A model generated the notes under the pieces. The model saw nothing but the letters and a program-made list of their open reading frames with translations, was not told where the DNA came from and searched no databases. Positions 1 to 64,000 of a stretch of 64,000 bases of DNA are shown in pieces. Source of the DNA: Klenkia soli (GTDB taxonomy: Bacteria > Actinomycetota > Actinomycetes > Mycobacteriales > Geodermatophilaceae). The position numbers and the translations under genes were made by a program. The number at the start of each line of letters is the position of its first letter. Position 1 is the stretch's first letter. The DNA is taken from the NCBI RefSeq assembly GCF_900103975.1, contig NZ_FNIR01000001.1:310001-374000 (forward strand). The letters are read 5' to 3'.

Positions 1-249
1 GCCCTCACCGACGACTACTTCGTGCAGCGCAAGCTCTACCCGAACGTCGACTTCTACACGGGCCTGATCTACCGGGCGATGGGGTTCCCCACCCGCATGT
101 TCACCGTGCTCTTCGCCCTGGGCCGGCTGCCCGGCTGGATCGCCCAGTGGCGCGAGATGATCGAGGACCCGGCCACCAAGATCGGTCGCCCGCGGCAGCT
201 GTACACCGGGCCCACCGAGCGCGCGTTCGTCCCGCTCGACCAGCGCTGA
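1..249 (+). CDS. gltA: Citrate synthase, C-terminal fragment (5' end outside window)
   Basis: The open frame enters from the left edge and ends at a TGA. The 82 visible residues are the C-terminus of a type II citrate synthase, which condenses oxaloacetate and acetyl-CoA in the cytoplasmic TCA cycle. Recognisable stretches are [16 protein letters not shown], which belongs to the large-domain active-site region, and the family tail [13 protein letters not shown] followed by [11 protein letters not shown]. These are near-invariant among actinobacterial GltA proteins. Only about a fifth of the protein is present, so its start and regulation cannot be judged. No strong terminator follows; a small gene starts 18 nt later. 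Confidence 0.93.
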
Positions 250-267
250 GCCGGCCCCGGAGCACAC

Positions 268-453
268 GTGGACGACGGGGACACCTTCCGCGTGCCTCCG
301 GTGCCGCTGGCCTCCGGGCGTCGGCTGCCCGACCCGGACGGCCGGGCTGTGGCCGCCGTCGAGCTGGTGGTCACCACCGAGGACGGCGCCACCACCCGCA
401 TCCCGCTGAGGGCCGAGCACGGTGCGTGGTGGCCGCCTCACCCGCAGGGGTGA
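268..453 (+). CDS. Small hypothetical protein (61 aa)
   Basis: A GTG start lies 6 nt after a GGAG Shine-Dalgarno sequence, 18 nt downstream of the citrate synthase stop, so co-transcription is plausible. The product is acidic, with no membrane segment, signal peptide or cysteine. A central stretch ([15 protein letters not shown], about residues 26-40) looks like two beta strands, and the end is Trp/Pro-rich (WWPPHPQG). I do not recognise a family. A short G/C hairpin (GGGGTG at 447-452 with CACCCC at 458-463) overlaps the stop. The case for it being real rests on the ribosome site and position. Confidence 0.45.
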
Positions 454-578
454 GTCCCACCCCCTCCACGGGGTAGCTCCCTCAACCGGGTCCCCCGGTG
501 TCCCGATCCCCTCCGTGGACACCGGTCGACCGACTGCCCGCCACCGGCGTGGGCACGACCCGGTGCGGGGGGAGCACC

Positions 579-2426
579 GTGCCCGCGCGCCCCCCTGCCC
601 CTGCCCGGCCAACCGCCGCGGCGCGGACCCCCGAGGAGCTCGCCCGGGCGAAGGCGCGCGCGCGGGCCCTGGCCAGGAAGAAGGCCGCCGCCGCGCGCGC
701 GCAGCGCAAGGCCGAGGCGAGGGCCCGCCGGGTGGCGGCCCTGCGCCGGTGGACGCACCGCACCGGTGCGGTCGGCAGTGCCCTGGCCGCCGTCCTCGTC
801 GCCGCCGTCGTCGTCTCGGGCGTGCAGGGCGAGACCCCGGCGGCCGCCTCGATCGCCCTCGACCCGGCCGCCGCGGCGACCCAGCTGCGCGACGAGCTGA
901 CGGCCACGACCACCGACCTGCAGGCCGCCCGGGTGGCCGTCACCGCGGCCGAGAACGGGGTGGCCGCGGCGCAGACCGACCTCGCGTCCGCGCAGGCCGC
1001 ACTCGCCACCGCCCGGGCCGCCGTCGGCAGCGGGGCGGGCGAGCTGTACCAGGACACCCCGGCCGACCGCGCGCTCGCCGCCGGCTTCCCCGCCGCTGCC
1101 GATCCCGCCCTCGCCGGGTCCCTCGCCGTCGCCGCCGAGCGGAGCGGCCGCCAGCTGGCCGCGCTGACGGTCACCGCCCAGGCCGCCGAGCGAGCCGTGC
1201 AGTCGGCCACCGCCCGCGCCGCCGGCGCCGACGCCGTGCTCACCGCCGCCCGCCAGCAGGTCGCCGCCGTCACCGACGCCGCCCACGAGCGGGCCACCGG
1301 GCTCGACCCGGCGGTGACCGTCGCCCTCGCCGGCCTGGTCGTCGCCCCCTCGCCGGCCGACCAGCAGGCCACCGACGCCGCTGCCCGCACCGCCTGGCAG
1401 ACCCGGCTGGCCGCGCTGACGGCCGCCGGCGTCACCCTGCCCACCGCCCAGCAGCTGCTCGACGGCGACCTCCCGGGCGCGCTGACCCCGGCCCGCGACG
1501 CCTCGGGCGCCGTCGTGCCCGGGGTCGCCGCGGGTGTGGTCGACGGCGCGGTCGTCGACGTCCCGTCCGCCGAGACCGCGGCCGCGGTCAGCTACGCCTT
1601 CGCCCAGCTCGGCACGCCCTACCTGGCCGGCGGGACCAGCACCGCCGGCATCGACTGCGGTGGCCTCACCGCTGCCGTCTGGACCGCGGCCGGGACCGCC
1701 CTGGGCGCCGACCTGCCCGCCCAGTGGGCCGGCGGGACGGTCGTGACGGCCGACCGGCTGCAGGCCGGCGACCTGGTCTTCGGCGTGGACAGCGTCACCG
1801 GGCTGGACGACGTCGGCATCTCCGTGGGCGACGGCCTCGTGGTGACCGCTTCGGCGGTGCGCCACCAGGTCGTCGTCGCGCCCCTCCCCGAGGGGGCCAC
1901 CGGCATCCGCACCACCGTGCCCTCCACCACCCCGAACGCGGTCCCGCCGGGCACCGGCGCGCTCCCGGCGACGTGCGGTGCGACGTCCGCGCCGGTGGCA
2001 GCGGCACCGGTCGACCCGGCCTGGGGCGGCTTCTCCAACGGGCGCATCCCGGCGTCCTCGCTGTGCCCGATCGGCGGTGGGCACCTGCTCCGCTGCGACG
2101 CGGCGGTGGCCTACACCGCGCTGGCCCAGGCCTTCCAGCAGGCCTTCGGCACGCCGCTGTGCATCACCGACTCCTACCGCTCCTACGACGCCCAGCAGGA
2201 CGCGCACGAGCGCAAGCCGGGGATCACCGCGGTCCCCGGCACCTCGAACCACGGCTGGGGCCTCGCGGTGGACCTGTGCGGCGGCGTGAACGGCTTCGGC
2301 ACCGCCCAGCACCAGTGGATGGACACCTACGCCGGGCACTTCGGCTGGGTGCACCCGGACTGGGCCCAGGCGACCGGCGAGAACCCCGAGCCGTGGCACT
2401 GGGAGTTCGGCCACCTCCTCGACTGA
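579..2426 (+). CDS. Secreted peptidoglycan hydrolase: NlpC/P60-like domain plus VanY-type D,D-carboxypeptidase
   Basis: The protein has an N-terminal Lys/Arg/Ala helix, one membrane or signal segment ([18 protein letters not shown], about residues 62-80), a long Ala-rich coiled-coil region, an NlpC/P60-like domain (about 335-450) and a C-terminal VanY-type domain. The VanY ligands are intact: [10 protein letters not shown] and EPWHWEFGH, preceded by [10 protein letters not shown]. The NlpC domain keeps the Cys (IDCGGL), but the usual catalytic His of the DHVGI motif is Asp here ([10 protein letters not shown]), so that half may be inactive. I chose the GTG at 579 because GGGGGGAG lies 5-6 nt upstream; an in-frame GTG at 498 would add 27 residues without a clear ribosome site. 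Expected role: trimming stem peptides in the cell wall. Confidence 0.85.
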
Positions 2427-2441
2427 CGACCGCAGCGGGCT

Positions 2442-2472
2442 CCACGGTGATCAGGTCACCTGATCACCGTGG
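2442..2472. terminator. Perfect 15-bp palindromic hairpin after the VanY gene
   Basis: Two 15-nt arms (CCACGGTGATCAGGT and its exact complement) flank a single central base, 15 nt after the upstream stop codon. There is no T-run. The inner 25 bp are identical to those of the palindrome at 3708-3736, while the outer bases differ and still pair. It most likely acts as a terminator or as an extragenic palindrome element. Confidence 0.7.
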
Positions 2473-2627
2473 AACGGACCTCACCAACGGTGCTGGGGAC
2501 GGCGCACCACTGGTGCGGACGGCGAGCACCGACGCGGTGGCGCAGGACGTCGTCCACAGCGGGGACGGCTGTCCACAGAACGCGCCGCACCGTTCCGGCG
2601 GGGCCCCCGTGGACGCAGAGTTCGCCC

Positions 2628-3647
2628 GTGCACCCCTACCTCATCGCCGCCATGGAGCGGCACGGCGGCGTCTTCGCCGCAGCCGACGCCCTCGCCGTCG
2701 GCATGGACCGCGCTTCGATCCGCAGGCTGGTGGCCTCGGGAGAATGGCGGCGGATCCGGTACGGCATCTACACCACCGCCGCCCGCTGGCTGCAGCACGG
2801 GGTGGCCGGCACCACCCACGAGCTGGAGTGCGCGGCCGTCGTCCGCAGACTGGGGCGGCCCACCACCATCAGCCACACCTCGGCCGCGAGGTTGCACGGC
2901 CTCGTCGTCCCCGCCGAGGCGCCGACCGGTGTCTGGCTGACCGACGAGGAGCAGTTCCGGACCGGTACCGAGTACCGCATCCTGGAGGCCCCTCTCCCGG
3001 CGGAGGCCGTCGAGCCGCACGGCGCGTTGACCGTCACGTCGCTGGCCCGCACGCTCGCGGACGTCGGCCGGTACCGGGACATCGCGGACACCGTGGTCGC
3101 GGTCGACGACGCGCTGGCCGACGGCCGGGTGACACCGGCCGAGCTCACGGCGGCCGCCCTGGCCCAGACCCACTGGCGTGGTGCGGGCCGGGCGTCGACG
3201 GCGTTCGGCCTGTCGGCCGTCGGGGCGCACTCACCGCACGAGACCCGCACGAGACTGCGGGTGCGCGGATCCGGATTCCCCGCACCGATGCTCCAGGTGG
3301 CCGTGCTGCAGGGGAACCGGTTGGTCGCGGTGCTCGACATGTTCTGGCCCGAGTACCGGGTCTTCCTCAACTGCGACGGGAAGATCAAGGTCACCGACCC
3401 GTGGGGCGGGCGATCGGGGGCGGAGGCGGTCTGGCGGGAGAAGGCCCAGCACGACGAACTCGTGGACCTCGGGCTCCGCGGCTCCCACGTGAAGCCGGTC
3501 GACCTGCACGCCGGATGGCCGCTGAAGGTCGCCCGGCTCGAGCGGCTGTTCACCGAGCCCGTGCCCGCGCTGGTCGACGGGGTCCGGTTCGAGCAGTGGC
3601 AGGGCGGTCTCCGGGTGCCGGCCCGGGTCCTCCACCACGCCGCCTGA
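2628..3647 (+). CDS. AbiEi-type winged-helix protein with DUF559/Vsr-like C-terminal domain
   Basis: Residues 1-50 (LIAAMERHGGVFAAADALAVG, then IRRLVASGEWRRIRYGIY) match the N-terminal winged helix of AbiEi-family antitoxins. The C-terminal third (HETRTRLRVRG, VAVLDMFWPEYRVFLNCDGKIK, AVWREKAQHDELVDLG) has the layout of DUF559/Vsr-like PD-(D/E)xK nucleases. The Glu expected just before the CDG step is Asn (LNCDG), so activity is uncertain. I took GTG 2628 because homology begins there; the reading frame stays open upstream to 2469 but is low-complexity. No AbiEii-type toxin is adjacent. In actinobacteria such stand-alone genes are common and of unknown function. Confidence 0.7.
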   Translation: MHPYLIAAMERHGGVFAAADALAVGMDRASIRRLVASGEWRRIRYGIYTTAARWLQHGVAGTTHELECAAVVRRLGRPTTISHTSAARLHGLVVPAEAPTGVWLTDEEQFRTGTEYRILEAPLPAEAVEPHGALTVTSLARTLADVGRYRDIADTVVAVDDALADGRVTPAELTAAALAQTHWRGAGRASTAFGLSAVGAHSPHETRTRLRVRGSGFPAPMLQVAVLQGNRLVAVLDMFWPEYRVFLNCDGKIKVTDPWGGRSGAEAVWREKAQHDELVDLGLRGSHVKPVDLHAGWPLKVARLERLFTEPVPALVDGVRFEQWQGGLRVPARVLHHAA

Positions 3648-3707
3648 TCGAGCCGGCCACCCGCACGAACGGGGCGCCACCCACACCACCATTGGTGAGG
3701 TCGGAAC

Positions 3708-3736
3708 CCCGGTGATCAGGTCACCTGATCACCGGG
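3708..3736. terminator. Perfect 14-bp palindromic hairpin between convergent genes
   Basis: Arms CCCGGTGATCAGGT and its exact complement flank one central C. It lies between the plus-strand AbiEi-like gene and the minus-strand gene ending at 3749, which suits a bidirectional terminator. It shares a 25-bp core with the hairpin at 2442-2472. Confidence 0.7.
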
Positions 3737-3748
3737 AAGCGGGGAGCG

Positions 3749-4525
3749 TCAGGCCCAGGGGAGGTCGAGCACGTCGCGCCAGCTCAGGACGGCGCACGGC
3801 TCGACGGTCTCGCCGGCCAGCCGCTCGGCGACGGCGCGACCGGCCCACGCGACGGGCCGGCCCGGGGTGACGACGACGCTCCCCTCGGACAGCCGCAGGC
3901 CCAGGGCCGCCATGCGGGCCAGGATCTGCTCCGGTGCGCTGAGCGCAGCGGTCGCCAGGTGCGGCTGGTCGGCGTCCAGGAGCAGCACCGGGCCCTCGAC
4001 GGTGCAGCGCACCACGACGTCGGCGGCCCGGGCGCGGGCGGCCTCGCGGATGCCGAGCACGTCGGCGGCTGCGCTGAACGGGTGCGGCGCCCAGCCCACG
4101 AGACCGGTCCGGCGCTGGACGGCGACCTGCCAGGCCAGGTCCCCGCCGCTGGTCCCGGTCCAGGCGAGGACGGCGATGCCGCGGCGGGCGGCCTCCGCGT
4201 CGGTGACCGGGCGCTCGTCCACCCAGCGGTCCAGGGCAGCGGCGAGGCCCGCGGGGCCGAGGTCCAGCTGGCTGCCGACCACCTCGTCGGCGAGGTCGGC
4301 GAGGTCCGTGCGCAGGGAGCGCTCGTCCTCCTCCACCTCCAGCCAGGGGTGGTGCGGGTCGTCTTCGTCGAGCACCAGGCGCAGGCCCGGCCGGCCGCCC
4401 GCCACGAGCAGCCGAGCGGCGTCCACGAGGTCGTCGAGGTCGCAGGTGCGGCGGTCCAGGCGGGGCAGCAGGCGCAGCGCCGACCCCAGGGCGGACACGG
4501 GTGGCGGGTCAGACGCTGCGGCCAC
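3749..4525 (-). CDS. Hypothetical protein, third gene of the sigma-like operon
   Basis: This 258-residue protein is Ala/Leu/Asp-rich and probably cytoplasmic, with no membrane segment and only two or three cysteines. I do not recognise a family. An acidic patch near residues 50-72 (LDEDDPHHPWLEVEEDERS) and a Trp-containing core (AVLAWTGTSGGDLAWQV, about 118-134) stand out. Its start overlaps the preceding gene by 17 nt, so translation is probably coupled, and all three genes of this unit are likely to work together. It is the last gene and ends at a bidirectional hairpin. Confidence 0.7.
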   Translation of the reverse strand: MAAASDPPPVSALGSALRLLPRLDRRTCDLDDLVDAARLLVAGGRPGLRLVLDEDDPHHPWLEVEEDERSLRTDLADLADEVVGSQLDLGPAGLAAALDRWVDERPVTDAEAARRGIAVLAWTGTSGGDLAWQVAVQRRTGLVGWAPHPFSAAADVLGIREAARARAADVVVRCTVEGPVLLLDADQPHLATAALSAPEQILARMAALGLRLSEGSVVVTPGRPVAWAGRAVAERLAGETVEPCAVLSWRDVLDLPWA

Positions 4526-4955
4526 CGGTGAGCGCAGCGCGCACCGGTGCCGGCAGCTCGGGCAGGCTGAGGGTGCAGGCGAGCTCCATGGCCGACAGCC
4601 GCACCGGGAGGGTGTCGGGGTCCCAGCCGGTCACCAGGCGCACGCGGGCGGCCGAGGAGGGCCAGACGACGTCGCGGGCCCGGGCCACGTGCAGCTCGGT
4701 GAGGACGTCGATGAGCCGGTCCGCGGTGCTCGCGGGCAGGTCGGCGCGGTCGAGGGCGGCGTCCAGCGCGACGGCGAGGGCATCCCGGTCCGCGGCCGAC
4801 AGCCAGTGCGGCACCAGGACGACCCGGGTCTCCTGCTCGAACACCATCGACATCGCGGCCACGCTCCCGTTGCGTCCTCGGACGGCCCCTCGCGGCGCTT
4901 CCGTCCCACTGACCTCATCTATCGGCAGCGGGACGAGCTCATCAATCCGAGTCAT
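4509..4955 (-). CDS. Hypothetical protein, second gene of the sigma-like operon
   Basis: The ATG overlaps the TGA of the upstream sigma-like gene in a 4-nt ATGA junction, which decides this start over an internal ATG at 4853. The product has 148 residues, is acidic and soluble-looking, with a VFEQETRVVLVPHWLSAADR segment (about 38-57) and a Leu-rich C-terminal half. I recognise no family and no enzyme motif. Because it is translationally coupled to a sigma-factor-like protein it could be a regulator or partner of it, but that is inference from position only. Confidence 0.7.
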   Translation of the reverse strand: MTRIDELVPLPIDEVSGTEAPRGAVRGRNGSVAAMSMVFEQETRVVLVPHWLSAADRDALAVALDAALDRADLPASTADRLIDVLTELHVARARDVVWPSSAARVRLVTGWDPDTLPVRLSAMELACTLSLPELPAPVRAALTGGRSV

Positions 4956-6022
4956 CCGGCCAGTTCCAGCAGCCGGTCCTTGAGCACCCGCTCGGCCCGG
5001 TCGGCGTGCACGTTCATGTTCCGCACCGAGGTGCCGAGGTCGGCCGACAGCTGCGTCTTGGTCTGCCCGCCCCACGTCGTCAGGTACCAGGTGACCCAGC
5101 CCAGCACGTTGGGCTGGCCCGCGCGCTGGTCGGGGCGGGCGGTGACGTCGGGGGCGCATGCCGCGGTGAGGGCGTGGGAGAGCAGCGTCTGCTCGGCCTC
5201 CCCGAGGATCTCGTCGGGCGCCTGCGCGGTGTCGGGCAGCAGGTGGTCGGCACCGTCGGGCACGCCGTCCAGGGACTGCAGGTTGCGCAGCCCGTTCAGC
5301 GTCGCCACCGACTGGGCGTTCTTGCGCAGCACCGCCACGCTCTGCCCCAGCAGCTCGGCGAGCTCGCGCTCGGTGGGCCGGCGCTGGTGCTCGGTGACGA
5401 AGGCGGCGATCGCCTTCTGCTGCTTGTTCTCCGTGTCGGTCGCGGTCCGGCCGAAGGCGGCCCGGCCCAGGTCGTGCACCCACTTGGACAGCTGCGTGGC
5501 CAGGAAGGCGCCGAACGGGACGCCCTTGGTCTCGTCGTACTGCGCGACGGCCTTGAGGACCCACTCGCTGACCTGCTGCACGACGTCGTCGTTGTCCGGG
5601 ATGTGCAGCCGGATCGTGCTCATGTTGCGCTGCAGCCGCTTCAGGCTGACCGGTCCGTAGTGCCGGCACAGGTCGGCCAGGAACTGCGGCGGGAGGTCGC
5701 GCGGGGCCCGGCGGCGGACGCCGCTCTCGGCGCGCAGACCGATCGTCCGGTGCCCGTGGACGGCGCACCAGTTCTTGACCAGCGCCGACAGCGTCGCCGC
5801 GGTGCCCGCGTCGCCGTCGACGCGGTAGAGGCCCTCGCCCTCGTCGAGGGTCACCGTGACCCCGGCGGGCAGCGCCTGGCGGAACTCCCCCAGCGGGAGC
5901 TCGCGCTCCGTGCGGAAGTGCACCCGGTCGCGCAGCGTGATCGGGGTGGAGGCCCAGGCCTCGTCCTCGGTGATGCCCCCGAAGACCAGGGGTGGGTGGG
6001 ACCTGCGCTGCGGCTCGGACAC
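4952..6022 (-). CDS. Divergent sigma-70-family-like protein
   Basis: The product has 356 residues. The middle resembles sigma region 2 (VAQYDETKGVPFGAFLATQ, then SKWVHDLGRA), where FliA/SigB-type sigmas have a YDP..G..F..YA....RGA..DELR pattern. It is followed by a region-3-like stretch (FVTEHQRRPTERELAELLG) and a C-terminal helix-turn-helix-like stretch (GQTKTQLSADLGTSVRNMN). The first 120 residues are unlike any sigma region I know. The start is GTG with AGGAG about 8 nt upstream. Region 2.4 is not evident, so it may be a divergent sigma or a sigma-derived regulator. It heads a three-gene overlapping unit next to the flagellar cluster. Confidence 0.6.
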   Translation of the reverse strand: MSEPQRRSHPPLVFGGITEDEAWASTPITLRDRVHFRTERELPLGEFRQALPAGVTVTLDEGEGLYRVDGDAGTAATLSALVKNWCAVHGHRTIGLRAESGVRRRAPRDLPPQFLADLCRHYGPVSLKRLQRNMSTIRLHIPDNDDVVQQVSEWVLKAVAQYDETKGVPFGAFLATQLSKWVHDLGRAAFGRTATDTENKQQKAIAAFVTEHQRRPTERELAELLGQSVAVLRKNAQSVATLNGLRNLQSLDGVPDGADHLLPDTAQAPDEILGEAEQTLLSHALTAACAPDVTARPDQRAGQPNVLGWVTWYLTTWGGQTKTQLSADLGTSVRNMNVHADRAERVLKDRLLELAG

Positions 6023-6062
6023 CGGGTGACTCCTGTCGTCGGGTCGGGATCTCGGGGAAGAC

Positions 6063-6091
6063 GGACCGCTCCGGCGCTGCCGGTGCGGTCC
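6063..6091 (-). terminator. Strong stem-loop between two minus-strand genes
   Basis: Arms of 7 bp (GGACCGC/GCGGTCC) and 5 bp (CCGGC/GCCGG) are separated by one T-T mismatch and close on a 3-nt loop. It lies about 70 nt downstream of the stop at 6160 and about 40 nt upstream of the sigma-like gene's start. It could terminate the upstream gene or be a 5' leader structure of the sigma-like gene. There is no T-run. Confidence 0.4.
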
Positions 6092-6159
6092 GCGGGATCG
6101 CGTCTCGGTGAGAGGACGAGGTGCGATGTCGTGCAGGTGGGGCGCTGACCCGCGAGGGG

Positions 6160-6699
6160 TCAGGCGCTGACGGCGCCGAGCACCTCGGACTGCCAGACCG
6201 GCGCCGCGGTCCAGGAGGTCCGGTCGCCGGCCCGCAGGAAGGGGGCCACGACGGCGCTCTCCTCTGAGGTGGGCTCGGTGGCGTACACCGGCATGTGGTC
6301 GTAGAGGACCGTGAAGAGGTCCGAGACGAAGCCGTAGGCGGCCTGCGCGGCCGGGCTGAACCGGGCCACCTCGAGGCGCGGGCCGAGGTCGACGGCGACG
6401 GTGATGCGCAGGACGCGGTCGTCCTTGCTCAGGCCGGCCAGGGCGACCGGCACGCCGGCGTGCTCGGTGGCCAGCTGGGCCAGGGCGACGAGGCACTTGC
6501 GGGCCGCGGCGCGCCGCGGGCGCAGCTGGACGTGCACGACCAGGTGGTCGGCGTCCTGCTCGGCGGACGCGTCGTCGTGCGCATCGTCGTGCGCATCGTG
6601 GTGCGCAAGGCCCAGCAGGGCACCGGCCCCGTGGATGGTGCCCTCGCCGGCGTCGTCCCGCTCTGCGGTCGCCGCGGTGTCGGTTGCGCTGTGTCGCAT
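6160..6699 (-). CDS. Hypothetical protein with His/Asp tandem repeat
   Basis: This 179-residue protein starts at ATG with AGGGGG about 9 nt upstream. Residues about 32-50 form a short HDAHDDAHDDA repeat encoded by three copies of a 12-bp DNA unit; such clusters can bind metal, but that is speculation. The remainder (LVVHVQLRPRRAAARKCL, then ITVAVDLGPRLEVARF) suggests a small alpha/beta domain. I do not recognise the family. Upstream on the same strand is a CTCAAG hexamer like the flagellar -35 boxes, followed after 14 nt by a poor -10 (GCGCAATC), so flagellar co-regulation is possible but weakly supported. Confidence 0.65.
   Translation of the reverse strand: MRHSATDTAATAERDDAGEGTIHGAGALLGLAHHDAHDDAHDDASAEQDADHLVVHVQLRPRRAAARKCLVALAQLATEHAGVPVALAGLSKDDRVLRITVAVDLGPRLEVARFSPAAQAAYGFVSDLFTVLYDHMPVYATEPTSEESAVVAPFLRAGDRTSWTAAPVWQSEVLGAVSA
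6569..6604. repeat. Three copies of a 12-bp tandem repeat inside a gene
   Basis: The units are GCGTCGTCGTGC, GCATCGTCGTGC and GCATCGTGGTGC. They encode the His/Asp-rich repeat of the overlapping minus-strand gene. The unit is a multiple of three, so changes in copy number would keep the frame. Confidence 0.7.
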
Positions 6700-6808
6700 C
6701 TCCGTTGCCCCCTGTCACGTGCTTGAGGCAAGGATTGCGCACCGACGGGTCGGTCTTGAGCCGAATCGAGGTTCGTGTCGCCCAACTACAGACGATTTCG
6801 TGGGCAGA

Positions 6809-7105
6809 TCACGCCAACGAACGGACCGCCGTGTCGCCGGTGTCGACGGCCTTCGGCGTGCTTGCCGTCGGGGACCGGGTGCCGCCCAGGGCAGCGGTGA
6901 GCGCACCCACCGCGTCGGCCGCCACCCGGACGGCCAGCCGACGCGCGGCGGCGATCTGCTCGTAGACCTCCTCGCGGTGGATGGACACCTCGCGGGGGGC
7001 CTTGAAGCCGAGCCGGACGGTGTTGCCGCGGACCTCGACGACGTGCACCTCGATGTCGTCTCCGATGCGGATGGTCTCGCCGATGTTGCGGGTGAGCGTG
7101 AGCAC
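6809..7105 (-). CDS. csrA: Carbon storage regulator CsrA (translational repressor)
   Basis: CsrA is a small RNA-binding dimer that blocks translation by binding GGA motifs in mRNA leaders; in Gram-positives the flagellin mRNA is the classical target. Residues 1-52 carry the family core: VLTLTRNIGETIRIGDDI, VRLGFKAPREVSIHREEVY. I chose GTG 7105 because GGAGGGG lies 5 nt upstream and homology starts at this codon; an upstream in-frame start at 7213 would add unrelated residues. The protein is about 98 residues, longer than the usual 60-75, with an Ala-rich C-terminal tail. It lies downstream of flgL as in Bacillus, but the FliW antagonist gene that usually accompanies it is not in the window. 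Confidence 0.92.
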   Translation of the reverse strand: MLTLTRNIGETIRIGDDIEVHVVEVRGNTVRLGFKAPREVSIHREEVYEQIAAARRLAVRVAADAVGALTAALGGTRSPTASTPKAVDTGDTAVRSLA

Positions 7106-7244
7106 CTGGACCCCTCCATGGGTGTCGGTGACCGGCCGGTCCCGGCCGGGGGCGAGCGCGACCTGCGCCGTCTCCCCCATGATCGGCATCCTGGCAACAG
7201 GGCCGGTCACCACTGGGGTCAGCGGGGCAGGGCGGGTCGATGAG

Positions 7245-8126
7245 CTACCTGAGGTAGTCCACCAGCGATGTCTGGATCGTGCTGGCCGTGACCTGCAGGG
7301 CCGCGTTGTAGGCGGTCTGCCGGACGGTGAGCTCCAGGTACGTCTTGGCCTGGTCGATGTCCTCGGCCTCGGACAGGGTGCCCTTGATGGTCAGCGCCTG
7401 GCTGGCGTTGATCGAGGCCACCTGCTCCAGCCGGGAGGTGCGCACCCCGACCGTGGCCCGGGCATCGCTCATCCGCTGCGCCGCGGTGTCGATCTGCGCG
7501 AGCCGCCCCGACAGGGCGGACGGGTTGGTCGCCAGGTCGCCGACGATGGTGCTCAGCAGGTCGAACACGTTGGACCCGTCGGCCCCGAAGGCGTCGGGAC
7601 CGGCTGTGCTGGTCTGCACCGTCTCGCTGGGCGAGACCCGGACGTCCTGGGTCAACCCCGTGCGGCCGACGTAGGCACCGGTGGCGTCGTAGGCCGCGGT
7701 GCCCGACGTGGCGCCCCCGAAGACGGGGACGCCGCCGACGGTCCGGTTGGCCACGGCGATCATCCCCTCCTTGATGCCGGCGATCTCGGTGGCGATGGCC
7801 GCGTTGCCCCCGGTCGAGGTGGCACCGGTGTTCGCCGCCGCCGTGACCAGGTCGCGGACCCGGGCGAGCAGGCTGCCCATCGACCCCAGGGCCGAGTCGG
7901 CGGCCGTGAGCGTCGAGGTGGCCGTCGAGATGTTGGCGGTGTACTGGTCGTTGGCCGTCAGGTCCGCGCGGGAGCGCATCGCCGTCGACGTCCCGGTCGG
8001 GGAGTCCGAGGGCTTGGTGATCGACTTCCCGGACGAGATCTGCTCGTTGAGCTTGGCCAGCGCCGAGAGGTTGGTCTGCATGCCGCGGGCGCTGTTCTCC
8101 GCGATGGCGCGATGGGTGATGCGCAT
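7245..8126 (-). CDS. flgL: Flagellar hook-filament junction protein FlgL (HAP3)
   Basis: FlgL forms the second ring of the hook-filament junction and is exported through the flagellar channel. The N-terminus (MRITHRAIAENSARGMQTNL, then LNEQISSGKSITKPSDSP) is the flagellin-like D0/D1 helix typical of FlgL. The C-terminus (AYNAALQVTASTIQTSLVDY) is the matching helix. At 293 residues it has the usual length. It starts 4 nt after the flgK stop, with AGGTGA upstream, so it is translated from the flgN-flgK-flgL mRNA. Confidence 0.93.
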   Translation of the reverse strand: MRITHRAIAENSARGMQTNLSALAKLNEQISSGKSITKPSDSPTGTSTAMRSRADLTANDQYTANISTATSTLTAADSALGSMGSLLARVRDLVTAAANTGATSTGGNAAIATEIAGIKEGMIAVANRTVGGVPVFGGATSGTAAYDATGAYVGRTGLTQDVRVSPSETVQTSTAGPDAFGADGSNVFDLLSTIVGDLATNPSALSGRLAQIDTAAQRMSDARATVGVRTSRLEQVASINASQALTIKGTLSEAEDIDQAKTYLELTVRQTAYNAALQVTASTIQTSLVDYLR

Positions 8127-8130
8127 CAGG

Positions 8131-9546
8131 TCACCTGCCGACCAATCCGGTCTTGTTGATCAGGACGTCGAGCATCTCGTCCATGGCCGAGATGACCCGG
8201 CCCATGGCGGCGTAGGACTGCTTGAAGGTCAGCATGTTCGTCATCTCCTCGTCGAGGCTCACCCCGCTAATCGACTGCCGGGAGGCGTCGATCTGGGTCA
8301 CGATCGCCTCGGAGGACGCGGCGGTGGCGGTGGCCGCCGCTGCCGAGACCCCCATCCGCGTGATCATCGAGCGGTAGGTGGCGTCCGGGCCGGTCGTGGA
8401 CTGCGCGAGCTGGGCGATCTTGTCGGCGTTGCCGCCGTCGGCCGCGGCCTTGCCCTGGGCGTCCAGGCCGGTCACCTTGGAGGCGGCCAGCAGGTTGCCG
8501 TCGGTGAAGGCCAGCGCGATGTTCGCCGCGGTGACCGTCGTGCTGCCGTCGGTGGTGCCGAACAGCGGCGTCCCCGGGTTGCCGTTCTTGTCGCCGCCGG
8601 CGACCTGGAGGGCGTTCACCGACGACGCGATCGAGGCGGCCACGGTGTCCAGCTCGGTGCGCAGACCCGGCAGGACCGAGTTCAGGGCCGTGACCTGACC
8701 GCCCATCTGCCCGCCCGCGGATATCTGCCCACCGGGGGTAGCCCACAGGGCGACCGTCCCCGTGGCCCCGCCGGGCGAGGCAGCCGGACCGGTGAAGGAG
8801 ACCGTGCTCGCGTTCTTGCCCGACACCAGGGTCGCCCCGCCGACGACGACGTCGACGCTGCCGTCCTCCTTCGGGATCCCGGTGGCCCCGATGGTGTCGG
8901 CGAGCGTGCCGATGAGGACGTCCCGCTTGTCCTGGAGCTCGTTGGAGTCCAGGCCGTTGGCGGTGGCGGCCATGATCGAGCGGTTGAGCTCGGCGATCTG
9001 GGTCGTCGCGGAGTTCACGACGGTGAGCGAGTCGGCGACGTCCACCCGGGTGGAGTTCCACTGGGCGTCCAGCGCCTTGGCCGTGCTGGTGAGGCTGTTG
9101 ACCACCGAGCCGCTGGCCGCGATGACCGCGGTGCGGGCAGCCGGCTCGGTCGGGGTGCTGGCCAGCTGGCCCCACTTGGCCCAGGAGGAGCTCAGCGTGC
9201 TCGACAGCCCGGTGGTGCCCGGCTCGTTGAACGACAGCTCGGCCTGCGACCAGGTCGTGTCCAGCGCTGCGGCCTGGGCCGAGATCCCGTGCTCGAGCTG
9301 CCCGCGGCGCTCGAGGAAGGCGTCCCGGATCCGGGTGACCTTGTCCGCCGTCACGCCCTCGCCGACGCCGGAGGACGTCGCGTAGAGGCCGGAGATGGAG
9401 GACGCGGACAGCGACTGGAGGTCGGCGCGCTGCCGGGTGTAGCCGACGGTGGCCGAGTTGGCGACGTTCTGCGCGGTGACCTCGAGGGCCCGCTGCTGGG
9501 CCGACAGCGCGTGGGAGGCGACCCGCAGCGCGGAGAAGCCGCTCAC
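8131..9546 (-). CDS. flgK: Flagellar hook-associated protein FlgK (HAP1)
   Basis: FlgK is the first junction protein between hook and filament. Residues 1-40 contain FSALRVASHALSAQQRALEV and AQNVANSATVGYTRQRADL, the rod/hook family N-terminal motif. The C-terminus ends with SLDEEMTNMLTFKQSYAAMG and VISAMDEMLDVLINKTG, diagnostic for FlgK. The length is 471 residues. The GTG start overlaps the flgN stop (GTGA), showing tight coupling to its chaperone gene. It is predicted to be secreted by the flagellar export apparatus rather than by a signal peptide. Confidence 0.95.
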   Translation of the reverse strand: MSGFSALRVASHALSAQQRALEVTAQNVANSATVGYTRQRADLQSLSASSISGLYATSSGVGEGVTADKVTRIRDAFLERRGQLEHGISAQAAALDTTWSQAELSFNEPGTTGLSSTLSSSWAKWGQLASTPTEPAARTAVIAASGSVVNSLTSTAKALDAQWNSTRVDVADSLTVVNSATTQIAELNRSIMAATANGLDSNELQDKRDVLIGTLADTIGATGIPKEDGSVDVVVGGATLVSGKNASTVSFTGPAASPGGATGTVALWATPGGQISAGGQMGGQVTALNSVLPGLRTELDTVAASIASSVNALQVAGGDKNGNPGTPLFGTTDGSTTVTAANIALAFTDGNLLAASKVTGLDAQGKAAADGGNADKIAQLAQSTTGPDATYRSMITRMGVSAAAATATAASSEAIVTQIDASRQSISGVSLDEEMTNMLTFKQSYAAMGRVISAMDEMLDVLINKTGLVGR

Positions 9547-10028
9547 AGCGAGCCGTCCAGGGTCATCGAGCGGCTGTCGCGACCGGCGGTGCGACCGTTC
9601 GCCGTGTAGGTGCGGGTGCCGTCGGGACGGACCGACTGCAACGCCTGGTCGATGGCGGCGAGCCCCTGCTGGACGAGCTCCCGGTTGGCGTCGGAGAGCC
9701 CGCGCAGGTCGGCCACCAGCAGCAGCAGGGCCTCGTGGTGCTTGACCAGCAGGTCGTCCCACGGCGCCGGGGCGTGTGCGGCGATGGTGCGCAGCGAGGG
9801 GTCGGCGTCCAGGCCCAGGCCGGCCGCGATCACCTCGCCGACCGCGGCGCGCTCCACCTCGAGGGTGCGCAGCTGCTCGAGGACGACCTCGATCTCGTGC
9901 GCGATCCGGGGCAGCCAGCGGTTCTTGCCGGAGATGATCAGGTACTGCTTCTCCTCGGCCTTGAAGAGGAGCAGGTCCAGGAGCTCCTGCTCGCGCCAGA
10001 GCAGGGTCGACAGGTGCTGGAAGTCCAC
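9543..10028 (-). CDS. flgN: FlgN-like export chaperone for FlgK/FlgL
   Basis: This 161-residue, mostly helical protein sits directly before flgK with a 4-nt overlap, the standard place for FlgN. The sequence starts with MDFQHLSTLLWREQELLDLL and continues with LEQLRTLEVERAAVG, fitting the FlgN helical bundle with a LLxxEqeLLdlL signature. FlgN-type chaperones hold FlgK and FlgL in the cytoplasm before export. The start is GTG with GAGAGGAG about 6 nt upstream. The name rests on position and helix pattern more than on strict motifs. Confidence 0.82.
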   Translation of the reverse strand: MDFQHLSTLLWREQELLDLLLFKAEEKQYLIISGKNRWLPRIAHEIEVVLEQLRTLEVERAAVGEVIAAGLGLDADPSLRTIAAHAPAPWDDLLVKHHEALLLLVADLRGLSDANRELVQQGLAAIDQALQSVRPDGTRTYTANGRTAGRDSRSMTLDGSL

Positions 10029-10088
10029 CGCGTGCTCCTCTCGTCGTCGCCGTCCCGCGGTGCGGCTGCACCCCGGTTCTCGACGATT

Positions 10089-10117
10089 GCTTCGGCAGCA
10101 CCCCCGAGGGGCTCAAG
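10089..10117 (-). promoter_or_regulatory. Candidate sigma-28-type promoter for flgN-flgK-flgL
   Basis: Read on the minus strand: CTTGAG, 15 nt, GCCGAAGC. The -10 matches the sigma-28 GCCGATAA class in five or six positions. The -35 occupies exactly the six bases used on the plus strand as CTCAAG for the fliA promoter. The leader to the flgN start would be about 55 nt. Confidence 0.45.
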
Positions 10118-10140
10118 TCGAAGCACGAAGTTGCCGAGAG
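10112..10140 (+). promoter_or_regulatory. Candidate sigma-28-type promoter P1 for the fliA-type sigma gene
   Basis: CTCAAG, 15 nt, GCCGAGAG. The same hexamer and a similar spacing precede fliC and fliD, which are normal sigma-28 targets, so autoregulation of the sigma gene is suggested. Confidence 0.6.
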
Positions 10141-10143
10141 GGG

Positions 10144-10172
10144 GTCAGGTGTGACGCCTGGGACGCCGAGAT
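10144..10172 (+). promoter_or_regulatory. Candidate sigma-28-type promoter P2 for the fliA-type sigma gene
   Basis: GTCAGG, 15 nt, GCCGAGAT. The -10 box ends 8 nt before the GTG at 10181, so a transcript from here would be leaderless or nearly so. The same layout recurs at fliM and flhA. Confidence 0.5.
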
Positions 10173-10180
10173 AGAGCTTC

Positions 10181-11086
10181 GTGAACCCCCCTCGCCCGTC
10201 GCCTCCCCCGGCGGGTCCTGCAGCGCGGCGCAGCGATGCCGATGCGCTGGTCACCGCGCACCTGGCCCTGGCCCAGTACGCGGTGAACGCCGTCGCCGCA
10301 CGGATCTCGCTGCCGGCCCACGTCAGCCGCGACGACCTGCTCTCCTGCGCGCAGGTCGCGCTGGTCGAGGTCGCCCGCCGGTTCGACCCGGCCGCCGGGG
10401 CCACCTTCGCGACCTACGCCCTCCCCCGCCTGCAGGGCGCTGTCCTCGACGAGCTCCGGTCCGGCGACTGGGCCAGCCGCTCGGTGCGCGCAGCTGCCCG
10501 CCGGTCCGACGCGGCGGCCGACGTGCTGGCCGCCCGGTTGGGCCGCCCCCCGACGCGGGCCGAGCTCGCCGCCGAGCTCGGGGTGCCCACGCAGGAGCTG
10601 TCCGCCCTGCAGGTCGACGTGCACCGTGCCGTCCTGGTCAGCATCGACGCCGAGACCAACGACGAGGGCGGGACGTTCGACCTGCCGTCGCCCGGGGACT
10701 CCCCCGAGCGCGCCGTGGTCAACAGCGAGCGGGCCCGTCACCTCCACGAAGCGCTGGCCGCGCTGCCCGACCGGCTCGGCGAGGTGGTCGAGCGCAGTTT
10801 CTTCGGTGACGAATCACTGACCGACATCGCGGTCGACCTCGGGGTGACCCTCTCCCGCGTCTCGCAGATGCGTGCCCGGGCGCTGACCCTGCTGCACGCC
10901 GCGATGAGCGAGGTGTGGGAGGGCCGGGCCGTCGTCGCCGCCGGCGGTGTGCGGGCCCGCAACCAGCAGACCAGCTACGTGCAGCAGGTCGCCACCCGCA
11001 GCCGGCCGCACGTCGGCCGGGCCATGTACCCCCCGCCGCCGCGCTCCGGGGCGGCGGTGCGGGCGGCCTTCCACCGGCCCGCCTGA
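10181..11086 (+). CDS. fliA: Flagellar/WhiG-type RNA polymerase sigma factor (sigma-28 family)
   Basis: This factor directs RNA polymerase to flagellar promoters. Region 2 is clear: HLALAQYAVNAVAARI, VSRDDLLSCAQVALVEVA, RRFDPAAGATFATYALPRLQ and GAVLDELRSGDW. Region 3 follows (LGRPPTRAELAAELGV), then region 4 with a helix-turn-helix (LTDIAVDLGVTLSRVSQMRA, about residues 208-228). At 301 residues it is slightly longer than FliA (about 240-270) because of a basic, Pro-rich C-terminal tail. It could equally be named WhiG, but its place between flgN and fliC argues for a motility role. The start is GTG with no good Shine-Dalgarno sequence, consistent with a leaderless transcript from P2. Confidence 0.88.
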   Translation: MNPPRPSPPPAGPAARRSDADALVTAHLALAQYAVNAVAARISLPAHVSRDDLLSCAQVALVEVARRFDPAAGATFATYALPRLQGAVLDELRSGDWASRSVRAAARRSDAAADVLAARLGRPPTRAELAAELGVPTQELSALQVDVHRAVLVSIDAETNDEGGTFDLPSPGDSPERAVVNSERARHLHEALAALPDRLGEVVERSFFGDESLTDIAVDLGVTLSRVSQMRARALTLLHAAMSEVWEGRAVVAAGGVRARNQQTSYVQQVATRSRPHVGRAMYPPPPRSGAAVRAAFHRPA

Positions 11087-11089
11087 CCA

Positions 11090-11108
11090 TCTCCCCGACG
11101 TGGGGAGA
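11090..11108 (+). terminator. Short hairpin after the fliA-type gene
   Basis: A 7-bp stem (TCTCCCC/GGGGAGA) with a 5-nt loop starts 3 nt after the stop and is followed by an A-rich stretch rather than T. It is a modest terminator candidate separating the sigma gene from fliC. Confidence 0.45.
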
Positions 11109-11134
11109 ACGGCCGGGAAAAGTCGGGATTACGA

Positions 11135-11163
11135 CTCAAGACCCGACCCCCACCAGCCGTTAC
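11135..11163 (+). promoter_or_regulatory. Candidate sigma-28 promoter for flagellin
   Basis: CTCAAG, 15 nt, GCCGTTAC, about 70 nt before the fliC start. The predicted leader (about 11170-11232) holds GGA motifs at CACGGATG (11184-11191) and in the Shine-Dalgarno sequence AGGAGGATCA (11221-11230). These are possible CsrA sites. Confidence 0.65.
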
Positions 11164-11232
11164 CACTTCTGCACGGCCCGCAGCACGGATGCAGCGGGAA
11201 CCATCCAGCAGCCTTAATCCAGGAGGATCACC

Positions 11233-12519
11233 ATGGGCATGCGCATCAACACCAACACCGCGGCGATGAACGCCTACCGCAACCTGTCGGTCAACGACTC
11301 CGCGATGAACAAGTCGCTGGAGAAGCTGTCGTCGGGTTTCCGCATCAACCGCGCTGCGGACGACGCGGCCGGGCTGGCCATCTCCGAGGGCCTGAAGTCC
11401 CAGATCGGTGGCCTCAAGGTCGCCGTCCGCAACACCCAGGACGGCGTCAGCGTCGTGCAGACCGCTGAAGGTGCGCTGGCGGAGACCACCAGCATCCTGC
11501 AGCGCATGCGCGACCTGTCGGTGCAGGCCTCCAACGACGGCGGTCTCTCGACCGACGCCAAGAAGAACATCCAGTCCGAGATCGGCCAGCTCAACTCCGA
11601 GCTGAACCGCATCTCCACGACCACGAAGTTCAACGGCAAGGCCCTGCTCGACGGTTCCTACACCGGCACCTTCCAGGTCGGCGCCAACGCCAACGAGACC
11701 ATCAGCGTCGGTGTCGGCACGGCCATGGACGCCGCCAGCCTGGGCGTCGCCGGCATCAACGTGACCGGCACCGCCGGTGCCTACGGGGCCTCGGCCGCCT
11801 CGGGTGCCGCGCTGACCACCTTCACGACGAACGCGACCTCCGCGGCGTCCGGCTCGGTGGCCTTCACCGCGTCCGGTGCCTCCTCGGCCGCGATCGCCTT
11901 CACCGCGGGTGGTTCGGCGACCGACGCCATCGCCGTGGCCGAGTTCGACCGTCTCGACGGCACGATCTCCTTCGGCGGCAAGTCGTTCAACCTGGGCTCG
12001 GTGGACTACACCGGCGTCACGGCGGCCAGTGCCGCCCTGGCCAAGTTGAACACCGCGGCGAAGAGCGCCCTGGGTCTGTCCACCAACCCGTTCACCGTCG
12101 GCACCGACACCTCGCAGCTGAACTTCGGCGTCCGCGAGGCCGTGGCCGGCTACACCGGCACCGGCGGCATCGCGCTGGGCGGGGCGACGGCGACCGCGCA
12201 GAACATCGCGGCGGCGACCCCGACGTTCAGCCAGGCGTCCGGGGCGAGCGACGCGATCGCCAAGCTCGACACGGCCATCGCGAAGGTCTCCTCGCAGCGT
12301 GCCGACCTCGGTGCCCTGCAGAACCGGTTCGAGCACACCACCGCCAACCTGAACGTGGCCGTGGAGAACCTGACCGCCAGCAACTCGCGCATCGTCGACG
12401 TCGACATGGCGTCGGAGATGACCGAGTTCAGCAAGAACCAGATCCTGGTCCAGGCCGGCACCTCCATGCTGGCCCAGGCGAACCAGTCCTCGCAGTCGGT
12501 CCTCAAGCTCCTGCAGTGA
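11233..12519 (+). CDS. fliC: Flagellin
   Basis: This is the filament subunit, exported and polymerised under the FliD cap. The conserved N-terminal D0/D1 (MGMRINTNTAAMNAYRNLSV, LSSGFRINRAADDAAGLAIS, about residues 1-140) and C-terminal D1/D0 (NRFEHTTANLNVAVENLTAS, VDMASEMTEFSKNQILVQAG, about 355-428) are intact. The middle (about 150-345) is a low-complexity Ala/Thr/Ser surface domain. At 428 residues it is medium-sized. The start has a near-perfect AGGAGG 5 nt upstream; a second in-frame ATG two codons later is possible. A sigma-28-like promoter precedes it and a strong hairpin follows, so it is probably a single-gene unit, with CsrA control likely. Confidence 0.97.
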   Translation: MGMRINTNTAAMNAYRNLSVNDSAMNKSLEKLSSGFRINRAADDAAGLAISEGLKSQIGGLKVAVRNTQDGVSVVQTAEGALAETTSILQRMRDLSVQASNDGGLSTDAKKNIQSEIGQLNSELNRISTTTKFNGKALLDGSYTGTFQVGANANETISVGVGTAMDAASLGVAGINVTGTAGAYGASAASGAALTTFTTNATSAASGSVAFTASGASSAAIAFTAGGSATDAIAVAEFDRLDGTISFGGKSFNLGSVDYTGVTAASAALAKLNTAAKSALGLSTNPFTVGTDTSQLNFGVREAVAGYTGTGGIALGGATATAQNIAAATPTFSQASGASDAIAKLDTAIAKVSSQRADLGALQNRFEHTTANLNVAVENLTASNSRIVDVDMASEMTEFSKNQILVQAGTSMLAQANQSSQSVLKLLQ

Positions 12520-12557
12520 GCTGAGGCGGGAGGAACACCCGCAGCACAGCACTCCCG

Positions 12558-12591
12558 GTGAGGGGGGTGGCCACCAGGCCACCCCCCTCAC
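12558..12591 (+). terminator. Strong terminator hairpin after flagellin
   Basis: A perfect 15-bp stem (GTGAGGGGGGTGGCC with its complement) closes on the tetraloop ACCA, 38 nt after the fliC stop. No T-run follows, but the stem is very stable. Confidence 0.8.
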
Positions 12592-12634
12592 TGCTGTTGC
12601 CACCCCACCCGGACGGGTTGGTGCACGCACTCGG

Positions 12635-12662
12635 CTCAAGTCCGGGCGCGGGACGCCGATCA
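12635..12662 (+). promoter_or_regulatory. Candidate sigma-28 promoter for fliD-fliS
   Basis: CTCAAG, 14 nt, GCCGATCA, about 45 nt upstream of the fliD ATG and directly after the fliC terminator. This is the best -10 match in the set. Confidence 0.65.
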
Positions 12663-12708
12663 CCACAGAGCACACCGATGACGGAACGGGAACGGAGAGG
12701 ACAGCGAC

Positions 12709-14142
12709 ATGGTCACCCTGGGAGTCGACGGGCTGGTCTCCGGCCTCGACACGACATCGATCATCACCAACCTGATGAGCGTGGAGGCGCAGCCGCAGAC
12801 GCTGCTGAAGAGCCAGCTCTCCGCCACGCAGGCCAAGGCGACGGCCTACCGGACGGTGAACACCCGCTTCGACGCCATCCGCTCCGCCGCGGAGGCGCTC
12901 ACCAGCACCAGCCTGGCCGCGGCCCGGTCGGCGAGCAGCACGAACTCGACGGTGACGGCCAGCGCGACGAGCAGCGCGGTCGACGGCTCGAGCGTCAGCT
13001 TCCGGGTCGAGCAGCTCGCCACGGCCAAGCAGGTCACCAGCCTCGAGAAGTGGTCCTCCCCGACCGCCCGGGCCGACGAGCAGCCCAAGCCGGTGTGGCC
13101 GATCAAGGTGCTCGACAGCACCGGTGCCACCGTGGGCTCGATCGTGATCCCGGCCAACGCGACGCTCACCGACGCCGTCAGCGCGATCAACGCCAGCGGG
13201 TACGGCGTGCACGCCACGATCGTCCAGCTCGCGGCGAACCAGTTCCGGCTCCAGGTGAGCAGCGACGGGACCGGGACCGACGGCGCACGCACGCTGCAGG
13301 GTGCCGACGAGACCGCCGACGACCCGCAGTCGCAGACCGTCGGGACCGCCGAGTCGGGGTTCCAGCGCAGCCGGGACGCCGTCAACGCCCAGATCTCGAT
13401 CGACGGCACCGGCTACGTCCGGGAGTCCTCCACCAACACCTTCGCCGACCTGATGACCGGGGTCTCGGTGACGGTCAGCAAGGCCGACCCCACCGCCACC
13501 TCGCCCACCACCATCAGCGTCGGGGTGGACGGCTCGGCCATCGCGGCCAAGGTCAAGGCCCTGGTCGACGCCGCCAACGGCGCGCTGGGCGTCATCAAGG
13601 GGTACACGGTGTCCACCGCCGGCTCCGCCGTCGCGACCCTGCAGGGCGACCGCGCGCTGGTGCAGCTGGGCGACTCGGTCATGGACGCCGTCTCCTCCGC
13701 GATCGGCGGCAAGAGCCTGAGCACCTTGGGGCTGCAGCTGAACAAGGACGGCACGCTCTCCTTCGACAGCGGGAAGTTCACCGCCACGCTGGCCAGCGAC
13801 CCCACCACGGTGAACCGGTTGCTCAGCGGGGTGCCGGCGACCACGACCGACGGCGTCACCACGGCTGCGGTTCCCGGCTTCGCCGACAAGATCGCCGCCC
13901 TGGCCAAGGCGGCCAGCAACTCCTCCACCGGCACGCTGGTGCAGCTGGCCAACGGCAGGGACACGCTGGCCAACGCCATCCAGGACAAGATCGACGGCTG
14001 GGACATCCGCCTGGCCAACCGCAAGGACACGTTGACCAAGCAGTTCACCGCGCTCGAGACGGCGCTGTCGACGATCAAGAACCAGGCCTCCTGGCTCAGC
14101 TCGCAGATCAACCAGCTGTACAACCCCAACAAGTCGTCCTGA
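12709..14142 (+). CDS. fliD: Flagellar filament cap protein FliD (HAP2)
   Basis: FliD caps the filament tip and helps flagellin fold into place. The N-terminus (LGVDGLVSGLDTTSIITNLM, EAQPQTLLKSQLSATQAK) is the diagnostic FliD domain. The C-terminus (IDGWDIRLANRKDTLTKQFT, ALETALSTIKNQASWLSSQI) is the matching coiled coil. At 477 residues it has the usual size. The ATG has GAGAGGA about 7 nt upstream. It is followed by fliS after 34 nt, the usual order. Confidence 0.95.
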   Translation: MVTLGVDGLVSGLDTTSIITNLMSVEAQPQTLLKSQLSATQAKATAYRTVNTRFDAIRSAAEALTSTSLAAARSASSTNSTVTASATSSAVDGSSVSFRVEQLATAKQVTSLEKWSSPTARADEQPKPVWPIKVLDSTGATVGSIVIPANATLTDAVSAINASGYGVHATIVQLAANQFRLQVSSDGTGTDGARTLQGADETADDPQSQTVGTAESGFQRSRDAVNAQISIDGTGYVRESSTNTFADLMTGVSVTVSKADPTATSPTTISVGVDGSAIAAKVKALVDAANGALGVIKGYTVSTAGSAVATLQGDRALVQLGDSVMDAVSSAIGGKSLSTLGLQLNKDGTLSFDSGKFTATLASDPTTVNRLLSGVPATTTDGVTTAAVPGFADKIAALAKAASNSSTGTLVQLANGRDTLANAIQDKIDGWDIRLANRKDTLTKQFTALETALSTIKNQASWLSSQINQLYNPNKSS

Positions 14143-14176
14143 CCGCACGCTCCCCCGACGCCCAGGAGATCCCCGA

Positions 14177-14560
14177 ATGACCGCCGCCCTGCGCGCCCGC
14201 TTCGTCAACGAGTCGGTCGCCACCGCCTCGCCGCAGCGACTGCTCGTGATGCTCTACGACCGGCTCGCCCTGGACCTGCAGCGGGCGCAGACCGCGCTCG
14301 GCGAGGGCGACCGGGTGGGCGCCAGCGAGCTGCTGATGCACGCGCAGGACATCGTCCTGGAGCTGCACAGCACCCTGCGGGTTGAGGAGTGGGACGGCGG
14401 CCCGGCCCTGTCCTCGCTCTACAACTGGATCTACGGGGAGCTCGTGCTGGCCAACGTCAAGGGCGACGCCCGCCGGGTGGCCGACTGCCGCACCGTCGTC
14501 GAGCCGCTGCGCGACGCCTGGGCCGAGGCCGCGGCGATGCTGGCCTCCGGTTCGGCATGA
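14177..14560 (+). CDS. fliS: Flagellin export chaperone FliS
   Basis: FliS binds the flagellin C-terminus and prevents early polymerisation. The protein shows ALRARFVNESVATASPQRLL, VMLYDRLALDLQRAQTAL, and VLANVKGDARRVADCRTVVE with VEPLRDAWAEA, all in the FliS helical bundle. The common FliS YQxN start is RFVN here. Its 127 residues are typical. CAGGAG lies upstream of the ATG. Its stop overlaps the next gene's start (ATGA). Confidence 0.9.
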   Translation: MTAALRARFVNESVATASPQRLLVMLYDRLALDLQRAQTALGEGDRVGASELLMHAQDIVLELHSTLRVEEWDGGPALSSLYNWIYGELVLANVKGDARRVADCRTVVEPLRDAWAEAAAMLASGSA

Positions 14561-14982
14561 GTCTGTCCGCGCTCTCGGGCGTGGGCGGCCAGGACTACCG
14601 ACCCGCGCCGGCCGTGCAGGCCGAGGACGCCGGCGGGGGCGGTGGTCGCCGGCACGCCGACCGGCAGCCGCAGACCTGGTCGGAGGCCCTCGACGAGATC
14701 GAGGACGACACCCACCGGGCCGAGACCACCCTGGCCCACGCGACCCCCGAGGAGATCGCGGCCTGGGGACGACGGTCCAGCGACTGGGTCCCGCCCTCGG
14801 GCCTGGGCCCCCTGCCCGCCGACCTGCGCGAGCGGGCCGCCCGGCTGCTGCAGCACCAGCTGGCCGTGGCCGAGGCCCTGGTCGAGGGGATCACCCAGTC
14901 CCGCCGGCAGCGCGACCTCGCCGCCCGGATGTCCCAGGCACCGTCCCGCCCCACCTCGTCGTTCATCGACCGCCCGGTCTGA
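14557..14982 (+). CDS. Hypothetical protein in the FliT position
   Basis: This 141-residue protein is translationally coupled to fliS by an ATGA overlap. The first 40 residues look disordered and Gly-rich. The rest is helical (SEALDEIEDDTHRAETTLAH, LRERAARLLQHQLAVAEALV). In other bacteria the gene after fliS is often fliT, a chaperone for FliD. The length and helix content fit such a role, but I see no FliT signature, so the link is inference from position. A terminator with a T-run follows. Confidence 0.7.
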   Translation: MSLSALSGVGGQDYRPAPAVQAEDAGGGGGRRHADRQPQTWSEALDEIEDDTHRAETTLAHATPEEIAAWGRRSSDWVPPSGLGPLPADLRERAARLLQHQLAVAEALVEGITQSRRQRDLAARMSQAPSRPTSSFIDRPV

Positions 14983-15022
14983 CCCCGGCCGGCACCACCC
15001 GGTTCGGCCAGATCCACCAACG

Positions 15023-15057
15023 CACCCCGCAGCGCCCACCGCGCTGTGGGGTGTTTT
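15023..15057 (+). terminator. Canonical intrinsic terminator with T-run
   Basis: A 13-bp stem (CACCCCGCAGCGC with GCGCTGTGGGGTG, one G-T wobble) closes on a 5-nt loop and is followed by TTTT. It ends the fliD-fliS unit. Confidence 0.85.
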
Positions 15058-15086
15058 GTCGTTGCGGACCCGATCAGGGCACACAA

Positions 15087-15114
15087 CTCAACATCAGCGA
15101 GCCGGTGCCGATGG
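15087..15114 (+). promoter_or_regulatory. Candidate flagellar promoter P1 for the flgB operon
   Basis: CTCAAC, 14 nt, GCCGATGG. It sits in the 328-nt gap between the fliS unit and flgB, downstream of the terminator. Apart from that terminator and the two promoter candidates I see nothing else in this gap. Confidence 0.55.
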
Positions 15115-15187
15115 TGGAGTCACAGCCACATCCGTCCCGCTGACCCACCGCGCACCGGCCGTCACGCACGTCGCCACGGTCCCGGTG

Positions 15188-15216
15188 GTCATCATGGGCC
15201 TCTCGACTGCCGATGA
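15188..15216 (+). promoter_or_regulatory. Candidate flagellar promoter P2 for the flgB operon
   Basis: GTCATC, 15 nt, GCCGATGA, about 95 nt before flgB. The -35 differs from CTCAAG but shares the TCA core with those at fliM and flhA. Confidence 0.45.
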
Positions 15217-15310
15217 AGCGTGCACGCGGCGGACCACCTCACCGAGGTCCGCCCGGGACGCCGGAGGCTCGAGACATGTACCGCTGCACCCCCTGTCGGG
15301 CGGCCACCCG

Positions 15311-15664
15311 ATGATCGCGATCTCGGACCGGACGATGACCGCGCTGCACGCCGCCCTGAGCGGTCTCTCGCAGCGTCAGCGGGTCAGCAGCGACAACATC
15401 GCCAACATCAACACCCCCGGTTTCCTCGCCGGCCGGACCGACTTCGAGTCCACGCTGCGCTCCGAGATCGCCGACGGCACCACCCCGACGATCTCCGGCG
15501 GCACGGTCAGCCGGTCGCTGGCCGCCACGCGGACCGACGGCAACAACGTCGACCTGGACTCCGAGACCGTCATCGCCACCGAGACCGGCCTGCGCTACCA
15601 GCTCGCCATCTCCGCCCTGAACGGCAAGTACGACCTGCTGAGCGCCGCGATGAGGACCTCATGA
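15311..15664 (+). CDS. flgB: Flagellar basal-body rod protein FlgB
   Basis: FlgB is a proximal rod subunit exported by the flagellar apparatus. The family signature is present: LHAALSGLSQRQRVSSDNIA followed by NINTPGFLAGRTDFE. The C-terminus (YQLAISALNGKYDLLSAAMR) also fits. At 117 residues it is of normal length. The start was placed at the ATG where homology begins; the ribosome site (GGGCGG) is weak. It opens a long operon in which nearly every junction overlaps. Confidence 0.9.
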   Translation: MIAISDRTMTALHAALSGLSQRQRVSSDNIANINTPGFLAGRTDFESTLRSEIADGTTPTISGGTVSRSLAATRTDGNNVDLDSETVIATETGLRYQLAISALNGKYDLLSAAMRTS

Positions 15665-16068
15665 GCACGTTCGACGCACTCCGCATCGCGGGGTCCGGGA
15701 TGACGCTGCACCGCAAGTACCTCGACGCGGTCTCGGACAACATCGCCAACATCAACACCGCCGCGGCACCCGACCAGGAGGCGTTCAAGGAGCGCTTCGT
15801 GGTCGCCCAGGCCGTGGACTACGGATCGGGCACCGGCGGTGTCCGGGTCGCCGGGGCCGCGTTCGGCAGCTCCGAGGGCAAGCTCGTCTACTCCCCCGAC
15901 AACCCGCTCGCCGACGAGGGCGGGTACGTGCGGATGCCCGACATCGACCTGGGCACCCAGATGACGAACATGATGATCGCCCAGCGCGGCTACCAGGCCA
16001 ACATCAGCGCGATCTCCCGGGCCACCGAGGCCTACAACGCCGCTCTCTCGCTCGGGAAGAACCTGTGA
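15661..16068 (+). CDS. flgC: Flagellar basal-body rod protein FlgC
   Basis: FlgC is a rod subunit next to FlgB. The motifs are FDALRIAGSGMTLHRKYLDA, VSDNIANINTAAAPDQEAFK and, at the C-terminus, MTNMMIAQRGYQANISAIS with a closing helix. The NxxNxxTxxx motif is slightly altered to NINTAAAP. At 135 residues it is normal. The start overlaps the flgB stop (ATGA). Confidence 0.93.
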   Translation: MSTFDALRIAGSGMTLHRKYLDAVSDNIANINTAAAPDQEAFKERFVVAQAVDYGSGTGGVRVAGAAFGSSEGKLVYSPDNPLADEGGYVRMPDIDLGTQMTNMMIAQRGYQANISAISRATEAYNAALSLGKNL

Positions 16069-16472
16069 CCATCAACCCGCTCGCCCTGTCCGGCGGCTCC
16101 GGCACCGGCGTCTCCTCCGGCTACTACAACAACGGGGTCAGCAACAGCGTCCCGTCCACGGACATCAGCGGCCTGCTCACCGGCGGCATCGCCGGCCTGG
16201 GCAGCAGCACCGGGACGACGTCCACGACCGCGGTGCCGAGGACGGCGGACGGCAGCTCGTTCGCCGACATCCTGACCAGCTCCATCGGGCAGCTGCAGGG
16301 TCTGCAGAGCACGGCCGACACCTACGCCGTGCAGGCCGCCACCGGTGACCTGCAGGACGTCAGCGACTACATGATCGCGGCCAACGAGGCCAAGCTCGCC
16401 ACGACCGCGACGGTGACCATCAAGAACAAGGCCGTCGAGGCGTTCAACGAGATCATGAGGATGCCGGTCTGA
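16065..16472 (+). CDS. fliE: MS-ring/rod junction protein FliE
   Basis: FliE links the MS ring (FliF) to the rod. The C-terminal half shows SFADILTSSIGQLQGLQSTA and ANEAKLATTATVTIKNKAVE with AFNEIMRMPV at the very end, the FliE hallmark. The N-terminal 60 residues are Gly/Ser-rich and variable. Length is 135 residues. The GTG start overlaps the flgC stop. Confidence 0.92.
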   Translation: MTINPLALSGGSGTGVSSGYYNNGVSNSVPSTDISGLLTGGIAGLGSSTGTTSTTAVPRTADGSSFADILTSSIGQLQGLQSTADTYAVQAATGDLQDVSDYMIAANEAKLATTATVTIKNKAVEAFNEIMRMPV

Positions 16473-18040
16473 TGCCTCCTGCCCTCGCCGCCCAGCTGGA
16501 CCGCGTCCGCACGACGCTGGCCACCATGACCTTCCAGCAGAAGGCCCTCGCCGGTGTCCTCGTGCTGGGCCTGGCCCTGGGCTCGTTCTTCTTCGTGCGC
16601 TGGGTGACCACGCCGACCTACGAGCCGCTGTTCTCCAACCTGTCGGCGGCCGACGCGTCGGCGATCACCGACGAGCTGGACGCCGAGAGCGTGGACTACC
16701 AGCTGCAGGGCACCGGCACCATCCTGGTCCCCAAGGACCAGAAGGACGCCCTGCGGCTGACCATCGCCGGCAAGGGGCTGACCCCCGAGGCCGGCAGCGA
16801 CAGCGGCTACACGCTGCTGGACGAGCAGGGCATCACCACCAGCGAGTTCCAGCAGCAGACGACCTACCAGCGGGCCCTCGAGGGCGAGCTCAACAACACC
16901 CTCGAGGCGATGAACGGCGTCACGACCGCCATCGTGCACATCGCCATGCCCAAGGACGAGGTCTTCGTCACCGACACCAGCGACCCCACCGCCTCGGTCC
17001 TGCTGGACCTGGCCCCCGGCACCGAGCTCTCGGGCCAGCAGGTGACCTCGATCGTCAACCTGGTCTCCTCCAGCATCAGCGGGATGAAGCCGGCCGACGT
17101 GACGGTCACCGACCAGAACGGCAGCCAGCTGTCCGCCGGCACCTCCGGCGCCAGCACCGACAGCCAGGCCGACGCGACCTCGACGTTCCAGAACACCCTG
17201 CAGGCCAACGCCCAGCGGTTCCTGGACCAGGTGCTGGGTGCCGGCAACGCGATCGTCACCGTGGCCGCGACCATGAACTTCGACCAGAGCCAGAGCACCG
17301 CGACCACCTACACCTACCCGACCCCGCTCCCGGCGACGTCGGAGGCCAGCCAGTCCGAGACCTACACCGGCACCGGTGGCGGCGCGGCCGGTGTCCTGGG
17401 CACCGACGGGACCTCCGGCACGACGTCGGGCAGCGACGGCTCGTACAACAAGACGAACACCACGACCAACAACCCGATCGACACCACGGTCACCAACACG
17501 GTGTCCGCGCCGGGGCAGGTCGAGCGGCTGACCGTCGCCGTGGCCGTGAACTCCGCCGACGGCACCGTCGTCCCCAACGGCACCATCCAGGACCTGGTCA
17601 GCCAGGCCGTCTCCCTCGACCCCGCCCGCGGGGACCTGATCACCGTCTCGTCGATGGCGTTCAACACCACCGCCGCCGAGAGCGCCCAGGCCGACCTCGC
17701 CGCCGCCGACGCCGCCGCCCAGAGCGAGCAGATGTGGTCGCTGGTCAAGACCGGCGTGATCGTCGGCGGTCTGCTCCTCGTCGTCCTGCTGGTCTGGCTG
17801 CGCAACCGCAAGAAGAAGGGCGACCTGGACGAGGACTACGAGGCCTACGACGACGAGCTCGACGTCGACCCCCTGCAGATCCCCAGCACCCGCGACGCCC
17901 GCCTCGACCTGCGCACCGCCGAGGCCATCGAGGCCCTCGAGCGCCAGCGCCTGCGCGGTGAGATCACCACCATGATCGAGGCCCAGCCCGACCAGGTGGC
18001 CTCGACCCTGCGCGGTTGGCTGGCCGAGAGCCGCACATGA
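16472..18040 (+). CDS. fliF: Flagellar MS-ring protein FliF
   Basis: FliF builds the membrane MS ring on which the rotor and export gate assemble. There are two membrane segments: residues about 22-43 (ALAGVLVLGLALGSFFFV) and about 424-446 (VIVGGLLLVVLLVWLRNRKK). Between them is the conserved ring-building region (YEPLFSNLSAADASAITDEL, FQQQTTYQRALEGELNNTLE) followed by a Ser/Thr/Gly-rich insert. The C-terminal cytoplasmic tail should bind FliG. At 522 residues it is normal for actinobacteria. The ATG overlaps the fliE TGA by one base. Confidence 0.95.
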   Translation: MPPALAAQLDRVRTTLATMTFQQKALAGVLVLGLALGSFFFVRWVTTPTYEPLFSNLSAADASAITDELDAESVDYQLQGTGTILVPKDQKDALRLTIAGKGLTPEAGSDSGYTLLDEQGITTSEFQQQTTYQRALEGELNNTLEAMNGVTTAIVHIAMPKDEVFVTDTSDPTASVLLDLAPGTELSGQQVTSIVNLVSSSISGMKPADVTVTDQNGSQLSAGTSGASTDSQADATSTFQNTLQANAQRFLDQVLGAGNAIVTVAATMNFDQSQSTATTYTYPTPLPATSEASQSETYTGTGGGAAGVLGTDGTSGTTSGSDGSYNKTNTTTNNPIDTTVTNTVSAPGQVERLTVAVAVNSADGTVVPNGTIQDLVSQAVSLDPARGDLITVSSMAFNTTAAESAQADLAAADAAAQSEQMWSLVKTGVIVGGLLLVVLLVWLRNRKKKGDLDEDYEAYDDELDVDPLQIPSTRDARLDLRTAEAIEALERQRLRGEITTMIEAQPDQVASTLRGWLAESRT

Positions 18041-19119
18041 CCCTCGTGAGCGTCGAGCAGATGGCGGGGCTGGAGCCCGGGGGCGACCCCGACCGGGCTC
18101 CGGTCCGCGTGCCCCGGCGCGACCTGTCCGGCCTCCGCAAGGCCGCCCTCTTCCTGGCCCAGATGAGCCGCGAGGAGGCCGGCGCGGTCATGGCGCAGCT
18201 GACGGCGGCCGAGATCGACGCGCTGACCGGTGAGCTCATGCGGCTCAAGGACGTCGCCCCGGTGGACGTCCAGGACGTGCTGTTCGAGTTCCACGACCGG
18301 ATGGTCAACCCGCCGGCGCTGGGCTCGGGCGGCGTCGACTTCGCGCGCGAGGCCCTCACCGCGGGGCTGGGCGACGCCGAGGCCGAGGCCGTCCTCGGTC
18401 GGCTGCAGACCGTCTACGTGGACCCGCCCTTCACCGGGCTGCGCAACGCCGACACCCGTCAGCTGCTGTCGTTCCTCCGCGAGGAGCACCCGCAGATCAT
18501 CGCGCTGGTGCTCGCGCACCTGCCCGCCCCGCAGGCCGCCGAGCTCATGAGCCGGTTGCTGCCGGAGCGGCAGGCCGACGTCGCGCTGCGGATCGCCATG
18601 ATGGACCGCACCTCCCCCGAGGTCGTCCGCCTGGTCGAGGACGAGATCAGCCGGCGCATGGGATCCCTCCTGGCCAGCCCCGAGCTGTCCTCCGCGGGCG
18701 GCGTCGAGACCCTGGTCGAGATCATCAACCGCGCCTCCCGGCCCACCGAGAAGTCGATCCTGGAGTCGCTGGCCAGCACCGACCCGGACCTCGCCGAGCG
18801 CGTGCGCTCGCAGATGTTCCTGTTCGAGGACATCGTCATCGTCGACGACCGGTCCATGCAGCTGGTCCTCCGCGAGGTGGCCGCCGCCGACCTGGCCGCC
18901 GCGCTCAAGGGCGTGCGGGACGACGTCCGCGACAAGGTCATGCGCAACCTGTCCGAGCGCGCGGCCCTGGACCTCCAGGACGAGATCGAGCTGCTCGGCC
19001 CGGTCCGCGCCGCGGCGGTCGGCGAGGCGCAGGCCCGCGTCGTCGCGGTCCTCCGCACGATGGAGGAGTCCGGTCAGATCGTGATCGACCGAGGGGGTGA
19101 CGACGATCTCATCGCCTGA
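18037..19119 (+). CDS. fliG: Flagellar motor switch protein FliG
   Basis: FliG is the rotor protein that receives torque from MotA. The N-terminal part (LRKAALFLAQMSREEAGAVM) binds FliF. The middle has EEHPQIIALVLAHLPAPQAA, the FliG EHPQ motif that binds FliM. The C-terminal part (VEDEISRRMGSL, FEDIVIVDDRSMQLVLREVA, MRNLSERAALDLQDEIELLG) carries the torque helix. At 360 residues there is a short extra N-terminus (about 25 residues). The ATG overlaps the fliF stop (ATGA). Confidence 0.95.
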   Translation: MTLVSVEQMAGLEPGGDPDRAPVRVPRRDLSGLRKAALFLAQMSREEAGAVMAQLTAAEIDALTGELMRLKDVAPVDVQDVLFEFHDRMVNPPALGSGGVDFAREALTAGLGDAEAEAVLGRLQTVYVDPPFTGLRNADTRQLLSFLREEHPQIIALVLAHLPAPQAAELMSRLLPERQADVALRIAMMDRTSPEVVRLVEDEISRRMGSLLASPELSSAGGVETLVEIINRASRPTEKSILESLASTDPDLAERVRSQMFLFEDIVIVDDRSMQLVLREVAAADLAAALKGVRDDVRDKVMRNLSERAALDLQDEIELLGPVRAAAVGEAQARVVAVLRTMEESGQIVIDRGGDDDLIA

Positions 19120-19936
19120 GGGAGCCGTGCTGCGCGGGGCGTCGACCGCCCGGGCCGTGGCCTGGGACCGCTCCGCGGGCCCGGGCCGACCGGTCCGGCT
19201 CGCCCCGCCCCGGGTGGACCGCCCCGTGCTGGCCCGCACCGACCCCGACGGCCAGTCGGCGGTCCTGCGGGCCGGGGAGGCGGCCGACGCCGTCACCCGC
19301 GTCGCCGAGCGGCGCACGACCGCACCCGGTGGACGGCGGGCCGGCGACGTCCCGGCCCCCCGGCTGGAGGAGGTCTACGCCGCCGAGCTGCACCGGCTCC
19401 GCGAGCAGGCCCGCGCCGAGGGCTGGGCGTCCGGGCACGCCGAGGGGCTGGCCGCCGCCGGCGCCGCGGTCGCGCGGGTCGAGGCCGAGGCGGCCGACCG
19501 GCTGGCCCAGACCCAGCAGCGCTGGGAGTCGCGGATCGCCTCGACCGTCGCGGCCCTCACGGCGGCGTGCGCGCAGGTCGACGCCGCGCCCCCGCTGGGC
19601 GGCGAGGAGCTGGACCAGCTGCTGCTCGGCGCGACGCTGACGCTGGTCGAGGAGATGTTCGCCCGGGAGCTGGTGCTCAGCACGCAGCCCGGGGTCGACG
19701 CCCTGCGTCGCGCCCTGGCGCTGAGCCCCGAGGACGGACCCACCGTGGTGCGGCTGAACCCCGACGACCTCCAGCGGATCCCCGCACCGGTCCTGGCCCA
19801 GCTGCCCGGCTCGGTCCGCGTGGTGCCCGACCCGCGGGTGGAGCCGGCCGGCGCGGTCGCCGAGACCGGGGTCTGCCGGGTCGACGCCCAGCTGGGCCCG
19901 GCGCTCGACCGCGTCCGCGAGGTGCTGCGCGCATGA
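19097..19936 (+). CDS. fliH: Flagellar export ATPase regulator FliH
   Basis: FliH binds FliI and the C ring and controls export ATPase activity. The protein is 279 residues with a disordered, Arg/Pro-rich N-terminus, a central helix (AAELHRLREQARAEGWASGH, AEGLAAAGAAVARVEAEAAD) with the Ala/Gly-helix pattern typical of FliH, and a C-terminal domain with VRLNPDDLQRIP and RVVPDPRVEPAGAVAETGVC. The assignment rests on these plus the position between fliG and fliI. Start: GTG inside the end of fliG; a GTG at 19127 is an alternative. Confidence 0.85.
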   Translation: MTTISSPEGAVLRGASTARAVAWDRSAGPGRPVRLAPPRVDRPVLARTDPDGQSAVLRAGEAADAVTRVAERRTTAPGGRRAGDVPAPRLEEVYAAELHRLREQARAEGWASGHAEGLAAAGAAVARVEAEAADRLAQTQQRWESRIASTVAALTAACAQVDAAPPLGGEELDQLLLGATLTLVEEMFARELVLSTQPGVDALRRALALSPEDGPTVVRLNPDDLQRIPAPVLAQLPGSVRVVPDPRVEPAGAVAETGVCRVDAQLGPALDRVREVLRA

Positions 19937-21255
19937 GCGTGTCCGACGTCCTCGAGCGGGCCCGCGCCGCCGCCCGACCGCTGTGCACCGGGACGGTGAC
20001 CGGTGCGATGGGCCTGACCATCTCCGTCGAGGGGGTCACGGCCGCGGTCGGCGACGTCGTCGAGATCGGTTCGGGAGGAGTCGGCCCCGGTCACGGGTTG
20101 CTGCGCGCCGAGGTCGTGGCCCTGCACCGCGACCGGCTGACCTGCATGCCGCTGGGCGAGGTGGCCGGGGTGCACGTCGGGTCCCGGGTCCGTCCCACCG
20201 GGGCCCCGCTGCAGGTGCCGGTCGGCGACGCCCTGCTCGGCCGGGTGCTCGACGGCCTGGGCCGCCCGGTGGACGGCGGTCCCCCGCTGGCCGGCCGGGC
20301 CCGGTGGGTCGACCTCGCCACGCAGACCCCGCACGCGCTGACCCGCACCCGGGTGCAGCACCCGCTCTCCTTCGGCGTCCGCGCACTGGACACCCTGGTG
20401 CCCGCCGGTCGCGGTCAGCGGCTGGGGATCTTCGCCGGGTCCGGCGTCGGCAAGTCGACCCTGCTGGCGCAGATCACCCGCGGCACCGACGCCGACGTCC
20501 GGGTCATCGGGCTGATCGGCGAGCGTGGCCGTGAGGTCCGCGAGTTCCTCGAGGAGAACCTCGGCGCGGAGGGGATGCGCAACACCGTCGTGGTGGTCGC
20601 CACCTCCGACGAGCCCCCGCTGGTCCGCCTGCGGGCGGCGTTCGTGGCCACCCGGATCGCCGAGGACTTCCGCGACCAGGGCCGCGACGTCCTGCTCCTC
20701 ATGGACTCGATCACGCGCACGGCCATGGCCCAGCGCGAGGTCGGCCTCTCGGCCGGGGAACCGCCGGCCACCCGCGGCTACCCGCCGAGCGTGTTCGCGA
20801 TGATGCCCAAGCTGCTGGAGAAGGCCGGCACCGGCGCGGTGGGCTCCATCACCGGGCTCTACACGGTGCTGGTCGAGGGCGACGACCACAACGAGCCGAT
20901 CGCCGACACCGCCCGCTCGATCCTCGACGGCCACGTGGTGCTCACCCGCCAGATGGCCACGGCCGGTCACTTCCCGGCCATCGACGTCCTGGAGTCGATC
21001 TCCCGGGTCGCCTCGGCGGTCACCGCACCGCACCGCATGGCCGACGCCCGCGAGGCCCGGCGGCTGCTCGGGGCGCTGCGCGACGCCCGCGAGCTCATCG
21101 AGATCGGCGCCTACACCGAGGGCAGCGACCCGCTCGTCGACCGGGCCCGTGTGCTCGAGCCCCAGCTCACCGGGTTCCTGCGGCAGTCGGTCGAGGACAC
21201 CACCGCCCCCGACGAGGCCTGGGACGCCCTGCACCGCATCGTGACGGGCTCGTGA
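19933..21255 (+). CDS. fliI: Flagellum-specific export ATPase FliI
   Basis: FliI is the hexameric ATPase of the flagellar type III export system. The Walker A motif GIFAGSGVGKST (about residues 165-176), Walker B-type DVLLLMDSITRTAMAQREVG, and the family motif GEPPATRGYPPSVFAMMPKL are present. At 440 residues it is the standard length. The ATG overlaps the fliH stop (ATGA), and its own stop overlaps fliJ (GTGA), showing tight fliH-fliI-fliJ coupling. Confidence 0.96.
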   Translation: MSVSDVLERARAAARPLCTGTVTGAMGLTISVEGVTAAVGDVVEIGSGGVGPGHGLLRAEVVALHRDRLTCMPLGEVAGVHVGSRVRPTGAPLQVPVGDALLGRVLDGLGRPVDGGPPLAGRARWVDLATQTPHALTRTRVQHPLSFGVRALDTLVPAGRGQRLGIFAGSGVGKSTLLAQITRGTDADVRVIGLIGERGREVREFLEENLGAEGMRNTVVVVATSDEPPLVRLRAAFVATRIAEDFRDQGRDVLLLMDSITRTAMAQREVGLSAGEPPATRGYPPSVFAMMPKLLEKAGTGAVGSITGLYTVLVEGDDHNEPIADTARSILDGHVVLTRQMATAGHFPAIDVLESISRVASAVTAPHRMADAREARRLLGALRDARELIEIGAYTEGSDPLVDRARVLEPQLTGFLRQSVEDTTAPDEAWDALHRIVTGS

Positions 21256-21701
21256 GCCGGGCGCCGTTCCGGTTGCAGTCGGTGCTCGAGCTGCGGCGCG
21301 CCCAGGAGCGCACCGCCGCCCTCGCCGCGGCCGAGGCCGAGCGGGCCGCGGCCCGCCACGAGCAGCACGCCGCCGACGTGGCCCGCTCCCTGGGCGCGGC
21401 GGCCGTGCCCCAGGGGCTGACCGGCGCGGGCTTCGTGGCCACCATGGTGGGGATGGCCGCCCTGGCCGCCGATGAGGTGGATGCCCGGGCGACCGCCCGG
21501 GCCACCGCCGAGCAGGCCGCGGCGGTGCGGGCGACCTGGACCGCGGCGGCGCAGGCCACCAAGGCGCTGGAGCGGCTGGCCGAACGGCACCGCCTGGCGG
21601 CGGTCCGCGCGGAGCTGGCCGCCCAGGAGCGGGCGGCGGACGACGTCGTCACGGGCCGGTACCGGTCCAGGAGCAGCGAGGAGGACGCGTGGAGGGACTG
21701 A
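21252..21701 (+). CDS. fliJ: Flagellar export protein FliJ
   Basis: FliJ is the coiled-coil stalk of the FliI ring. The 149 residues are nearly all helical and Ala-rich, beginning FRLQSVLELRRAQERTAALA, which matches the FliJ start (F.fRlq.lL.lr...e). The name depends on that N-terminus, on helix content and on its place after fliI. The GTG start overlaps the fliI stop; the gene overlaps the following one by 13 nt. Confidence 0.85.
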   Translation: MSRAPFRLQSVLELRRAQERTAALAAAEAERAAARHEQHAADVARSLGAAAVPQGLTGAGFVATMVGMAALAADEVDARATARATAEQAAAVRATWTAAAQATKALERLAERHRLAAVRAELAAQERAADDVVTGRYRSRSSEEDAWRD

Positions 21702-22645
21702 CCGCCGTCCAGAGCCGGATCTCGGAGATCCAGAGCCGCATGGCGTCCTTCGCCGCCGGCGGACCGAACGCGGCGTGGCTGTCCGCGGCGTCGGCCGCCG
21801 GCCTCACGACCTCGGCCACCACCGCGTCGTCGGCGACCACCGCCGCGGTCGGCACGTCGGCCGAGACGTCGGTGGTGCAGGCCGCGCAGAACTACCTGGG
21901 GGTGCCCTACCTCTGGGGCGGGACCGACCCGACCAAGGGCCTGGACTGCTCCGGCTTCACCCAACGCGTCTACGCCGACCTCGGCATCAGCATCCCCCGC
22001 ACCTCCAGCCAGCAGGCCACCGCCGGGACCGCCGTCGCCTCCCTCGCGGACGCCCGCCCCGGCGACCTCGTCTTCTTCGACAACAGCTCCGCCCGCGCCG
22101 GCATCGACCACGTGGGCATCTACCTCGGGAACGGGAAGATGATCGCCGCACCGCAGGAGGGGGACGTCGTCAAGGTCCAGGACGTCGGCACCCCCACCGT
22201 CATCCGCCGCATCCTGCCCACCACGACCGCGACCACCAGCTCGTCGTCGGCGGGCGGGGGGCTGTCCGGCGTCCCCTACAGCGACCTGTTCACCGCCGCC
22301 GCGGCGAAGTACGGGGTCTCGGCCTCGGTGCTGGCCGGCATGGCCAAGGTCGAGTCGGGGTTCGACACCACCGCGGTCAGCGGTGCCGGGGCGCAGGGCC
22401 TGATGCAGTTCATGCCGTCGACCGCGGCCGGGCTCGGGGTGAACCCGCTCGACCCCGCCTCGGCCATCGACGGCGCGGCCAAGTACCTCAGCCAGCTCAC
22501 CGCCCGCTTCGGCTCCACCGACCTGGCGCTCGCGGCCTACAACGCCGGGCCCGGCGCGGTGGCCTCGGCCGGGGGCATCCCGCCCTACCCCGAGACGCAG
22601 AACTACGTCCGCAAGGTCACCGCGGCCGCGGCGGCCTACGCATGA
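21689..22645 (+). CDS. Peptidoglycan hydrolase fusion: NlpC/P60 peptidase plus lytic transglycosylase
   Basis: Two wall-cutting domains are joined. Residues about 60-170 form an NlpC/P60 peptidase with Cys in LDCSGFTQRVYADLG and His in DHVGIYLGNGKMIAAP. Residues about 200-315 form an SLT-type transglycosylase with catalytic Glu in MAKVESGFDTTAVSG, plus GAQGLMQFMPSTAAGLG and AAYNAGPGAV. No signal peptide is visible, so export through the flagellar apparatus is likely. It sits between fliJ and fliK and probably opens the wall for rod growth, a job done by FlgJ in proteobacteria, though FlgJ is built differently. The GTG start has GAGGAGG upstream. Confidence 0.9.
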   Translation: MEGLTAVQSRISEIQSRMASFAAGGPNAAWLSAASAAGLTTSATTASSATTAAVGTSAETSVVQAAQNYLGVPYLWGGTDPTKGLDCSGFTQRVYADLGISIPRTSSQQATAGTAVASLADARPGDLVFFDNSSARAGIDHVGIYLGNGKMIAAPQEGDVVKVQDVGTPTVIRRILPTTTATTSSSSAGGGLSGVPYSDLFTAAAAKYGVSASVLAGMAKVESGFDTTAVSGAGAQGLMQFMPSTAAGLGVNPLDPASAIDGAAKYLSQLTARFGSTDLALAAYNAGPGAVASAGGIPPYPETQNYVRKVTAAAAAYA

Positions 22646-24165
22646 CCGCCTCCGTCGGGCTGCCGGTCGGACCACCCGCGGCCGGCCCGGCCGCGCCGAG
22701 GTCGGCGCCCCCCGGGGCGCGACCCGGGTTCGCGGGGGTGCTGCACCAGGTCACCGCAGGGCAGGACGACGCCGACCGGCAGGACGCCACCGGGCGGAGG
22801 GACCCCGTGTCCGGCCCCGCGGACGACGAGGCCGGCGACCCCGCCGACGACCAACCCGTCCAGGCGGACGCGACGACCGCCACGGCCGGCCTCACCGGGT
22901 CCGGTGTGCCGCCCTGGCTGCAGCTCGCCCTGCGTGCCTCGGCCGTCGGGCCGGCGGCCGGAGCCCCCACCGCGGTGGCGGTCGACGGGCTCGCGTCCAC
23001 CGCGCCCGTGGCCGCCGGCGTCGTCGGCGCCACCCCCGCCCCCGCGGTCGAGGTGCTCCCCGGGCCCCTGGGCGCGGCGGTCCCGACGGCGGGACCCTCC
23101 ACCGTGGGCCCCGCGCCCACCACCGCACCGATGTCCGGGCCGGCCGCCGACCCCGTCGCCGACCCGACCGCCCCGGCGGCGGCGGATCGACCCCCGGGCC
23201 CCGGCACCGCGCCGGTGGCCCTGCCGGTCCCGACCCTCTCCCCGGCCGCACCGCCGGGGACCGCAGCGCCCGCGGCGCAGCCCACCGGTGGGGCCCCCGC
23301 GCAGGTCGACCCCACCCTCGTCCTGCCGGCCGGCCCGACGACCACCGGCGACGTCCCCGCGGTGGACCCGGCCGGCCCGGTCACCGCCGACGGCGTCAGC
23401 GCCGCGGCGGTGCCCGCACCGGGTGCCACCACGTCCCAGCAGGGGGCCGGGACCAGGTCCGGGCCCGCCGACGGCCGGCCGGCCCCGAGCCCCCTCCCGG
23501 CGCCGGGCGCGGTCACCGGCTCGGCCGCGGCCGATGCACCCGCTGCCCCGGCCACGGCCGAGCCAGCGGCCGCCCCGGTCGAGGACCTGTCCGTCGACGG
23601 CGGCCAGCCGCTGCCCGCCGCGCCCCCCGCACCGTCGGTCCCCGCCGCACCCCAGTCCGCCGCCCCCGCGCCCACCGGTCCGGCCGATCCCCCGGTGGCC
23701 GCCCAGCTCGCCCCCCAGATCACCACGCTCACCAGCACCGACGGCAGCCACTCGGTGACCGTGGTGCTGGCGCCCGAGTCCCTCGGCGAGGTGCACGTCC
23801 AGCTGACCGTGACCGGTGACCAGGTCACCCTGACGCTGGCCTCGGCCCACGAGCACAGCCGGCACGCCCTGGCCGAGGCGCTCCCCGAGCTGCGCCGCGA
23901 GCTCGCGGCCTCCGGGCTCACGCTCACCGGCGCCGACGTGTCCGCCGACGTGTCCGCCGACACCACCGGCAGCGGCTCCCCCGGGAGCCAGCCGGGGACG
24001 GCGTGGGCCCAGCAGCAGGGCTCGGGCGCCCGCCCGGCCCCACCCGGGGCCTGGTCGCAGGTACCGACCGTGCGCGGGACTGCCGATGAGGACGGTGACA
24101 CCACCCTGCTCGTCCGTCACACCAGCACCGGCTCGACGTCCCCCGGCGTCGACGTCCGCGTCTGA
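22642..24165 (+). CDS. fliK: Flagellar hook-length control protein FliK
   Basis: FliK is a secreted ruler that ends hook growth and switches export specificity. The first 350 residues are Pro/Ala/Thr-rich and look unfolded. The conserved C-terminal domain (about 360-435) has SVTVVLAPESLGEVHVQLTV and LTLASAHEHSRHALAEALPE, then LRRELAASGLTL, which is the Flg_hook domain. At 507 residues the length is normal. The ATG overlaps the stop of the hydrolase fusion. Confidence 0.92.
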   Translation: MTASVGLPVGPPAAGPAAPRSAPPGARPGFAGVLHQVTAGQDDADRQDATGRRDPVSGPADDEAGDPADDQPVQADATTATAGLTGSGVPPWLQLALRASAVGPAAGAPTAVAVDGLASTAPVAAGVVGATPAPAVEVLPGPLGAAVPTAGPSTVGPAPTTAPMSGPAADPVADPTAPAAADRPPGPGTAPVALPVPTLSPAAPPGTAAPAAQPTGGAPAQVDPTLVLPAGPTTTGDVPAVDPAGPVTADGVSAAAVPAPGATTSQQGAGTRSGPADGRPAPSPLPAPGAVTGSAAADAPAAPATAEPAAAPVEDLSVDGGQPLPAAPPAPSVPAAPQSAAPAPTGPADPPVAAQLAPQITTLTSTDGSHSVTVVLAPESLGEVHVQLTVTGDQVTLTLASAHEHSRHALAEALPELRRELAASGLTLTGADVSADVSADTTGSGSPGSQPGTAWAQQQGSGARPAPPGAWSQVPTVRGTADEDGDTTLLVRHTSTGSTSPGVDVRV

Positions 24166-24174
24166 GAGGAACAC

Positions 24175-24597
24175 ATGACCCTCAAGGTCAGCGCCGACGC
24201 GTCCATCCTGGCCGCAGCGCAGAGCTCCGCCACGACCACCGCCGGCACCACCGGCATGGACAAGGACACGTTCCTCAAGCTGCTGGTCGCGCAGATGAAG
24301 TACCAGGACCCCCAGAGCCCGACCGACTCCAGCGCCTTCATCACCCAGACGGCCGCCTACTCCCAGGTCGAGGCCCTGCAGGCGCTGTCGGACCAGAACG
24401 CCTCGATGCTCGCCATGCAGCGGGCCACGACCGCGGGCGCCCTGGTCGGCAAGTCGGTGAGCTACCTGGCCACCGACGGCACCACCGTCAAGGGCACGGT
24501 CAGCTCGGTCACCATCGCGACCGACTCCACCGAGGCCCAGGCCACCGTCGGCGGGACGTCCATCCCCGTCAGCCGGCTCACCGCCATCTCCGCCTGA
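24175..24597 (+). CDS. flgD: Hook capping protein FlgD
   Basis: FlgD caps the growing hook. The N-terminal motif TGMDKDTFLKLLVAQMKYQD followed by PQSPTDSSAFITQTAAYSQV is diagnostic. At 140 residues it is a short FlgD with only a small C-terminal domain (LVGKSVSYLATDGTTVKGTV), as is often seen in Gram-positives. The start is ATG with GAGGAA 5 nt upstream, 9 nt after fliK. Confidence 0.93.
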   Translation: MTLKVSADASILAAAQSSATTTAGTTGMDKDTFLKLLVAQMKYQDPQSPTDSSAFITQTAAYSQVEALQALSDQNASMLAMQRATTAGALVGKSVSYLATDGTTVKGTVSSVTIATDSTEAQATVGGTSIPVSRLTAISA

Positions 24598-24628
24598 CCC
24601 AGCTCTCCCCCGACCCCAGGAGCCACCC

Positions 24629-25882
24629 GTGCTGCGTTCGATGTTCTCGGCCATCTCCGGCCTGCGTGCCCACCAGACGAAGATGGACACCGTCGCGAAC
24701 AACATCGCGAACGTGAACACCGTCGGCTACAAGAGCACCAACACGGTGTTCGAGACCACGCTCACCCAGGTGCTGCGCGACGGCAAGAGCCCCGACAGCA
24801 TCACCGGCGGTGCCAACCCGGCCCAGATCGGCCTGGGCGTCAAGCTCGCGGCGATCACCACGAACTTCGGCCAGGGCAAGACGCAGAACACCGACCGCGC
24901 GCTGGACTTCATGATCCAGGGCGACGGGTTCTTCGTGACCAAGGACGGCAACCAGCAGCTCTACACCCGGGCCGGCTCGTTCTCCTTCGACGGCACCGGC
25001 AACCTGACCACCGCCGACGGGGCGGTGCTGCAGGGCTGGATGGCCGACGCCCAGGGCCAGGTCAACACCGGCGGCCCGCTGCGCGACCTGCAGGTCGCCT
25101 ACGGCGCGACCAAGCAGCCGAAGGCCACCGACGGCACCACGATCGCCGGCAACCTGGCCTCGGGCACCGCGACCGGCGGCACCAAGTCCTTCCAGCAGGA
25201 CATGTACGACGCCCAGGGCACCAAGCACACGGTCACCTTCACCTACACCAAGGTCGCCGCCGCGGCTGCTGCGCCGCCGGCTCCCGCCGTCCCGGACAAC
25301 GCGTGGGACATGGCGATGAGCGAGGGTGCCACGAACTACGGCACCCAGCGGGTGGTCTTCGGCGCCGACGGCAAGGTGTCCACGGTGGGCGGCGCGGCCG
25401 CCACCTCCGCCACCTTCAACCCGACCTGGGTCGGCGCCGACCCCGTCGTCGCCGACCTGTCCAACCTGAGCCAGTTCGCCACCGGCGCCGAGGTCAACGC
25501 CACGGTGCAGACCGGCTACGCCTCGGGCAGCCTGAACAGCTTCGCGCTGGCCAACGACGGCACGATCATCGGCGTCTACTCCAACGGTCAGCGGCAGGCG
25601 ATCGGCCAGCTGGCGCTGGCCACGTTCAACAACCCCAGCGGCCTGGTCAACATGGGCAACACCAGCTACGCCATCGGCGACAACTCGGGCAACGCGCTGA
25701 TCGGCACCGCCGGCACCGGCTCGCTGGGGTCGCTGTCCTCGGGCGCGCTGGAGATGAGCAACGTGGACCTCTCCGAGGAGTTCACCGGCCTGATCATCGC
25801 CCAGCGCGGGTTCCAGGCGAACAGCCGCGTCATCAGCGCCTCCGACGAGCTGCTGCAGGACCTGGTCAACCTCAAGCGCTGA
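24629..25882 (+). CDS. flgE: Flagellar hook protein FlgE
   Basis: FlgE forms the curved hook. The N-terminus (LRSMFSAISGLRAHQTKMDT, VANNIANVNTVGYKSTNTVF) and C-terminus (NVDLSEEFTGLIIAQRGFQA, NSRVISASDELLQDLVNLKR) are the rod/hook family ends. Between them are the DFMIQGDGFFV and LYTRAGSFSFDGTGNL motifs. Length is 417 residues. No separate flgF or flgG is in the window. The GTG start has CAGGAG upstream. A 14-bp hairpin follows, ending this transcription unit. Confidence 0.94.
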   Translation: MLRSMFSAISGLRAHQTKMDTVANNIANVNTVGYKSTNTVFETTLTQVLRDGKSPDSITGGANPAQIGLGVKLAAITTNFGQGKTQNTDRALDFMIQGDGFFVTKDGNQQLYTRAGSFSFDGTGNLTTADGAVLQGWMADAQGQVNTGGPLRDLQVAYGATKQPKATDGTTIAGNLASGTATGGTKSFQQDMYDAQGTKHTVTFTYTKVAAAAAAPPAPAVPDNAWDMAMSEGATNYGTQRVVFGADGKVSTVGGAAATSATFNPTWVGADPVVADLSNLSQFATGAEVNATVQTGYASGSLNSFALANDGTIIGVYSNGQRQAIGQLALATFNNPSGLVNMGNTSYAIGDNSGNALIGTAGTGSLGSLSSGALEMSNVDLSEEFTGLIIAQRGFQANSRVISASDELLQDLVNLKR

Positions 25883-25902
25883 CCGACGGCCGGCCGGTAG
25901 GC

Positions 25903-25933
25903 GGCCCGGTCATCCCGAGGGGATGACCGGGCC
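25903..25933 (+). terminator. Strong hairpin after flgE
   Basis: A 14-bp perfect stem (GGCCCGGTCATCCC with its complement) closes on a 3-nt loop, 20 nt after the flgE stop. It is placed immediately before a candidate promoter, so it separates the hook and the motor/export units. Confidence 0.75.
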
Positions 25934-25939
25934 CTTGCC

Positions 25940-25968
25940 CTTCAGAGAGCGGTCCGGCGCGCCGAAGA
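25940..25968 (+). promoter_or_regulatory. Candidate flagellar promoter for flbD-motA-motB-fliL
   Basis: GCCGAAGA is preceded by CTTCAG at 15 nt or, in register with the other boxes, TTCAGA at 14 nt. It directly follows the flgE terminator. The expected transcription start lies downstream of the ATG at 25972, which supports the flbD start at 26008. Confidence 0.4.
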
Positions 25969-26007
25969 CATGTGTGCGCCACCCACGACGACGACCTGGA
26001 GACACCG

Positions 26008-26322
26008 GTGATCTGCCTGACCCGCCTGAACGGGGAGCCGTTCGCGCTCAACCCCGATCTGATCGAGCGGGTCGAGGCACACCCCGACACCGTCATCTCG
26101 CTCAACGACAACGTCCGCTTCCTGGTCCGCGAGAGCCTGCACGAGGTGCTGGTCGCCATCCGCGACTGCCGCGCCGACGTGCTGGCCACCGCCTACGCCA
26201 TGGACCGCGGCACCCACGCCCGCCCGCTGATGAGCGTCACCGTCGACGACGAGCACGACTGCGACCCCACCGGGGACGGCGACCACGCCGTCCTGCCCTT
26301 CCCCCACCGCGAGGAGCGCTGA
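26008..26322 (+). CDS. flbD: FlbD family flagellar protein
   Basis: The first 50 residues match FlbD: ICLTRLNGEPFALNPDLIER followed by HPDTVISLNDNVRFLVRES. Its role in Gram-positives is not settled; it typically precedes motA. Here the C-terminus is extended (104 residues against 60-80) with an Asp/His-rich tail (DDEHDCDPTGDGDH). GTG 26008 was chosen because GGAG lies 6 nt upstream and homology starts there. It is 1 nt from the motA ATG. Confidence 0.88.
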   Translation: MICLTRLNGEPFALNPDLIERVEAHPDTVISLNDNVRFLVRESLHEVLVAIRDCRADVLATAYAMDRGTHARPLMSVTVDDEHDCDPTGDGDHAVLPFPHREER

Positions 26323-26323
26323 C

Positions 26324-27103
26324 ATGGACCCGGCAACCCTGATCGGCGTCGGCGTCGCGCTGGTCGCGATCCTGGTCTCGATGATCCTCGAGGGCTCGTC
26401 CCCCATGGCCATCATCCTGATCCCGCCGATCATCCTGGTCTTCGTCGGCACCTTCGGTGCCGCCGTCGCCGGCTCGACCATGGCCGACGTCAAGAAGGTC
26501 GGCGGCTGGATGAAGCAGGGCTTCATGCCCGCCGCCGTCCCGCCCGCCGCCGAGAAGATCCAGACCCTGGTCACCCTCGCCGAGAAGGCCCGCAAGGAGG
26601 GCCTGCTGGCCCTGGAGGGCGCGATCAAGGAGATCGACGACCCCTTCCTGCAGCGCGGCCTGCAGATGGCCGTCGACGGCACCGACCCCGAGGACCTGCG
26701 CACGGTGCTCGAGGCCGAGATCTCCGCCAAGAAGGGCGAGGACAAGACCGCCGCGAAGTTCTTCACCGCGATGGGCGGCTACGCGCCGACCATCGGCATC
26801 ATCGGCACGGTCATCGGGCTCATCCACGTGCTGGAGAACCTCAACCAGCCCGACAAGCTCGGCCACCTGATCGCCGGCGCCTTCGTCGCCACCCTGTGGG
26901 GTGTGCTCTCGGCCAACATCTTCTGGCTGCCGGCCGGGGCCAAGATCACCCGCACCAGCGACCTGCAGGCCGCCCAGATGAAGCTGCTCGTCGAGGGCAT
27001 CTCCGAGATCCAGGCCGGCACCAGCCCCCGCACCGTGCGGCAGAAGCTCACCTCCCTGGTGCCGCCCAGCGAGGCGGCCGCCATGGCCAAGGCCGCCGCA
27101 TGA
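26324..27103 (+). CDS. motA: Flagellar stator protein MotA
   Basis: MotA is the proton-channel stator subunit that pushes on FliG. It shows four membrane segments: two near the N-terminus (about 5-22 and 28-50) and two later (about 146-168 and 180-200). Also present are the family motif FFTAMGGYAPTIGIIGTVIG and a charged cytoplasmic loop (LLALEGAIKEIDDPFLQRGL). At 259 residues it is normal. Its stop overlaps the motB start (ATGA). Confidence 0.96.
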   Translation: MDPATLIGVGVALVAILVSMILEGSSPMAIILIPPIILVFVGTFGAAVAGSTMADVKKVGGWMKQGFMPAAVPPAAEKIQTLVTLAEKARKEGLLALEGAIKEIDDPFLQRGLQMAVDGTDPEDLRTVLEAEISAKKGEDKTAAKFFTAMGGYAPTIGIIGTVIGLIHVLENLNQPDKLGHLIAGAFVATLWGVLSANIFWLPAGAKITRTSDLQAAQMKLLVEGISEIQAGTSPRTVRQKLTSLVPPSEAAAMAKAAA

Positions 27104-28035
27104 GCAAGCACGAGACCGGCGGGAAGAGCCGCCGGCGGCACGAGGAGCACGAGGAGGAGGAGCACGAGAACCACGAACGGTGGCTGGTCTCCTTCGCCGA
27201 CATGATGACCCTGCTCACCGCGGTCTTCATCGTCCTGTACTCCATCAGCCAGGTCGACCAGCTGAAGTTCGCCGCGTTCGCCGAGGGCCTCTCGGAGAGC
27301 TTCGGCGCACCGACCTCGATCATCGACGACGGCTCGGTGACGGCGCAGACCAGCGTTCTGGACGAGCTCAACTCGCCGATGCAGATCGACAACTCCTCCG
27401 ACCCCACGGTCAAGCCCGACGCCTCCGCGCAGGCCGCCGCGCAGGCCGCCGCCGCCGCGCAGCAGTCGGCGCAGACGAAGGCCGAGGCGCAGGCCCAGTT
27501 CGACTCGCTCGCCGCCGCGCAGGCCGCCATCACCGCAGCCCTCACCGCGGCCGGCGACGCCGACGCCGCGACCTACGAGATCACGGAGGACGGGTTGGTC
27601 GTGCACATCGTGGCCGACCAGGTGCTGTTCGGCCCCGAGCAGGCCGACCTGCGCGGCGAGGGCAAGACCGTGCTCGACGCGATCGCCCCCACGCTGGCCG
27701 GGCTGCCCAACCAGCTCGACATCGAGGGGCACACCAACTCGCTGCCGGTCACCCCGGGCGGCCGCTACCCCTCGAACTGGGAGCTGTCGACCGACCGGGC
27801 CGCCACCGTGCTGCGGTACCTCCTCACCGATGGTCTGGCCCCGACCCGGATGCAGGCCTCGGGCTTCGCCGACACCCGACCGCTCGTGCCCGACACCGAC
27901 CCGGACTACGTGACCGTCAACCGCCGGGTGGACATCGTCGTCCTCTCGGACGCCTCCGCGGAGGCCAACTCCCTGCTGCCCGGCCTCGCCGCGCAGGCCG
28001 CCGGCACCACCACCACCCAGGAGAGCACGCCGTGA
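27100..28035 (+). CDS. motB: Flagellar stator protein MotB
   Basis: MotB completes the proton channel and anchors it to peptidoglycan. A charged, His/Glu-rich N-tail (RRRHEEHEEEEHENHE) precedes the single membrane helix with the proton-carrying Asp (SFADMMTLLTAVFIVLYSIS; Asp about 34). The OmpA-like wall-binding domain follows (IEGHTNSLPVTPGGRYPSNW, ELSTDRAATVLRYLL). An Ala/Gln linker (about 105-150) joins them. The Asp points to a proton-driven motor. Length is 311 residues. Confidence 0.96.
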   Translation: MSKHETGGKSRRRHEEHEEEEHENHERWLVSFADMMTLLTAVFIVLYSISQVDQLKFAAFAEGLSESFGAPTSIIDDGSVTAQTSVLDELNSPMQIDNSSDPTVKPDASAQAAAQAAAAAQQSAQTKAEAQAQFDSLAAAQAAITAALTAAGDADAATYEITEDGLVVHIVADQVLFGPEQADLRGEGKTVLDAIAPTLAGLPNQLDIEGHTNSLPVTPGGRYPSNWELSTDRAATVLRYLLTDGLAPTRMQASGFADTRPLVPDTDPDYVTVNRRVDIVVLSDASAEANSLLPGLAAQAAGTTTTQESTP

Positions 28036-28532
28036 GCGCACCCACGAAGGAGCGGCCGGTCGCGGCCGCCGACGCCAAGGGCAAGAAGGGCACCGACGAC
28101 GCCGAGGACGGCGAGGCGAAGAAGGGCGGCAAGCTCAAGCTGATCATCATCGCCGTCGTCGCCCTGCTCGCGATCGGCGCCGGGCTGTACTACTTCGTCT
28201 TCTCCGGCTCGGGGGACGACGCCGAGCCCGCCCCGGTGGCCGGCATCGTGCTGCCGCTGGACTCCGTCACGGTCAACCTGGCCGGTGGTGGCTACCTCAA
28301 GGTCGGGGTCACCCTGCAGCTGACCGAGGACGCCGGCGAGGAGGCCCCGGACGGCGCCAAGGCCACCGACATCATCATCGACATGTTCTCCGAGGCCCAG
28401 CCCACGGACGTCACCGGCAACCGCGACGCCCTCAAGGCCGAGCTCCAGCAGCGCATCGAGGACGCCTACAACACCGAGGAGGCCGGCGACCTGGTGATGG
28501 GCATCTACTACACGGAGTACGTCACCCAGTAG
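28032..28532 (+). CDS. fliL: Flagellar basal body-associated protein FliL
   Basis: FliL is a single-pass membrane protein that supports the stator. A Lys-rich cytoplasmic N-tail (AKGKKGTDDAEDGEAKKGGK) precedes one membrane helix (LIIIAVVALLAIGAGLYYFV, about 37-56). The extracytoplasmic part contains LDSVTVNLAGGGYLKVGVTL, the FliL signature. At 166 residues it is normal. The GTG start overlaps the motB stop. Confidence 0.92.
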   Translation: MSAPTKERPVAAADAKGKKGTDDAEDGEAKKGGKLKLIIIAVVALLAIGAGLYYFVFSGSGDDAEPAPVAGIVLPLDSVTVNLAGGGYLKVGVTLQLTEDAGEEAPDGAKATDIIIDMFSEAQPTDVTGNRDALKAELQQRIEDAYNTEEAGDLVMGIYYTEYVTQ

Positions 28533-28543
28533 GGGACGGGACG

Positions 28544-28572
28544 GTCACCCTCGGCGCCCAGCCCGCCGATGA
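28544..28572 (+). promoter_or_regulatory. Candidate flagellar promoter ahead of fliM
   Basis: GTCACC, 15 nt, GCCGATGA. The -10 ends 7 nt before the fliM GTG, suggesting a leaderless mRNA. A GAGGGAG sequence also overlaps this spot and could serve as a ribosome site on a longer mRNA. Confidence 0.4.
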
Positions 28573-28579
28573 GGGAGTC

Positions 28580-29548
28580 GTGACCCTCGCCGACGCCGCA
28601 CCCGCACCCCGGGGTGCGGCGTTGCTGGCTTCCCGGCGGCGGCGCGGCGAGCCCCGCAGCTACGACTTCCGGCGGCCCACGAAGCTGTCCCGGGACCACG
28701 TGCGGGTGCTGCAGAACCTGCTGGAGTCCTTCGCCCGGCAGACCGCGAACAACCTCACCCAGGTGCTGCGCACCGAGGTGAAGGTCGAGCTCGGCGGCAT
28801 CGACCAGTTCGCCTACGACGACTACATCGCGCACCTGGACAACCCTGTGTTCATGTCGGTGCTCAGCTTCGAGCCGCTGCAGGGCCGCGGTCTGATGACC
28901 TGGTCGCTGGACGTCGCCATGGCCATGATCGACCAGCTGCTCGGCGGCTCCGGCGCGGCCGACCAGCCCCAGCGCCCCATGACGGGCATGGAGACGCGGC
29001 TGACCCAGTACCCCGTCGAGCGGGTGCTGCACGAGCTCGCCCTCGCCCTGCGCCCGGTGATCCGGGTCGACTTCGGGCTCGAGGGCTTCGAATACCAGCC
29101 GCAGCTGGTCCAGCTCGCCGTCGGCAGCGAGACCGTCGTCGTCAGCTCCTTCACCCTCACCCTCGGCGACCGCGAGACCGAGGCGACGATCATGCTGCCG
29201 TTCGCCCCGTTCGCCACCGCGCTGCACGACGCGACGTCGCCCCAGCTGTCCGCCCAGGCGCTGCGGGAGCGCAAGCAGGCCACCCAGGCGCTGTCCGAGC
29301 GGCTGGGCGCCGTGCCGGTCGAGGTCAACGCCCGCTTCAGGCCGATCAAGGTGCCCAGCGCCGACCTCCTGAGCCTCGCCGTCGGCGACGTGCTCCTCCT
29401 CCGCCACCCGCGGGACAGCCCGCTGGAGGTCACCACCAACGACGTCGTGTTCGCCCACGCCGTGGCCAGCAACCACCGCCGTCGGCTGGCCGCCGAGATC
29501 GTCGCCACCCCAGCCGGACACACCAGCACTGCGAGGGACCCCCAGTGA
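28580..29548 (+). CDS. fliM: Flagellar motor switch protein FliM
   Basis: FliM is the C-ring protein that sets rotation direction. The diagnostic regions are YDFRRPTKLSRDHVRVLQNL, ESFARQTANNLTQVLRTEVK and LMTWSLDVAMAMIDQLLGGS, with a SpoA-like C-terminal domain. The short N-terminal CheY-binding EIDALL motif of chemotactic bacteria is not evident (MTLADAAPAPRGAALLASRR instead), which may matter because no chemotaxis gene is nearby. Length is 322 residues. Its stop overlaps fliN. Confidence 0.93.
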   Translation: MTLADAAPAPRGAALLASRRRRGEPRSYDFRRPTKLSRDHVRVLQNLLESFARQTANNLTQVLRTEVKVELGGIDQFAYDDYIAHLDNPVFMSVLSFEPLQGRGLMTWSLDVAMAMIDQLLGGSGAADQPQRPMTGMETRLTQYPVERVLHELALALRPVIRVDFGLEGFEYQPQLVQLAVGSETVVVSSFTLTLGDRETEATIMLPFAPFATALHDATSPQLSAQALRERKQATQALSERLGAVPVEVNARFRPIKVPSADLLSLAVGDVLLLRHPRDSPLEVTTNDVVFAHAVASNHRRRLAAEIVATPAGHTSTARDPQ

Positions 29549-30282
29549 GCACCGACGACGCCGCCACCATCTCCACCGCCGTGGTCTCGGCCGCCCAGGC
29601 CGCGGGTGCGCTGCTGCCCGCGACCTCGGAGCTGACCTGCGGGTCCCCGGTCGACGACCCGGACATCGCCCCGTTGCCCGGCGACTCCCCCGCGGCGATC
29701 ACCGCCCGGCTCTCCGGCGAGGTCAGCGGCGACGTCGTCCTGGTCGTGGCCGGCTCGGTCGTCGAGGCGCTGGCCAACTCGCCGGTCGGCAAGCTCGACG
29801 TCGCCGCCGCCATGCGCCCCGCCCTGGAGGCCGCGGCCGCCGTCCTCGGTCGCGTCACGGTCACCAGCGAGCGGATGGAGGAGCCCGAGGCGGCCCTCGA
29901 CGGGCTGCGCGACAAGGGCGTCTTCCTGGCCGTCCCGCTGCTGGCCGGCGGCGAGCACCAGGCCACCCTCGCCCTGCAGGTGACCCTGCCCCGCCCCAGC
30001 TCGCAGACCCAGCGCGGCAGCCTCGAGCTGCTGCGCAACGTGGCCATGGAGGTCACCGTCGAGATCGGCCGCACCCGGATGACGGTGCAGGAGCTGCTGT
30101 CGCTCTACCCCGGTGAGATCGTCGAGCTCGACCGGGCCGCCAGCGCCCCCGCCGACCTGCTGGTCAACGGCACGCTCATCGCCCGCGGCGAGGTGGTCGT
30201 GGTCGACGAGGAGTTCGGGCTGCGGATCACCGAGGTGGTCACCGACGCCGCGGCCGCCGAGCTCGGGCAGGCGTCGGCATGA
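29545..30282 (+). CDS. fliN: Flagellar motor switch protein FliN (extended, FliY-like)
   Basis: The last 90 residues are FliN/SpoA (NVAMEVTVEIGRTRMTVQEL, YPGEIVELDRAASAPADLLV, ARGEVVVVDEEFGLRITEV). The first 150 residues form an extra domain (LSGEVSGDVVLVVAGSVVEA, LDVAAAMRPALEAAAAVLG) whose shape recalls the CheC-like half of FliY. The catalytic CheC Glu-Asn pair is not apparent, so phosphatase activity is doubtful. Length is 245 residues against 80-140 for simple FliN. The GTG overlaps the fliM stop. Confidence 0.9.
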   Translation: MSTDDAATISTAVVSAAQAAGALLPATSELTCGSPVDDPDIAPLPGDSPAAITARLSGEVSGDVVLVVAGSVVEALANSPVGKLDVAAAMRPALEAAAAVLGRVTVTSERMEEPEAALDGLRDKGVFLAVPLLAGGEHQATLALQVTLPRPSSQTQRGSLELLRNVAMEVTVEIGRTRMTVQELLSLYPGEIVELDRAASAPADLLVNGTLIARGEVVVVDEEFGLRITEVVTDAAAAELGQASA

Positions 30283-30827
30283 CCTGGATGGTCATCCGGC
30301 TGATCCTGACGCTGGCCTTCGTCGCCGGCGTCCTGTGGTTCGCCGCCCGCGTGGCGAAGAAGCGCGGTCTGGGCGGGGGCAGCTCGATCATCGAGGTCGT
30401 CGCCCGGCAGCGGATGGGCCGCAGCAGCACGGTCGCCGTCCTCCGGGTGGCCGACCGCGTGCTCGTCGTCGGCACCACCGAGGAGCACGTGACGCTGCTG
30501 GCCGAGATGGACGGCGAGATCGTCGAGGAGATGCTGGCCGAGGCCGAGGAGGAGCGGGTCGCGCAGCAGGACGCCCGCCGCGCGGCGCTGGCCGCCCGCC
30601 GTCCGGTCGCCGTGCTCGAGGGGCCGGACGACGACGACTCGCCCACCACCCAGATCGCGCTCCCCCAGCTGCCCGGCGTGCCCGGGGCGCGCCGGCCGCG
30701 CAAGGCGCCCCCGGCCACCCGGCACGGCGGCGGCACCGGTGGCGGGCTCGTCGCCGGCTCGGTGTTCGACCGCGCGGCCTGGACCCAGGTCGTCGAGGGC
30801 CTGCGCGAGAGGACGGTGCGCCGCTGA
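30279..30827 (+). CDS. fliO: Flagellar export component FliO
   Basis: FliO helps assemble the FliP ring of the export gate. The protein has one N-terminal membrane segment (VIRLILTLAFVAGVLWFAAR) followed by SIIEVVARQRMGRSSTVAVL and DRVLVVGTTEEHVTLLAEM, the FliO cytoplasmic pattern. The C-terminal 70 residues are disordered and basic. Its position between fliN and fliP supports the name. Length is 182 residues. Confidence 0.88.
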   Translation: MTWMVIRLILTLAFVAGVLWFAARVAKKRGLGGGSSIIEVVARQRMGRSSTVAVLRVADRVLVVGTTEEHVTLLAEMDGEIVEEMLAEAEEERVAQQDARRAALAARRPVAVLEGPDDDDSPTTQIALPQLPGVPGARRPRKAPPATRHGGGTGGGLVAGSVFDRAAWTQVVEGLRERTVRR

Positions 30828-31651
30828 TGCCTGCGCTCCGCCCGGAGCGCGCCGGCCGGTGGGCCACCCGAGCGGGGGTGGTCGTCGTCGCGGGCGCGGC
30901 CCTCCTGACCCTGCTGGCCACGGCGGCCCTGGCCGCCGACGACCCGACCGCCCCCACGGCGCCGGTCGACCCGACCGCCCCCACCGGCGGGCTGGACATC
31001 AACATCGGCGGCAACAGCCCGTCCAGCGCGATCACCCTGATCCTGGCGATCACGGTGCTGTCGATCGCGCCGTCCCTGCTGCTGCTGGTCACCTCGTTCA
31101 CCAAGATCGTCGTGGTGCTGTCGCTGACCCGCAACGCGCTGGGGCTGCAGAACTCCCCGCCCAACCAGGTGCTCACCGGGCTGGCGTTCTTCCTGACCCT
31201 GTTCGTCATGGGGCCGGTGATCGCCGACATCAACCACCTGGCCATCCAGCCCTACCTGGACGGCCAGATGTCGATCGGCCAGGCCTACGACGCCGGGGTC
31301 GAACCGCTCAAGCACTTCCTGCTGGCCAACACCCGCGGCGACGAGCTCAAGCTCATGGTCGGGCTCAGCGGCGAGCAGATGCCCGCCGACCAGGACGCGG
31401 TCAGCATGCTCACCCTGGTGCCGGCGTTCGTGCTCAGCGAGCTCAAGAGCGCCTTCATCATCGGGCTGGTCGTCTTCATCCCGTTCCTGGTGCTGGACAT
31501 GCTGGTCAGCGCCGCGCTGATGGCGATGGGCATGATGATGGTGCCGCCGGTGATCGTCTCGCTGCCGTTCAAGCTGCTGCTGTTCGTCGTCGTCGACGGC
31601 TGGGCGCTGATCACCACGGCGCTGGTCGGCTCGTACTCGGGCAGCGGCTAG
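30827..31651 (+). CDS. fliP: Flagellar export gate protein FliP
   Basis: FliP forms the core of the export gate with FliQ and FliR. The N-terminal segment (GVVVVAGAALLTLLATAALA) looks like a cleavable signal. Then come the family motifs LILAITVLSIAPSLLLLVTS, FTKIVVVLSLTRNALGLQNS, PPNQVLTGLAFFLTLFVMGP and a C-terminal MGMMMVPPVIVSLPFKLLLF. Length is 274 residues. The ATG shares one base with the fliO stop. Confidence 0.96.
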   Translation: MPALRPERAGRWATRAGVVVVAGAALLTLLATAALAADDPTAPTAPVDPTAPTGGLDINIGGNSPSSAITLILAITVLSIAPSLLLLVTSFTKIVVVLSLTRNALGLQNSPPNQVLTGLAFFLTLFVMGPVIADINHLAIQPYLDGQMSIGQAYDAGVEPLKHFLLANTRGDELKLMVGLSGEQMPADQDAVSMLTLVPAFVLSELKSAFIIGLVVFIPFLVLDMLVSAALMAMGMMMVPPVIVSLPFKLLLFVVVDGWALITTALVGSYSGSG

Positions 31652-31926
31652 TGGACGACGCCCAGATCACCGACCTCGCGGTGCAGACGATGATCGTGGC
31701 GGCGAAGGTCTCCGCCCCGATCCTGCTGACGGCGCTGCTCGTCGGCTTCGCCATCTCGCTGTTCCAGGCGGCCACCCAGATCCAGGAGCAGACGCTCTCC
31801 TTCGTCCCGAAGCTGATCGCCGTGGCCGTCGCCCTGGTCGTCACCGGCAACTGGGTGCTGTCGGAGCTGGTCGCGTTCACCCACCAGCTCTTCGACTCGC
31901 TGCCTGCGCTGCTCGGCCGGAGCTGA
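31651..31926 (+). CDS. fliQ: Flagellar export gate protein FliQ
   Basis: A small two-helix membrane protein of 91 residues. The signature VSAPILLTALLVGFAISLFQ AATQIQEQTLSFVPKL is typical of FliQ, followed by the second hydrophobic segment (IAVAVALVVTGNWVLSELV). The GTG shares one base with the fliP TAG. Confidence 0.94.
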   Translation: MDDAQITDLAVQTMIVAAKVSAPILLTALLVGFAISLFQAATQIQEQTLSFVPKLIAVAVALVVTGNWVLSELVAFTHQLFDSLPALLGRS

Positions 31927-31930
31927 CCAC

Positions 31931-32695
31931 GTGGACCTCGACGTCCCCGAGGCCACGCTCGCGGCCCTGCTGCTGGCCACCGCGCGCACCGCGGGGTTCG
32001 TCGTCCTGGCCCCGCCGTTCAACTCCAAGGCCATCCCGGCGACGGTCAAGGGCGCCCTGTCCGTCGCCCTCGCCCTGGTGGTCTTCCGGCAGGTCGAGGG
32101 CCAGCTCGGCACGCTGTCCGTGGGCTACCTGGTGCTCACCGCGCTCACCGAGGTGGTCATCGGGGCAGCCCTGGGGTTCATCGTGCAGCTGTTCTTCAGC
32201 GCGATCCAGCTGGCCGGGGACATCCTCGACGTCACCGGCGGGTTCTCGCTGCAGCCGGCCTACGACCCGCTGTCGATGAGCACCGCCTCGACGATCGGCC
32301 GGTTGCAGAACCTGCTGGCCACCGCGCTGCTGTTCACCAGCGGCGGGCACCTCATGCTCGTCCGCGGGCTGTTCACCTCCTACCAGGGACTGCCGCTGGG
32401 GGCCGTGCTGCCGCCGGACCAGATCGGGCAGACCGTGGTGCACGCGATGTCCACGATGTTCCTGGCCGCCATCCAGATCGCCGGCCCGCTGGTCGCGGTG
32501 CTGCTGCTGGCCGACGTCGCCCTGGGCCTGGTCTCGCGGGCCTCGCCGCAGATGAACATCTTCTCGATGGGCTTCCCGGTCAAGATCATGCTGACCCTGG
32601 TCATGCTCGGTCTCACCTTCCCGCTGCTGCCCACCGCGCTGGACTCCCTGATGGAGACGGCGACCCGTGCGGTGCTCGCGCTGAAGGCCGGGTAG
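31931..32695 (+). CDS. fliR: Flagellar export gate protein FliR
   Basis: FliR completes the FliPQR gate. Six or so hydrophobic segments are visible in 254 residues. Motifs include ARTAGFVVLAPPFNSKAIPA, LTALTEVVIGAALGFIVQLF and LVSRASPQMNIFSMGFPVKI, the last being the strongest FliR marker (R..PqmnvF..GfPvki). The GTG start lies 4 nt after fliQ. Confidence 0.95.
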   Translation: MDLDVPEATLAALLLATARTAGFVVLAPPFNSKAIPATVKGALSVALALVVFRQVEGQLGTLSVGYLVLTALTEVVIGAALGFIVQLFFSAIQLAGDILDVTGGFSLQPAYDPLSMSTASTIGRLQNLLATALLFTSGGHLMLVRGLFTSYQGLPLGAVLPPDQIGQTVVHAMSTMFLAAIQIAGPLVAVLLLADVALGLVSRASPQMNIFSMGFPVKIMLTLVMLGLTFPLLPTALDSLMETATRAVLALKAG

Positions 32696-32699
32696 CGCC

Positions 32700-33866
32700 G
32701 TGGCCAAGGACGGTCCCGGGGGTGAGAAGACCGAGAAGCCGACACCGCAGCGCCTCAAGAAGGCGCGCAAGGACGGCCAGGTCCCCCGCACGCAGGAGCT
32801 GGGCACCTGGCTCGGTGCCGTGGCCGCCAGCTTCCTGCTGCCGGCCATGGTGGGGCGGTCCTACGACGGCGCCCAGGCGCTGTTCCGGCAGATCGGCGAG
32901 GTCGCCGAGCGGCCCGACGTGGCGGCGATCCAGGTGCTGCTGGGCCAGGCGCTGTCGACGTTCCTGGCCGCGGCGCTCCCGCTCGCGGCCGGGGTCCTGG
33001 TGGTGGGGGTGCTCTCCTCCGCCGCCCAGGGCGGCATCGTGTTCGCCAGCAAGCCGCTCAAGCCCAGCCTCGGCAAGCTCAACCCCTTCCCCGGCCTCAA
33101 GCGCATGTTCGGCGGCCACGGTCTGTGGGAGACCGCGAAGGCGCTGATCAAGACGATCGCCATCGGCGTGGCCATCGGTTTCACCGTCGACGACGCGAAG
33201 ATGCTGGTCGCCTCCTCGGGGTCGATGCCGCTGGGCACGGTCGCCTCGGTGTTCACCGACTCGGCGCTGATGATGCTGCGGGTGGCCGCGCTCACCGGCC
33301 TGGTCCTGGCCGTCGCGGACTACATGGTCGTGCGCATGCAGAGCATGAAGAAGCTGAAGATGAGCCACTACGAGATCAAGCAGGAGCACAAGCAGCAGGA
33401 GGGCGACCCGCACGTGAAGGGCCACCGCCGCGCGGTGATGATGGCCCAGGCCCGCAACCGCATGATGACCGACGTCACGACCGCCGACGTGCTGCTCACC
33501 AACCCCACCCACGTCGCCGTCGCCCTGAAGTACTCCAGCTCGTTCGGGGCGCCCCGGGTGGTCGCCAAGGGCTCGGGGGAGGTGGCGCGCCGCCTGCGCG
33601 AGCTGGCCGCCGAGCACGGCGTGCCCCAGGTCCGCGACATCCCGCTGGCCCGTGCCCTGCACGGCAGCTGCGACATCGGCCAGGAGATCCCGCCGCAGCT
33701 GTTCACCGCGGTCGCCCGGGTGCTGGCCTTCGTCATGCAGCTGGGGGCCAAGGGCATCAAGGGCGGCGTGCACCAGCCCGGCTTCACCCCGCCGGACACC
33801 GAGGGCCTCCCGGTCGCCGGCCGGCGCCGCGCCACCCCCGTCGCCGGCGGCGGCACCGGAGCCTAG
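32700..33866 (+). CDS. flhB: Flagellar export switch protein FlhB
   Basis: FlhB selects export substrates and cuts itself at a conserved NPTH. The N-terminus (GEKTEKPTPQRLKKARKDGQ VPRTQEL) is family-typical. Four membrane segments follow. The cleavage motif is intact (LLTNPTHVAVALKY, Asn about 268), followed by RELAAEHGVPQVRDIPLARA. The C-terminal tail after residue 350 is Pro/Arg-rich. Length is 388 residues. It ends the fliM-flhB unit. Confidence 0.96.
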   Translation: MAKDGPGGEKTEKPTPQRLKKARKDGQVPRTQELGTWLGAVAASFLLPAMVGRSYDGAQALFRQIGEVAERPDVAAIQVLLGQALSTFLAAALPLAAGVLVVGVLSSAAQGGIVFASKPLKPSLGKLNPFPGLKRMFGGHGLWETAKALIKTIAIGVAIGFTVDDAKMLVASSGSMPLGTVASVFTDSALMMLRVAALTGLVLAVADYMVVRMQSMKKLKMSHYEIKQEHKQQEGDPHVKGHRRAVMMAQARNRMMTDVTTADVLLTNPTHVAVALKYSSSFGAPRVVAKGSGEVARRLRELAAEHGVPQVRDIPLARALHGSCDIGQEIPPQLFTAVARVLAFVMQLGAKGIKGGVHQPGFTPPDTEGLPVAGRRRATPVAGGGTGA

Positions 33867-33940
33867 AAGGACCACGTCCCTCCCCACGACGCGCTCCGCA
33901 CGCCGCGGGCCCCTGGGACGCGGCCGTTCCAGGAGCACGT

Positions 33941-33958
33941 CGTGACCGTCCGGTCACG
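33941..33958. promoter_or_regulatory. Perfect 8-bp dyad overlapping the flhA -35 box
   Basis: CGTGACCG and its exact complement are separated by TC. The right arm contains the GTCACG -35 of the candidate flhA promoter, so a dimeric regulator bound here could control flhA. It may alternatively be a weak stem after flhB. Confidence 0.4.
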
Positions 33959-33981
33959 TGGGTCGGCGCGCCTGCCGATGT
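33953..33981 (+). promoter_or_regulatory. Candidate flagellar promoter for flhA
   Basis: GTCACG, 15 nt, GCCGATGT. The -10 ends 8 nt before the flhA GTG. There is no Shine-Dalgarno sequence in front of flhA, which fits leaderless translation. Confidence 0.5.
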
Positions 33982-33989
33982 AGATCTGC

Positions 33990-36020
33990 GTGAAGTGGAC
34001 GAAGGCAGCCGTGCCGATCGGCGTGGTGTCGATCGTGCTGATGCTCGTCGTGCCGATGCCGGCGGTGGTGCTGGACCTGCTCATCGGGATGAACATCGCG
34101 GCGTCGCTGCTGATCCTGCTGGTGGCGATGTCCATCAAGCGCCCGCTGGACTTCGCCGTCTTCCCCTCCGCGATCCTCATCGCGACGCTGCTGCGCCTGG
34201 CGCTGAACGTCTCCTCCACCCGGCTCGTGCTCTCCGACGGCTACGCCGGTGCGGTGATCGAGGCGTTCGGCCACTTCGTCATCGGTGGCTCGCTGGTCGT
34301 CGGCCTGGTGGTCTTCCTGATCCTCGTGGTCATCCAGTTCGTCGTCATCACCAAGGGTGCCGAGCGCGTGGCCGAGGTCGGCGCCCGCTTCACCCTGGAC
34401 GCGATGCCCGGCAAGCAGATGGCCATCGACGCCGACCTGAACGCCGGGTTGATCACCGAGGCCCAGGCCCGCAAGCGCCGGGCCGACGTCACCGCCGAGG
34501 CCGACTTCTACGGCTCGATGGACGGTGCCAGCAAGTTCGTCAAGGGCGACGCGATCGCGGCGATCATCATCGTGCTGGTCAACCTCGTCGGCGGCCTGAC
34601 CATCGGCATGGTGCAGAACGGGATGCCGATCGGCGAGGCGGTCAGCACCTACTCGCTGCTGGCCGTCGGCGACGGCCTGGTCTCGATGGTGCCGGCGCTG
34701 CTGCTCTCGACCGCCACCGGCATCGTGGTCACCCGCTCGGCCGCCGACGGCGACCTGGGCAGCGACATGATGGCCCAGCTCGGCCGCACCAAGCAGCCGT
34801 TGCGGATCGCCGGCGGGGCGCTGGTCGCGCTGGGCCTCATCCCGGGTCTGCCGAAGCTGCCGTTCCTGCTCGCCGGTGGGCTCTTCCTGCTCCTCGCGTC
34901 GCGGGTCGACGAGAACCCCCCGGTCGAGGAGGAGCCGGTCGCCGCCGCGGACGAGCCCTCGCCGGACTCCCCCGAGGCGATCGCCGAGAAGATGCGGGTG
35001 GACCCCCTCGAGCTGGAGGTCGCCTTCGACCTGGTCGAGCTGGTCGACACCGCCCGCGGCGGCGACCTGCTGGACCGGGTGAAGGCCCTGCGCCGCAAGG
35101 TCGCCATGGACACCGGCCTGGTCATCCCGCTGGTGCGCACCCGGGACAACCTGGACCTGCCGGCCTCCCAGTACGTGGTGTGGCTCAACGGCGTCCCGGT
35201 CGCCAAGGGGACGTCGCCGGCCGGCACCGTGCTGGCCATCGGCGACTCCCTGGACGGGCTGCCGGGGAAGCCCACGCGTGAGCCGGTCTTCGGCCTGGCC
35301 GCCAAGTGGGTGCCCGTCGAGCTGCAGCGCCAGGCCGAGATGGCCGGGGCAACCGTCGTCGACCGCTCGTCGGTCATCACCACGCACCTGGCCGAGGTCG
35401 TGCGCCAGAACGCCGCCCAGCTCCTGGGCCGGGAGGACGTCAAGTTGTTGCTGGAGATGGTGCGCCGCTCGCACCCGGTGGTCGTCGAGGAGCTGACCGG
35501 CGCCTCCCTGACCCTCGGCCAGGTGCAGCAGGTGCTGCAGGCCCTGCTGGAGGAGGGCGTCTCGATCCGCGACCTGGTCCGGATCTTCGAGGCCCTGTCG
35601 CTGCGCGCCAAGAGCGCCACCGACCTGGACAGCCTGGTCGAGGCCGCCCGCGGCGCCCTGGGCCCGGCGATCAGCCAGCCCTACGTCACCGCCGACGAGA
35701 AGCTCTACGTGATGACCCTCGACCCGGGCTTCGAGCAGCGCCTGCTGTCCGCCGTCCGGCAGGGCGAGCAGGGCGCGGTCCTGGCCCTGGACGCCGGGAT
35801 GGTCGACGCCCTCGCCCGCGGGGCCAGCGACCTCCTCGACGACGCCGAGAAGCTGGGCATCACCGCACTGCTCGTCTGCTCCCCCCAGGTCCGCCCTGCC
35901 CTGTCCCGGCTCATGCGCCAGGTCGTGGCCCGCTGCACGGTCATCTCCTACTCGGAGGTCTCCCGTACGGCCCAGATCGAGACGATCGGAGTGGTGAACG
36001 GTGCCGTCGCACTCGCCTGA
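33990..36020 (+). CDS. flhA: Flagellar export gate protein FlhA
   Basis: FlhA is the large export-gate protein whose cytoplasmic ring docks substrates and chaperones. The N-terminal half has about eight membrane segments and the FHIPEP-family stretch KRPLDFAVFPSAILIATLLR LALNVSSTRLVL, plus TKGAERVAEVGARFTLDAMP GKQMAIDADL. The cytoplasmic domain starts near residue 330. At 676 residues it is standard. No Shine-Dalgarno sequence is seen before the GTG. The gene overlaps the FlhF-like gene by 20 nt. Confidence 0.96.
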   Translation: MKWTKAAVPIGVVSIVLMLVVPMPAVVLDLLIGMNIAASLLILLVAMSIKRPLDFAVFPSAILIATLLRLALNVSSTRLVLSDGYAGAVIEAFGHFVIGGSLVVGLVVFLILVVIQFVVITKGAERVAEVGARFTLDAMPGKQMAIDADLNAGLITEAQARKRRADVTAEADFYGSMDGASKFVKGDAIAAIIIVLVNLVGGLTIGMVQNGMPIGEAVSTYSLLAVGDGLVSMVPALLLSTATGIVVTRSAADGDLGSDMMAQLGRTKQPLRIAGGALVALGLIPGLPKLPFLLAGGLFLLLASRVDENPPVEEEPVAAADEPSPDSPEAIAEKMRVDPLELEVAFDLVELVDTARGGDLLDRVKALRRKVAMDTGLVIPLVRTRDNLDLPASQYVVWLNGVPVAKGTSPAGTVLAIGDSLDGLPGKPTREPVFGLAAKWVPVELQRQAEMAGATVVDRSSVITTHLAEVVRQNAAQLLGREDVKLLLEMVRRSHPVVVEELTGASLTLGQVQQVLQALLEEGVSIRDLVRIFEALSLRAKSATDLDSLVEAARGALGPAISQPYVTADEKLYVMTLDPGFEQRLLSAVRQGEQGAVLALDAGMVDALARGASDLLDDAEKLGITALLVCSPQVRPALSRLMRQVVARCTVISYSEVSRTAQIETIGVVNGAVALA

Positions 36021-39000
36021 ACCGCCGTCCGGGAACACCCGTGACGAAGCCATCGCGGCTGCCCGCGAGGAGTACGGCTCGGACGTCCGCATCCGGGGCG
36101 TGCGACGCATCCGCAGCGGTGGGGTGGCCGGCTTCTTCAGCCAGGAGCGGTTCGTCGCCGACGTCGTGGTGCCCGGGCTCGGCGACGCCGACGTCCCGGC
36201 CGCCCCCTCCAAGGCGCCCACGACGACCTCCTCGAAGGCACCTGCGGCGACCCGCCCGAAGGCCACCGGCAAGGGCAAGGTCGGTCCCGCCCGCGCCGCC
36301 ACGCCCACCGTGGTCGCCGAGCTGCCCCGGACCGCCGCCCCGGCCGCCGACGAGCCGGCCGACCGCTGGCCGTCCTCCGGCCTGTCGGTCGACGACCTGC
36401 TGGAGGTCGCCCTCCAGGTCCGCGGCGCGCAGCGGGCCGCCGACGACGCCCCGACCAGCGTGCTGCCCGTGGTGGACCCGGTCGACGAGCTGGCCGAGCT
36501 GCTGGGCCCGGGCAGCTCCGACGTCGCCGTCTACTCCCCCGCGTCCGTCGCGCGCCCGGCCGCCGCACCTGTCCCGCGGCCCGTCGCGGCCCCGGTCGCC
36601 GAGCGCGCACCGGCCCTCGCACCGCAGGCGCCGGCGACCCCCTCGGCCCCGCGCACCCTCGCCACCCGTCGCGAGACCGACCCGGTCCCGCCGGCGGCAC
36701 CGGCGTGGGAGCGGACCTCGCGGTCCGAGCGCCCCGCGGCCGCGGCGACGTCGGCACCGACCCCGGACGACGCGGACGGCGACACCCCGCCCTCGCCGTT
36801 CGCGGCGGCCCTGATGCGCGTGGTGACCCAGGACGACGAGGTGCAGGCCGCCGTGGCCGACGCCGAGGAGCACGAGGAGCAGCGGGTGGCCGCCGAGCAG
36901 GACGACGTCGCGACGACCACGGGGTCGGCGCCGACCGCGGCGCCCCCGCCCCCGGGGGACCGCGCCGCCGCGGTGCGCGCCGCCGCCCTGCGCGCCGAGG
37001 CGGAGGCCGTGGCCGCCGCCCGCGCCGACATCGACCGCGCCGAGGCAGCGGCCGAGGTCGCCGTCTCGGCCCGGCCCGCCGCGGTGACCCCGCAGGGCGC
37101 CCCCACCCGCACCGTGGAGCAGCGCCGGGAGGCCGCCCGCGCCCGGGCCGAGGCCCGGCGCAGTGCCCGCTCCGCCGTGGCGGACGCCGGTCCGGCCCCC
37201 GCCGCCGACGCGACCCCGGTCGCTCCCGCCGCGGCGGCCCCCACCTGGGACGCGACCAGCATCATCGAGCTCGCCCCCCGCGCCGGCCGTCCCGCCGCCG
37301 CCCAGCGCCCGCCGGCGCCGGTGGCCACCCGGGTGACCGCCGCGCGGGCCGGCGCGGCGCAGCTGCGTGAGGCGGCCATCCGCGCCGCCGGTGAGCTGGC
37401 CGAACGGCAGGTCGGCGAGCAGCGGACCGCGCCGGACCTGCTCGACGACTTCGTCGACCCGGAGCTCGCCGGCACCGCACGTCCGGCCGAGCCCTCCCTC
37501 GGTGACCGCGCGGCCCGGCTGCGCTCGGTGCTGGCTGCGGCCACCCCGCCGGCCGAGCTGCCCGCCGCCGGTACGGGTGCCGCCCCGGCCCGGCGCAGCC
37601 TGCCCGCCCTCCCGCCGTCGGGCACGACCCCCGCCGCCGAGCAGGCCGCCGCCGAGCAGGCCGAGCGCGCCGCCGTGGAAGCTGCGCGTCTCGCAGCCGA
37701 GCAGGCCGAGGCCCAGCGGGTCGCCGCCGAGCAGGCGGAGGCCCAGCGGGCAGCCGCCGAGCAGGCGGAGGCCGAGCGCATCGCGGCCGAGCGCATGGCG
37801 GCCGAGCAGGCCGAGGCCCGCCGGGCCGCGGCTCGGCAGGCCGCCGCCGAGGCGGCCCGCGTCGAGGCCCGTCGCATCGAGACCGAGCTGGCCGAGGCGC
37901 GCCGCGCGGCCGCCGCCGAGGCCGCTGCCGAGGCCCAGCGGGCGGAGGCCCAGCGCACCGCGGCGGCCGAGGCGCAGCGCCTCGCCGCCGAGCAGGCCGC
38001 CACCGAGCGGGCCGCCGCCCTGCGCGTCGCCGCCGAGCGGGCCGCCGCCCAGCGGGTCGAGGCCCAGCGCCGTGCCGTCGCGGAGGCCGAGCGGATCGCC
38101 GCCGAGGCCGAGCGGACCGCTGTCGCAGAGGCCCAGCGCATCGCTGCCGAGCGGGTTGCCGCCGAGCAGATCGCCACCGCCCGGGCCGAGGCCCAGCGCG
38201 CCGCGGCCGAGGCGGAGCGGGTCGCCGCAGCGGAGCGTGCTGCGGCGCACGCCGCTCGCGTCGACGCCGAGGCCGAGCGGGAGGCCGAGGTCCGGGCCGC
38301 CGCGGAGCAGGCCGGCCCGACCCTCGTCGAGGCCGGACGTCGCCGCACCCGGGCCGAGCGCCGGGAAGCCGCCGAGCAGGCCCGGCACGCCACCCCCGCG
38401 CCGATCGGCGTCGCGCCCCTCTCCGTCGCTCCGGCAGCCACCCCCGTCGCCGCCGAGGTCGACCCGCTCTGGGGCACCCCGGTGCGCCGGTCGGTGGAGG
38501 TGGCCGGGATCGACGGCGGACGGCACCGCGGTGCGGCCGCGGCCGCCCCCGGGACCGGCGCCGACGTCCCCGCCGACGCGGAGCCGGTCGTCGGCGTCGT
38601 GGTGGACGCCCCCCGGCCGAGCTACTCGGCCGGCTCCCGGTACGACGAGGTGCTCTTCGGCTCGCGCTCGGCGTCCCGCGGTGCGCAGCCGGACCCCCTG
38701 GAGGCCCTGCGCGCAGCGGCCCTCGCCGGTGGTGCGGTGTCCCCGCGCCGCCGGCGCGCGGAGGCCGCCGGCCGGCACCGCACGCTGCCCACCCAGGTCG
38801 ACCTGCCCGTGGTCGGCGCGGGACGGCTGACCGCGCTGGACGACCCGGCCGAGGCGACCTCGGGCTTCATCGAGGCGCTGCAGGCCGTGGCCGACAGCGA
38901 CTTCGTGACCGCCCCCGCACTGGCACCGGAGGTCTCGGACGTGCTGGTGCAGGAGATGGCCCACGAGATGGCCGCCGGGATGGCCGAGGAGCTGGCCCGC

Positions 39001-39891
39001 ACGGCCAGCGACCCGTCCCCCGGCGCCGTCCTCTCCTCCGTGGCCTCCGCCCCGCCCGTCGTGCGGGGACCCCGCCCGTCGGTCCCGACCGGGCCGACCG
39101 GTGGTGCACGGGCGCTGCCGCCGCACCCCTCCACCCGGATGCGCGGCACCCGCGGCGACTCCGGTGACGGCTGGGCGACCATCACCCACCTGACCCCCGT
39201 GACCGACGGCCCCGGCCCGGCCGAGGGCGGGCCCGCCGGGCTGGCCGCCCTGGGCGTGCCGCCGTCGGTGCTGGGCGCCGGCTTCGCCGCCGAGGCTTCG
39301 CGCCGCGGCACCTTCGCCGCGCTGGCCTCGGCCCTCGGGCGCGCCCTCCCGCCCGCACCGGCGATCCCGTCCGAGCCCGGCGACGTCCTCGTCGTGGTCG
39401 GCCCCGGGGCCGAGGCGCTGGGTGCGGCCCGCGCCCTGGCCGTCGCGCTGCGGCTGGACCCCTCCCGGGTGCTGTGGTGCACGCGGGGTCCGCTGGCCGG
39501 TCTCGCCGGTGCCGACGTCCAGGTGTCCGGGGCCGCCGCGGCCGCGGACGTCCGGGCGCTGCTCGCCGGTGCCGACGTCCCCACGGTGATCGCGGTCGAC
39601 GTCCCCCTCGGGGACGCCGGCGGCGCCTGGGCCGCGCAGATGGTGCAGGCGTGGGACGCGACCGCCGTCTGGGGCGTCCTGGACTCCACCCGCAAGCCGG
39701 CCGCCCTGCGCAGCTGGTTGGCCGGTCTGCCGCGGGTGGACGCGGTCGTGGTCACCGACACCGACGCCGCTCCTGACCCGGCCGCGCTCCTCGAGGGCCT
39801 GCCGGTGCCGGTGGCCGTCGTCGACGGCGCCCGGGCCACCCCGCACCGGTGGGCCGCGCTGCTCTGCGAGCGGCTGGCCGGGCGGCAATGA
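36001..39891 (+). CDS. flhF: Giant FlhF-like protein with degenerate SRP-GTPase domain
   Basis: FlhF places flagella and is an SRP-type GTPase. Here residues about 12-55 match the FlhF N-terminus (TRDEAIAAAREEYGSDVRIR, then SGGVAGFFSQERFVADVVV). Residues about 1083-1296 keep the order of the SRP NG domain, but the motifs are lost: the P-loop position reads GDVLVVVGPGAEALGAARA with no GKT, the DTAG position reads AVDVPLGDAGGA, and the TKLD position reads VVVTDTDAAPDP. About 1000 residues lie between, disordered at first and then a long Ala/Glu/Arg/Gln coiled coil (about 545-776). At 1296 residues it is about three times the usual length. It starts inside flhA and overlaps the next gene (ATGA). 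No flhG follows. It is probably a non-GTPase scaffold. Confidence 0.7.
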   Translation: MPSHSPEPPSGNTRDEAIAAAREEYGSDVRIRGVRRIRSGGVAGFFSQERFVADVVVPGLGDADVPAAPSKAPTTTSSKAPAATRPKATGKGKVGPARAATPTVVAELPRTAAPAADEPADRWPSSGLSVDDLLEVALQVRGAQRAADDAPTSVLPVVDPVDELAELLGPGSSDVAVYSPASVARPAAAPVPRPVAAPVAERAPALAPQAPATPSAPRTLATRRETDPVPPAAPAWERTSRSERPAAAATSAPTPDDADGDTPPSPFAAALMRVVTQDDEVQAAVADAEEHEEQRVAAEQDDVATTTGSAPTAAPPPPGDRAAAVRAAALRAEAEAVAAARADIDRAEAAAEVAVSARPAAVTPQGAPTRTVEQRREAARARAEARRSARSAVADAGPAPAADATPVAPAAAAPTWDATSIIELAPRAGRPAAAQRPPAPVATRVTAARAGAAQLREAAIRAAGELAERQVGEQRTAPDLLDDFVDPELAGTARPAEPSLGDRAARLRSVLAAATPPAELPAAGTGAAPARRSLPALPPSGTTPAAEQAAAEQAERAAVEAARLAAEQAEAQRVAAEQAEAQRAAAEQAEAERIAAERMAAEQAEARRAAARQAAAEAARVEARRIETELAEARRAAAAEAAAEAQRAEAQRTAAAEAQRLAAEQAATERAAALRVAAERAAAQRVEAQRRAVAEAERIAAEAERTAVAEAQRIAAERVAAEQIATARAEAQRAAAEAERVAAAERAAAHAARVDAEAEREAEVRAAAEQAGPTLVEAGRRRTRAERREAAEQARHATPAPIGVAPLSVAPAATPVAAEVDPLWGTPVRRSVEVAGIDGGRHRGAAAAAPGTGADVPADAEPVVGVVVDAPRPSYSAGSRYDEVLFGSRSASRGAQPDPLEALRAAALAGGAVSPRRRRAEAAGRHRTLPTQVDLPVVGAGRLTALDDPAEATSGFIEALQAVADSDFVTAPALAPEVSDVLVQEMAHEMAAGMAEELARTASDPSPGAVLSSVASAPPVVRGPRPSVPTGPTGGARALPPHPSTRMRGTRGDSGDGWATITHLTPVTDGPGPAEGGPAGLAALGVPPSVLGAGFAAEASRRGTFAALASALGRALPPAPAIPSEPGDVLVVVGPGAEALGAARALAVALRLDPSRVLWCTRGPLAGLAGADVQVSGAAAAADVRALLAGADVPTVIAVDVPLGDAGGAWAAQMVQAWDATAVWGVLDSTRKPAALRSWLAGLPRVDAVVVTDTDAAPDPAALLEGLPVPVAVVDGARATPHRWAALLCERLAGRQ

Positions 39892-40112
39892 GCCCGCTGC
39901 GCTGGGACGTCCTCGGCGCAGCCCTGCTCTTCTCGCTGCCGGTCCTGCTGCTGGGTGTGACGGACGCGTTGAGCACCGACGAGATGGTCGACCGGCTGCC
40001 GTGGTGCCTGCTGGCCGGCTACGTCGCGAGCACGGTGCTGCGCCTGGTGCTCCCCGCGCCGAAGCCGGAGCCACCCCGCCGCCGTCCCCGCCGGCCACCC
40101 CCCGAGGACTGA
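39888..40112 (+). CDS. Small membrane protein coupled to the FlhF-like gene
   Basis: A 74-residue protein with two hydrophobic segments (VLGAALLFSLPVLLLGVTDA, about 7-26, and PWCLLAGYVASTVLRLVLPA, about 36-55) and a Pro/Arg-rich tail (PPRRRPRRPPPED). The ATG overlaps the stop of the FlhF-like gene, so the two are co-translated. I know no family. It could recruit the FlhF-like protein to the membrane, but this is inference. A very strong hairpin ends the flagellar cluster after it. Confidence 0.75.
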   Translation: MSPLRWDVLGAALLFSLPVLLLGVTDALSTDEMVDRLPWCLLAGYVASTVLRLVLPAPKPEPPRRRPRRPPPED

Positions 40113-40127
40113 CCGCCGCCCAGCGTT

Positions 40128-40207
40128 GATCAGGGGGGTGCACGGTCGTCCGTCCTCCTCCACCGACCCTGGTGGAGGAGGACAGCACGTCGTGCACCCC
40201 CCTGATC
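40128..40207. terminator. Nested 80-nt double hairpin between convergent genes
   Basis: An outer 17-bp perfect stem (GATCAGGGGGGTGCACG at 40128-40144 with its complement at 40191-40207) encloses an inner 13-bp perfect stem (GTCCTCCTCCACC at 40152-40164 with 40171-40183) and a 6-nt loop. It lies between the small membrane gene and phoH, which converge, so it is a bidirectional terminator. The TGATCAGG end resembles the palindromes at 2442 and 3708. Confidence 0.8.
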
Positions 40208-40228
40208 GTCGCTGCTGGGGCGCCCCCG

Positions 40229-41524
40229 TCAGAGGGGGATGTCCTCCAGCATCTCGGTGACCAGCGCGGCGATCGGCGACCGCTCGGACCGGGTCAGCGT
40301 CACGTGCGCGAACAGCGGGTGGCCCTTGAGCGCCTCGATGACCGCGGTGACGCCGTCGTGCCGGCCGACCCGCAGGTTGTCCCGCTGCGCCACGTCGTGG
40401 GTGAGCACCACCCGCGAGTTGGTGCCCAGCCGCGACAGCACGGTGAGCAGCACCCCGCGCTCGAGGGACTGCGCCTCGTCGACGATCACGAACGAGTCGT
40501 GCAGCGAGCGGCCGCGGATGTGGGTCAGCGGCAGCACCTCGATCAGGCCCCGGGCGAGGATCTCGGTGACCACCTCGCTGCTGACCAGCGCGCCCAGGGT
40601 GTCGAAGACCGCCTGCGCCCAGGGCGCCATCTTCTCGCCCTCGGACCCGGGCAGGTAGCCCAGCTCCTGGCCCCCGACGGCGTAGAGCGGCCGGAAGATG
40701 ACCACCTTCTTGTGCGCGCGGCGCTCCATCACCGACTCCAGGCCGGCGCACAGCGCCAGGGCCGACTTGCCGGTGCCGGCCCGGCCGCCCATGGAGACGA
40801 TGCCGACCTCGGGGTCCAGCAGCAGGTCCAGGGCGATCCGCTGCTCGGCCGAGCGGCCGTGCAGGCCGAACGCCTCGCGGTCGCCGCGGACCAGCTTGAC
40901 GTGCTTGTCGGCGGTCACCCGGCCCAGCGCCGAGCCGCGCGAGGAGAGCAGCACCAGGCCGGTGTGCGTGGGCAGCTCGGCAGCGCCGGGCAGGAACAGC
41001 GCGCCGCCGTCGTAGAGCGCGGAGATCTCGTCGTCGGAGAGCGACAGCTCGGCCATGCCGGTCCAGCCGGCGTCGACCGCGCCCAGACCCCGGTACTCGT
41101 CGGTCTCCAGACCCACGGCGGCGGCCTTGACCCGCAGGGGGACGTCCTTGGTCACCAGGCACACGTCGCGGCCCTCGCCGCGCAGGTTCAGCGCCACCAC
41201 CATGATCCGGCTGTCGTTGCTGTCGTTGCGGAAGCCCGCGGGCAGCACCGAGGAGTCGGAGTGGTTGAGCTCGACGTGCAGGGTGCCGCCCTCCTCGCCC
41301 ACCGGGATCGGGGCGTCGAGCCGGCCGTGCTGCACGCGGAGGTCGTCGAGCATGCGCAGGGTCTGCCGGGCGAACCAGCCCAGCTCGGGGTGGTGCCGCT
41401 TCTCCTCCAGTTCGCCGATGACGACGAGGGGGACGACGACGTCGTGCGCACCGAAGCGGGCCAGGGCGCCCGGGTCGGAGAGCAGGACGGAGGTGTCGAG
41501 GACGTACGTGCGGCGAGAACTCAC
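40229..41524 (-). CDS. PIN-domain/PhoH-family ATPase (PhoH2-type)
   Basis: An N-terminal PIN nuclease domain ([40 protein letters not shown]; acidic residues retained) is fused to a PhoH ATPase with Walker [18 protein letters not shown] (about residue 255), then [17 protein letters not shown] and the DEAQS-type Walker B ([20 protein letters not shown]). PhoH2 proteins are described as RNA helicase-RNases. At 431 residues the size is right. GTG 41524 was chosen where the PIN domain begins, with GGGAG upstream. It converges on the flagellar cluster but seems unrelated to it. Confidence 0.92.
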
Positions 41525-41691
41525 GAGTCGACTCCCGATGGGGTGCTGGCGCACCCCTGCTCGAAGGTGGCCGGGACCCGGCGCAGGGGCCGTGGTCCGG
41601 CCCCCCTGGTCGACAGCTCGCATCGGACCAACCGGGCCTCCCGTGTCCGGGGAGGCGGGCTCCCCTGACACCGACGACGGTAGGCGCCCGA

Positions 41692-41716
41692 GGTGTCCTG
41701 CGCGTGACAGGACACC
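41692..41716 (-). terminator. Hairpin after the first ABC exporter
   Basis: A 9-bp stem (GGTGTCCTG/CAGGACACC) with a 7-nt loop lies 22 nt beyond the stop of the permease gene. The remaining 41525-41691 holds the phoH leader and a TACCGT box (41677-41682, minus) that may be its -10; I see nothing else there. Confidence 0.55.
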
Positions 41717-41738
41717 CCGTCTCACCCGGTGGAGTTGT

Positions 41739-42497
41739 TCAGCCACTCTCCTTGCGGAACTGGGAGGTCCCGTACCAGGCGCCGAGGCCGGCCAGCAGCA
41801 CGGTGAACAGCGCGCCCCACCCGACGTCGGGTGCCCCGAAGTCGCCGGCGAACAGCGACCGGGCGCCGTCCACGATGTGGCTGAAGGGCACCACGTCCGA
41901 CACCGCCTGCAACCAGCCCGGGGCCAGCGTCATCGGCAGCAGGATCCCCGACAGCAGCACGACGGGGAACAGCACGGTGTTGAGCAGCGGGGCGAAGGCG
42001 TCCTCGCTCTTGAGCGTCAGCGCCAGCGCGTAGGACACCGCGGCCAGCGATCCGCCGAGGACGGCGACCAGCAGGATCGTGAGGACGACGCCGCCCACCG
42101 AGGCGTCCAGCCCGAACGGGACGGCGACCAGCACGAGCACCACGCCCTGCACGGCGAGCACCAGCACGTCGCGCAGCACCCGGCCCAGCAGCAACGCCGC
42201 GCGCGGGGCCGGCGACACCCGCTGGCTCTCGATGACCCCGGCGCGGTACTCGGCGATCAGGCTGAACCCGACGAACGCGGAGCCGAACAGGCCCAGCTGC
42301 ACGAGGATCCCGGGCACGAAGACCTGGTAGGCGTTGGCGCCGCCGAGCTGGCCGGCGATCGGCTCGAGCAGCGGGCCGAAGAGCACGATGTAGAGCACCG
42401 GCTGCATGAGGCTGATGACCAGCCACGCCGGGTTGCGCAACGAGGTGCGCAGCGCCCGGACGAAGACCGTGCCGGTGTCGCGGACCATGGTGCTCAT
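41739..42497 (-). CDS. ABC-2 type transporter permease
   Basis: A 252-residue integral membrane protein with about six hydrophobic segments. It belongs to the DrrB/ABC-2 permease group: [25 protein letters not shown] near the start, then [20 protein letters not shown] and [36 protein letters not shown] toward the end. The substrate is unknown; relatives export drugs, lipids or polyketides. It forms a pair with the ATPase upstream (4-nt overlap). Confidence 0.9.
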
Positions 42498-43489
42498 CGG
42501 GTCGCCTCCGCGGCGGGCTCGGGGACGGCCGGGTGCTCGCCGTCGCGCAGCGAGCGGCCGGTGACGGTGAGGAAGACGTCGTCCAGGCTGGGGCGGCGGC
42601 TCTCGACGCCGGTGACCTCGATGCCGGCGGCGTCCAGGTCGCGCAGCAGGGCGACCAGCGCGGCGCCGCCGGCGGGCACCCGGCAGGTGACCCGGTCGCC
42701 GTCCACCCGCGCCGTCTCGGCGCCGGGGAGCCCGGCCATGCGCCCGGCGACCTCGGCCGCCCGCGTGGAGGTGACGGTGAGCAGGTCGCCGCCGACGGAG
42801 CTCTTCAGCTCGTCCGGTGTGCCCGAGGCGACGATCGAGCCCTTGTCGATGACCAGCACCCGGTCGCAGAGCGCGTCGGCCTCGTCCAGGTAGTGCGTGG
42901 TGAGGAAGACCGTCGTCCCCCGGTCCCGGCGCAGCGCCTCGATGTGCTCCCAGAGGTTGGCCCGCGCCTGCGGGTCCAGGCCCGTGGTGGGTTCGTCGAG
43001 GAAGACCAGGCCCGGCACGTGCACGAGACCCATCGCGATGTCCAGCCGGCGGCGCTGGCCACCGGACATCGCCTTGGGCTGGCGCTCCCACAGCCCGTCG
43101 AGGTCCAGCTCGGCGAACAGCTGCTTGCCGCGGGCCGTGGCGTCGGCGGTGCTGACGCCGTAGAGCCGGGCGTGGCTGACCAGTTCCTCCCCCGCCCGGT
43201 TCTCCGGCGCGGTCGAGCCGGCCTGCGAGACGTAGCCGATGCGGCGCCGGACGCCGACCGGGTCGGTGAGCAGGTCGCAGCCGGCGACCGTGGCCGTGCC
43301 TGCCGTGGGGGCCAGCAGCGTGGTGAGCATGCGCATCGTGGTGGTCTTGCCGGCGCCGTTGGGCCCCAGGAAGCCGACGATCTCGCCGGCCTCGACGTCC
43401 AGGTCGACCCCGGCGACGGCCTTCACCTCGCTGCTCTGCCTGCCGCGCTTCTTGGCGAACGTGCGGGACAACCCGCGGGCGTGGATCAC
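42494..43489 (-). CDS. ABC transporter ATP-binding protein (DrrA-like)
   Basis: Daunorubicin-resistance-type ATPase of 331 residues. Walker A is GFLGPNGAGKTTTMRMLTTL (about residues 37-57), the ABC signature is MSGGQRRRLDIAMGLVHVPG, and Walker B is LVFLDEPTTGLDPQARANLW. The C-terminal extension (RRPSLDDVFLTVTGRSLRDG) is the DrrA motif. GTG start; GGAGGAG lies about 9 nt upstream. It pairs with the permease and probably energises export of an unknown lipophilic compound. Confidence 0.93.
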   Translation of the reverse strand: MIHARGLSRTFAKKRGRQSSEVKAVAGVDLDVEAGEIVGFLGPNGAGKTTTMRMLTTLLAPTAGTATVAGCDLLTDPVGVRRRIGYVSQAGSTAPENRAGEELVSHARLYGVSTADATARGKQLFAELDLDGLWERQPKAMSGGQRRRLDIAMGLVHVPGLVFLDEPTTGLDPQARANLWEHIEALRRDRGTTVFLTTHYLDEADALCDRVLVIDKGSIVASGTPDELKSSVGGDLLTVTSTRAAEVAGRMAGLPGAETARVDGDRVTCRVPAGGAALVALLRDLDAAGIEVTGVESRRPSLDDVFLTVTGRSLRDGEHPAVPEPAAEATR

Positions 43490-43512
43490 GCCGGGAGTCT
43501 CCTCCCCGCGGC

Positions 43513-43701
43513 TCACCGCGGTCGAGGGGTTTCCGCCCTGCGGGGGCGCAGCGCCACGGCCGCCCACAGCACCGGGACGGCGAGCACCGGCCACTGCCGC
43601 CCGATGTCCCCGACCCACAGCAGACCGATGACCAGGAACACCAGCAGGCAGGCCGCGGTCCACAGCCCCAGCAGGCGCCGCTCGCGTGCGGTGCGCCTCA
43701 C
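43513..43701 (-). CDS. Small two-helix membrane protein
   Basis: A 62-residue protein with two hydrophobic segments (LWTAACLLVFLVIGLLWVGD and WPVLAVPVLWAAVALR) between basic ends. Its GTG overlaps the stop of the DUF885 gene (GTGA), so it is co-translated with it. I recognise no family and cannot assign a function. Confidence 0.65.
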   Translation of the reverse strand: MRRTARERRLLGLWTAACLLVFLVIGLLWVGDIGRQWPVLAVPVLWAAVALRPRRAETPRPR

Positions 43702-44912
43702 CCGGCCAGCTCGGCGGTGATGCGGCCCGGGGTGAGCGGCTCGTCGAGCAACCGGAGGAAGCGGTCGGCGACCGGCTGGTCGGCGGGCCGGGCACCCAGC
43801 CAGCGGGCCAGCAGGTCGTAGCCCTCGACGTAGGTGGTGATGTAGGCCCGCCACAGCGGGTGGGTGAGGAAGCGCAGCTGCTGCACGGCGCGGTCGTGGC
43901 TGACCAACGACCAGCGCTGCAGGTGGGCGGTCACCGCGTCGCTGCCGGCACCCTGGTCGTGCAGCATGATCGCGGCGTCCTGGCGCACCCGGTTCAGCGG
44001 GGCCGCGGCGGCGGCGACCCGCTCGGCCAGCTCGCCGTCGAACCGCAGCCCCAGGTCGGCCAGCACCTCCGCCGCCCACGGACCCCAGCCGGCGCCGACC
44101 GCGGCCTCGAGCCCGAGGTCGGCCAACCCCTCGGCCATCAGGCACTCGGGGGTGTTGACCAGGAACACCGTGTGCTCGACGTGGTCCTCGCGCCGCACCA
44201 GGCCCAGCTCCTTGCGGCAGTGCTCGGTGTGGTGCCCGGGGTAGGACTCGTGGGCGACCAGGTGCGGCAGCTGGCTCATCCGGTGCGGCAGGTCGGCGTT
44301 GATCGCCACCCTCGAGCGGAAGGCGCCCTCGTAGTAGTTGAAGCCCGACCAGGGCTTGTCGGTGACCACCTCGTAGGCGACCGTCTCGGCCTCGGGCAGG
44401 CCGTACGAGGTGCGCACCCGGTCGCGCAGCGCGCTGGACAGCGCGTGCACGGCCGACTCCAGGGACGCCGGCGGGCACTCCTCGCGGCGCCGGTGGACCG
44501 CGTACCGCTCGGCCAGCGTGCCGGACCCGGGCAGCAGCTCCTCGAGCTCCGCGTGCGCGGCGGCGTACCCGGCCGGGTCGCCGAGCTCGACGTCGACCTG
44601 GAAGTACGCGCGCACCTCCTCGCGGTAGCCGACGGGCTCCCCGGCCATCGTGCGGGCGGTGCACTCCAGCGCGGTGAGCTGGCCGCGCAGGTGCGCGACC
44701 CGGTCGGCCGCCAGGTCGGTCGAGTCCAGCTCGTGCAGCAGCCCGCGGGCCTGGTCGCGCAGCCCCAGCGGGGTCGGCGCCGGCTCGTCGGCCACGGCGG
44801 CCCGCAGCCGCCGGTCACCGGTGTAGGCGTCGACGAAGCCCTCCTCGAGCCGGTCGAACCGCAGCCCCAGCCGGACGTACTCCAGGGGGATGTCGACCGC
44901 GCCGCTGACCAT
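43698..44912 (-). CDS. DUF885 family putative metal-dependent peptidase
   Basis: The zinc-binding-like motif HLVAHESYPGHHTEHCRKEL (about residue 220) with the HESYPGHH core is the mark of DUF885, a group probably related to M3/M32-type peptidases. Other typical parts are SGFNYYEGAFRSRVAINAD and CLMAEGLADLG. At 404 residues it is shorter than the 550-600 of many members. It is probably cytoplasmic, with no signal. A GAGACT box 7 nt before the ATG suggests a leaderless transcript. Confidence 0.85.
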   Translation of the reverse strand: MVSGAVDIPLEYVRLGLRFDRLEEGFVDAYTGDRRLRAAVADEPAPTPLGLRDQARGLLHELDSTDLAADRVAHLRGQLTALECTARTMAGEPVGYREEVRAYFQVDVELGDPAGYAAAHAELEELLPGSGTLAERYAVHRRREECPPASLESAVHALSSALRDRVRTSYGLPEAETVAYEVVTDKPWSGFNYYEGAFRSRVAINADLPHRMSQLPHLVAHESYPGHHTEHCRKELGLVRREDHVEHTVFLVNTPECLMAEGLADLGLEAAVGAGWGPWAAEVLADLGLRFDGELAERVAAAAAPLNRVRQDAAIMLHDQGAGSDAVTAHLQRWSLVSHDRAVQQLRFLTHPLWRAYITTYVEGYDLLARWLGARPADQPVADRFLRLLDEPLTPGRITAELAG

Positions 44913-44937
44913 GCCCTGCAGTCTCCCAGCCGGTGTC

Positions 44938-45717
44938 TCAGCCGCCGAAGCGGCGCTGCCGGGCCGCGTAGTCGCGCAGCGCCCGGAGGAAGTCCACCCG
45001 CCGGAACTCGGGCCAGTAGACGTCGGTGAAGTAGAACTCGGAGTGCGCGGTCTGCCAGAGCAGGAAGCCGCTCAACCGCTGCTCGCCGCTGGTCCGGATC
45101 ACCAGGTCGGGGTCGGGCTGACCGCGGGTGTAGAGGTGGCCGGCGATGTGCTCGACGTCGAGGGTCTCGACCAGCTCGGGGAGCGTCGTCCCGCGCTCGA
45201 CGTGCTCGGCCAGCAGCGACCGGACGGCGTCGGCGATCTCGCGCCGCCCGCCGTAGCCGACCGCGAGGTTCACGAAGGCACCCGACCGGCCCCGGGTGTC
45301 CTCCTCGGCCTGCTTGAGGACCGCGGCGGTCTCGGCCGGCAGCAGGCCCAGCGCGCCGACCGCGTTGAGCTGCCAGCGCCGGTCGGGCCCGGACAGGTCG
45401 CAGGCCACGCCCTCGATGATCCGCAGCAGCGGGGTCAGCTCGGGCTCGGGGCGCGCGAGGTTGTCGGTGGACAGCAGGAACAGCGTGACCAGCTCGACGC
45501 CGGTCTCGTCGCACCAGCCGAGGAAGTCGACGATCTTGTCCGCGCCGCGGCGGTGGCCGTCGTTGACGTCGTCCAACCCGGTGGCCCGCGCCCACCGCCG
45601 GTTGCCGTCGACGATGACGCCCACGTGCCGCGGGGCCGCGCTCCGGTCGAGACGGCGCACCAGCCGGCGCTCGTACACCGCCGTCAGCGCCTCACGCACC
45701 TGCTCGCGGGCCCCCAC
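44938..45717 (-). CDS. uppS: Isoprenyl (cis-prenyl) diphosphate synthase, UppS family
   Basis: This enzyme adds isopentenyl units in cis to an allylic diphosphate, making polyprenyl carriers for cell-wall synthesis. The active-site motif VIVDGNRRWARATGLDD with GHRRGADKI is near residue 30. The C-terminal DLVIRTSGEQRLSGFLLWQT AHSEFYFTDVYWPEF region is invariant in the family. At 259 residues it is normal. Actinobacteria carry short- and long-chain versions; which one this is cannot be told. A TAGGGT box lies 8 nt before the GTG, so the mRNA may be leaderless. Confidence 0.93.
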   Translation of the reverse strand: MGAREQVREALTAVYERRLVRRLDRSAAPRHVGVIVDGNRRWARATGLDDVNDGHRRGADKIVDFLGWCDETGVELVTLFLLSTDNLARPEPELTPLLRIIEGVACDLSGPDRRWQLNAVGALGLLPAETAAVLKQAEEDTRGRSGAFVNLAVGYGGRREIADAVRSLLAEHVERGTTLPELVETLDVEHIAGHLYTRGQPDPDLVIRTSGEQRLSGFLLWQTAHSEFYFTDVYWPEFRRVDFLRALRDYAARQRRFGG

Positions 45718-45725
45718 GGATGGTC

Positions 45726-45731
45726 ACCCTA
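45726..45731 (-). promoter_or_regulatory. Probable -10 box (TAGGGT) of a leaderless uppS transcript
   Basis: On the minus strand TAGGGT is followed by 8 nt and then the uppS GTG. No Shine-Dalgarno sequence is present. The spacing fits actinobacterial TANNNT leaderless promoters. Confidence 0.5.
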
Positions 45732-45832
45732 GGACCACGGGCGGCGCACAGGGAGGTCGGACGGCGACCGACCTCACAGCACCCCCAGCAGCCTCACAGC
45801 CGGGGTCCCTGTCGCGGACCCCGGTGCGGCCG

Positions 45833-45838
45833 TAGCCT
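45833..45838 (+). promoter_or_regulatory. Probable -10 box (TAGCCT) of a leaderless hemolysin III transcript
   Basis: TAGCCT lies 6 nt before the ATG at 45845 and there is no ribosome site between them. The gene is transcribed divergently from uppS within a 127-nt gap. Confidence 0.55.
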
Positions 45839-45844
45839 CGGCGC

Positions 45845-46672
45845 ATGAGCGTGCCCAGCCGACCGACGGAGACCGTCCGGACCTCCGACGGCACCGAGCT
45901 CGAGGCACCCGCCGGGCAGGCGGTCACCACCGTCCTGGACGAGGGCGAGCAGGTCGAGGCCGTCCGCGTCGAGGGCGAGTGGCTGGACAGCGACTACGGC
46001 GACAGCGACTTCGACCACCCCGACACCCGGCCCCGGCTGCGCGGGTGGTTGCACCTGTTCGCCGCGTTCGGGTCGATCATCGCCGGCGGGGTGCTGATCC
46101 CCCTCGCCTGGGTGCACGGCGGGGTGCGGGCCGGGCTGCCGGTGTCGATCTACTGCCTGACCATCCTCGGCCTGTTCGGCATCAGCGCCGCCTACCACCG
46201 CCGCCGCTGGTCACCGCGCGGGTGGAAGCTCATGAAGCGGCTCGACCACTCGATGATCTTCCTGTTCATCGCCGGCACCTACACCCCGTTCGCGGCGCTG
46301 GCGGTGCCCTACCCGACCAACTGGTGGATCTTCGGCATCGTCTGGACCGGGGCGCTGGCCGGCATGTCGCTCAAGCTCGTGTGGCCGACCGCGCCCCGCT
46401 GGCTGGGCGTGCCCATCTACATCGCGCTGGGCTGGGTCGCGGTCTTCGTGCTCAACGACATCCTCACCCTCGCCGGGGTCACCGCCATGGTGCTGCTGGC
46501 CGCGGGCGGGCTGCTGTACACGGTCGGTGCGGTCACCTACGCGATCAAGAAGCCCAACCCGTGGCCCGGCGTCTTCGGCTACCACGAGGTGTTCCACGCG
46601 ATGACGATCGTGGCCGCCGCCTGCCACTACATCGCCGTCTACTTCGCGATCTACAACTCCCCCTTCGTGTAG
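45845..46672 (+). CDS. trhA: Hemolysin III/PAQR-type membrane protein
   Basis: A seven-helix membrane protein of the HlyIII/PAQR superfamily. Key residues are seen in GISAAYHRRRWSP, KRLDHSMIFLFIAGTYTPFA and VFGYHEVFHAMTIVAAACHY, which hold the conserved Ser, Asp and three His of the metal site. A 60-residue acidic N-tail (LDEGEQVEAVRVEGEWLDSD) is longer than usual. Some members affect membrane fluidity (TrhA); hemolysis is not implied. Length is 275 residues. Confidence 0.92.
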   Translation: MSVPSRPTETVRTSDGTELEAPAGQAVTTVLDEGEQVEAVRVEGEWLDSDYGDSDFDHPDTRPRLRGWLHLFAAFGSIIAGGVLIPLAWVHGGVRAGLPVSIYCLTILGLFGISAAYHRRRWSPRGWKLMKRLDHSMIFLFIAGTYTPFAALAVPYPTNWWIFGIVWTGALAGMSLKLVWPTAPRWLGVPIYIALGWVAVFVLNDILTLAGVTAMVLLAAGGLLYTVGAVTYAIKKPNPWPGVFGYHEVFHAMTIVAAACHYIAVYFAIYNSPFV

Positions 46673-46676
46673 CGCC

Positions 46677-47648
46677 CTACGGCGTCGGGGTGGCCCCGGC
46701 CGTCGTCGGTGCGGCGGTCGTCGACGCCGTGGTGGGTGCGGGGAACTCCTCCTCGACCGGGCTGCCGTACTCGTCGTAGCTGGTCACCACCTGCGACTGC
46801 GGGTAGGCGTTGTCCGGCTGCGCCGGGATCCCCCGCTGCGGTTCCACGGAACCGCCGCCGGCCGTGTAGGTGGACAGGTTGTCGATCGGGCGGCCGTCCT
46901 GGTCGTAGAGCAGGACGCCGGTGAGCGGTTCGCCGTCGGGGCCGTACGGGACGATGTTCGTGATCGGCGTCCCGTCCTCGTGGGTCAGCGTGGTCGGCCC
47001 GGAGTCGTAGGAGACCGTCTCCGGGTAGCTGCCGTAGCTGGTCCGGTCGGCCACGCCGATGACCGCGACCAGCGCGCAGACCGCGAGCGCCAGGTTCGCG
47101 AACGCGGCGGGGTGCGTGAGCGGCCGACCGGCGGCCCGCGCACGCAGCCCGAGCCGGACGGACCAGACGACGGCGGCCACGGTCAGCGCCCACCCGAGCA
47201 CCCCGAGCCCGAGCGAGGGCAACGGCATGGTGACCTCGCCGCGGAACAGGTAGTCCACCGTCGCGACGGCGGCCCACGCGCGGGCCACCCACCACGCCGG
47301 CCGCAGCTCGGGCAGGAAGGCCACGACGTGGCCGTAGGGCTCGCTGGCCCGCACCTGGGCGACCCACCGCGACAGGGTGCTGGGCCGCCCGGTGTCCTCG
47401 GCGGCCGCCACGACGTCGGGCAGGCCTGCGGCGCGGCGCAGCTCGGCGGCGTAGTCGGCCGGGGACCCCAGGCGCTCGGCCAGCGGACCGGGGGTCTCCG
47501 AGGCGACCTCGACGAGGTGCTCCTCGAGGTCCTCCAGCAGCTCCTCCAGCCGGGCCGCCGGGACGTCGGCGAGGGCCTCGCGGACCTGCCGCGCGTAGGC
47601 CGCCACCTCGGGGTCGGTGCTCGTCGGCGTGCTCGTCGGCGTGCTCAT
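46677..47648 (-). CDS. DUF1700/HAAS-type membrane protein paired with PadR
   Basis: The N-terminus (YARQVREALADVPAARLEEL LEDLEEHLVEVA) is the HAAS/DUF1700 helical domain commonly co-encoded with PadR regulators. Three to four membrane segments follow. The C-terminal 110 residues are predicted to lie outside and hold repeated D-G-x-P-[IL] units (HEDGTPITNIVPYGPDGEPL, YDQDGRPIDNL), ending in a Thr/Ala tail. The ATG overlaps the padR stop. It may act as a sensor or antagonist of the regulator. Length is 323 residues. Confidence 0.85.
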   Translation of the reverse strand: MSTPTSTPTSTDPEVAAYARQVREALADVPAARLEELLEDLEEHLVEVASETPGPLAERLGSPADYAAELRRAAGLPDVVAAAEDTGRPSTLSRWVAQVRASEPYGHVVAFLPELRPAWWVARAWAAVATVDYLFRGEVTMPLPSLGLGVLGWALTVAAVVWSVRLGLRARAAGRPLTHPAAFANLALAVCALVAVIGVADRTSYGSYPETVSYDSGPTTLTHEDGTPITNIVPYGPDGEPLTGVLLYDQDGRPIDNLSTYTAGGGSVEPQRGIPAQPDNAYPQSQVVTSYDEYGSPVEEEFPAPTTASTTAAPTTAGATPTP

Positions 47649-47977
47649 GCCGCCACCTGCTCCCCGGCGACCAGCGCCGCCATCGTGTCCGCGAACCCCG
47701 ACCACGTCTTGGCCGACGTCTCCAGCTGCGCCCGGCCCGAGGCGTTCAGGCCGTAGTACTTGCGGTGCGGCCCCTCGACCGAGGGCACCACGTAGGAGGT
47801 CAGGTGCCCGGCGGCGTAGAGCCGGCGCAGGGTGCCGTAGACCGAGGCGTCGCCGACGTCCTCCAGCCCGCCGGCGCGCAACCGGCGGACGACGTCGTAG
47901 CCGTAGCCGTCCTCGGCCTGCAGCACCGCGAGCACGGCGAGGTCCAGCACCCCCTTGAGCAGCTGCGTGGTGTCCAT
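47645..47977 (-). CDS. PadR family transcriptional regulator
   Basis: A 110-residue winged-helix protein. [20 protein letters not shown] followed by [12 protein letters not shown] and [17 protein letters not shown] is the PadR DNA-binding domain, and [18 protein letters not shown] is the wing. ATG 47977 has GGAGG 5 nt upstream; the longer frame to 48019 lacks one. It is coupled to the DUF1700 gene. A TA-N2-GCGC-N3-GCGC-N2-TA dyad (48010-48028) near its presumed -10 could be its operator. Confidence 0.92.
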
Positions 47978-48009
47978 GCGTCCTCCGACCTCGTTGGTGG
48001 ACCGCACGG

Positions 48010-48028
48010 TACCGCGCATCGCGCACTA
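48010..48028. promoter_or_regulatory. Candidate operator dyad upstream of padR
   Basis: A 19-bp imperfect dyad with matched GCGC and TA halves overlaps a minus-strand TACCGT box (48010-48015 region). It is unlike the classical ATGT/ACAT PadR box, so the link is tentative. Confidence 0.25.
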
Positions 48029-48159
48029 GCCCGCACACGCCGGTAGCGGCGTGTCGAGACGCGACCGTCCCGTCGCGGACCGGCCGGTCAACCCTGACGA
48101 TGCCGGAGGGGTCCTCGCACGACCCCACGCAACGGACGCTCGAGGAGAGGGCACCCACC

Positions 48160-50403
48160 ATGACCCAGTACGCCGAGTACGACGACGTCCTCGAGGGGAA
48201 GTGCCCGTTCGGCGGGAACACCCTCGGCGGCGCCCAGACCTCCGCCCCCACGCTGTCGGACTGGTACCCCCAGCGGCTGCGGGTCGAGCAGCTGCACCGC
48301 GACGGCGCCGCCGCGAACCCGCTGTCGGACGAGGACTACGCCGCGGCGTTCGCGACGATCGACCTGCCTGCGCTCAAGGCCGAGATCAAGCAGTTCCTCA
48401 CCACCTCGGTGCCGTGGTGGCCCTCCGACTACGGCAACTACGGCCCGCAGATGATCCGCATGGCCTGGCACTCGGCCGGCACCTACCGCATCGCCGACGG
48501 CCGCGGCGGCGCCGGCCAGGCCATGCAGCGCTTCGCCCCGATCAGCAGCTGGTGGGACAACGGCAACACCGACAAGTCCCGCCGACTGCTCTGGCCGATC
48601 AAGCAGCGGTACGGCGCCGCGATCTCGTGGGCCGACCTGATGGTGCTCACCGGCAACTGCGCGCTGGAGATCATGGGCTTCCCGACCTACGGCTTCGCCG
48701 GAGGACGGCGCGACGCCTGGGAGGCCGACGACGCCACGTACTGGGGCCCCGAGCACATCGACATGACCGCGCCCAGCTCCTACGACGACATGGTGAACCG
48801 CGACCAGCGGTGGACCGGCAAGCCCGGGGACGCCGACTACGAGCTGCAGCAGCCGCTGGCCGCCTCCCACCAGGCGCTGATCTACGTCAACCCCGAGGGC
48901 CCGGAGGCCAACGGTGACCCGGCGGCCTCCGCCGTCGACATCCGCATCACCTTCGGCCGCATGGCCATGGACGACGAGGAGACCGTCGCCCTCATCGCCG
49001 GTGGGCACGCCTTCGGCAAGAGCCACGGTCAGGTCGCTGCCGACCGCATCGGCGCCCCGCCGGAGAACGCCCCGATGGAGGCCATGGGCCTGGGCTGGCA
49101 CAACCCGCAGGGCGCGGGCAACGGCGCGGACACCATGACCAACGGCATCGAGGGCTCGTGGACGCAGACCCCCACGACCTGGGACAACACCTACCTGGAG
49201 AACCTGTTCGGCCACGAGTGGGAGCAGACCCGCAGCCCCGCCGGCGCCCTGCAGTGGACCCCGGTCGACCCCGGCGCCCCGAGGACCCCCGACGCGCACC
49301 TGCCCGGGGTCGAGCACCCGCTGATGATGATGACCAGCGACATCGCGCTCAAGGTCGACCCGGTGTACCGGGAGATCTGCCAGCGGTTCCTGGCCGACTT
49401 CGACGCGTTCACGCTGGCCTTCTCCAAGGCCTGGTACAAGCTCACCCACCGCGACATGGGCCCCAAGGCCCGCTACCTGGGCCCCGAGGTGCCGGCCGAC
49501 GACCTGCCCTGGCAGGACCCGCTGCCCGCGCCGACCGCCGCACCCCTCGGCGCCGACGCCGTCACCCGGCTCGCGCAGGCCATCCGCGACACCGGCCTGA
49601 GCACCTCCGACCTGGCCTACACCGCCTTCTCCTCCGCGGTCACCTACCGCGACAGCGACAAGCGCGGCGGGGCCAACGGGGCCCGGCTGGCCCTGGCCCC
49701 GCAGAAGGACTGGGTGGTCAACCGGCGCACCGTGCCCGTGGTGGCCGCGCTGCGGGCCGTGGCCGAGCAGGCCGGGGCGAGCCTGGCCGACACGATCGTG
49801 CTGGCCGGGTGCGTCGCCGTCGAGGACGCCGCCCGTGCGGCCGGCCACGAGGTCCAGGTGCCGTTCACGCCCGGGCGGGTGGACGCCACGCAGGAGCAGA
49901 CCGACGTCCCGACCTTCGAGTGGCTGGCCCCGCTGGCCGACGGGTTCCGCAACTACACCCAGCCCGACCTCACCGAGGTGACCCCGGTGTCGCCCGAGCA
50001 GCTGTTCCTGGACAAGGCCGACCTCCTCGGGCTCACCGCGCCCGAGTGGGTGGCGCTGACCGGCGGCCTGCGGGCGCTGGGCGGCAACCACGACGGGTCG
50101 CCCACGCTCACCGACCGGGTGGGCGTGCTGAGCACGGACTTCTTCACCACCGTGCTCAGCCCCGACCTGCAGTGGCGGAAGCTCGACGAGGCCGGCACGC
50201 GGTTCGCCCTCGACGACCGCGACAGCGGCGAGCAGGTGCACGCGGCCACCCGGCACGACCTGGTGTTCGGCGCCAACGCGCAGCTGCGCGCGGTGGCCGA
50301 GGTGTACGCCAGCCGGGGCGGGGAGGCCCGGTTCGTGCGGGACTTCGTCGCCGCGTGGGACAAGGTGATGATGGCCGACCGCTACGACGTGCGGGCCGGC
50401 TGA
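48160..50403 (+). CDS. katG: Catalase-peroxidase KatG
   Basis: A bifunctional haem enzyme that removes hydrogen peroxide. The distal site [13 protein letters not shown] (about residue 92) and the Tyr and Met of the cross-linked adduct ([18 protein letters not shown]) are intact, as is the proximal His motif ([12 protein letters not shown]). The second, non-haem domain is complete. At 747 residues it is full length. The ATG has GAGGAGAGG upstream. No furA regulator precedes it, unlike in mycobacteria and Streptomyces; padR lies divergently instead. A short stem (CACGCC/GGCGTG, 48035-48052) lies in the leader region. Confidence 0.97.
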
Positions 50404-50410
50404 GCGCCCC

Positions 50411-50443
50411 GACCTGCGCGCCGGCTCAGCCGGCGCGCAGGTC
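50411..50443. terminator. Perfect 16-bp palindrome between convergent katG and reductase
   Basis: GACCTGCGCGCCGGCT and its exact complement flank one central base. It begins 8 nt after the katG stop and contains the reductase stop codon and its last codons, so one hairpin can end both mRNAs. Confidence 0.75.
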
Positions 50444-51670
50444 CGCGGCGGGGAAGGGCGGCCGGTCGTCGAGCCGGACCGACAGCCGGCCGGCGGTGCG
50501 CCAGGCGCGGGCGGTCAGGTCGCGGTCCTCGTCGGTGACCAGGTTGCCCATCACCCGCAGCGCCACGGTCATCAGCGCGCGCGACCGCATGCCCACCGGG
50601 CCGGCCGCGGGCAGCAGCCGCGGCAGGGTGAGCAGGCCCGCCAGCCGGCGGGCGATGGAGAACGCCTCGCCGTAGTGCCGGCGGAGGGTGGCCGGCCAGG
50701 CCAGCGACCAGTCGTCCTCGTCGAGCAGGCCGGCCAGCGTGCGGCCGGTCTCCATGCCGTAGTCGATGCCCTCGCCGTTGAGCGGGTTGACGCAGCCGGC
50801 GGCGTCGCCGACCAGCGCCCAGTTGCGGCCGGCCACGCCCGACACCGCCCCGCCCATCGGCAGCAGCGCCGACGCCTTGGCCCGCACGTCGCCGGTCAGC
50901 TGCCACTCGTCGCGCCGGCTGTCGGCGTAGAAGTCCAGCAGCGGCTTGAGCTGCACGCCGGCGGGGCGCTTGGCCGTGGCCAGGGTGCCGACACCGATGT
51001 TGACCTCGCCGTCCGAGAGCGGGAAGACCCAGCCGTATCCGGACAGCAGCTCGCCCTGCGTGCCGCGCAGCTCGAGGTGGCTGGAGATCCACGGGTCGTC
51101 GCTGCGGCCGCTGGTCACGTAGCCGCGGGCGGCCACGCCGTAGGCGGTCTCGCGGTGCCACTCACGGCCCAGCACGCGGCCCAGCGGCGAGCGCACGCCG
51201 TCGGCGACCACGAGCTTGCGGCAGGCGACGGTGCGGCCGTCCTCGAACACGACGGCCGACACCCGGTCGCCGTCGCGCTGCACGTCGACGGCCCGGGCAC
51301 CCTCCGCCGGGACGGCGCCGTCGTCCAGCGCGACCTGGCGGATGCGGGCGTCGAGCTCGGTGCGCGGCACGGCGCTGCCGTGGTCGGGCAGCGAGCCACC
51401 CGGCCACGGCAGCAGCAGCTCCTGGCCGAACCCGGCGGCCCGCAGGCCCCGGTTGGTGCCGTGCGAGCGCACCCACTCCCCCAGGCCGAGGTGGTCCAGC
51501 TCGGCCACCGCCCGGGGGGTCAGGCCGTCGCCGCAGGTCTTGTCGCGGGGGAAGACCGCGGCGTCGGCGAGGACGACGTCGCGGCCGGCCCGGGCGGCCC
51601 AGGCGGCCGCCGCGGAACCGGCGGGACCGGCGCCCACGACCAGGACGTCGGTGCTCTCGGGGGTGCTCAC
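50426..51670 (-). CDS. FAD-dependent geranylgeranyl reductase family protein (MenJ-like)
   Basis: A flavoprotein of 414 residues. The dinucleotide motif VLVVGAGPAGSAAAAWAARA is at the N-terminus, DKTCGDGLTPRAVAELDHLG is the family-specific CGD motif, and ALVGDAAGCVNPLNGEGIDY GMETGR is the FAD phosphate loop. In actinobacteria the closest role is saturation of isoprenoid chains such as the menaquinone tail. There is no quinone gene next to it. A GAGACT box 6 nt before the GTG hints at a leaderless mRNA. Confidence 0.88.
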   Translation of the reverse strand: MSTPESTDVLVVGAGPAGSAAAAWAARAGRDVVLADAAVFPRDKTCGDGLTPRAVAELDHLGLGEWVRSHGTNRGLRAAGFGQELLLPWPGGSLPDHGSAVPRTELDARIRQVALDDGAVPAEGARAVDVQRDGDRVSAVVFEDGRTVACRKLVVADGVRSPLGRVLGREWHRETAYGVAARGYVTSGRSDDPWISSHLELRGTQGELLSGYGWVFPLSDGEVNIGVGTLATAKRPAGVQLKPLLDFYADSRRDEWQLTGDVRAKASALLPMGGAVSGVAGRNWALVGDAAGCVNPLNGEGIDYGMETGRTLAGLLDEDDWSLAWPATLRRHYGEAFSIARRLAGLLTLPRLLPAAGPVGMRSRALMTVALRVMGNLVTDEDRDLTARAWRTAGRLSVRLDDRPPFPAADLRAG

Positions 51671-51716
51671 CCCCTCAGTCTCCCCGGCGGGGCGACCGAG
51701 GGGGTGGCGTGCCCGG

Positions 51717-52430
51717 TCAGCCCAGCTTCGGGCCCTGGGCGCGGACCTCCTCGACCGACTGCATGGCCTCGCGCAGCTGGGTCAGCCACTCGTCGGCGTG
51801 CTGGCCGACCAGCCGCACCGACCAGACCAGGGCGTCGGAGCGGGAGCGGGCCACGCCGGCGTCGACGAGGGTGTCGAGCACCAGCCGCTCGGACTGCCGC
51901 AGCCGGGTCATCACCGGCGCGGAGACCGTGGTGAACAGCTCGGTCACCTCGCCGCAGCGGGCTCCCCAGGACACCGTGCGCCCGAAGCGCTCCTGGGCCG
52001 CCTCGGCGATCTCGACGCGGCGGGCCCGGGTGTCCTCGCGGAACCGGGCGATGCGGCCCGAGCGGGCCGCCTCGGCCGCGGCCGGCGTCTCGTCGGCCTC
52101 GGTGGGGGGTTCGGGGACGGTGACCACCACGGTGATCTCGTCCCGGTCGACGATCAGCTCGGGCGCGACCGTCGTCCAGTCGTCGGGCAGCCGGCCGGTG
52201 AACCAGCCGGCGACCTCGGCGCGGTCGACCGGCGGCGGGGCATCGGCCCCGCGACCGCGACCACCGGGGCCGCCGGGGCCACGGCCGCGGCCACCGCCGC
52301 GACCGGGGAAGCCGCGGCCGGCGCCGGCGAAGGCGGCCGCGAACGGGCCGCCGGGGAAGGGGCCGCCGCCGTGCTCGCCGCGGTCGCGGCCGTGCCGGTG
52401 GGGGCCCTGAGGGGGGAAGGGGGGACGCAT
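51717..52430 (-). CDS. Hypothetical protein with Gly/Pro/Arg-rich head and ribbon-helix-helix-like tail
   Basis: This 237-residue protein begins with about 70 residues rich in Gly, Pro, Arg and Phe (GRGFPGRGGGRGRGPGG), probably disordered. A middle domain follows (DEITVVVTVPEPPTEADETP). The C-terminus reads RLVLDTLVDAGVARSRSDAL VWSVRLVGQHADEWLTQLRE, where the RSRSDAL step is like ribbon-helix-helix DNA-binding proteins. The ATG has GAGGAGAG upstream. It may be DNA-binding and autoregulated through GTAA repeats in its promoter, but this is inference. Confidence 0.65.
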   Translation of the reverse strand: MRPPFPPQGPHRHGRDRGEHGGGPFPGGPFAAAFAGAGRGFPGRGGGRGRGPGGPGGRGRGADAPPPVDRAEVAGWFTGRLPDDWTTVAPELIVDRDEITVVVTVPEPPTEADETPAAAEAARSGRIARFREDTRARRVEIAEAAQERFGRTVSWGARCGEVTELFTTVSAPVMTRLRQSERLVLDTLVDAGVARSRSDALVWSVRLVGQHADEWLTQLREAMQSVEEVRAQGPKLG

Positions 52431-52480
52431 GGCGCTCTCCTCGGATCGGAGGGCCCGCGGATCGGGTCCTGCTGTGCATC

Positions 52481-52508
52481 ACTGTAAGCGTGTAATCAAG
52501 TAATGCAA
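52481..52508 (-). promoter_or_regulatory. Sigma-70-type promoter overlaid with 8-bp-spaced GTAA repeats
   Basis: On the minus strand TTGCAT, 16 nt, TACAGT matches a housekeeping promoter about 50 nt before the start codon. On the plus strand GTAA occurs at 52484, 52492 and 52500, exactly 8 bp apart. The stretch is AT-rich against its surroundings. Such direct repeats can be operators for ribbon-helix-helix proteins. Confidence 0.5.
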
Positions 52509-52547
52509 GCGTCGCCGCACGACGGATGGCCGCCGGACCCGGACGGG

Positions 52548-53093
52548 TCAGGAGCGGTCGCGGGTCTCCGGGTCGGCCGGGGCGTTCTCGCCCTCGTCGG
52601 GCTCGCGCTCCTTGCGCCGCAGCAGCAGCGAGGTGATGCCCAGCAGCAGCACCAGGACGCCGAGGACGCCGATCTCGACGATCCGGTCGGCGAACCCCGC
52701 GGTGCCGACCGTGCCGGCCGCCTCGACGCTGAGCACGACGATCTCCTTGATGGAGGCGATGATGCCGACCAGCAGGAACGGCTCGGCGATCAGCTCGCGC
52801 TTCTCGACCGTCGTCCGGACGGCGAACAGCAGCTCGACCACGATGAAGACCAGCAGCAGGACGTCGAGCAGCTCCAGCACCGGGGTCTCGGAGAGGTCCG
52901 TGACGAGGGCCCAGGTGGTCTTCCCGGCGAGCACCAGCAGGACCAGCGCCGTGACCACGAGGAAGAGCGCGATGCCGGCGTACACGACGTTCTCGGCCAG
53001 CTCGAGCACCTTCGTGCCCAGGCGGCCGAAACCGGGCGGGTGCTGCTCGTCGTCCTCGCGTCGCTGGTCGGCCACGCCGCGATCATGCGGCAC
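52548..53093 (-). CDS. PsiE-like membrane protein
   Basis: A 181-residue membrane protein with four hydrophobic segments: YAGIALFLVVTALVLLVLAG, VLELLDVLLLVFIVVELLFA, LIAEPFLLVGIIASIKEIVV and IVEIGVLGVLVLLLGITSLL. This spacing and the GIIASIKEIVVL motif fit the phosphate-starvation-inducible PsiE family, whose function is unknown. The GTG at 53093 was kept; a GTG at 53075 is possible and neither has a strong ribosome site. It follows the mca pair on the same strand. Confidence 0.75.
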   Translation of the reverse strand: MPHDRGVADQRREDDEQHPPGFGRLGTKVLELAENVVYAGIALFLVVTALVLLVLAGKTTWALVTDLSETPVLELLDVLLLVFIVVELLFAVRTTVEKRELIAEPFLLVGIIASIKEIVVLSVEAAGTVGTAGFADRIVEIGVLGVLVLLLGITSLLLRRKEREPDEGENAPADPETRDRS

Positions 53094-53109
53094 AGCTCAC
53101 AGCTGCGCC

Positions 53110-53424
53110 TCAGGGAGCGGCGGTGGACCCTTCGTCGGGGTCGCGCGGGCCCTCGATCGCCAGCGGCTGCCGGCGCAGGACGTCGAGCAGCTCCTCGCCC
53201 GGACGGGGCTCGAACAGCTCGGAGGCGTCGTCCGGGACGTCGATGGGTGCGTCGGCGGGGTCGAAGCTGGCCGGGAGCCGCTTCAGGTGCTTGCCCATGG
53301 ACCGGCCGAGGAGGAGGACGGCGACCAGCAGGACGACGGTGAGCAGCAGGCCGAGCGGACCGGACTTGCCGACGTCCTCGGGGAGCTGCTCGCTGGCGGC
53401 CAGCACGGCCGTGCCGACGGTCAT
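53110..53424 (-). CDS. Small single-pass membrane protein coupled to mca
   Basis: A 104-residue protein with one hydrophobic helix (LGLLLTVVLLVAVLLLGRSM, about 24-43) and an acidic C-terminal half with LPASFDPADAPIDVPDDASE. The ATG overlaps the mca stop (ATGA). This pairing of mca with a small membrane protein is common in actinobacteria as far as I recall, but the protein's role is unknown. Confidence 0.75.
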   Translation of the reverse strand: MTVGTAVLAASEQLPEDVGKSGPLGLLLTVVLLVAVLLLGRSMGKHLKRLPASFDPADAPIDVPDDASELFEPRPGEELLDVLRRQPLAIEGPRDPDEGSTAAP

Positions 53425-54329
53425 CGGGCACCCACCTCTTCGTCGGCCCGGCTGCGGATGCCCGCGAAGAGGTCGTCCTCGGGGGTCGGGCTGTCGACCA
53501 GCGACCGGGCCAGCTCGAAGTCCTCGGTCGGCCAGACCCGCTGCTGCATGTCCATCGGGGTGGAGAACCACCGGCCCGTGGGGTCGATCTGGGTGGCGTG
53601 CGCGATCAGCGCGCGGTCGCGGATGCCGAAGTACTCACCGCACGGCACCCGGGTGGTGACCCGGTGCGAGATGTCCTTGGCCGGATCCCACCGCTCCAGC
53701 ATCTCGGCGTAGGGGGACTCGAGGCCCGCGCCCAGCATGGCCTCGTGGATCGCCTTCGTGCGGGGCAGCGTGAAGCTCATGTTGTAGTACAGCTTGCTGA
53801 CCTGCCACGGCTCACCCAGCTCGGGGTAGCTGTCGGGGTCGCCGGCCGCCTCGAACGCGTGCACCGAGATCTCGTGGGTCTTGATGTGGTCGGGGTGGGG
53901 GTAGCCGCCGCGCTCGTCGTAGGTGGTCATCACCTGCGGGCGGAACCGGCGGATCAGCGCGACCAGCGGGGCCGCGGCCTCCTCGAGCGGCACCAGGGCG
54001 AAGCAGCCCTCGGGGAGCGGGGGCAGCGGGTCACCCTCGGGCAGGCCCGAGTCGACGAAGCCCAGCCACTCCTGGCCGACGCCGAGGATCTCGCGGGCCG
54101 CGGCCATCTCCTCCGAGCGGACCTGCGGCAGCCGCTCCCAGACCTCGGGGCGGTCCATCGCCGGGTTGAGCACGGAACCGCGCTCGCCCCCGGTGCAGGT
54201 GGCCACCAGGACGTCGACGCCCTCGGCGACGTACTTGGCCATCGTGGCCGCGCCCTTGCTGGACTCGTCGTCGGGATGGGCGTGCACCGCGAGCAGTCGC
54301 AGCTGGTCCGGTTGGGTCACGCGCTCCAT
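53421..54329 (-). CDS. mca: Mycothiol S-conjugate amidase
   Basis: Mca splits mycothiol conjugates so that toxins leave the cell as mercapturic acids. The zinc motif AVHAHPDDESSKGAATMAKY is at the start, then CTGGERGSVLNPAM, and GGYPHPDHIKTHEISVHAFE carries further ligands. At 302 residues the length is right; MshB is similar, but the YYNMSFTLPRTKAIHEAML region and the context favour Mca. It shows that this organism uses mycothiol. Confidence 0.93.
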   Translation of the reverse strand: MERVTQPDQLRLLAVHAHPDDESSKGAATMAKYVAEGVDVLVATCTGGERGSVLNPAMDRPEVWERLPQVRSEEMAAAREILGVGQEWLGFVDSGLPEGDPLPPLPEGCFALVPLEEAAAPLVALIRRFRPQVMTTYDERGGYPHPDHIKTHEISVHAFEAAGDPDSYPELGEPWQVSKLYYNMSFTLPRTKAIHEAMLGAGLESPYAEMLERWDPAKDISHRVTTRVPCGEYFGIRDRALIAHATQIDPTGRWFSTPMDMQQRVWPTEDFELARSLVDSPTPEDDLFAGIRSRADEEVGAR

Positions 54330-54494
54330 GGTCCCACCCCCGCGCCGTGGACGGCGCTCGCCCCGGACCGGTCCCGGCGGTCTCGCATCCCGTCACTGCG
54401 GGTGCGCTGCAGCACACCGGGGTGTTAGCTTGGTCGTTCGTCCGCAGCCGCTCCCCGTCCGGGGGGCGGCTCTTGAGTTGTAGGAGCAGCCACC

Positions 54495-54998
54495 ATGGCC
54501 ACCATCGACGAGCAGGACCAGGGCGTCTGGCTGACCCAGGAGGCCTACGACCGGCTGAAGGCCGAGCACGACGAACTGGTCGCCGGCCGCACCGCCATGG
54601 CCGCGGAGATCAACGCGCGCCGCGAGGAGGGCGACCTCAAGGAGAACGGCGGCTACCACGCGGCCAAGGACGAGCAGGGCAAGCAGGAGGGCCGGATCCG
54701 CCAGCTGGTCGACCTGCTGCGCAAGGCCCGCGTCGGCGAGCCGCCGACGACCGCCACCGACGCCGCGCTGGGCACGGTCATCACCATCGCCTTCGACGGC
54801 GACGAGGACGACACCGAGAAGTTCCTGCTGGGCTCGCGCGAGATCGCCGGCACCACCGAGCTCTCGGTGTACTCCCCCGAGTCCGCGCTCGGTGCCTCGA
54901 TCCTGGGCGCGAAGCCGGGCAGCTCGGTGACCTACCAGGCGCCCAACGGCAAGGACATCACCGTCAAGGTGCTCGCGGTCGAGCCCTTCGTCCCCTGA
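54495..54998 (+). CDS. greA: Transcription elongation factor GreA
   Basis: GreA rescues backtracked RNA polymerase by stimulating transcript cleavage. The N-terminal coiled coil with the acidic tip (REEGDLKENGGYHAAKDEQG) and the C-terminal FKBP-like domain (SVTYQAPNGKDITVKVLAVE) are present. The usual length is about 160; here it is 167. The ATG has GGAGCAG 5-6 nt upstream. A TAGCTT box at 54426-54431 may be its -10. A 13-bp hairpin follows 27 nt after the stop. Confidence 0.95.
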   Translation: MATIDEQDQGVWLTQEAYDRLKAEHDELVAGRTAMAAEINARREEGDLKENGGYHAAKDEQGKQEGRIRQLVDLLRKARVGEPPTTATDAALGTVITIAFDGDEDDTEKFLLGSREIAGTTELSVYSPESALGASILGAKPGSSVTYQAPNGKDITVKVLAVEPFVP

Positions 54999-55005
54999 GG
55001 CAGCC

Positions 55006-55368
55006 CTGACCGAGCACGACACCGGCGAGCCCGGGGACCACGGTCCCCGGGCTCGTTCGCGCGCGCGGGAGAACACGACCTTCGCCTGCGTGCACTGCGC
55101 CCGCACCGTGCCGGCGAACACCGACGGCCACTACCGCAACCACTGCCCGTACTGCCTGTGGTCCCTGCACGTCGACGAGAAGCCCGGCGACCGGGCCAGC
55201 ACGTGCCGGCAGGCGATGCAGCCGATCAGGCTGGTGGAGAAGTCGGGCAAGGGCTGGCAGGTGGTGCACCGCTGCACGGCGTGCGGCCACCGCCAGCCCA
55301 ACCGCCTGGTCCGCGACGGCGACTCCCCCGACGACCTCGACCTGGTGCTCTCGCTGCCCTGGTTGTGA
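55006..55368 (+). CDS. RNHCP domain zinc-ribbon-like protein, probable CTG start
   Basis: The RNHCP signature is clear: NTDGHYRNHCPYCLWSLHVD followed by EKPGDRASTC, and later HRCTACGHRQPNRLV. The first Cys pair (FACVHC) is needed for the metal site, but the only GTG (55090) would cut off its first Cys, and no ATG, GTG or TTG lies upstream in frame after the stop at 54925. A CTG at 55006 has GAGG 5 nt upstream, directly after greA, so I propose it as the start (120 residues). The hairpin at 55026-55055 would then be inside the coding region. A truncated gene or sequence error cannot be excluded. Confidence 0.7.
   Translation: MTEHDTGEPGDHGPRARSRARENTTFACVHCARTVPANTDGHYRNHCPYCLWSLHVDEKPGDRASTCRQAMQPIRLVEKSGKGWQVVHRCTACGHRQPNRLVRDGDSPDDLDLVLSLPWL
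55026..55055 (+). terminator. Perfect 13-bp hairpin downstream of greA
   Basis: CGAGCCCGGGGAC pairs with GTCCCCGGGCTCG around the loop CACG and is followed by TTCG. It may end the greA mRNA or attenuate transcription into the RNHCP gene. Confidence 0.65.
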
Positions 55369-55378
55369 GGATGCCGGG

Positions 55379-56008
55379 GTGGACGTCGTGGAGTTGGCCG
55401 TCGCCGAGCGCACCGACCTGCTGGAGCTGGGCCGGTCGCTGAGCAGCGAGCAGTGGTCCGCCCCGTCGCTGTGCCGCGGCTGGACCGTGCTGGACGTCGT
55501 CGCGCACGTGGTCAGCTTCGACGAGCTCTCCGCCGTCCAGCTCGGCCGCCGCGCTCTGGGCGGGAGGGCGTGGCCGGACGCCATGAACGCGGTCGGGGTG
55601 CGCGAGTACGCCGTCGGCGGCCCGGACGGCGTCCTGGAGGTGCTGGCCCGGTCGCTGCGGCCGCGCGGGGTGACCGCCCTGTTCGGCAGCCGGGTGGCGC
55701 TCACCGACACGGTGGTGCACCAGCAGGACATCCGTCGGCCGCTCGACCTGCCGCGGCGGGTGCCGGTGGACCGGCTGGCCGCCGTCCTGCCGTTCGCGAT
55801 GGTGGCCCCGCCGACCCGTGGTGGGTGGCGGACCCGCGGACTGCGGCTGGCCGCCACCGACGTGGACTGGTCATGGGGCCGCGGGCCCGAGGTCACCGGG
55901 CCGGGCGAGGCGCTCCTGCTGGCTGCCTGCGGGCGGGCCGACGCGTTGTCCGGGCTCGCCGGGCCGGGCCTGCCCGTGCTGGCCGCCCGGCTGGGTCCAC
56001 CCGACTGA
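55379..56008 (+). CDS. Maleylpyruvate isomerase/MDMPI family protein
   Basis: A 209-residue member of the DinB-like mycothiol-dependent family. The N-terminal motif LSSEQWSAPSLCRGWTVLDV VAHVVSFDEL carries the first metal-binding His (AHV). RVALTDTVVHQQDIRRPLDL holds the second (VHQQD). Relatives are mycothiol S-transferases or isomerases; the substrate here is unknown. The GTG has GAGG 8 nt upstream, 11 nt after the RNHCP gene, so they are likely co-transcribed. Confidence 0.87.
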   Translation: MDVVELAVAERTDLLELGRSLSSEQWSAPSLCRGWTVLDVVAHVVSFDELSAVQLGRRALGGRAWPDAMNAVGVREYAVGGPDGVLEVLARSLRPRGVTALFGSRVALTDTVVHQQDIRRPLDLPRRVPVDRLAAVLPFAMVAPPTRGGWRTRGLRLAATDVDWSWGRGPEVTGPGEALLLAACGRADALSGLAGPGLPVLAARLGPPD

Positions 56009-56052
56009 GCTGGTCCTCATCCGCCGCGTGTCGTGGACCAGGACCAGCTCAG
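56005..56052. terminator. 12-bp hairpin between convergent genes
   Basis: CTGAGCTGGTCC (56005-56016) pairs with 56041-56052 around a 24-nt loop and contains the stop codon of the upstream gene. Two GGTGGATCA direct repeats follow (near 56052 and 56065). Confidence 0.6.
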
Positions 56053-56071
56053 GTGGATCAGCCCAGGTGGA

Positions 56072-58183
56072 TCACCCCAGGCCGCGGCGGGCGAGCAGGG
56101 GTGCCGGGTCGGGGTCGTGGCCGACGACCGCGCGGAAGGCATCCATGGGGTCCACCGACCCGCCGCGGGCCAGCAGTTCGTCGCGGAACCGGTCGCCGTT
56201 GGCACGGGTGAGGCCGCCGTTGGCCCTGAACCACTCGACGGTGTCGGCGTCGAGCACCTCGGACCAGATGTAGGAGTAGTAGCCGGCCGCGTAGCCCCCG
56301 GCGAAGACGTGCTGGAAGTACGTCGTGCGGTACCGGGGCGGCACCAGGTCGGAGGCCACCCCGGCCGCCTCGAGCGCGGCGGCCTCGAAGGCCTGCGGGT
56401 CGTCGACGACGGTGTCGGGGGTGATCCGGTGCCAGGCCTGGTCCAGCAGGGTGGCGGCGAGGTACTCCAGCGTGCCGTGGCCCTCGCCCCACAGCGACGC
56501 GGCCTCGATGGCGGCGACGACCTCGCGCCCCAGCGGCTCGTCGGTCTGCGTGTGCCGGGCGTAGTGGTCCAGGACCTCGGGCCACAGCGCCCACATCTCG
56601 TTGACCTGGCTGGGGAACTCGACGAAGTCGCGCGGCACGCTGGTTCCGGAGAACCGCGGGTAGGTCACCGCCGAGGACAGCCCGTGCAGGGTGTGGCCGA
56701 ACTCGTGGAACAGCGTGGTGACCTCGTCGAGGGTCAGCAGCGTCGGCTGGTCACCGGCAGCCCGGGTGACGTTGAGGACGTTGAAGACCACGGGGCGGGT
56801 GCCGAGCAGGCGCGACTGCGAGACGAACGAGCTCATCCACGCCCCGCCCCGCTTGCCGTCGCGGGCGTAGAAGTCGCCGAGGTAGAGCCCGACCGGCTCA
56901 CCGGCGGCGTCGGCGACCTCCCAGACGCGGACGTCGGGGTGGTAGCCGGGGAGGTCGGGGCGCGGGGTGAAGGTGTAGCCGTAGAGCAGCCGGGCGGCGT
57001 GGAAGACGCCGTCGACCAGCACCCGGTCCAGCTCGAACCACGGCCGCAGCGCAGCGGTGTCGACGGCGTACCGGTCGCGGCGGACCTGCTCGCTGTAGAA
57101 CGCCCAGTCCCAGGCGGCCAGCTCGACGCCGTCGGCGGCGGCCAGCTCGGCCAGCACCTCGCCCTCGGCGCGGGCGTTGGTCACCGACGGCGGGACCAGG
57201 GTGCCCAGCAGCTCGTCGACCGCGGCGGAGGTCTTCGCCGTCTGGTCGGCCGCCACCAGGTCGGCGTGGGTGTCGAAGCCCAGCAGCCGGGCCCGCACCG
57301 CCCGCAGGTGGGCGATCCGGGCGGCCACCGGGCCGTTGTCGTGCTCGCCACCCGAGGCACGGCCCACCGACGCCTCGTGCAGCCGGCGGCGCAGTTCGCG
57401 GTCGCGGAGCTTGGCCATCGCCGGCTGGCCCGAGGGCAGCACCAGGGTGAGCAGGTAGCCCTCGCGACCGCGCTCGGTGGCCGCCGTGCCCGCGGCCTCG
57501 ACCTCGGCCTCGCTGAGCCCCGCCAGCTGGGCCGGGTCGGTGACGAGGACGGCGGCTGCCTCGGTGGCCACCACGAGGTTCTGCCCGAACGTGGTGGACA
57601 GCGCCGACAGCTGCTGGTTCAGCTCGCGCAGCTCGTCGCGTCCTGCCTCGTCGAGCTGGGCGCCCGAGAGCACGAAGTCCAGGTGGTACCGCTCGACCAG
57701 CCGGACGGCCTCGGCGTCGAGGCCGTGCGGCTCCTGCTGCCCCCCGGCCTGCACCGCGGTGTGCGTCGAGGTGTGCACCGAGGTGTGCACGGCGTCGATT
57801 CGGGCGAACAGCTCCGGGTCCAGTCGCAGGGCATCGGAGTGCGCCGCCGACAGCGGTGCCACCTCGCGCTCGATCTCGCGCAGCCGGTCCGAGGAGTTCG
57901 ACGAGGCCAGCGCGTAGAAGACCGCCTGCGCGCGGTGCAGCAGCTCCCCCGACCGCTCCAGCGCGACGATCGTGTTCTCGAACGTCGCCGGGTCGGCGGA
58001 CCCGGTGATCGCGGTGACCTCGGCGCGCTGCGCGGCCATCCCGGCGAGCAGCGCCTCGCGGCAGTGCTCGAGGGTCAGGTCGGCGAACGGGGGCAACCCG
58101 AAGGGCAGCGGCGAGGGCGCGGCCAGCGGGTTGTCGACGGGCAGGGCACTCGGGGTGGCGGACGCGGCCGCGGGCGTGGACAT
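56072..58183 (-). CDS. M3 family metallopeptidase (oligopeptidase/peptidyl-dipeptidase)
   Basis: A cytoplasmic zinc peptidase that degrades short peptides. The catalytic motif LFHEFGHTLHGLSSAVTYPR (about residue 475) is intact, with the third ligand region (EFPSQVNEMWALWPEVLDHY). The C-terminal AGGYAAGYYSYIWSEVLDAD is the M3 substrate-binding tyrosine region. At 703 residues it is typical for Dcp/OpdA. A short His/Thr repeat (VHTSVHTSTHTAVQ) sits in the helical N-terminal part. A GAGACT box lies 7 nt before the ATG. Confidence 0.94.
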   Translation of the reverse strand: MSTPAAASATPSALPVDNPLAAPSPLPFGLPPFADLTLEHCREALLAGMAAQRAEVTAITGSADPATFENTIVALERSGELLHRAQAVFYALASSNSSDRLREIEREVAPLSAAHSDALRLDPELFARIDAVHTSVHTSTHTAVQAGGQQEPHGLDAEAVRLVERYHLDFVLSGAQLDEAGRDELRELNQQLSALSTTFGQNLVVATEAAAVLVTDPAQLAGLSEAEVEAAGTAATERGREGYLLTLVLPSGQPAMAKLRDRELRRRLHEASVGRASGGEHDNGPVAARIAHLRAVRARLLGFDTHADLVAADQTAKTSAAVDELLGTLVPPSVTNARAEGEVLAELAAADGVELAAWDWAFYSEQVRRDRYAVDTAALRPWFELDRVLVDGVFHAARLLYGYTFTPRPDLPGYHPDVRVWEVADAAGEPVGLYLGDFYARDGKRGGAWMSSFVSQSRLLGTRPVVFNVLNVTRAAGDQPTLLTLDEVTTLFHEFGHTLHGLSSAVTYPRFSGTSVPRDFVEFPSQVNEMWALWPEVLDHYARHTQTDEPLGREVVAAIEAASLWGEGHGTLEYLAATLLDQAWHRITPDTVVDDPQAFEAAALEAAGVASDLVPPRYRTTYFQHVFAGGYAAGYYSYIWSEVLDADTVEWFRANGGLTRANGDRFRDELLARGGSVDPMDAFRAVVGHDPDPAPLLARRGLG

Positions 58184-58230
58184 CGTCGTCAGTCTCCGCC
58201 CGCGGCCGTCGCCGGGCTCGACGGGTGTGC

Positions 58231-59037
58231 TCAGCGGGTGGAGGTGCGCAGGTAGGCCCGGACCGCCAGCGGCACGAAGACGGCGAGGATGACCGCCGCC
58301 CAGATCAGCGTGTAGAGGACCGGGTTCTGCAGCGACCACGCGTCGGCCACCGGCACGCTGTCGGGCTGGTTGCCGAACAGGTCGCGGGCGGCCTGCACCA
58401 CCGTGGAGACCGGGTTCCACTCGGCGAAGGTGCGCAGCACCGACGGGAAGCTCTCCAGCGGCACGAAGGTGTTGGCCACGAACGTCAGCGGGAAGATCAC
58501 GATGAAGCTGGCGTTGTTGACCACCTCGGGCGTGCGCACCAGCAGCCCGACCAGCGCCATCATCCAGCTGACGGCGAAGGCGAACACCAGCAGGATGAGG
58601 AACCCGCCGATCGCCTCGGGCACCGAGCTGTTGATCCGCCACCCGACCAGCAGGCCGGTGAGCGCCATGACCACGATGGAGATGGCGTTGAGCCCGAGGT
58701 CGGCGACCGTGCGGCCGATGAGCACCGCCGACCTGGACATGGGCAGCGACCGGAACCGGTCGACCAGCCCTTTCTGCAGGTCGTCGGCGATGCTGGCGCC
58801 GGTGGTGGTGGAGCCGAACACCACGGTCTGGGCGAAGATCCCCGGGAGCAGGAACTCGGCGTAGGTGATGCCGTCGGGCAGCGTGATCGCCCCGCCGAAG
58901 ACGTAGCGGAACAGCAGCACGAACATGATCGGCGACAGCGTCGCGAAGACGATCAGGTCGGGCACCCGCTTGACCTTGATCAGGTTGCGCCGGGTGATGA
59001 CCAGGCTGTCGGACAGCGTGTGCGACAGGGCGCTCAT
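58231..59037 (-). CDS. ABC-2 type transporter permease (DrrB-like)
   Basis: This second exporter permease has 268 residues and six hydrophobic segments. Motifs are SLVITRRNLIKVKRVPDLIV, SPIMFVLLFRYVFGGAITLP, LQKGLVDRFRSLPMSRSAVL and NTFVPLESFPSVLRTFAEWN PVSTVVQAARDLFG, all typical of DrrB. The substrate is unknown. The start overlaps the ATPase stop (ATGA). Confidence 0.92.
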   Translation of the reverse strand: MSALSHTLSDSLVITRRNLIKVKRVPDLIVFATLSPIMFVLLFRYVFGGAITLPDGITYAEFLLPGIFAQTVVFGSTTTGASIADDLQKGLVDRFRSLPMSRSAVLIGRTVADLGLNAISIVVMALTGLLVGWRINSSVPEAIGGFLILLVFAFAVSWMMALVGLLVRTPEVVNNASFIVIFPLTFVANTFVPLESFPSVLRTFAEWNPVSTVVQAARDLFGNQPDSVPVADAWSLQNPVLYTLIWAAVILAVFVPLAVRAYLRTSTR

Positions 59038-60032
59038 CGGGTGGCCTCCGCGGGGGTGGTCTCGGCGTTCTCGGCGGCCTCGTCGGCGGCCCCGTCTGCG
59101 GCATGGCCGGTGAGGGTCAGGAAGACGTCGTCCAGGTCGGGCCGCCGGAGGCCGACGTCGAGCAGCTCGACCCCGCTGCCCTCGAGCAGCCGGAGCGCCT
59201 CGGCCAGGGTGGCCGCGCCGCCGGTGACCGGGAGGGTCAGCCGACGGGTCTGCTCGTCGCGTCGCGGGTCGTCCAGGGCCAGCGGGCGCAGCAGCTCGGC
59301 CGCCCGGGTGAGCCCCTCGACCGAACCGACGGTGAGCTCGAGCCGCTCACCGCCGACCTGCGCCTTGAGCTGGTCGGCGGTGCCGCGGGCGATGACCTTG
59401 CCCCGGTCGATGACCACCATGCGGTCGGCCAGCCGGTCGGCCTCCTCCAGGTACTGGGTGGTCAGCAGGATGGTGGTGCCGTCGCTGACGAGGTCGGCGA
59501 TGAACTCCCACATGCCCAGCCGGCTGCGCGGGTCGAGGCCCGTGGTCGGCTCGTCGAGGAAGAGCACCCGTGGTCGGGCGATCAGCGACGCGGCGATGTC
59601 CAGCCGGCGGCGCATGCCGCCCGAGTAGGTCTTCGCCGGCCGGCGGGCGGCGTCGGTCAGGTCGAACCGCTCGAGCAGCTGGCCGGCCCGGCTGCGGGCC
59701 TCCTTGCCGCTCAACCGGTAGAGCCGGCCGACCATCTCGAGGTTCTCCTCGCCGGTCAGGTACTCGTCGACCGCCGCGTACTGCCCGGTCAGCCCGATCA
59801 CGCCGCGCACCTGCGCGGCCTGGGCGACGACGTCCAGGCCCGTGACCTCCGCCCGACCGCCGTCGGGGCGCAGCAGGGTGGACAGGATGCGCACGACCGT
59901 GGTCTTGCCGGCCCCGTTGGGCCCGAGCAGGCCCAGCACGGTGCCCTCGGCGACCGTCAGGTCCACCCCGTCGAGCGCGGTGAACTCACCGAACCGCTTG
60001 ACCAGCCCCTCGACCACCACGGCGTCGCTCAT
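59034..60032 (-). CDS. ABC transporter ATP-binding protein (DrrA family)
   Basis: A 332-residue ATPase. Walker A is GLLGPNGAGKTTVVRILSTL, the ABC signature is YSGGMRRRLDIAASLIARPR, and Walker B is LFLDEPTTGLDPRSRLGMWE. The DrrA tail LRRPDLDDVFLTLTGHAADG follows. It was started at the ATG directly before homology, 7 nt after a TACGGT box, which indicates a leaderless mRNA; a start 8 codons upstream is unlikely. Confidence 0.94.
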   Translation of the reverse strand: MSDAVVVEGLVKRFGEFTALDGVDLTVAEGTVLGLLGPNGAGKTTVVRILSTLLRPDGGRAEVTGLDVVAQAAQVRGVIGLTGQYAAVDEYLTGEENLEMVGRLYRLSGKEARSRAGQLLERFDLTDAARRPAKTYSGGMRRRLDIAASLIARPRVLFLDEPTTGLDPRSRLGMWEFIADLVSDGTTILLTTQYLEEADRLADRMVVIDRGKVIARGTADQLKAQVGGERLELTVGSVEGLTRAAELLRPLALDDPRRDEQTRRLTLPVTGGAATLAEALRLLEGSGVELLDVGLRRPDLDDVFLTLTGHAADGAADEAAENAETTPAEATR

Positions 60033-60039
60033 GGGGTGC

Positions 60040-60045
60040 ACCGTA
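60040..60045 (-). promoter_or_regulatory. Probable -10 box (TACGGT) of a leaderless ABC operon
   Basis: On the minus strand TACGGT is followed by 7 nt and the ATG. There is no Shine-Dalgarno sequence. Confidence 0.55.
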
Positions 60046-60151
60046 GGTCGACCCACCGACAGAACCGCTGCACGTCTGCTCCCGCTCGTCCCGGCACCCC
60101 TGGTCGGCGCGCTCGGGGTGGGGACCGGTGCGGGCGCCCGGACTCATCGGT

Positions 60152-61375
60152 TCAGCCCTCGCTGACCGCGTACCCCACCCGGACCAGCGCGGCCTGGACC
60201 TCGCGGGCGTGGTCGGGCCCGCGGGTCTCCAGCACCACGGCGATCTCGACCTCGCCCAGGTCGAGCTGCGCGGTGGTGCGCTCGTGCTCGACCGACAGCA
60301 CGTTGGCCGAGACGGCGGCCAGCTCCCGCAGCAGCCCGGCCAGCGAGCCCGGCCGGTCGGGCACCCGGACCCGCAGGGACAGGTAGCGGCCGGCGGCGGC
60401 CATGCCGTGCTGCACGACCTTGAGCATGAGCACCGGGTCGATGTTGCCGCCGGACACCACGGCCACCACCGGCGCCGCGAACGCCGTCGGGTCGGCCAGC
60501 ACGGCGGCGACCGCGGCGACCCCGGCGGGCTCGACGACGAGCTTGGCCCGCTCCAGGCAGAACAGCAGCGCCCGGGACAGCTGGTCCTCGGTGACGGTGC
60601 GCACCTCGTCGACCAGCCCGGCGACGTGGGCCAGGGTCAGGTCACCCGGTGCCGCGACGGCGATGCCGTCGGCCATCGTGGCCATCGACGCCAGCGGCAC
60701 CGGTACCCCGGCGGCCAGCGACGCGGGGAAGGCCGCGGCCGCCGCGGCCTGCACCGCCACGACCCGCACGCCGGGCTTGGCGGCCTTGACCGCCGCCGCG
60801 ACGCCGGCGACGAGGCCGCCCCCGCCGGTGCACACCACGACGGTGGCCACCTCCGGGCACTGCTCGACGATCTCCAGCCCGACGGTGCCCTGCCCGGCGA
60901 TCACGTCGGGGTGGTCGAAGGGGTGGATGAACACCGACCCGGTCTCGTCCGCGAACTCGCGGGCGACCACCAGCGGCGCGGTGAGGGAGTCCCCGAGCTG
61001 GTGGACGGTGGCGCCGTAGCCGCGGGTGGCGGCCAGCTTGGGCAGCGGGGCGGTCTCGGGCATGAACACCGTCGCGGCGGCGCCCAGCTCGCGCGCGGCG
61101 AGCGCGACGCCCTGGGCGTGGTTGCCCGCGCTGGCCGCGACCACCCCCGACGCGCGCTCGGCGTCGGTCAGCCGCGCGATGCGGGTGTAGGCGCCGCGGA
61201 TCTTGAACGACCCGGTGCGCTGCAGGTTCTCGCACTTGAGCCACACCGGCCCGCCCACCCGCTCGGCGAGGGCCCGGGAGTGCTCGAGCGGCGTGCGCCG
61301 GACGACGCCGTCGAGCAGCCGGGCCGCGGCCTCGACGTCGGCACCGGTGACCAGGGGGACGACGGGTTCGCTCAC
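60152..61375 (-). CDS. ilvA: Threonine ammonia-lyase with ACT domain
   Basis: A PLP enzyme that converts threonine to 2-oxobutanoate. The PLP lysine is in QRTGSFKIRGAYTRIARL, ASAGNHAQGVALAARELG is the next motif, and CTGGGGLVAGVAAAVKAAKP is the phosphate loop. The C-terminal 80 residues (RYLSLRVRVPDRPGSLAGLL) form one ACT domain for feedback control. At 407 residues it matches the single-ACT type (IlvA1/TdcB-like). GTG start; CAGGAT 7 nt upstream may be a -10. Confidence 0.93.
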   Translation of the reverse strand: MSEPVVPLVTGADVEAAARLLDGVVRRTPLEHSRALAERVGGPVWLKCENLQRTGSFKIRGAYTRIARLTDAERASGVVAASAGNHAQGVALAARELGAAATVFMPETAPLPKLAATRGYGATVHQLGDSLTAPLVVAREFADETGSVFIHPFDHPDVIAGQGTVGLEIVEQCPEVATVVVCTGGGGLVAGVAAAVKAAKPGVRVVAVQAAAAAAFPASLAAGVPVPLASMATMADGIAVAAPGDLTLAHVAGLVDEVRTVTEDQLSRALLFCLERAKLVVEPAGVAAVAAVLADPTAFAAPVVAVVSGGNIDPVLMLKVVQHGMAAAGRYLSLRVRVPDRPGSLAGLLRELAAVSANVLSVEHERTTAQLDLGEVEIAVVLETRGPDHAREVQAALVRVGYAVSEG

Positions 61376-61398
61376 GCCCCCGATCCTGGCACCCGGGG

Positions 61399-62094
61399 TC
61401 AGGAGCTCGTGCTGACGATCGTCGGGACGAACACCGCCACCATCATCACGGCAATCAGCTCGTCGAGGGCCTTCGCGACGGCTCCCCCGGCCCAGTCGCC
61501 GGCCCGCACCGCGTCGGCCCGGGCCTGCAGCTGGGCGCGGTCGACGTCCGGGAAGAGCTTCGGCGCCAGCTTGGTCACCGACAGCATCGACACCAGCGTC
61601 GCCGTCCGCCGGTCGGGCTGCGCGCCGTCGACGAGCACGGCCCGGACCCGGCTGCGGATCTCCTGCTCGACCGTCGGGTCGACCTCGGGCCAGCGATCGG
61701 TCGGGAACAGGCCGAGGACCTTGCCGCGCTCGTGGGTGAGCACGCCGTCGGCCACCAGCTCGGCCAGCAGCTGCTCGCGCAGCTTCGCCCCGCGGTCGCG
61801 GAACGTCATCGTGGTGAGCGCACCGACGGCGCCCTCCGGCTTCTTCCCGTGGCAGGTGTCCACGACCTCGCCCAGCAGCTCGTCGGCCGGGCGGGCGACC
61901 CCGGTGCGGCGCAGCCTCCCCGGCTCGACCTCGCCCCCGTCGTCGAGCTGCAGGTCCAGGGCACCCGCCGCGACCAGCTCGACGACGGCGGTGCCGGCCA
62001 GCGCGGCGTTGAGGGTCGAGCCGTCGACGAGGGGCTTGCCCTTCTCGTCGTCGAGGGCCAGCAGCAGCAGTTCGCTCGCGATGCTCCGCGTCAT
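61399..62094 (-). CDS. GPP34 family phosphoprotein
   Basis: A 231-residue relative of eukaryotic GOLPH3. IASELLLLALDDEKGKPLVD and LNAALAGTAVVELVAAGALD are the first family motif; RRTATLVSMLSVTKLAPKLF is the second. Bacterial members are common in actinobacteria, and membrane phosphoinositide-type binding is only assumed from the eukaryotic side. The ATG start is 23 nt from any other gene; it is divergent from the MoxR-type gene. Confidence 0.88.
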   Translation of the reverse strand: MTRSIASELLLLALDDEKGKPLVDGSTLNAALAGTAVVELVAAGALDLQLDDGGEVEPGRLRRTGVARPADELLGEVVDTCHGKKPEGAVGALTTMTFRDRGAKLREQLLAELVADGVLTHERGKVLGLFPTDRWPEVDPTVEQEIRSRVRAVLVDGAQPDRRTATLVSMLSVTKLAPKLFPDVDRAQLQARADAVRAGDWAGGAVAKALDELIAVMMVAVFVPTIVSTSS

Positions 62095-62153
62095 GCCACC
62101 ACACCCTGGCAGGGCCGCCACCTGCACGCACCCCGGATGTCGCACCCCCGTCG

Positions 62154-62159
62154 TACCGT
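62154..62159 (+). promoter_or_regulatory. Probable -10 box (TACCGT) of a leaderless MoxR-type transcript
   Basis: TACCGT is followed by 7 nt and the GTG at 62167. There is no separate ribosome site. Confidence 0.5.
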
Positions 62160-62166
62160 GAGTGGG

Positions 62167-63603
62167 GTGACGGAGACCCCCGCACCCACGACCCTCGGCG
62201 AGCTGCGCGGCAGCGGCGCCACCCACGTCGGCGTCAAGGCCGAACTACGCACCAACCTGCTCGCCCGGCTGGCCGCCGGCGAGCCCACCCTGCCCGGCAT
62301 CGTCGGCTTCGACGACACCGTCCTGCCCGAGGTCGAGCGCGCCCTCATCGCCGGCCACGACCTCGTCCTCCTCGGCGAACGAGGGCAGGGCAAGACCCGG
62401 CTGATCCGCACCCTGGTCGGCCTGCTCGACGAGTGGACCCCGGTGCTGCTCGGCAGCGAGCTCAACGAGCACCCGCTGGCCCCGGTCAGCGTCTGGGCGC
62501 ACCGGCAGATCGCCGAGCACGGCGACGCCACCCCGGTGGGCTGGCTGCACCGCAGCGACCGGTTCGGCGAGAAGCTGGCCACCCCCGACACCAGCGTCGG
62601 CGACCTGATCGGCGACGTCGACCCGATCAAGGTCGCCGAGGGCCGCACCCTGGGCGACCCCGAGACGGTGCACTACGGCCTGGTGCCGCGCACCAACCGC
62701 GGCATCTTCAGCATCAACGAGCTGCCCGACCTGGCCGAGCGCATCCAGGTCGCGCTGCTCAACGTGCTCGAGGAGCGCGACATCCAGATCCGCGGCTACC
62801 GGGTACGACTGCCGTTGGACCTCCTGCTGGTCGCCAGCGCCAACCCCGAGGACTACACCAACCGCGGGCGCATCATCACGCCGCTGAAGGACCGGTTCGG
62901 CGCCGAGGTGCGCACCCACTACCCGATCGAGCTCGCCGACGAGATCCGGTTGCTGCACCAGGAGGCGCACACCTCATGGGGCCTGGGCGAGAGCGCGCTG
63001 GACAAGCCGCTGGTGCCCGAGCACCTGGTCGAGATCATGGCCCGGTTCACCCGCCTGGTCCGCGAGTCCAGCCAGGTCGACCAGCGGTCCGGCGTCAGCG
63101 CCCGGTTCGCCATCGCCGGGCTCGAGACCGTCGCCGCCTCGGCCGTACGACGGGCGGCGGTGGCCGGCGAGACCCGTCCCGTCGCGCGGGTGGTCGACCT
63201 GCCGGCCGTCGTACCGGCCAGCCGCGGCAAGGTCGAGTTCGCCGACTCGGGCTCCGACGACGACGGCGAGCGCGAGCTGGAGATCCTCGAGCACCTGCTG
63301 CGCCAGGCCACCGCGCAGACCTTCCGGGCCCGCTGCGGCGGGCTGGACCTGACCGGGCTCCAGGAGCACTTCACCTCGGGCGAGGTGGTCGAGTCCGGTG
63401 ATCTGGTGAGCGCGCCTGCGCTGATGGGCCAGGTCGGCACCGTGCCCAACCTGGCGCAGCTGCTGGGCCGCCTGGGCGTGCCCGAGGGCGAGGAGTCCCC
63501 GGAGCAGGCGGCCGCCGCCGTCGAGTTCGCCCTCGAGGGGCTGTGGCTGACCCGGCGGTTGGCCAAGGACACCGACGGCGGCCGCACCGTGTACGGGAGC
63601 TGA
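62167..63603 (+). CDS. MoxR/Mg-chelatase-like AAA ATPase
   Basis: A 478-residue AAA+ protein. Walker A is LVLLGERGQGKTRLIRTLVG (about residue 75), the Walker B-like motif is GIFSINELPDLAERIQVALL, and sensor 1 is LLVASANPEDYTNRGRIITP. It belongs to the ChlI-related ATPases that pair with a VWA protein; such pairs insert metals or remodel complexes. The downstream VWA-type gene starts 2 nt later. The C-terminal 130 residues (about 350-478) are helical and specific to this subgroup. Confidence 0.88.
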   Translation: MTETPAPTTLGELRGSGATHVGVKAELRTNLLARLAAGEPTLPGIVGFDDTVLPEVERALIAGHDLVLLGERGQGKTRLIRTLVGLLDEWTPVLLGSELNEHPLAPVSVWAHRQIAEHGDATPVGWLHRSDRFGEKLATPDTSVGDLIGDVDPIKVAEGRTLGDPETVHYGLVPRTNRGIFSINELPDLAERIQVALLNVLEERDIQIRGYRVRLPLDLLLVASANPEDYTNRGRIITPLKDRFGAEVRTHYPIELADEIRLLHQEAHTSWGLGESALDKPLVPEHLVEIMARFTRLVRESSQVDQRSGVSARFAIAGLETVAASAVRRAAVAGETRPVARVVDLPAVVPASRGKVEFADSGSDDDGERELEILEHLLRQATAQTFRARCGGLDLTGLQEHFTSGEVVESGDLVSAPALMGQVGTVPNLAQLLGRLGVPEGEESPEQAAAAVEFALEGLWLTRRLAKDTDGGRTVYGS

Positions 63604-63605
63604 CC

Positions 63606-64000
63606 GTGCCCAGGGGCAACCGCGGGTACCGGTACGGGCGGTGGCGCGGCGGGGCCGACCCGCTGGCCCCGCCCTACGACCTCGGCGACGCCGTCGACGA
63701 GATCGGCGACCAGGTGCTGGCCGGCAGCAGCGTCCGCGAGGCGCTGCGCGACCTGCTGCGCCGCGGTCTCGACGGCCGACGCGGCCTCGACGAGCTGCGC
63801 CGGTCGGTGCGCGACCGGCTGCGCGAGGCCCGCAAGGCCGGCGCGATGGACGGCACGCTGCAGGAGGTGCGGGAGCTGCTGGACAAGGCCCTGGAGGCCG
63901 AGCGCCGCGAGCTGTTCCCGGACCCCGACGACGCCGCCCGGCTCGCCGAGGCCGAGCTCGACGCCCTGCCGCAGGACACCGCCGGCGCGGTGCGGGCCCT
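63606..64000 (+). CDS. Probable VWA-domain partner of the MoxR ATPase (3' end outside window)
   Basis: The frame runs to the right edge with 131 codons seen. The N-terminus is basic (RGNRGYRYGRWRGGADPLAP), followed by a helical region with DEIGDQVLAGSSVREALRDL. This resembles the leading part of CoxE/VWA proteins encoded after Mg-chelatase-like ATPases. The VWA domain itself is not in the window, so the name rests on position and this leading region. GTG start 2 nt after the ATPase stop. Confidence 0.75.
   Translation, partial: MPRGNRGYRYGRWRGGADPLAPPYDLGDAVDEIGDQVLAGSSVREALRDLLRRGLDGRRGLDELRRSVRDRLREARKAGAMDGTLQEVRELLDKALEAERRELFPDPDDAARLAEAELDALPQDTAGAVRA

Follow-up and report, generated by a model that had tools for sequence, protein, structure and literature searches.

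In the window, by which we mean the entire stretch of 64,000 nucleotides analysed, a flagellar sigma factor gene and flgN are transcribed away from each other and are separated by a spacer of 152 bp. Based on Pfam assignments, the minus strand to the left carries flgN, flgK, a flagellin-type gene in the flgL position and csrA; on the plus strand to the right, the sigma factor gene is followed by flagellin, fliD and fliS. The two genes bordering the spacer are:

9543–10028, minus strand: flgN, leading the leftward flgN-flgK-flgL run (Pfam FlgN, 80.5 bits)
10181–11086, plus strand: flagellar sigma factor gene of the FliA/WhiG clade, GTG start (Pfam Sigma70_r2, r3 and r4 over cut-off)

The csrA gene (6809–7213, minus strand) is located immediately downstream of the gene in the flgL position. 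On the same strand, positions 4952–6142 encode a protein of 396 amino acids with weak similarity to sigma-70 regions 2 and 3, all below the cut-offs; this is possibly a degenerate sigma-like gene within the flagellar cluster.

The sigma factor scored 146.4–147.2 bits against the model FliA_WhiG (TIGR02479), below the cut-off of 189.6 bits, and this was still its best-scoring NCBIfam model. Sequence similarity places it in the FliA/WhiG clade, as a diverged member. A divergent FlgN gene upstream of the sigma factor gene was found also in L120, L121 and L126, the three of nine order-level loci from other families on which Pfam was run; therefore, this arrangement predates the Geodermatophilaceae. 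One of these three loci carries the leftward sequence CTCAAC-N14-GCCGATGA.

Within the spacer, the following elements were recognized:

10112–10117, both strands: shared -35 hexamer, CTCAAG rightward and CTTGAG leftward
10133–10140, plus strand: -10 element GCCGAGAG of the rightward promoter P1, N15 after CTCAAG
10096–10089, minus strand: -10 element GCCGAAGC of the leftward promoter, N15 after CTTGAG
10112–10122, minus strand: extended leftward -35 TTCGACTTGAG, fitting the family flgN element TCG[GA]CT..A

The original prediction had described the hexamer with its two readings and a GCCGA box exactly 15 nt away on either side, and its sequence, coordinates and spacings were all confirmed. The two readings differ at two of the six positions, hence different hexamers are read off the same six base pairs. 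From the position of the boxes, transcription would be expected to start near 10146 (plus strand) for P1 and near 10083 (minus strand) for the leftward promoter, with the predicted divergent starts about 63 bp apart.

The consensus of flagellar-type promoters recognized by sigma-28 (FliA) and WhiG is given in PMC2859248 as TAAAGTTT-N11-GCCGATAA. The sites in the window resemble such promoters in their GCCGA -10 core, which is present in both directions, in a -35 of the TCAAG type, in comparable spacing and in their flagellar neighbours. Rightward, CTCAAG at N15 agrees with the TCAA or TAAA expected about 14–15 bp upstream of the -10 core, while the leftward CTTGAG has two mismatches and a flank resembling the -35 of flagellin promoters. 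Departures from the consensus are the distance from TCAAG/TAAAG to GCCGA (15 bp instead of 14), the leftward core TTGAG and a TTCG flank upstream of the -35 in the Geodermatophilaceae. For comparison, two promoter-like sites in the rightward arm of the cluster are:

11135–11163, plus strand: flagellin promoter-like site, CTCAAG-N15-GCCGTTAC
12635–12662, plus strand: fliD promoter-like site, CTCAAG-N14-GCCGATCA

The flagellin promoters of the family (57 found among 83 loci) follow the pattern TTCGnCTCAAG-N14/15-GCCG, the flanking T, C and G being present in 96, 96 and 94%, respectively. Their -10 elements mostly read GCCGTAA or GCCGTTA. The flank of the leftward flgN promoter, TTCGACTTGAG in the window, equals the flagellin -35 flank at the same position. 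We consider this match the best evidence that the leftward promoter would be of the flagellar type despite the two mismatches in its core. This promoter may be weak, because changes in the -35 can be costly in E. coli, where single changes lowered the activity of the sigma-28 promoter aer several-fold according to PMC2859248.

Several searches addressed what would be expected by chance. The three-part pattern TCGGC-N14..16-CTCAAG-N14..16-GCCGA occurs a single time in the window's own genome of 4.76 Mb and is absent from the reversed control, and it arose only once when the 152-bp spacer was shuffled 20,000 times with its dinucleotides preserved. The rightward half CTCAAG-N14..16-GCCGA showed no genome-wide enrichment, with 22 matches versus 23 in the reversed control, and enrichment was therefore dismissed as a line of evidence; the case rests on position and conservation rather than on the motif as such. 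The leftward pattern TTCGNCTYRAG-N15-GCCG has one match in the genome, which is the leftward promoter described here, and none in the control, while a looser leftward-type pattern yielded 11 matches, equal to the control count, including this site and one at fliD. A regulon of rightward-type sites was also considered and discarded, as CTCAAGT-N-TGCCGA occurs at only three sites in the genome and the open reading frames around one of them (L006) have no evident flagellar link.

Conservation was assessed in 84 spacers between flgN and the sigma factor gene, consisting of the window, the best 80 of 94 loci and three congeners; nine of the 84 belong to the window's genus. The leftward promoter, defined by TGCCGA and the -35 element TCG[GA]CT..A, is present in 84/84 spacers of this set, and the TGCCGA of its -10 is invariant in the 81 loci aligned (81/81). 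Loss of the left GCCGA box in relatives had been named in advance as an observation that would contradict the idea of divergent flagellar promoters; the box is kept in all 84 spacers and the idea is supported. The core of the leftward -35 reads TTGA in 67 spacers, TCAA in 14 and otherwise in 3 (n = 84). P1 is more variable: it was found exact in 46/84 spacers, with one mismatch in 7/84 and absent or degraded by the criteria used in 31/84. To judge from these comparisons, both the leftward flgN-flgK-flgL promoter and the rightward promoter look real.

A third box precedes the sigma factor gene:

10143–10174, plus strand: candidate second sigma-gene promoter P2, GGTCAG-N16-GCCGAGATAG, start-proximal

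Just ahead of the start codon of the sigma factor gene, GCCGAGA or a close variant is conserved, and in 77/83 loci a GGT precedes this box at a distance of exactly 22 nt. Because of the conserved box and the fixed spacing, the sigma factor gene probably has a second promoter here, and we regard the P2 region as a candidate for such a promoter or for a regulator site. The box is retained in loci lacking an exact P1, for instance L015 and L022, and in L120, a relative at the level of the order, its counterpart ahead of the sigma start reads GCCGAGAG, with CTCAAC at N16. The start of E. coli aer was mapped 6 bp beyond the octamer (PMC2859248); by analogy, a P2 start placed 6 bp past the octamer would be no more than a few bases away from the GTG.

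The contrast between a leftward element kept in 84/84 spacers and a P1 exact in only 46/84, together with the fixed GGT-to-GCCGA spacing of P2 in 77/83 loci, could be taken to mean that only the leftward promoter is functional, that the rightward CTCAAG-N15-GCCGA is a remnant and that the sigma factor gene is read from P2. We consider this unlikely, since all nine spacers from the window's genus, and that of Goekera, have an exact P1, and since the rightward pattern alone arose in only 4 of 20,000 spacer shuffles.

The coincidence of the two -35 elements is a different matter from the existence of the two promoters. Among the 46 spacers with an exact P1, the offset between the -35s is 0 in 5, 13–15 nt in 14, 24–26 nt in 26 and 34 nt in 1, that is, the -35s are separate in 41/46, by 13–34 nt. 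The spacers with offset 0 are those of the window, L009, L041, G005 and G008, and the organisms having the shared form are the window's organism, its two congeners (G005, G008), Modestobacter sp. Leaf380 and Goekera deserti, corresponding to 4/9 genomes of the window's genus plus Goekera. Of the 112 family genomes searched, 19 contain the three-part pattern, but only five (G000, G004, G005, G008, G016) have it at the flgN-sigma locus; many of the matches elsewhere represent one or two sequences that recur in genus g4. Hence, the shared -35 of the original prediction is real in the window and in four other genomes of the family but is confined to few lineages, and the notion of a family-wide shared-hexamer device was rejected (5/46 exact-P1 spacers, 5/112 family genomes).

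We think it likely, based on these sequence comparisons, that the 152-bp spacer contains back-to-back promoters of the FliA/WhiG type whose -35s coincide in the window, and that both operons rise with sigma activity with modest damping at most. The leftward promoter, universal among the sampled family loci, would drive flgN-flgK-flgL, and P1 would serve the sigma factor gene as an optional promoter, probably with an autoregulatory role. Both sites would be transcribed, and one RNA polymerase at the shared site would exclude another: the shared -35 can hardly accommodate two polymerases at once, and therefore only one direction should be engaged at a given moment. The most likely net effect would be a joint rise of both operons, with mutual damping remaining modest at most. 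The sigma factor gene probably keeps its start-proximal P2, so that the contest for the shared box need not decide whether the gene is expressed.

The same physical constraint had led to the proposal of a switch or timer, in which the polymerase faces one direction at a time and expression of the sigma factor and of the junction proteins competes and is separated in time. The -35 base pairs are indeed physically common and are kept in five genomes, and simultaneous occupancy is very unlikely. However, the -35s are separate in the great majority of exact-P1 spacers (41/46) and an additional box of the sigma factor gene is conserved, and at E. coli bidirectional promoters polymerases compete only when activity is well above basal, i.e. 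under strong activation, as stated by Warman et al. 2026 (PMC12825309). The competition reading is weakened by this third box, by a holoenzyme that is likely common to both directions and by the E. coli data, and we judge a switch or timer very improbable. Compared with a switch, joint activation of the two sides with slight damping is the more probable outcome, because both promoters probably answer to the same holoenzyme class and P2 may supply the sigma factor gene.

Different sigma factors could also serve the two directions, e.g. the cluster sigma factor and a WhiG homologue, possibly gated by c-di-GMP via RsiG, with two holoenzymes contesting the shared box. The same genome encodes a strong WhiG homologue (G000:C11:338278-338949; locus L132, ORF 1375–2187, plus strand) scoring 278.8 bits against the cut-off of 189.6, and the leftward core is TTGA in 67/84 spacers versus the TCAA core of flagellin promoters. 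According to PMC8325347, WhiG shares the flagellar promoter specificity and the c-di-GMP-binding anti-sigma factor RsiG is carried by 16/16 Geodermatophilaceae examined. We rate this two-sigma arrangement as improbable.

As at the E. coli bidirectional promoters of PMC12825309, one short site serves opposite directions and one polymerase would block the other. In E. coli it is the -10 that is shared and starts are mostly 10–23 bp apart, whereas here the -35 is shared, the -10 boxes are separate and the distance between the predicted starts is about 63 bp; the locus thus falls outside the definition of Warman et al. (shared -10, starts 10–23 bp apart). In the literature searched (titles and abstracts, with most subscription journals outside reach), we found no description of a shared -35 between divergent flagellar promoters. 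Another point of comparison is the motile-cell actinomycete Actinoplanes missouriensis, with a likeness in its several sigma factors of the FliA family. Its FliA-family promoters are reportedly defined in Hashiguchi 2020 and Jang 2016.

Should the shared site do no more than activate the two directions together, it would be a compact intergenic region of an ordinary kind. Split and merged forms in close relatives constitute a natural series with -35 offsets of 0, 13–15, 24–26 and 34 nt, which allows polymerase exclusion at back-to-back alternative-sigma promoters to be related to expression. Furthermore, the comparison provides a family-level account of flagellar promoters in the Geodermatophilaceae, TTCGnCTCAAG-N14/15-GCCG.

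All five merged spacers have the same 11-bp site, CTCAAGTCGAA, which satisfies both -35 consensus sequences. Across the five shared-form spacers, the columns of the chosen elements are invariant (30/30, with 16 of the 30 positions fixed by the search pattern) versus 20/77 of the other columns; only the extra bases count as independent support, because the locus search itself required TCGGC, CTCAAG and GCCGA. In the split form of other Klenkia species, which reads TCAAGCCGAGTGCTCAAGTTCGG in K. taihuensis, two copies of TCAAG lie 13 nt apart, therefore loss of the few bases between these copies could fuse the -35s.

Among the matches listed, the closest relatives of FliA are from Modestobacter sp. 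Leaf380 and Klenkia species, and the trees likewise join the window with its two congeners, next to Leaf380 and Klenkia. The window thus belongs to a genome of the Geodermatophilaceae from the Klenkia group. A careful tree of 26 rows requires at least two changes between the shared and unshared forms, with support of 100/99 for the window's clade and 98/96 for Leaf380 with the split Klenkia species. Goekera falls outside the clade of the window's genus in this tree and is sister to it in a quick tree of flagellar proteins. The split Klenkia spacers are similar to the split spacers of Geodermatophilus, and this likeness would favour repeated merging over the alternative of a merged ancestor with subsequent re-splitting. 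A more far-reaching scenario, which we regard as improbable, is that CTCAAGTCGAA arose by merging of adjacent -35s, more than once or once with reversal, and that the orientation of the holoenzyme sets the balance between the sigma factor and the chaperone and proteins of the hook-filament junction, P2 providing a floor of sigma expression. In the flagellar-protein tree, locus L042, titled Bacillus sp. AZ43 (UNVERIFIED_ORG), falls with Blastococcus and is probably mislabelled.

Follow-up and report, generated by a model that had tools for sequence, protein, structure and literature searches.

A FlhF-derived protein without GTPase motifs and with a greatly expanded linker, encoded next to flhA in Klenkia soli

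FlhF and FlhG form a widespread switch that sets the site and number of flagella, in which FlhG is the GTPase activator of FlhF. Within the window analysed here (the whole stretch of 64,000 nucleotides from Klenkia soli, whose positions are used throughout), the export gate gene flhA (33990..36020, + strand; Pfam FHIPEP, E 6.6e-252) is directly followed by a long open reading frame (36001..39891, + strand; 1296 residues, GTG start), which an earlier note had read as a giant relative of FlhF devoid of GTPase motifs. The locus raises the question of whether this frame is a gene at all and, if so, what a FlhF may still do once its nucleotide site is gone.

The 3′ end of flhA and the start of the FlhF-like gene overlap by 20 nt, as read directly from the sequence, and a GGAG lies about 9 nt 5′ of the GTG start, within the end of flhA. 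The stop codon is overlapped (ATGA) by a gene for a 74-residue protein with two predicted membrane helices (39888..40112, + strand), a conserved companion gene in Geodermatophilaceae. Across all 74 loci that hold flhA, this gene ends at the start of the FlhF-like gene, i.e., at the same position as for canonical flhF genes, which likewise adjoin flhA. The genome is G+C-rich, and a 1418-residue frame runs antisense over the same DNA. Because that antisense frame mirrors the gene, the length of the FlhF-like frame is weak evidence by itself. The + frame is taken as the coding one because of its homology, its position and the dN/dS of its two end domains, which is below 1 in all comparisons with Klenkia; among the congeners are K. 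taihuensis and K. marina, the FlhA of the latter being 94% identical to that of the window. The frame at 36001-39891 (+) is a real gene and not a chance ORF.

The first 60 residues (36001..36180, + strand) correspond to the FliG-interaction domain of FlhF (FID). In profile–profile comparisons with the canonical FlhF profile, the N-terminal profile of the actinomycetes gave E 2e-10 and that of Geodermatophilaceae alone E 2e-7, while the controls for such matches, i.e., column-shuffled or reversed C-terminal profiles, gave E 0.5 or worse. In addition, the combined FID profile matched a solved FlhF fragment (PDB 9en1, E 2e-7); a phmmer search with a single Cellulomonas FID gave no match at all in the PDB. 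A motif alignment showed that GGVAGFF in the FID is common to some canonical actinobacterial FlhF. The FID of a small Cellulomonas homologue was modelled as strand-helix-strand-strand, with a pLDDT above 90 for the first 30 residues and about 80 thereafter; three strands and one helix have been described for residues 1-44 of Shewanella FlhF (PMC11236974). The first strand of the FID is poorly conserved in Geodermatophilaceae. In NCBIfam, the window protein shows only a weak FlhF match (residues 11-85, 10.4 bits), which is below the curated cut-off of 174 bits. The small homologues described below all match the FlhF model TIGR03499 with E 0.01 or better (30 of 30), one of them with 29 bits against the cut-off of 174, and this match runs through the FID.

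At the other end of the protein, residues 1075-1296 (39223..39888, + strand) are predicted to adopt the NG fold of SRP-type GTPases. An AlphaFold2 model built from a 47-sequence alignment reached a pLDDT of 94.9 and a pTM of 0.91, and its top solved match was Shewanella putrefaciens FlhF (8r9r, Z 17.3 over 215 residues), followed by Bacillus subtilis FlhF (2px3, Z 16.7). The NG domains of FtsY and Ffh match the model over the whole domain as well, with Z of about 15-16.6, tied with FlhF. The domain, which was modelled in the small Cellulomonas homologue too, has about 35 residues fewer than 8r9r and 2px3. Profile comparison draws the distinction that the fold does not: although the NG fold is shared with the SRP GTPases FtsY and Ffh, the C-terminal profile of the actinomycetes is closer to FlhF (E 4e-6) than to FtsY/Ffh (E 0.055). 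The Geodermatophilaceae C-terminal profile alone reached E 0.0014 against FlhF, and the wider actinomycete set was needed; the Geodermatophilaceae set, window protein included, joins the small actinomycete homologues with E 2e-42. A full-length profile of these small homologues matched that of canonical actinobacterial FlhF with E 1.2e-11, in an alignment that pairs the P-loop, the SATTK strand and the TKLDET positions with degenerate counterparts. The C-terminal link to FlhF comes from profile–profile comparison and predicted structure, since sequence-only searches miss it: no domain was found in a Pfam search of the window protein, and no SRP GTPase was found when the C-terminal profile was run against PDB sequences. 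The genome also encodes two distinct SRP GTPases, presumably Ffh and FtsY, both of which score above cut-off. Thus, the protein is derived from FlhF and is not an SRP GTPase, and the earlier note was right to trace both of its ends to FlhF.

In this predicted fold, the nucleotide site itself is missing. At residues 1134-1141 (39400..39423, + strand), the profile alignment places GPGAEALG where GPTGxGKT is expected, and helix 1 of the model follows strand 1 by two residues, so that a phosphate-binding P-loop would not fit between them. Walker A, DTAG and TKLD are lost from the window protein and from 97 of 97 homologues, while they are kept in 14 of 14 canonical FlhF; the GTP-binding motif set of active SRP GTPases is not found in the window protein. 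These results agree with the earlier claim of missing motifs in a preserved fold, and the suggested look at GKT retention in homologues came out the same way, with Walker A absent throughout. Neither of the two outcomes named beforehand as fatal to that claim, a C-terminal part with no NG match or an intact motif set after correct alignment, was observed. It is very unlikely that the old nucleotide site of the pseudo-NG domain still accepts, or has come to accept again, some other small ligand. Conserved residues do surround this site (G60 of the model and the DATRK and DGxPAT motifs), but packing and partner contacts can explain their conservation, and the phosphate-wrapping loop is gone from the model, in which helix 1 comes right after strand 1.

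The two ends are separated by an Ala/Pro-rich, low-complexity linker (residues 61-1074; 36181..39222, + strand). It contains a motif at residues 265-285 (36793..36855, + strand; PSPFAAALMRVV..., PSPFAAALxRMV) that occurs in all Geodermatophilaceae sampled and is kept in all aligned family members, and a Pro/Gly-free Ala/Glu/Arg stretch of 227 residues (545-771; 37633..38313, + strand), which is presumably helical and holds many tandem repeats of 15 bases and longer. The earlier picture of the middle, disorder followed by such a stretch, holds as far as it goes, the low complexity being followed by the Ala/Glu/Arg residues, but it left out about 300 more low-complexity residues on the C-terminal side. 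Pro/Gly-free Ala/Glu/Arg stretches of 168-372 residues are present in Klenkia, Blastococcus, Modestobacter and Trujillonella; none of that length was found in Geodermatophilus. The total protein length is 670-1660 residues in Geodermatophilaceae and about 360-560 in most other actinomycetes, while canonical FlhF has about 390-460. Thus, the linker of about 1000 residues is a lineage-specific, length-tolerant expansion of the pre-existing FlhF linker; the ends do lie about 1000 residues apart, as had been stated, but the "insertion" is better read as linker expansion. The idea of the linker as a precise spanning ruler was rejected for now, since its length varies widely and it is rich in indels.

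Selection acts differently on these parts. Among the Klenkia comparisons, the four closest gave a dN/dS of 0.09-0.19 for the pseudo-NG domain, 0.15-0.22 for the FID and 0.34-0.64 for the linker, the last with many indels. Two more distant Klenkia gave higher values (0.32-0.45 for the pseudo-NG domain). Both end domains are therefore under strong purifying selection in the close comparisons within Klenkia, and the low dN/dS of the pseudo-NG domain indicates that the pseudo-GTPase is maintained rather than decaying.

The small homologues of about 360-560 residues occur in Planobispora, Planomonospora, Actinomadura, Motilibacter, Cellulomonas, Sanguibacter and others, and nearly every homologue has an undisrupted reading frame. 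Of 297 sampled genomes of the class, FlhA was found in 37 and the pseudo-FlhF in 23, all of them among those 37. The proportion of 23 in 37 is a lower bound, as two further FlhA-positive genomes that gave no match in the scan (G271 and G081) carry a diverged FID-type ORF directly after flhA. The FlhA-positive genomes with no match also include nine of one family (f41), in which a small membrane protein directly follows flhA in all five genomes examined. Some flagellated actinomycetes, these nine and others, thus seem to have lost the gene, which would then not be needed everywhere. Canonical FlhF above cut-off was found in none of 395 genomes of the class and in 15 of 396 across the phylum.

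Five states can be recognised after flhA across the phylum: canonical, P-loop-kept, P-loop-lost, eroded and lost. The P-loop is kept, with DTP or similar now at the DTAG position, in families f74, f80 and f111, and one locus of f73 (L183) retains DTAG while scoring below the FlhF cut-off. The P-loop is lost and the NG pattern kept in the actinomycetes, f83 and f113, and a strongly eroded C-terminus stands behind the FID in f99, f68 and f87. On the FlhA tree, which was built with a quick method, has some long branches and is not final, the P-loop state changes once. Multiple losses, first suggested by the very different C-termini of some lineages, were set aside, as the tree needs one change. 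On this tree, the P-loop was apparently lost a single time, in a deep ancestor within the phylum that all sampled actinomycetes bearing the protein have in common. As judged from sequence, the dead GTPase is wider than Geodermatophilaceae, and only the giant linker is local; the earlier attribution of GTPase loss to "this lineage" is therefore not upheld.

This history also bears on whether the gene is simply a decaying remnant, in which FlhF ceased to function when FlhG went and which accumulates low-complexity sequence, kept by nothing but its setting within the flagellar operon. The loosely constrained linker, the strong erosion in a few other lineages and the apparent outright loss from some flagellated actinomycetes would all fit decay. 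However, both end domains show dN/dS of 0.09-0.22 in close Klenkia comparisons, very few homologues have a broken frame, the 47-sequence alignment yields a high-confidence prediction of the NG fold, and the motif loss is old, a single change on the FlhA tree, so that decay would have finished long ago. Decay is accordingly considered improbable.

The loss of the nucleotide site has a counterpart in the neighbourhood. A FlhG-type gene with the DQAxxLR motif adjoins all 15 canonical actinobacterial FlhF above cut-off, whereas none was found beside the 75 actinomycete loci or beside the degenerate and semi-degenerate FlhF loci of other classes. One DQAxxLR pattern match, in L124, belongs to an opposite-strand frame of 932 residues with no Walker motif and was taken for chance. 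The absence of FlhG claimed in the earlier note was borne out, in that the 64-kb window holds no MinD-like ORF and a search of the Klenkia genome for FlhG returned only generic MinD/ParA matches of about 40 bits; such generic matches also occur in other genomes of the order that have no convincing homologue. The absence of FlhG and the loss of the GTPase go together. FlhG may have gone before the GTPase was lost, since P-loop-retaining forms of FlhF that have no FlhG exist.

What such a protein might do can be considered by analogy with Shewanella, in which FlhF bridges FliG, bound by its FID, and the polar landmark HubP, bound by its NG domain apparently regardless of nucleotide (PMC11236974). 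We consider it probable that the gene is an actinomycete orthologue of flhF turned pseudo-GTPase, whose product acts as a GTP-independent tether in flagellar assembly. The FID would capture FliG, its partner in Shewanella, and FliF along with FliG, and the pseudo-NG domain would bind a partner that marks the site or lies in the membrane, much as the Shewanella NG domain binds HubP. With no FlhG, there would be no GAP-driven release cycle, and the protein is thus proposed to be a static adaptor, to which the linker of about 1000 residues would add reach and perhaps self-association via the 227-residue helix. The genome has a single FliG, encoded within the same cluster (C-terminal domain at 18763..19086, + strand; PF01706, E 4.5e-36; G000:C17:328763-329086), and this only FliG is the proposed partner of the FID. 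A GTP-free FliG tether is the simplest reading because both ends are kept under selection while there is neither a nucleotide site nor a GAP. That the FID binds FliG, that the pseudo-NG domain has a partner and that the protein has any role in flagellar placement or number are all inferred by analogy. The nucleotide-independent scaffold suggested earlier is hence plausible, in view of the lost motifs, the kept fold and the missing FlhG, but nothing points to its suggested span to the export gate, as the N-terminal domain is an FID, the Shewanella partner of which is FliG (PMC11236974).

The proposed tether shares its two-ended layout, FID and NG at the ends, with Shewanella FlhF, where the NG–HubP contact is apparently nucleotide-independent, but differs from it in having neither a GTPase cycle nor FlhG. 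In Pseudomonas aeruginosa and Vibrio alginolyticus, GTP binding, but not hydrolysis, is needed for FlhF localisation, and in P. aeruginosa it promotes the FlhF–FliG interaction (PMC12713375). A GTP-free FlhF must therefore differ from these models. A repurposed FlhF that regulates flagella and no longer places them, e.g., as a FliG sink or as a partner of the adjoining small membrane protein, is considered unlikely. The classical partner FlhG is indeed gone, and the gene for the protein with two membrane helices overlaps the stop codon in Geodermatophilaceae; however, in loci of the Cellulomonas type the next gene is csrA and not this one, and the conserved FID has a known role in recruiting FliG for assembly (PMC11236974). 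More speculatively, placement by a FlhF tether may extend to actinomycete flagella generally: they could be placed or nucleated by a FlhF free of both GTP and FlhG, with the NG domain kept purely as a protein-binding module through a long radiation and, in Geodermatophilaceae, with the FliG-binding end held up to tens of nanometres off by the linker of about 1000 residues and its long helix. This extension is possible but somewhat doubtful.

The protein resembles known FlhF (TIGR03499; 8r9r, 2px3, 2px0, 9en1) in its N-terminal FID, linker, C-terminal NG fold and flhA neighbour, and differs in having no Walker A, DTAG, TKLD or FlhG, in its linker of about 1000 residues in Klenkia and in scoring far below the curated cut-off. 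FlhF itself is well known; no description of a P-loop-less FlhF or of a FlhF pseudo-GTPase was found in the literature searched. A survey of actinobacterial flagella reported FlhF to be absent from the later classes (PMC10746217), which appear instead to carry a cryptic FlhF, overlooked because its GTPase motifs are gone. One phylum thus holds canonical, P-loop-retaining, P-loop-less, eroded and lost FlhF, a natural series in which the absence of FlhG goes with GTPase loss, so that a long-argued question, which tasks of FlhF need GTP and which need the tether alone, can be tested. A similar reuse of a GTPase fold without catalysis is seen in the pseudo-GTPase domains of p190RhoGAP, although these belong to a different GTPase family.

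The FlhF-like proteins encoded at L242, L243, L246, L251, L253 and L256 (loci of compared genomes; families f74 and f80) keep the P-loop and a SKxD/TKxD-type motif, with DTAG replaced by DTPP. Their genes lie downstream of flhA, and no FlhG gene is adjacent to them. These P-loop-keeping proteins are possible intermediates of GTPase loss. At L245, L247, L252 and L255 (f99, f87 and f68), the FliG-interaction domain, i.e., the N-terminal end of FlhF, is followed by a strongly eroded C-terminus, which is too eroded for a match to FlhF (E 0.27) and carries a conserved pattern of its own, LHLVVGG...PLAVSW...LGYG. The FlhA of another locus, L124, groups among Cellulomonadaceae in the FlhA tree, against the Proteobacteria MAG label of its record; this sequence is probably misbinned.

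In the window, the stop of the FlhF-like gene is overlapped (ATGA) by the start of a gene for a 74-aa protein (39888-40112, +), in which two membrane helices are predicted. This gene lies downstream of the FlhF-like gene in nearly all Geodermatophilaceae loci, and its product has no match in Pfam. In family f41 genomes without an FlhF-like gene, flhA is directly followed by small membrane proteins resembling the 74-aa protein.

In Planomonospora and another actinomycete, a PilZ-domain (YcgR-like) gene is located directly 3′ of the FlhF-like gene (L096:6591-7268 and L093:6798-7463; Pfam PilZ, E 4e-7 and 1e-6). Related loci have a small hydrophobic ORF downstream of the PilZ-domain gene.

A 1418-aa antisense ORF (35941-40197, −) mirrors the FlhF-like gene; it seems to be a side effect of high G+C and of codon-position bias.
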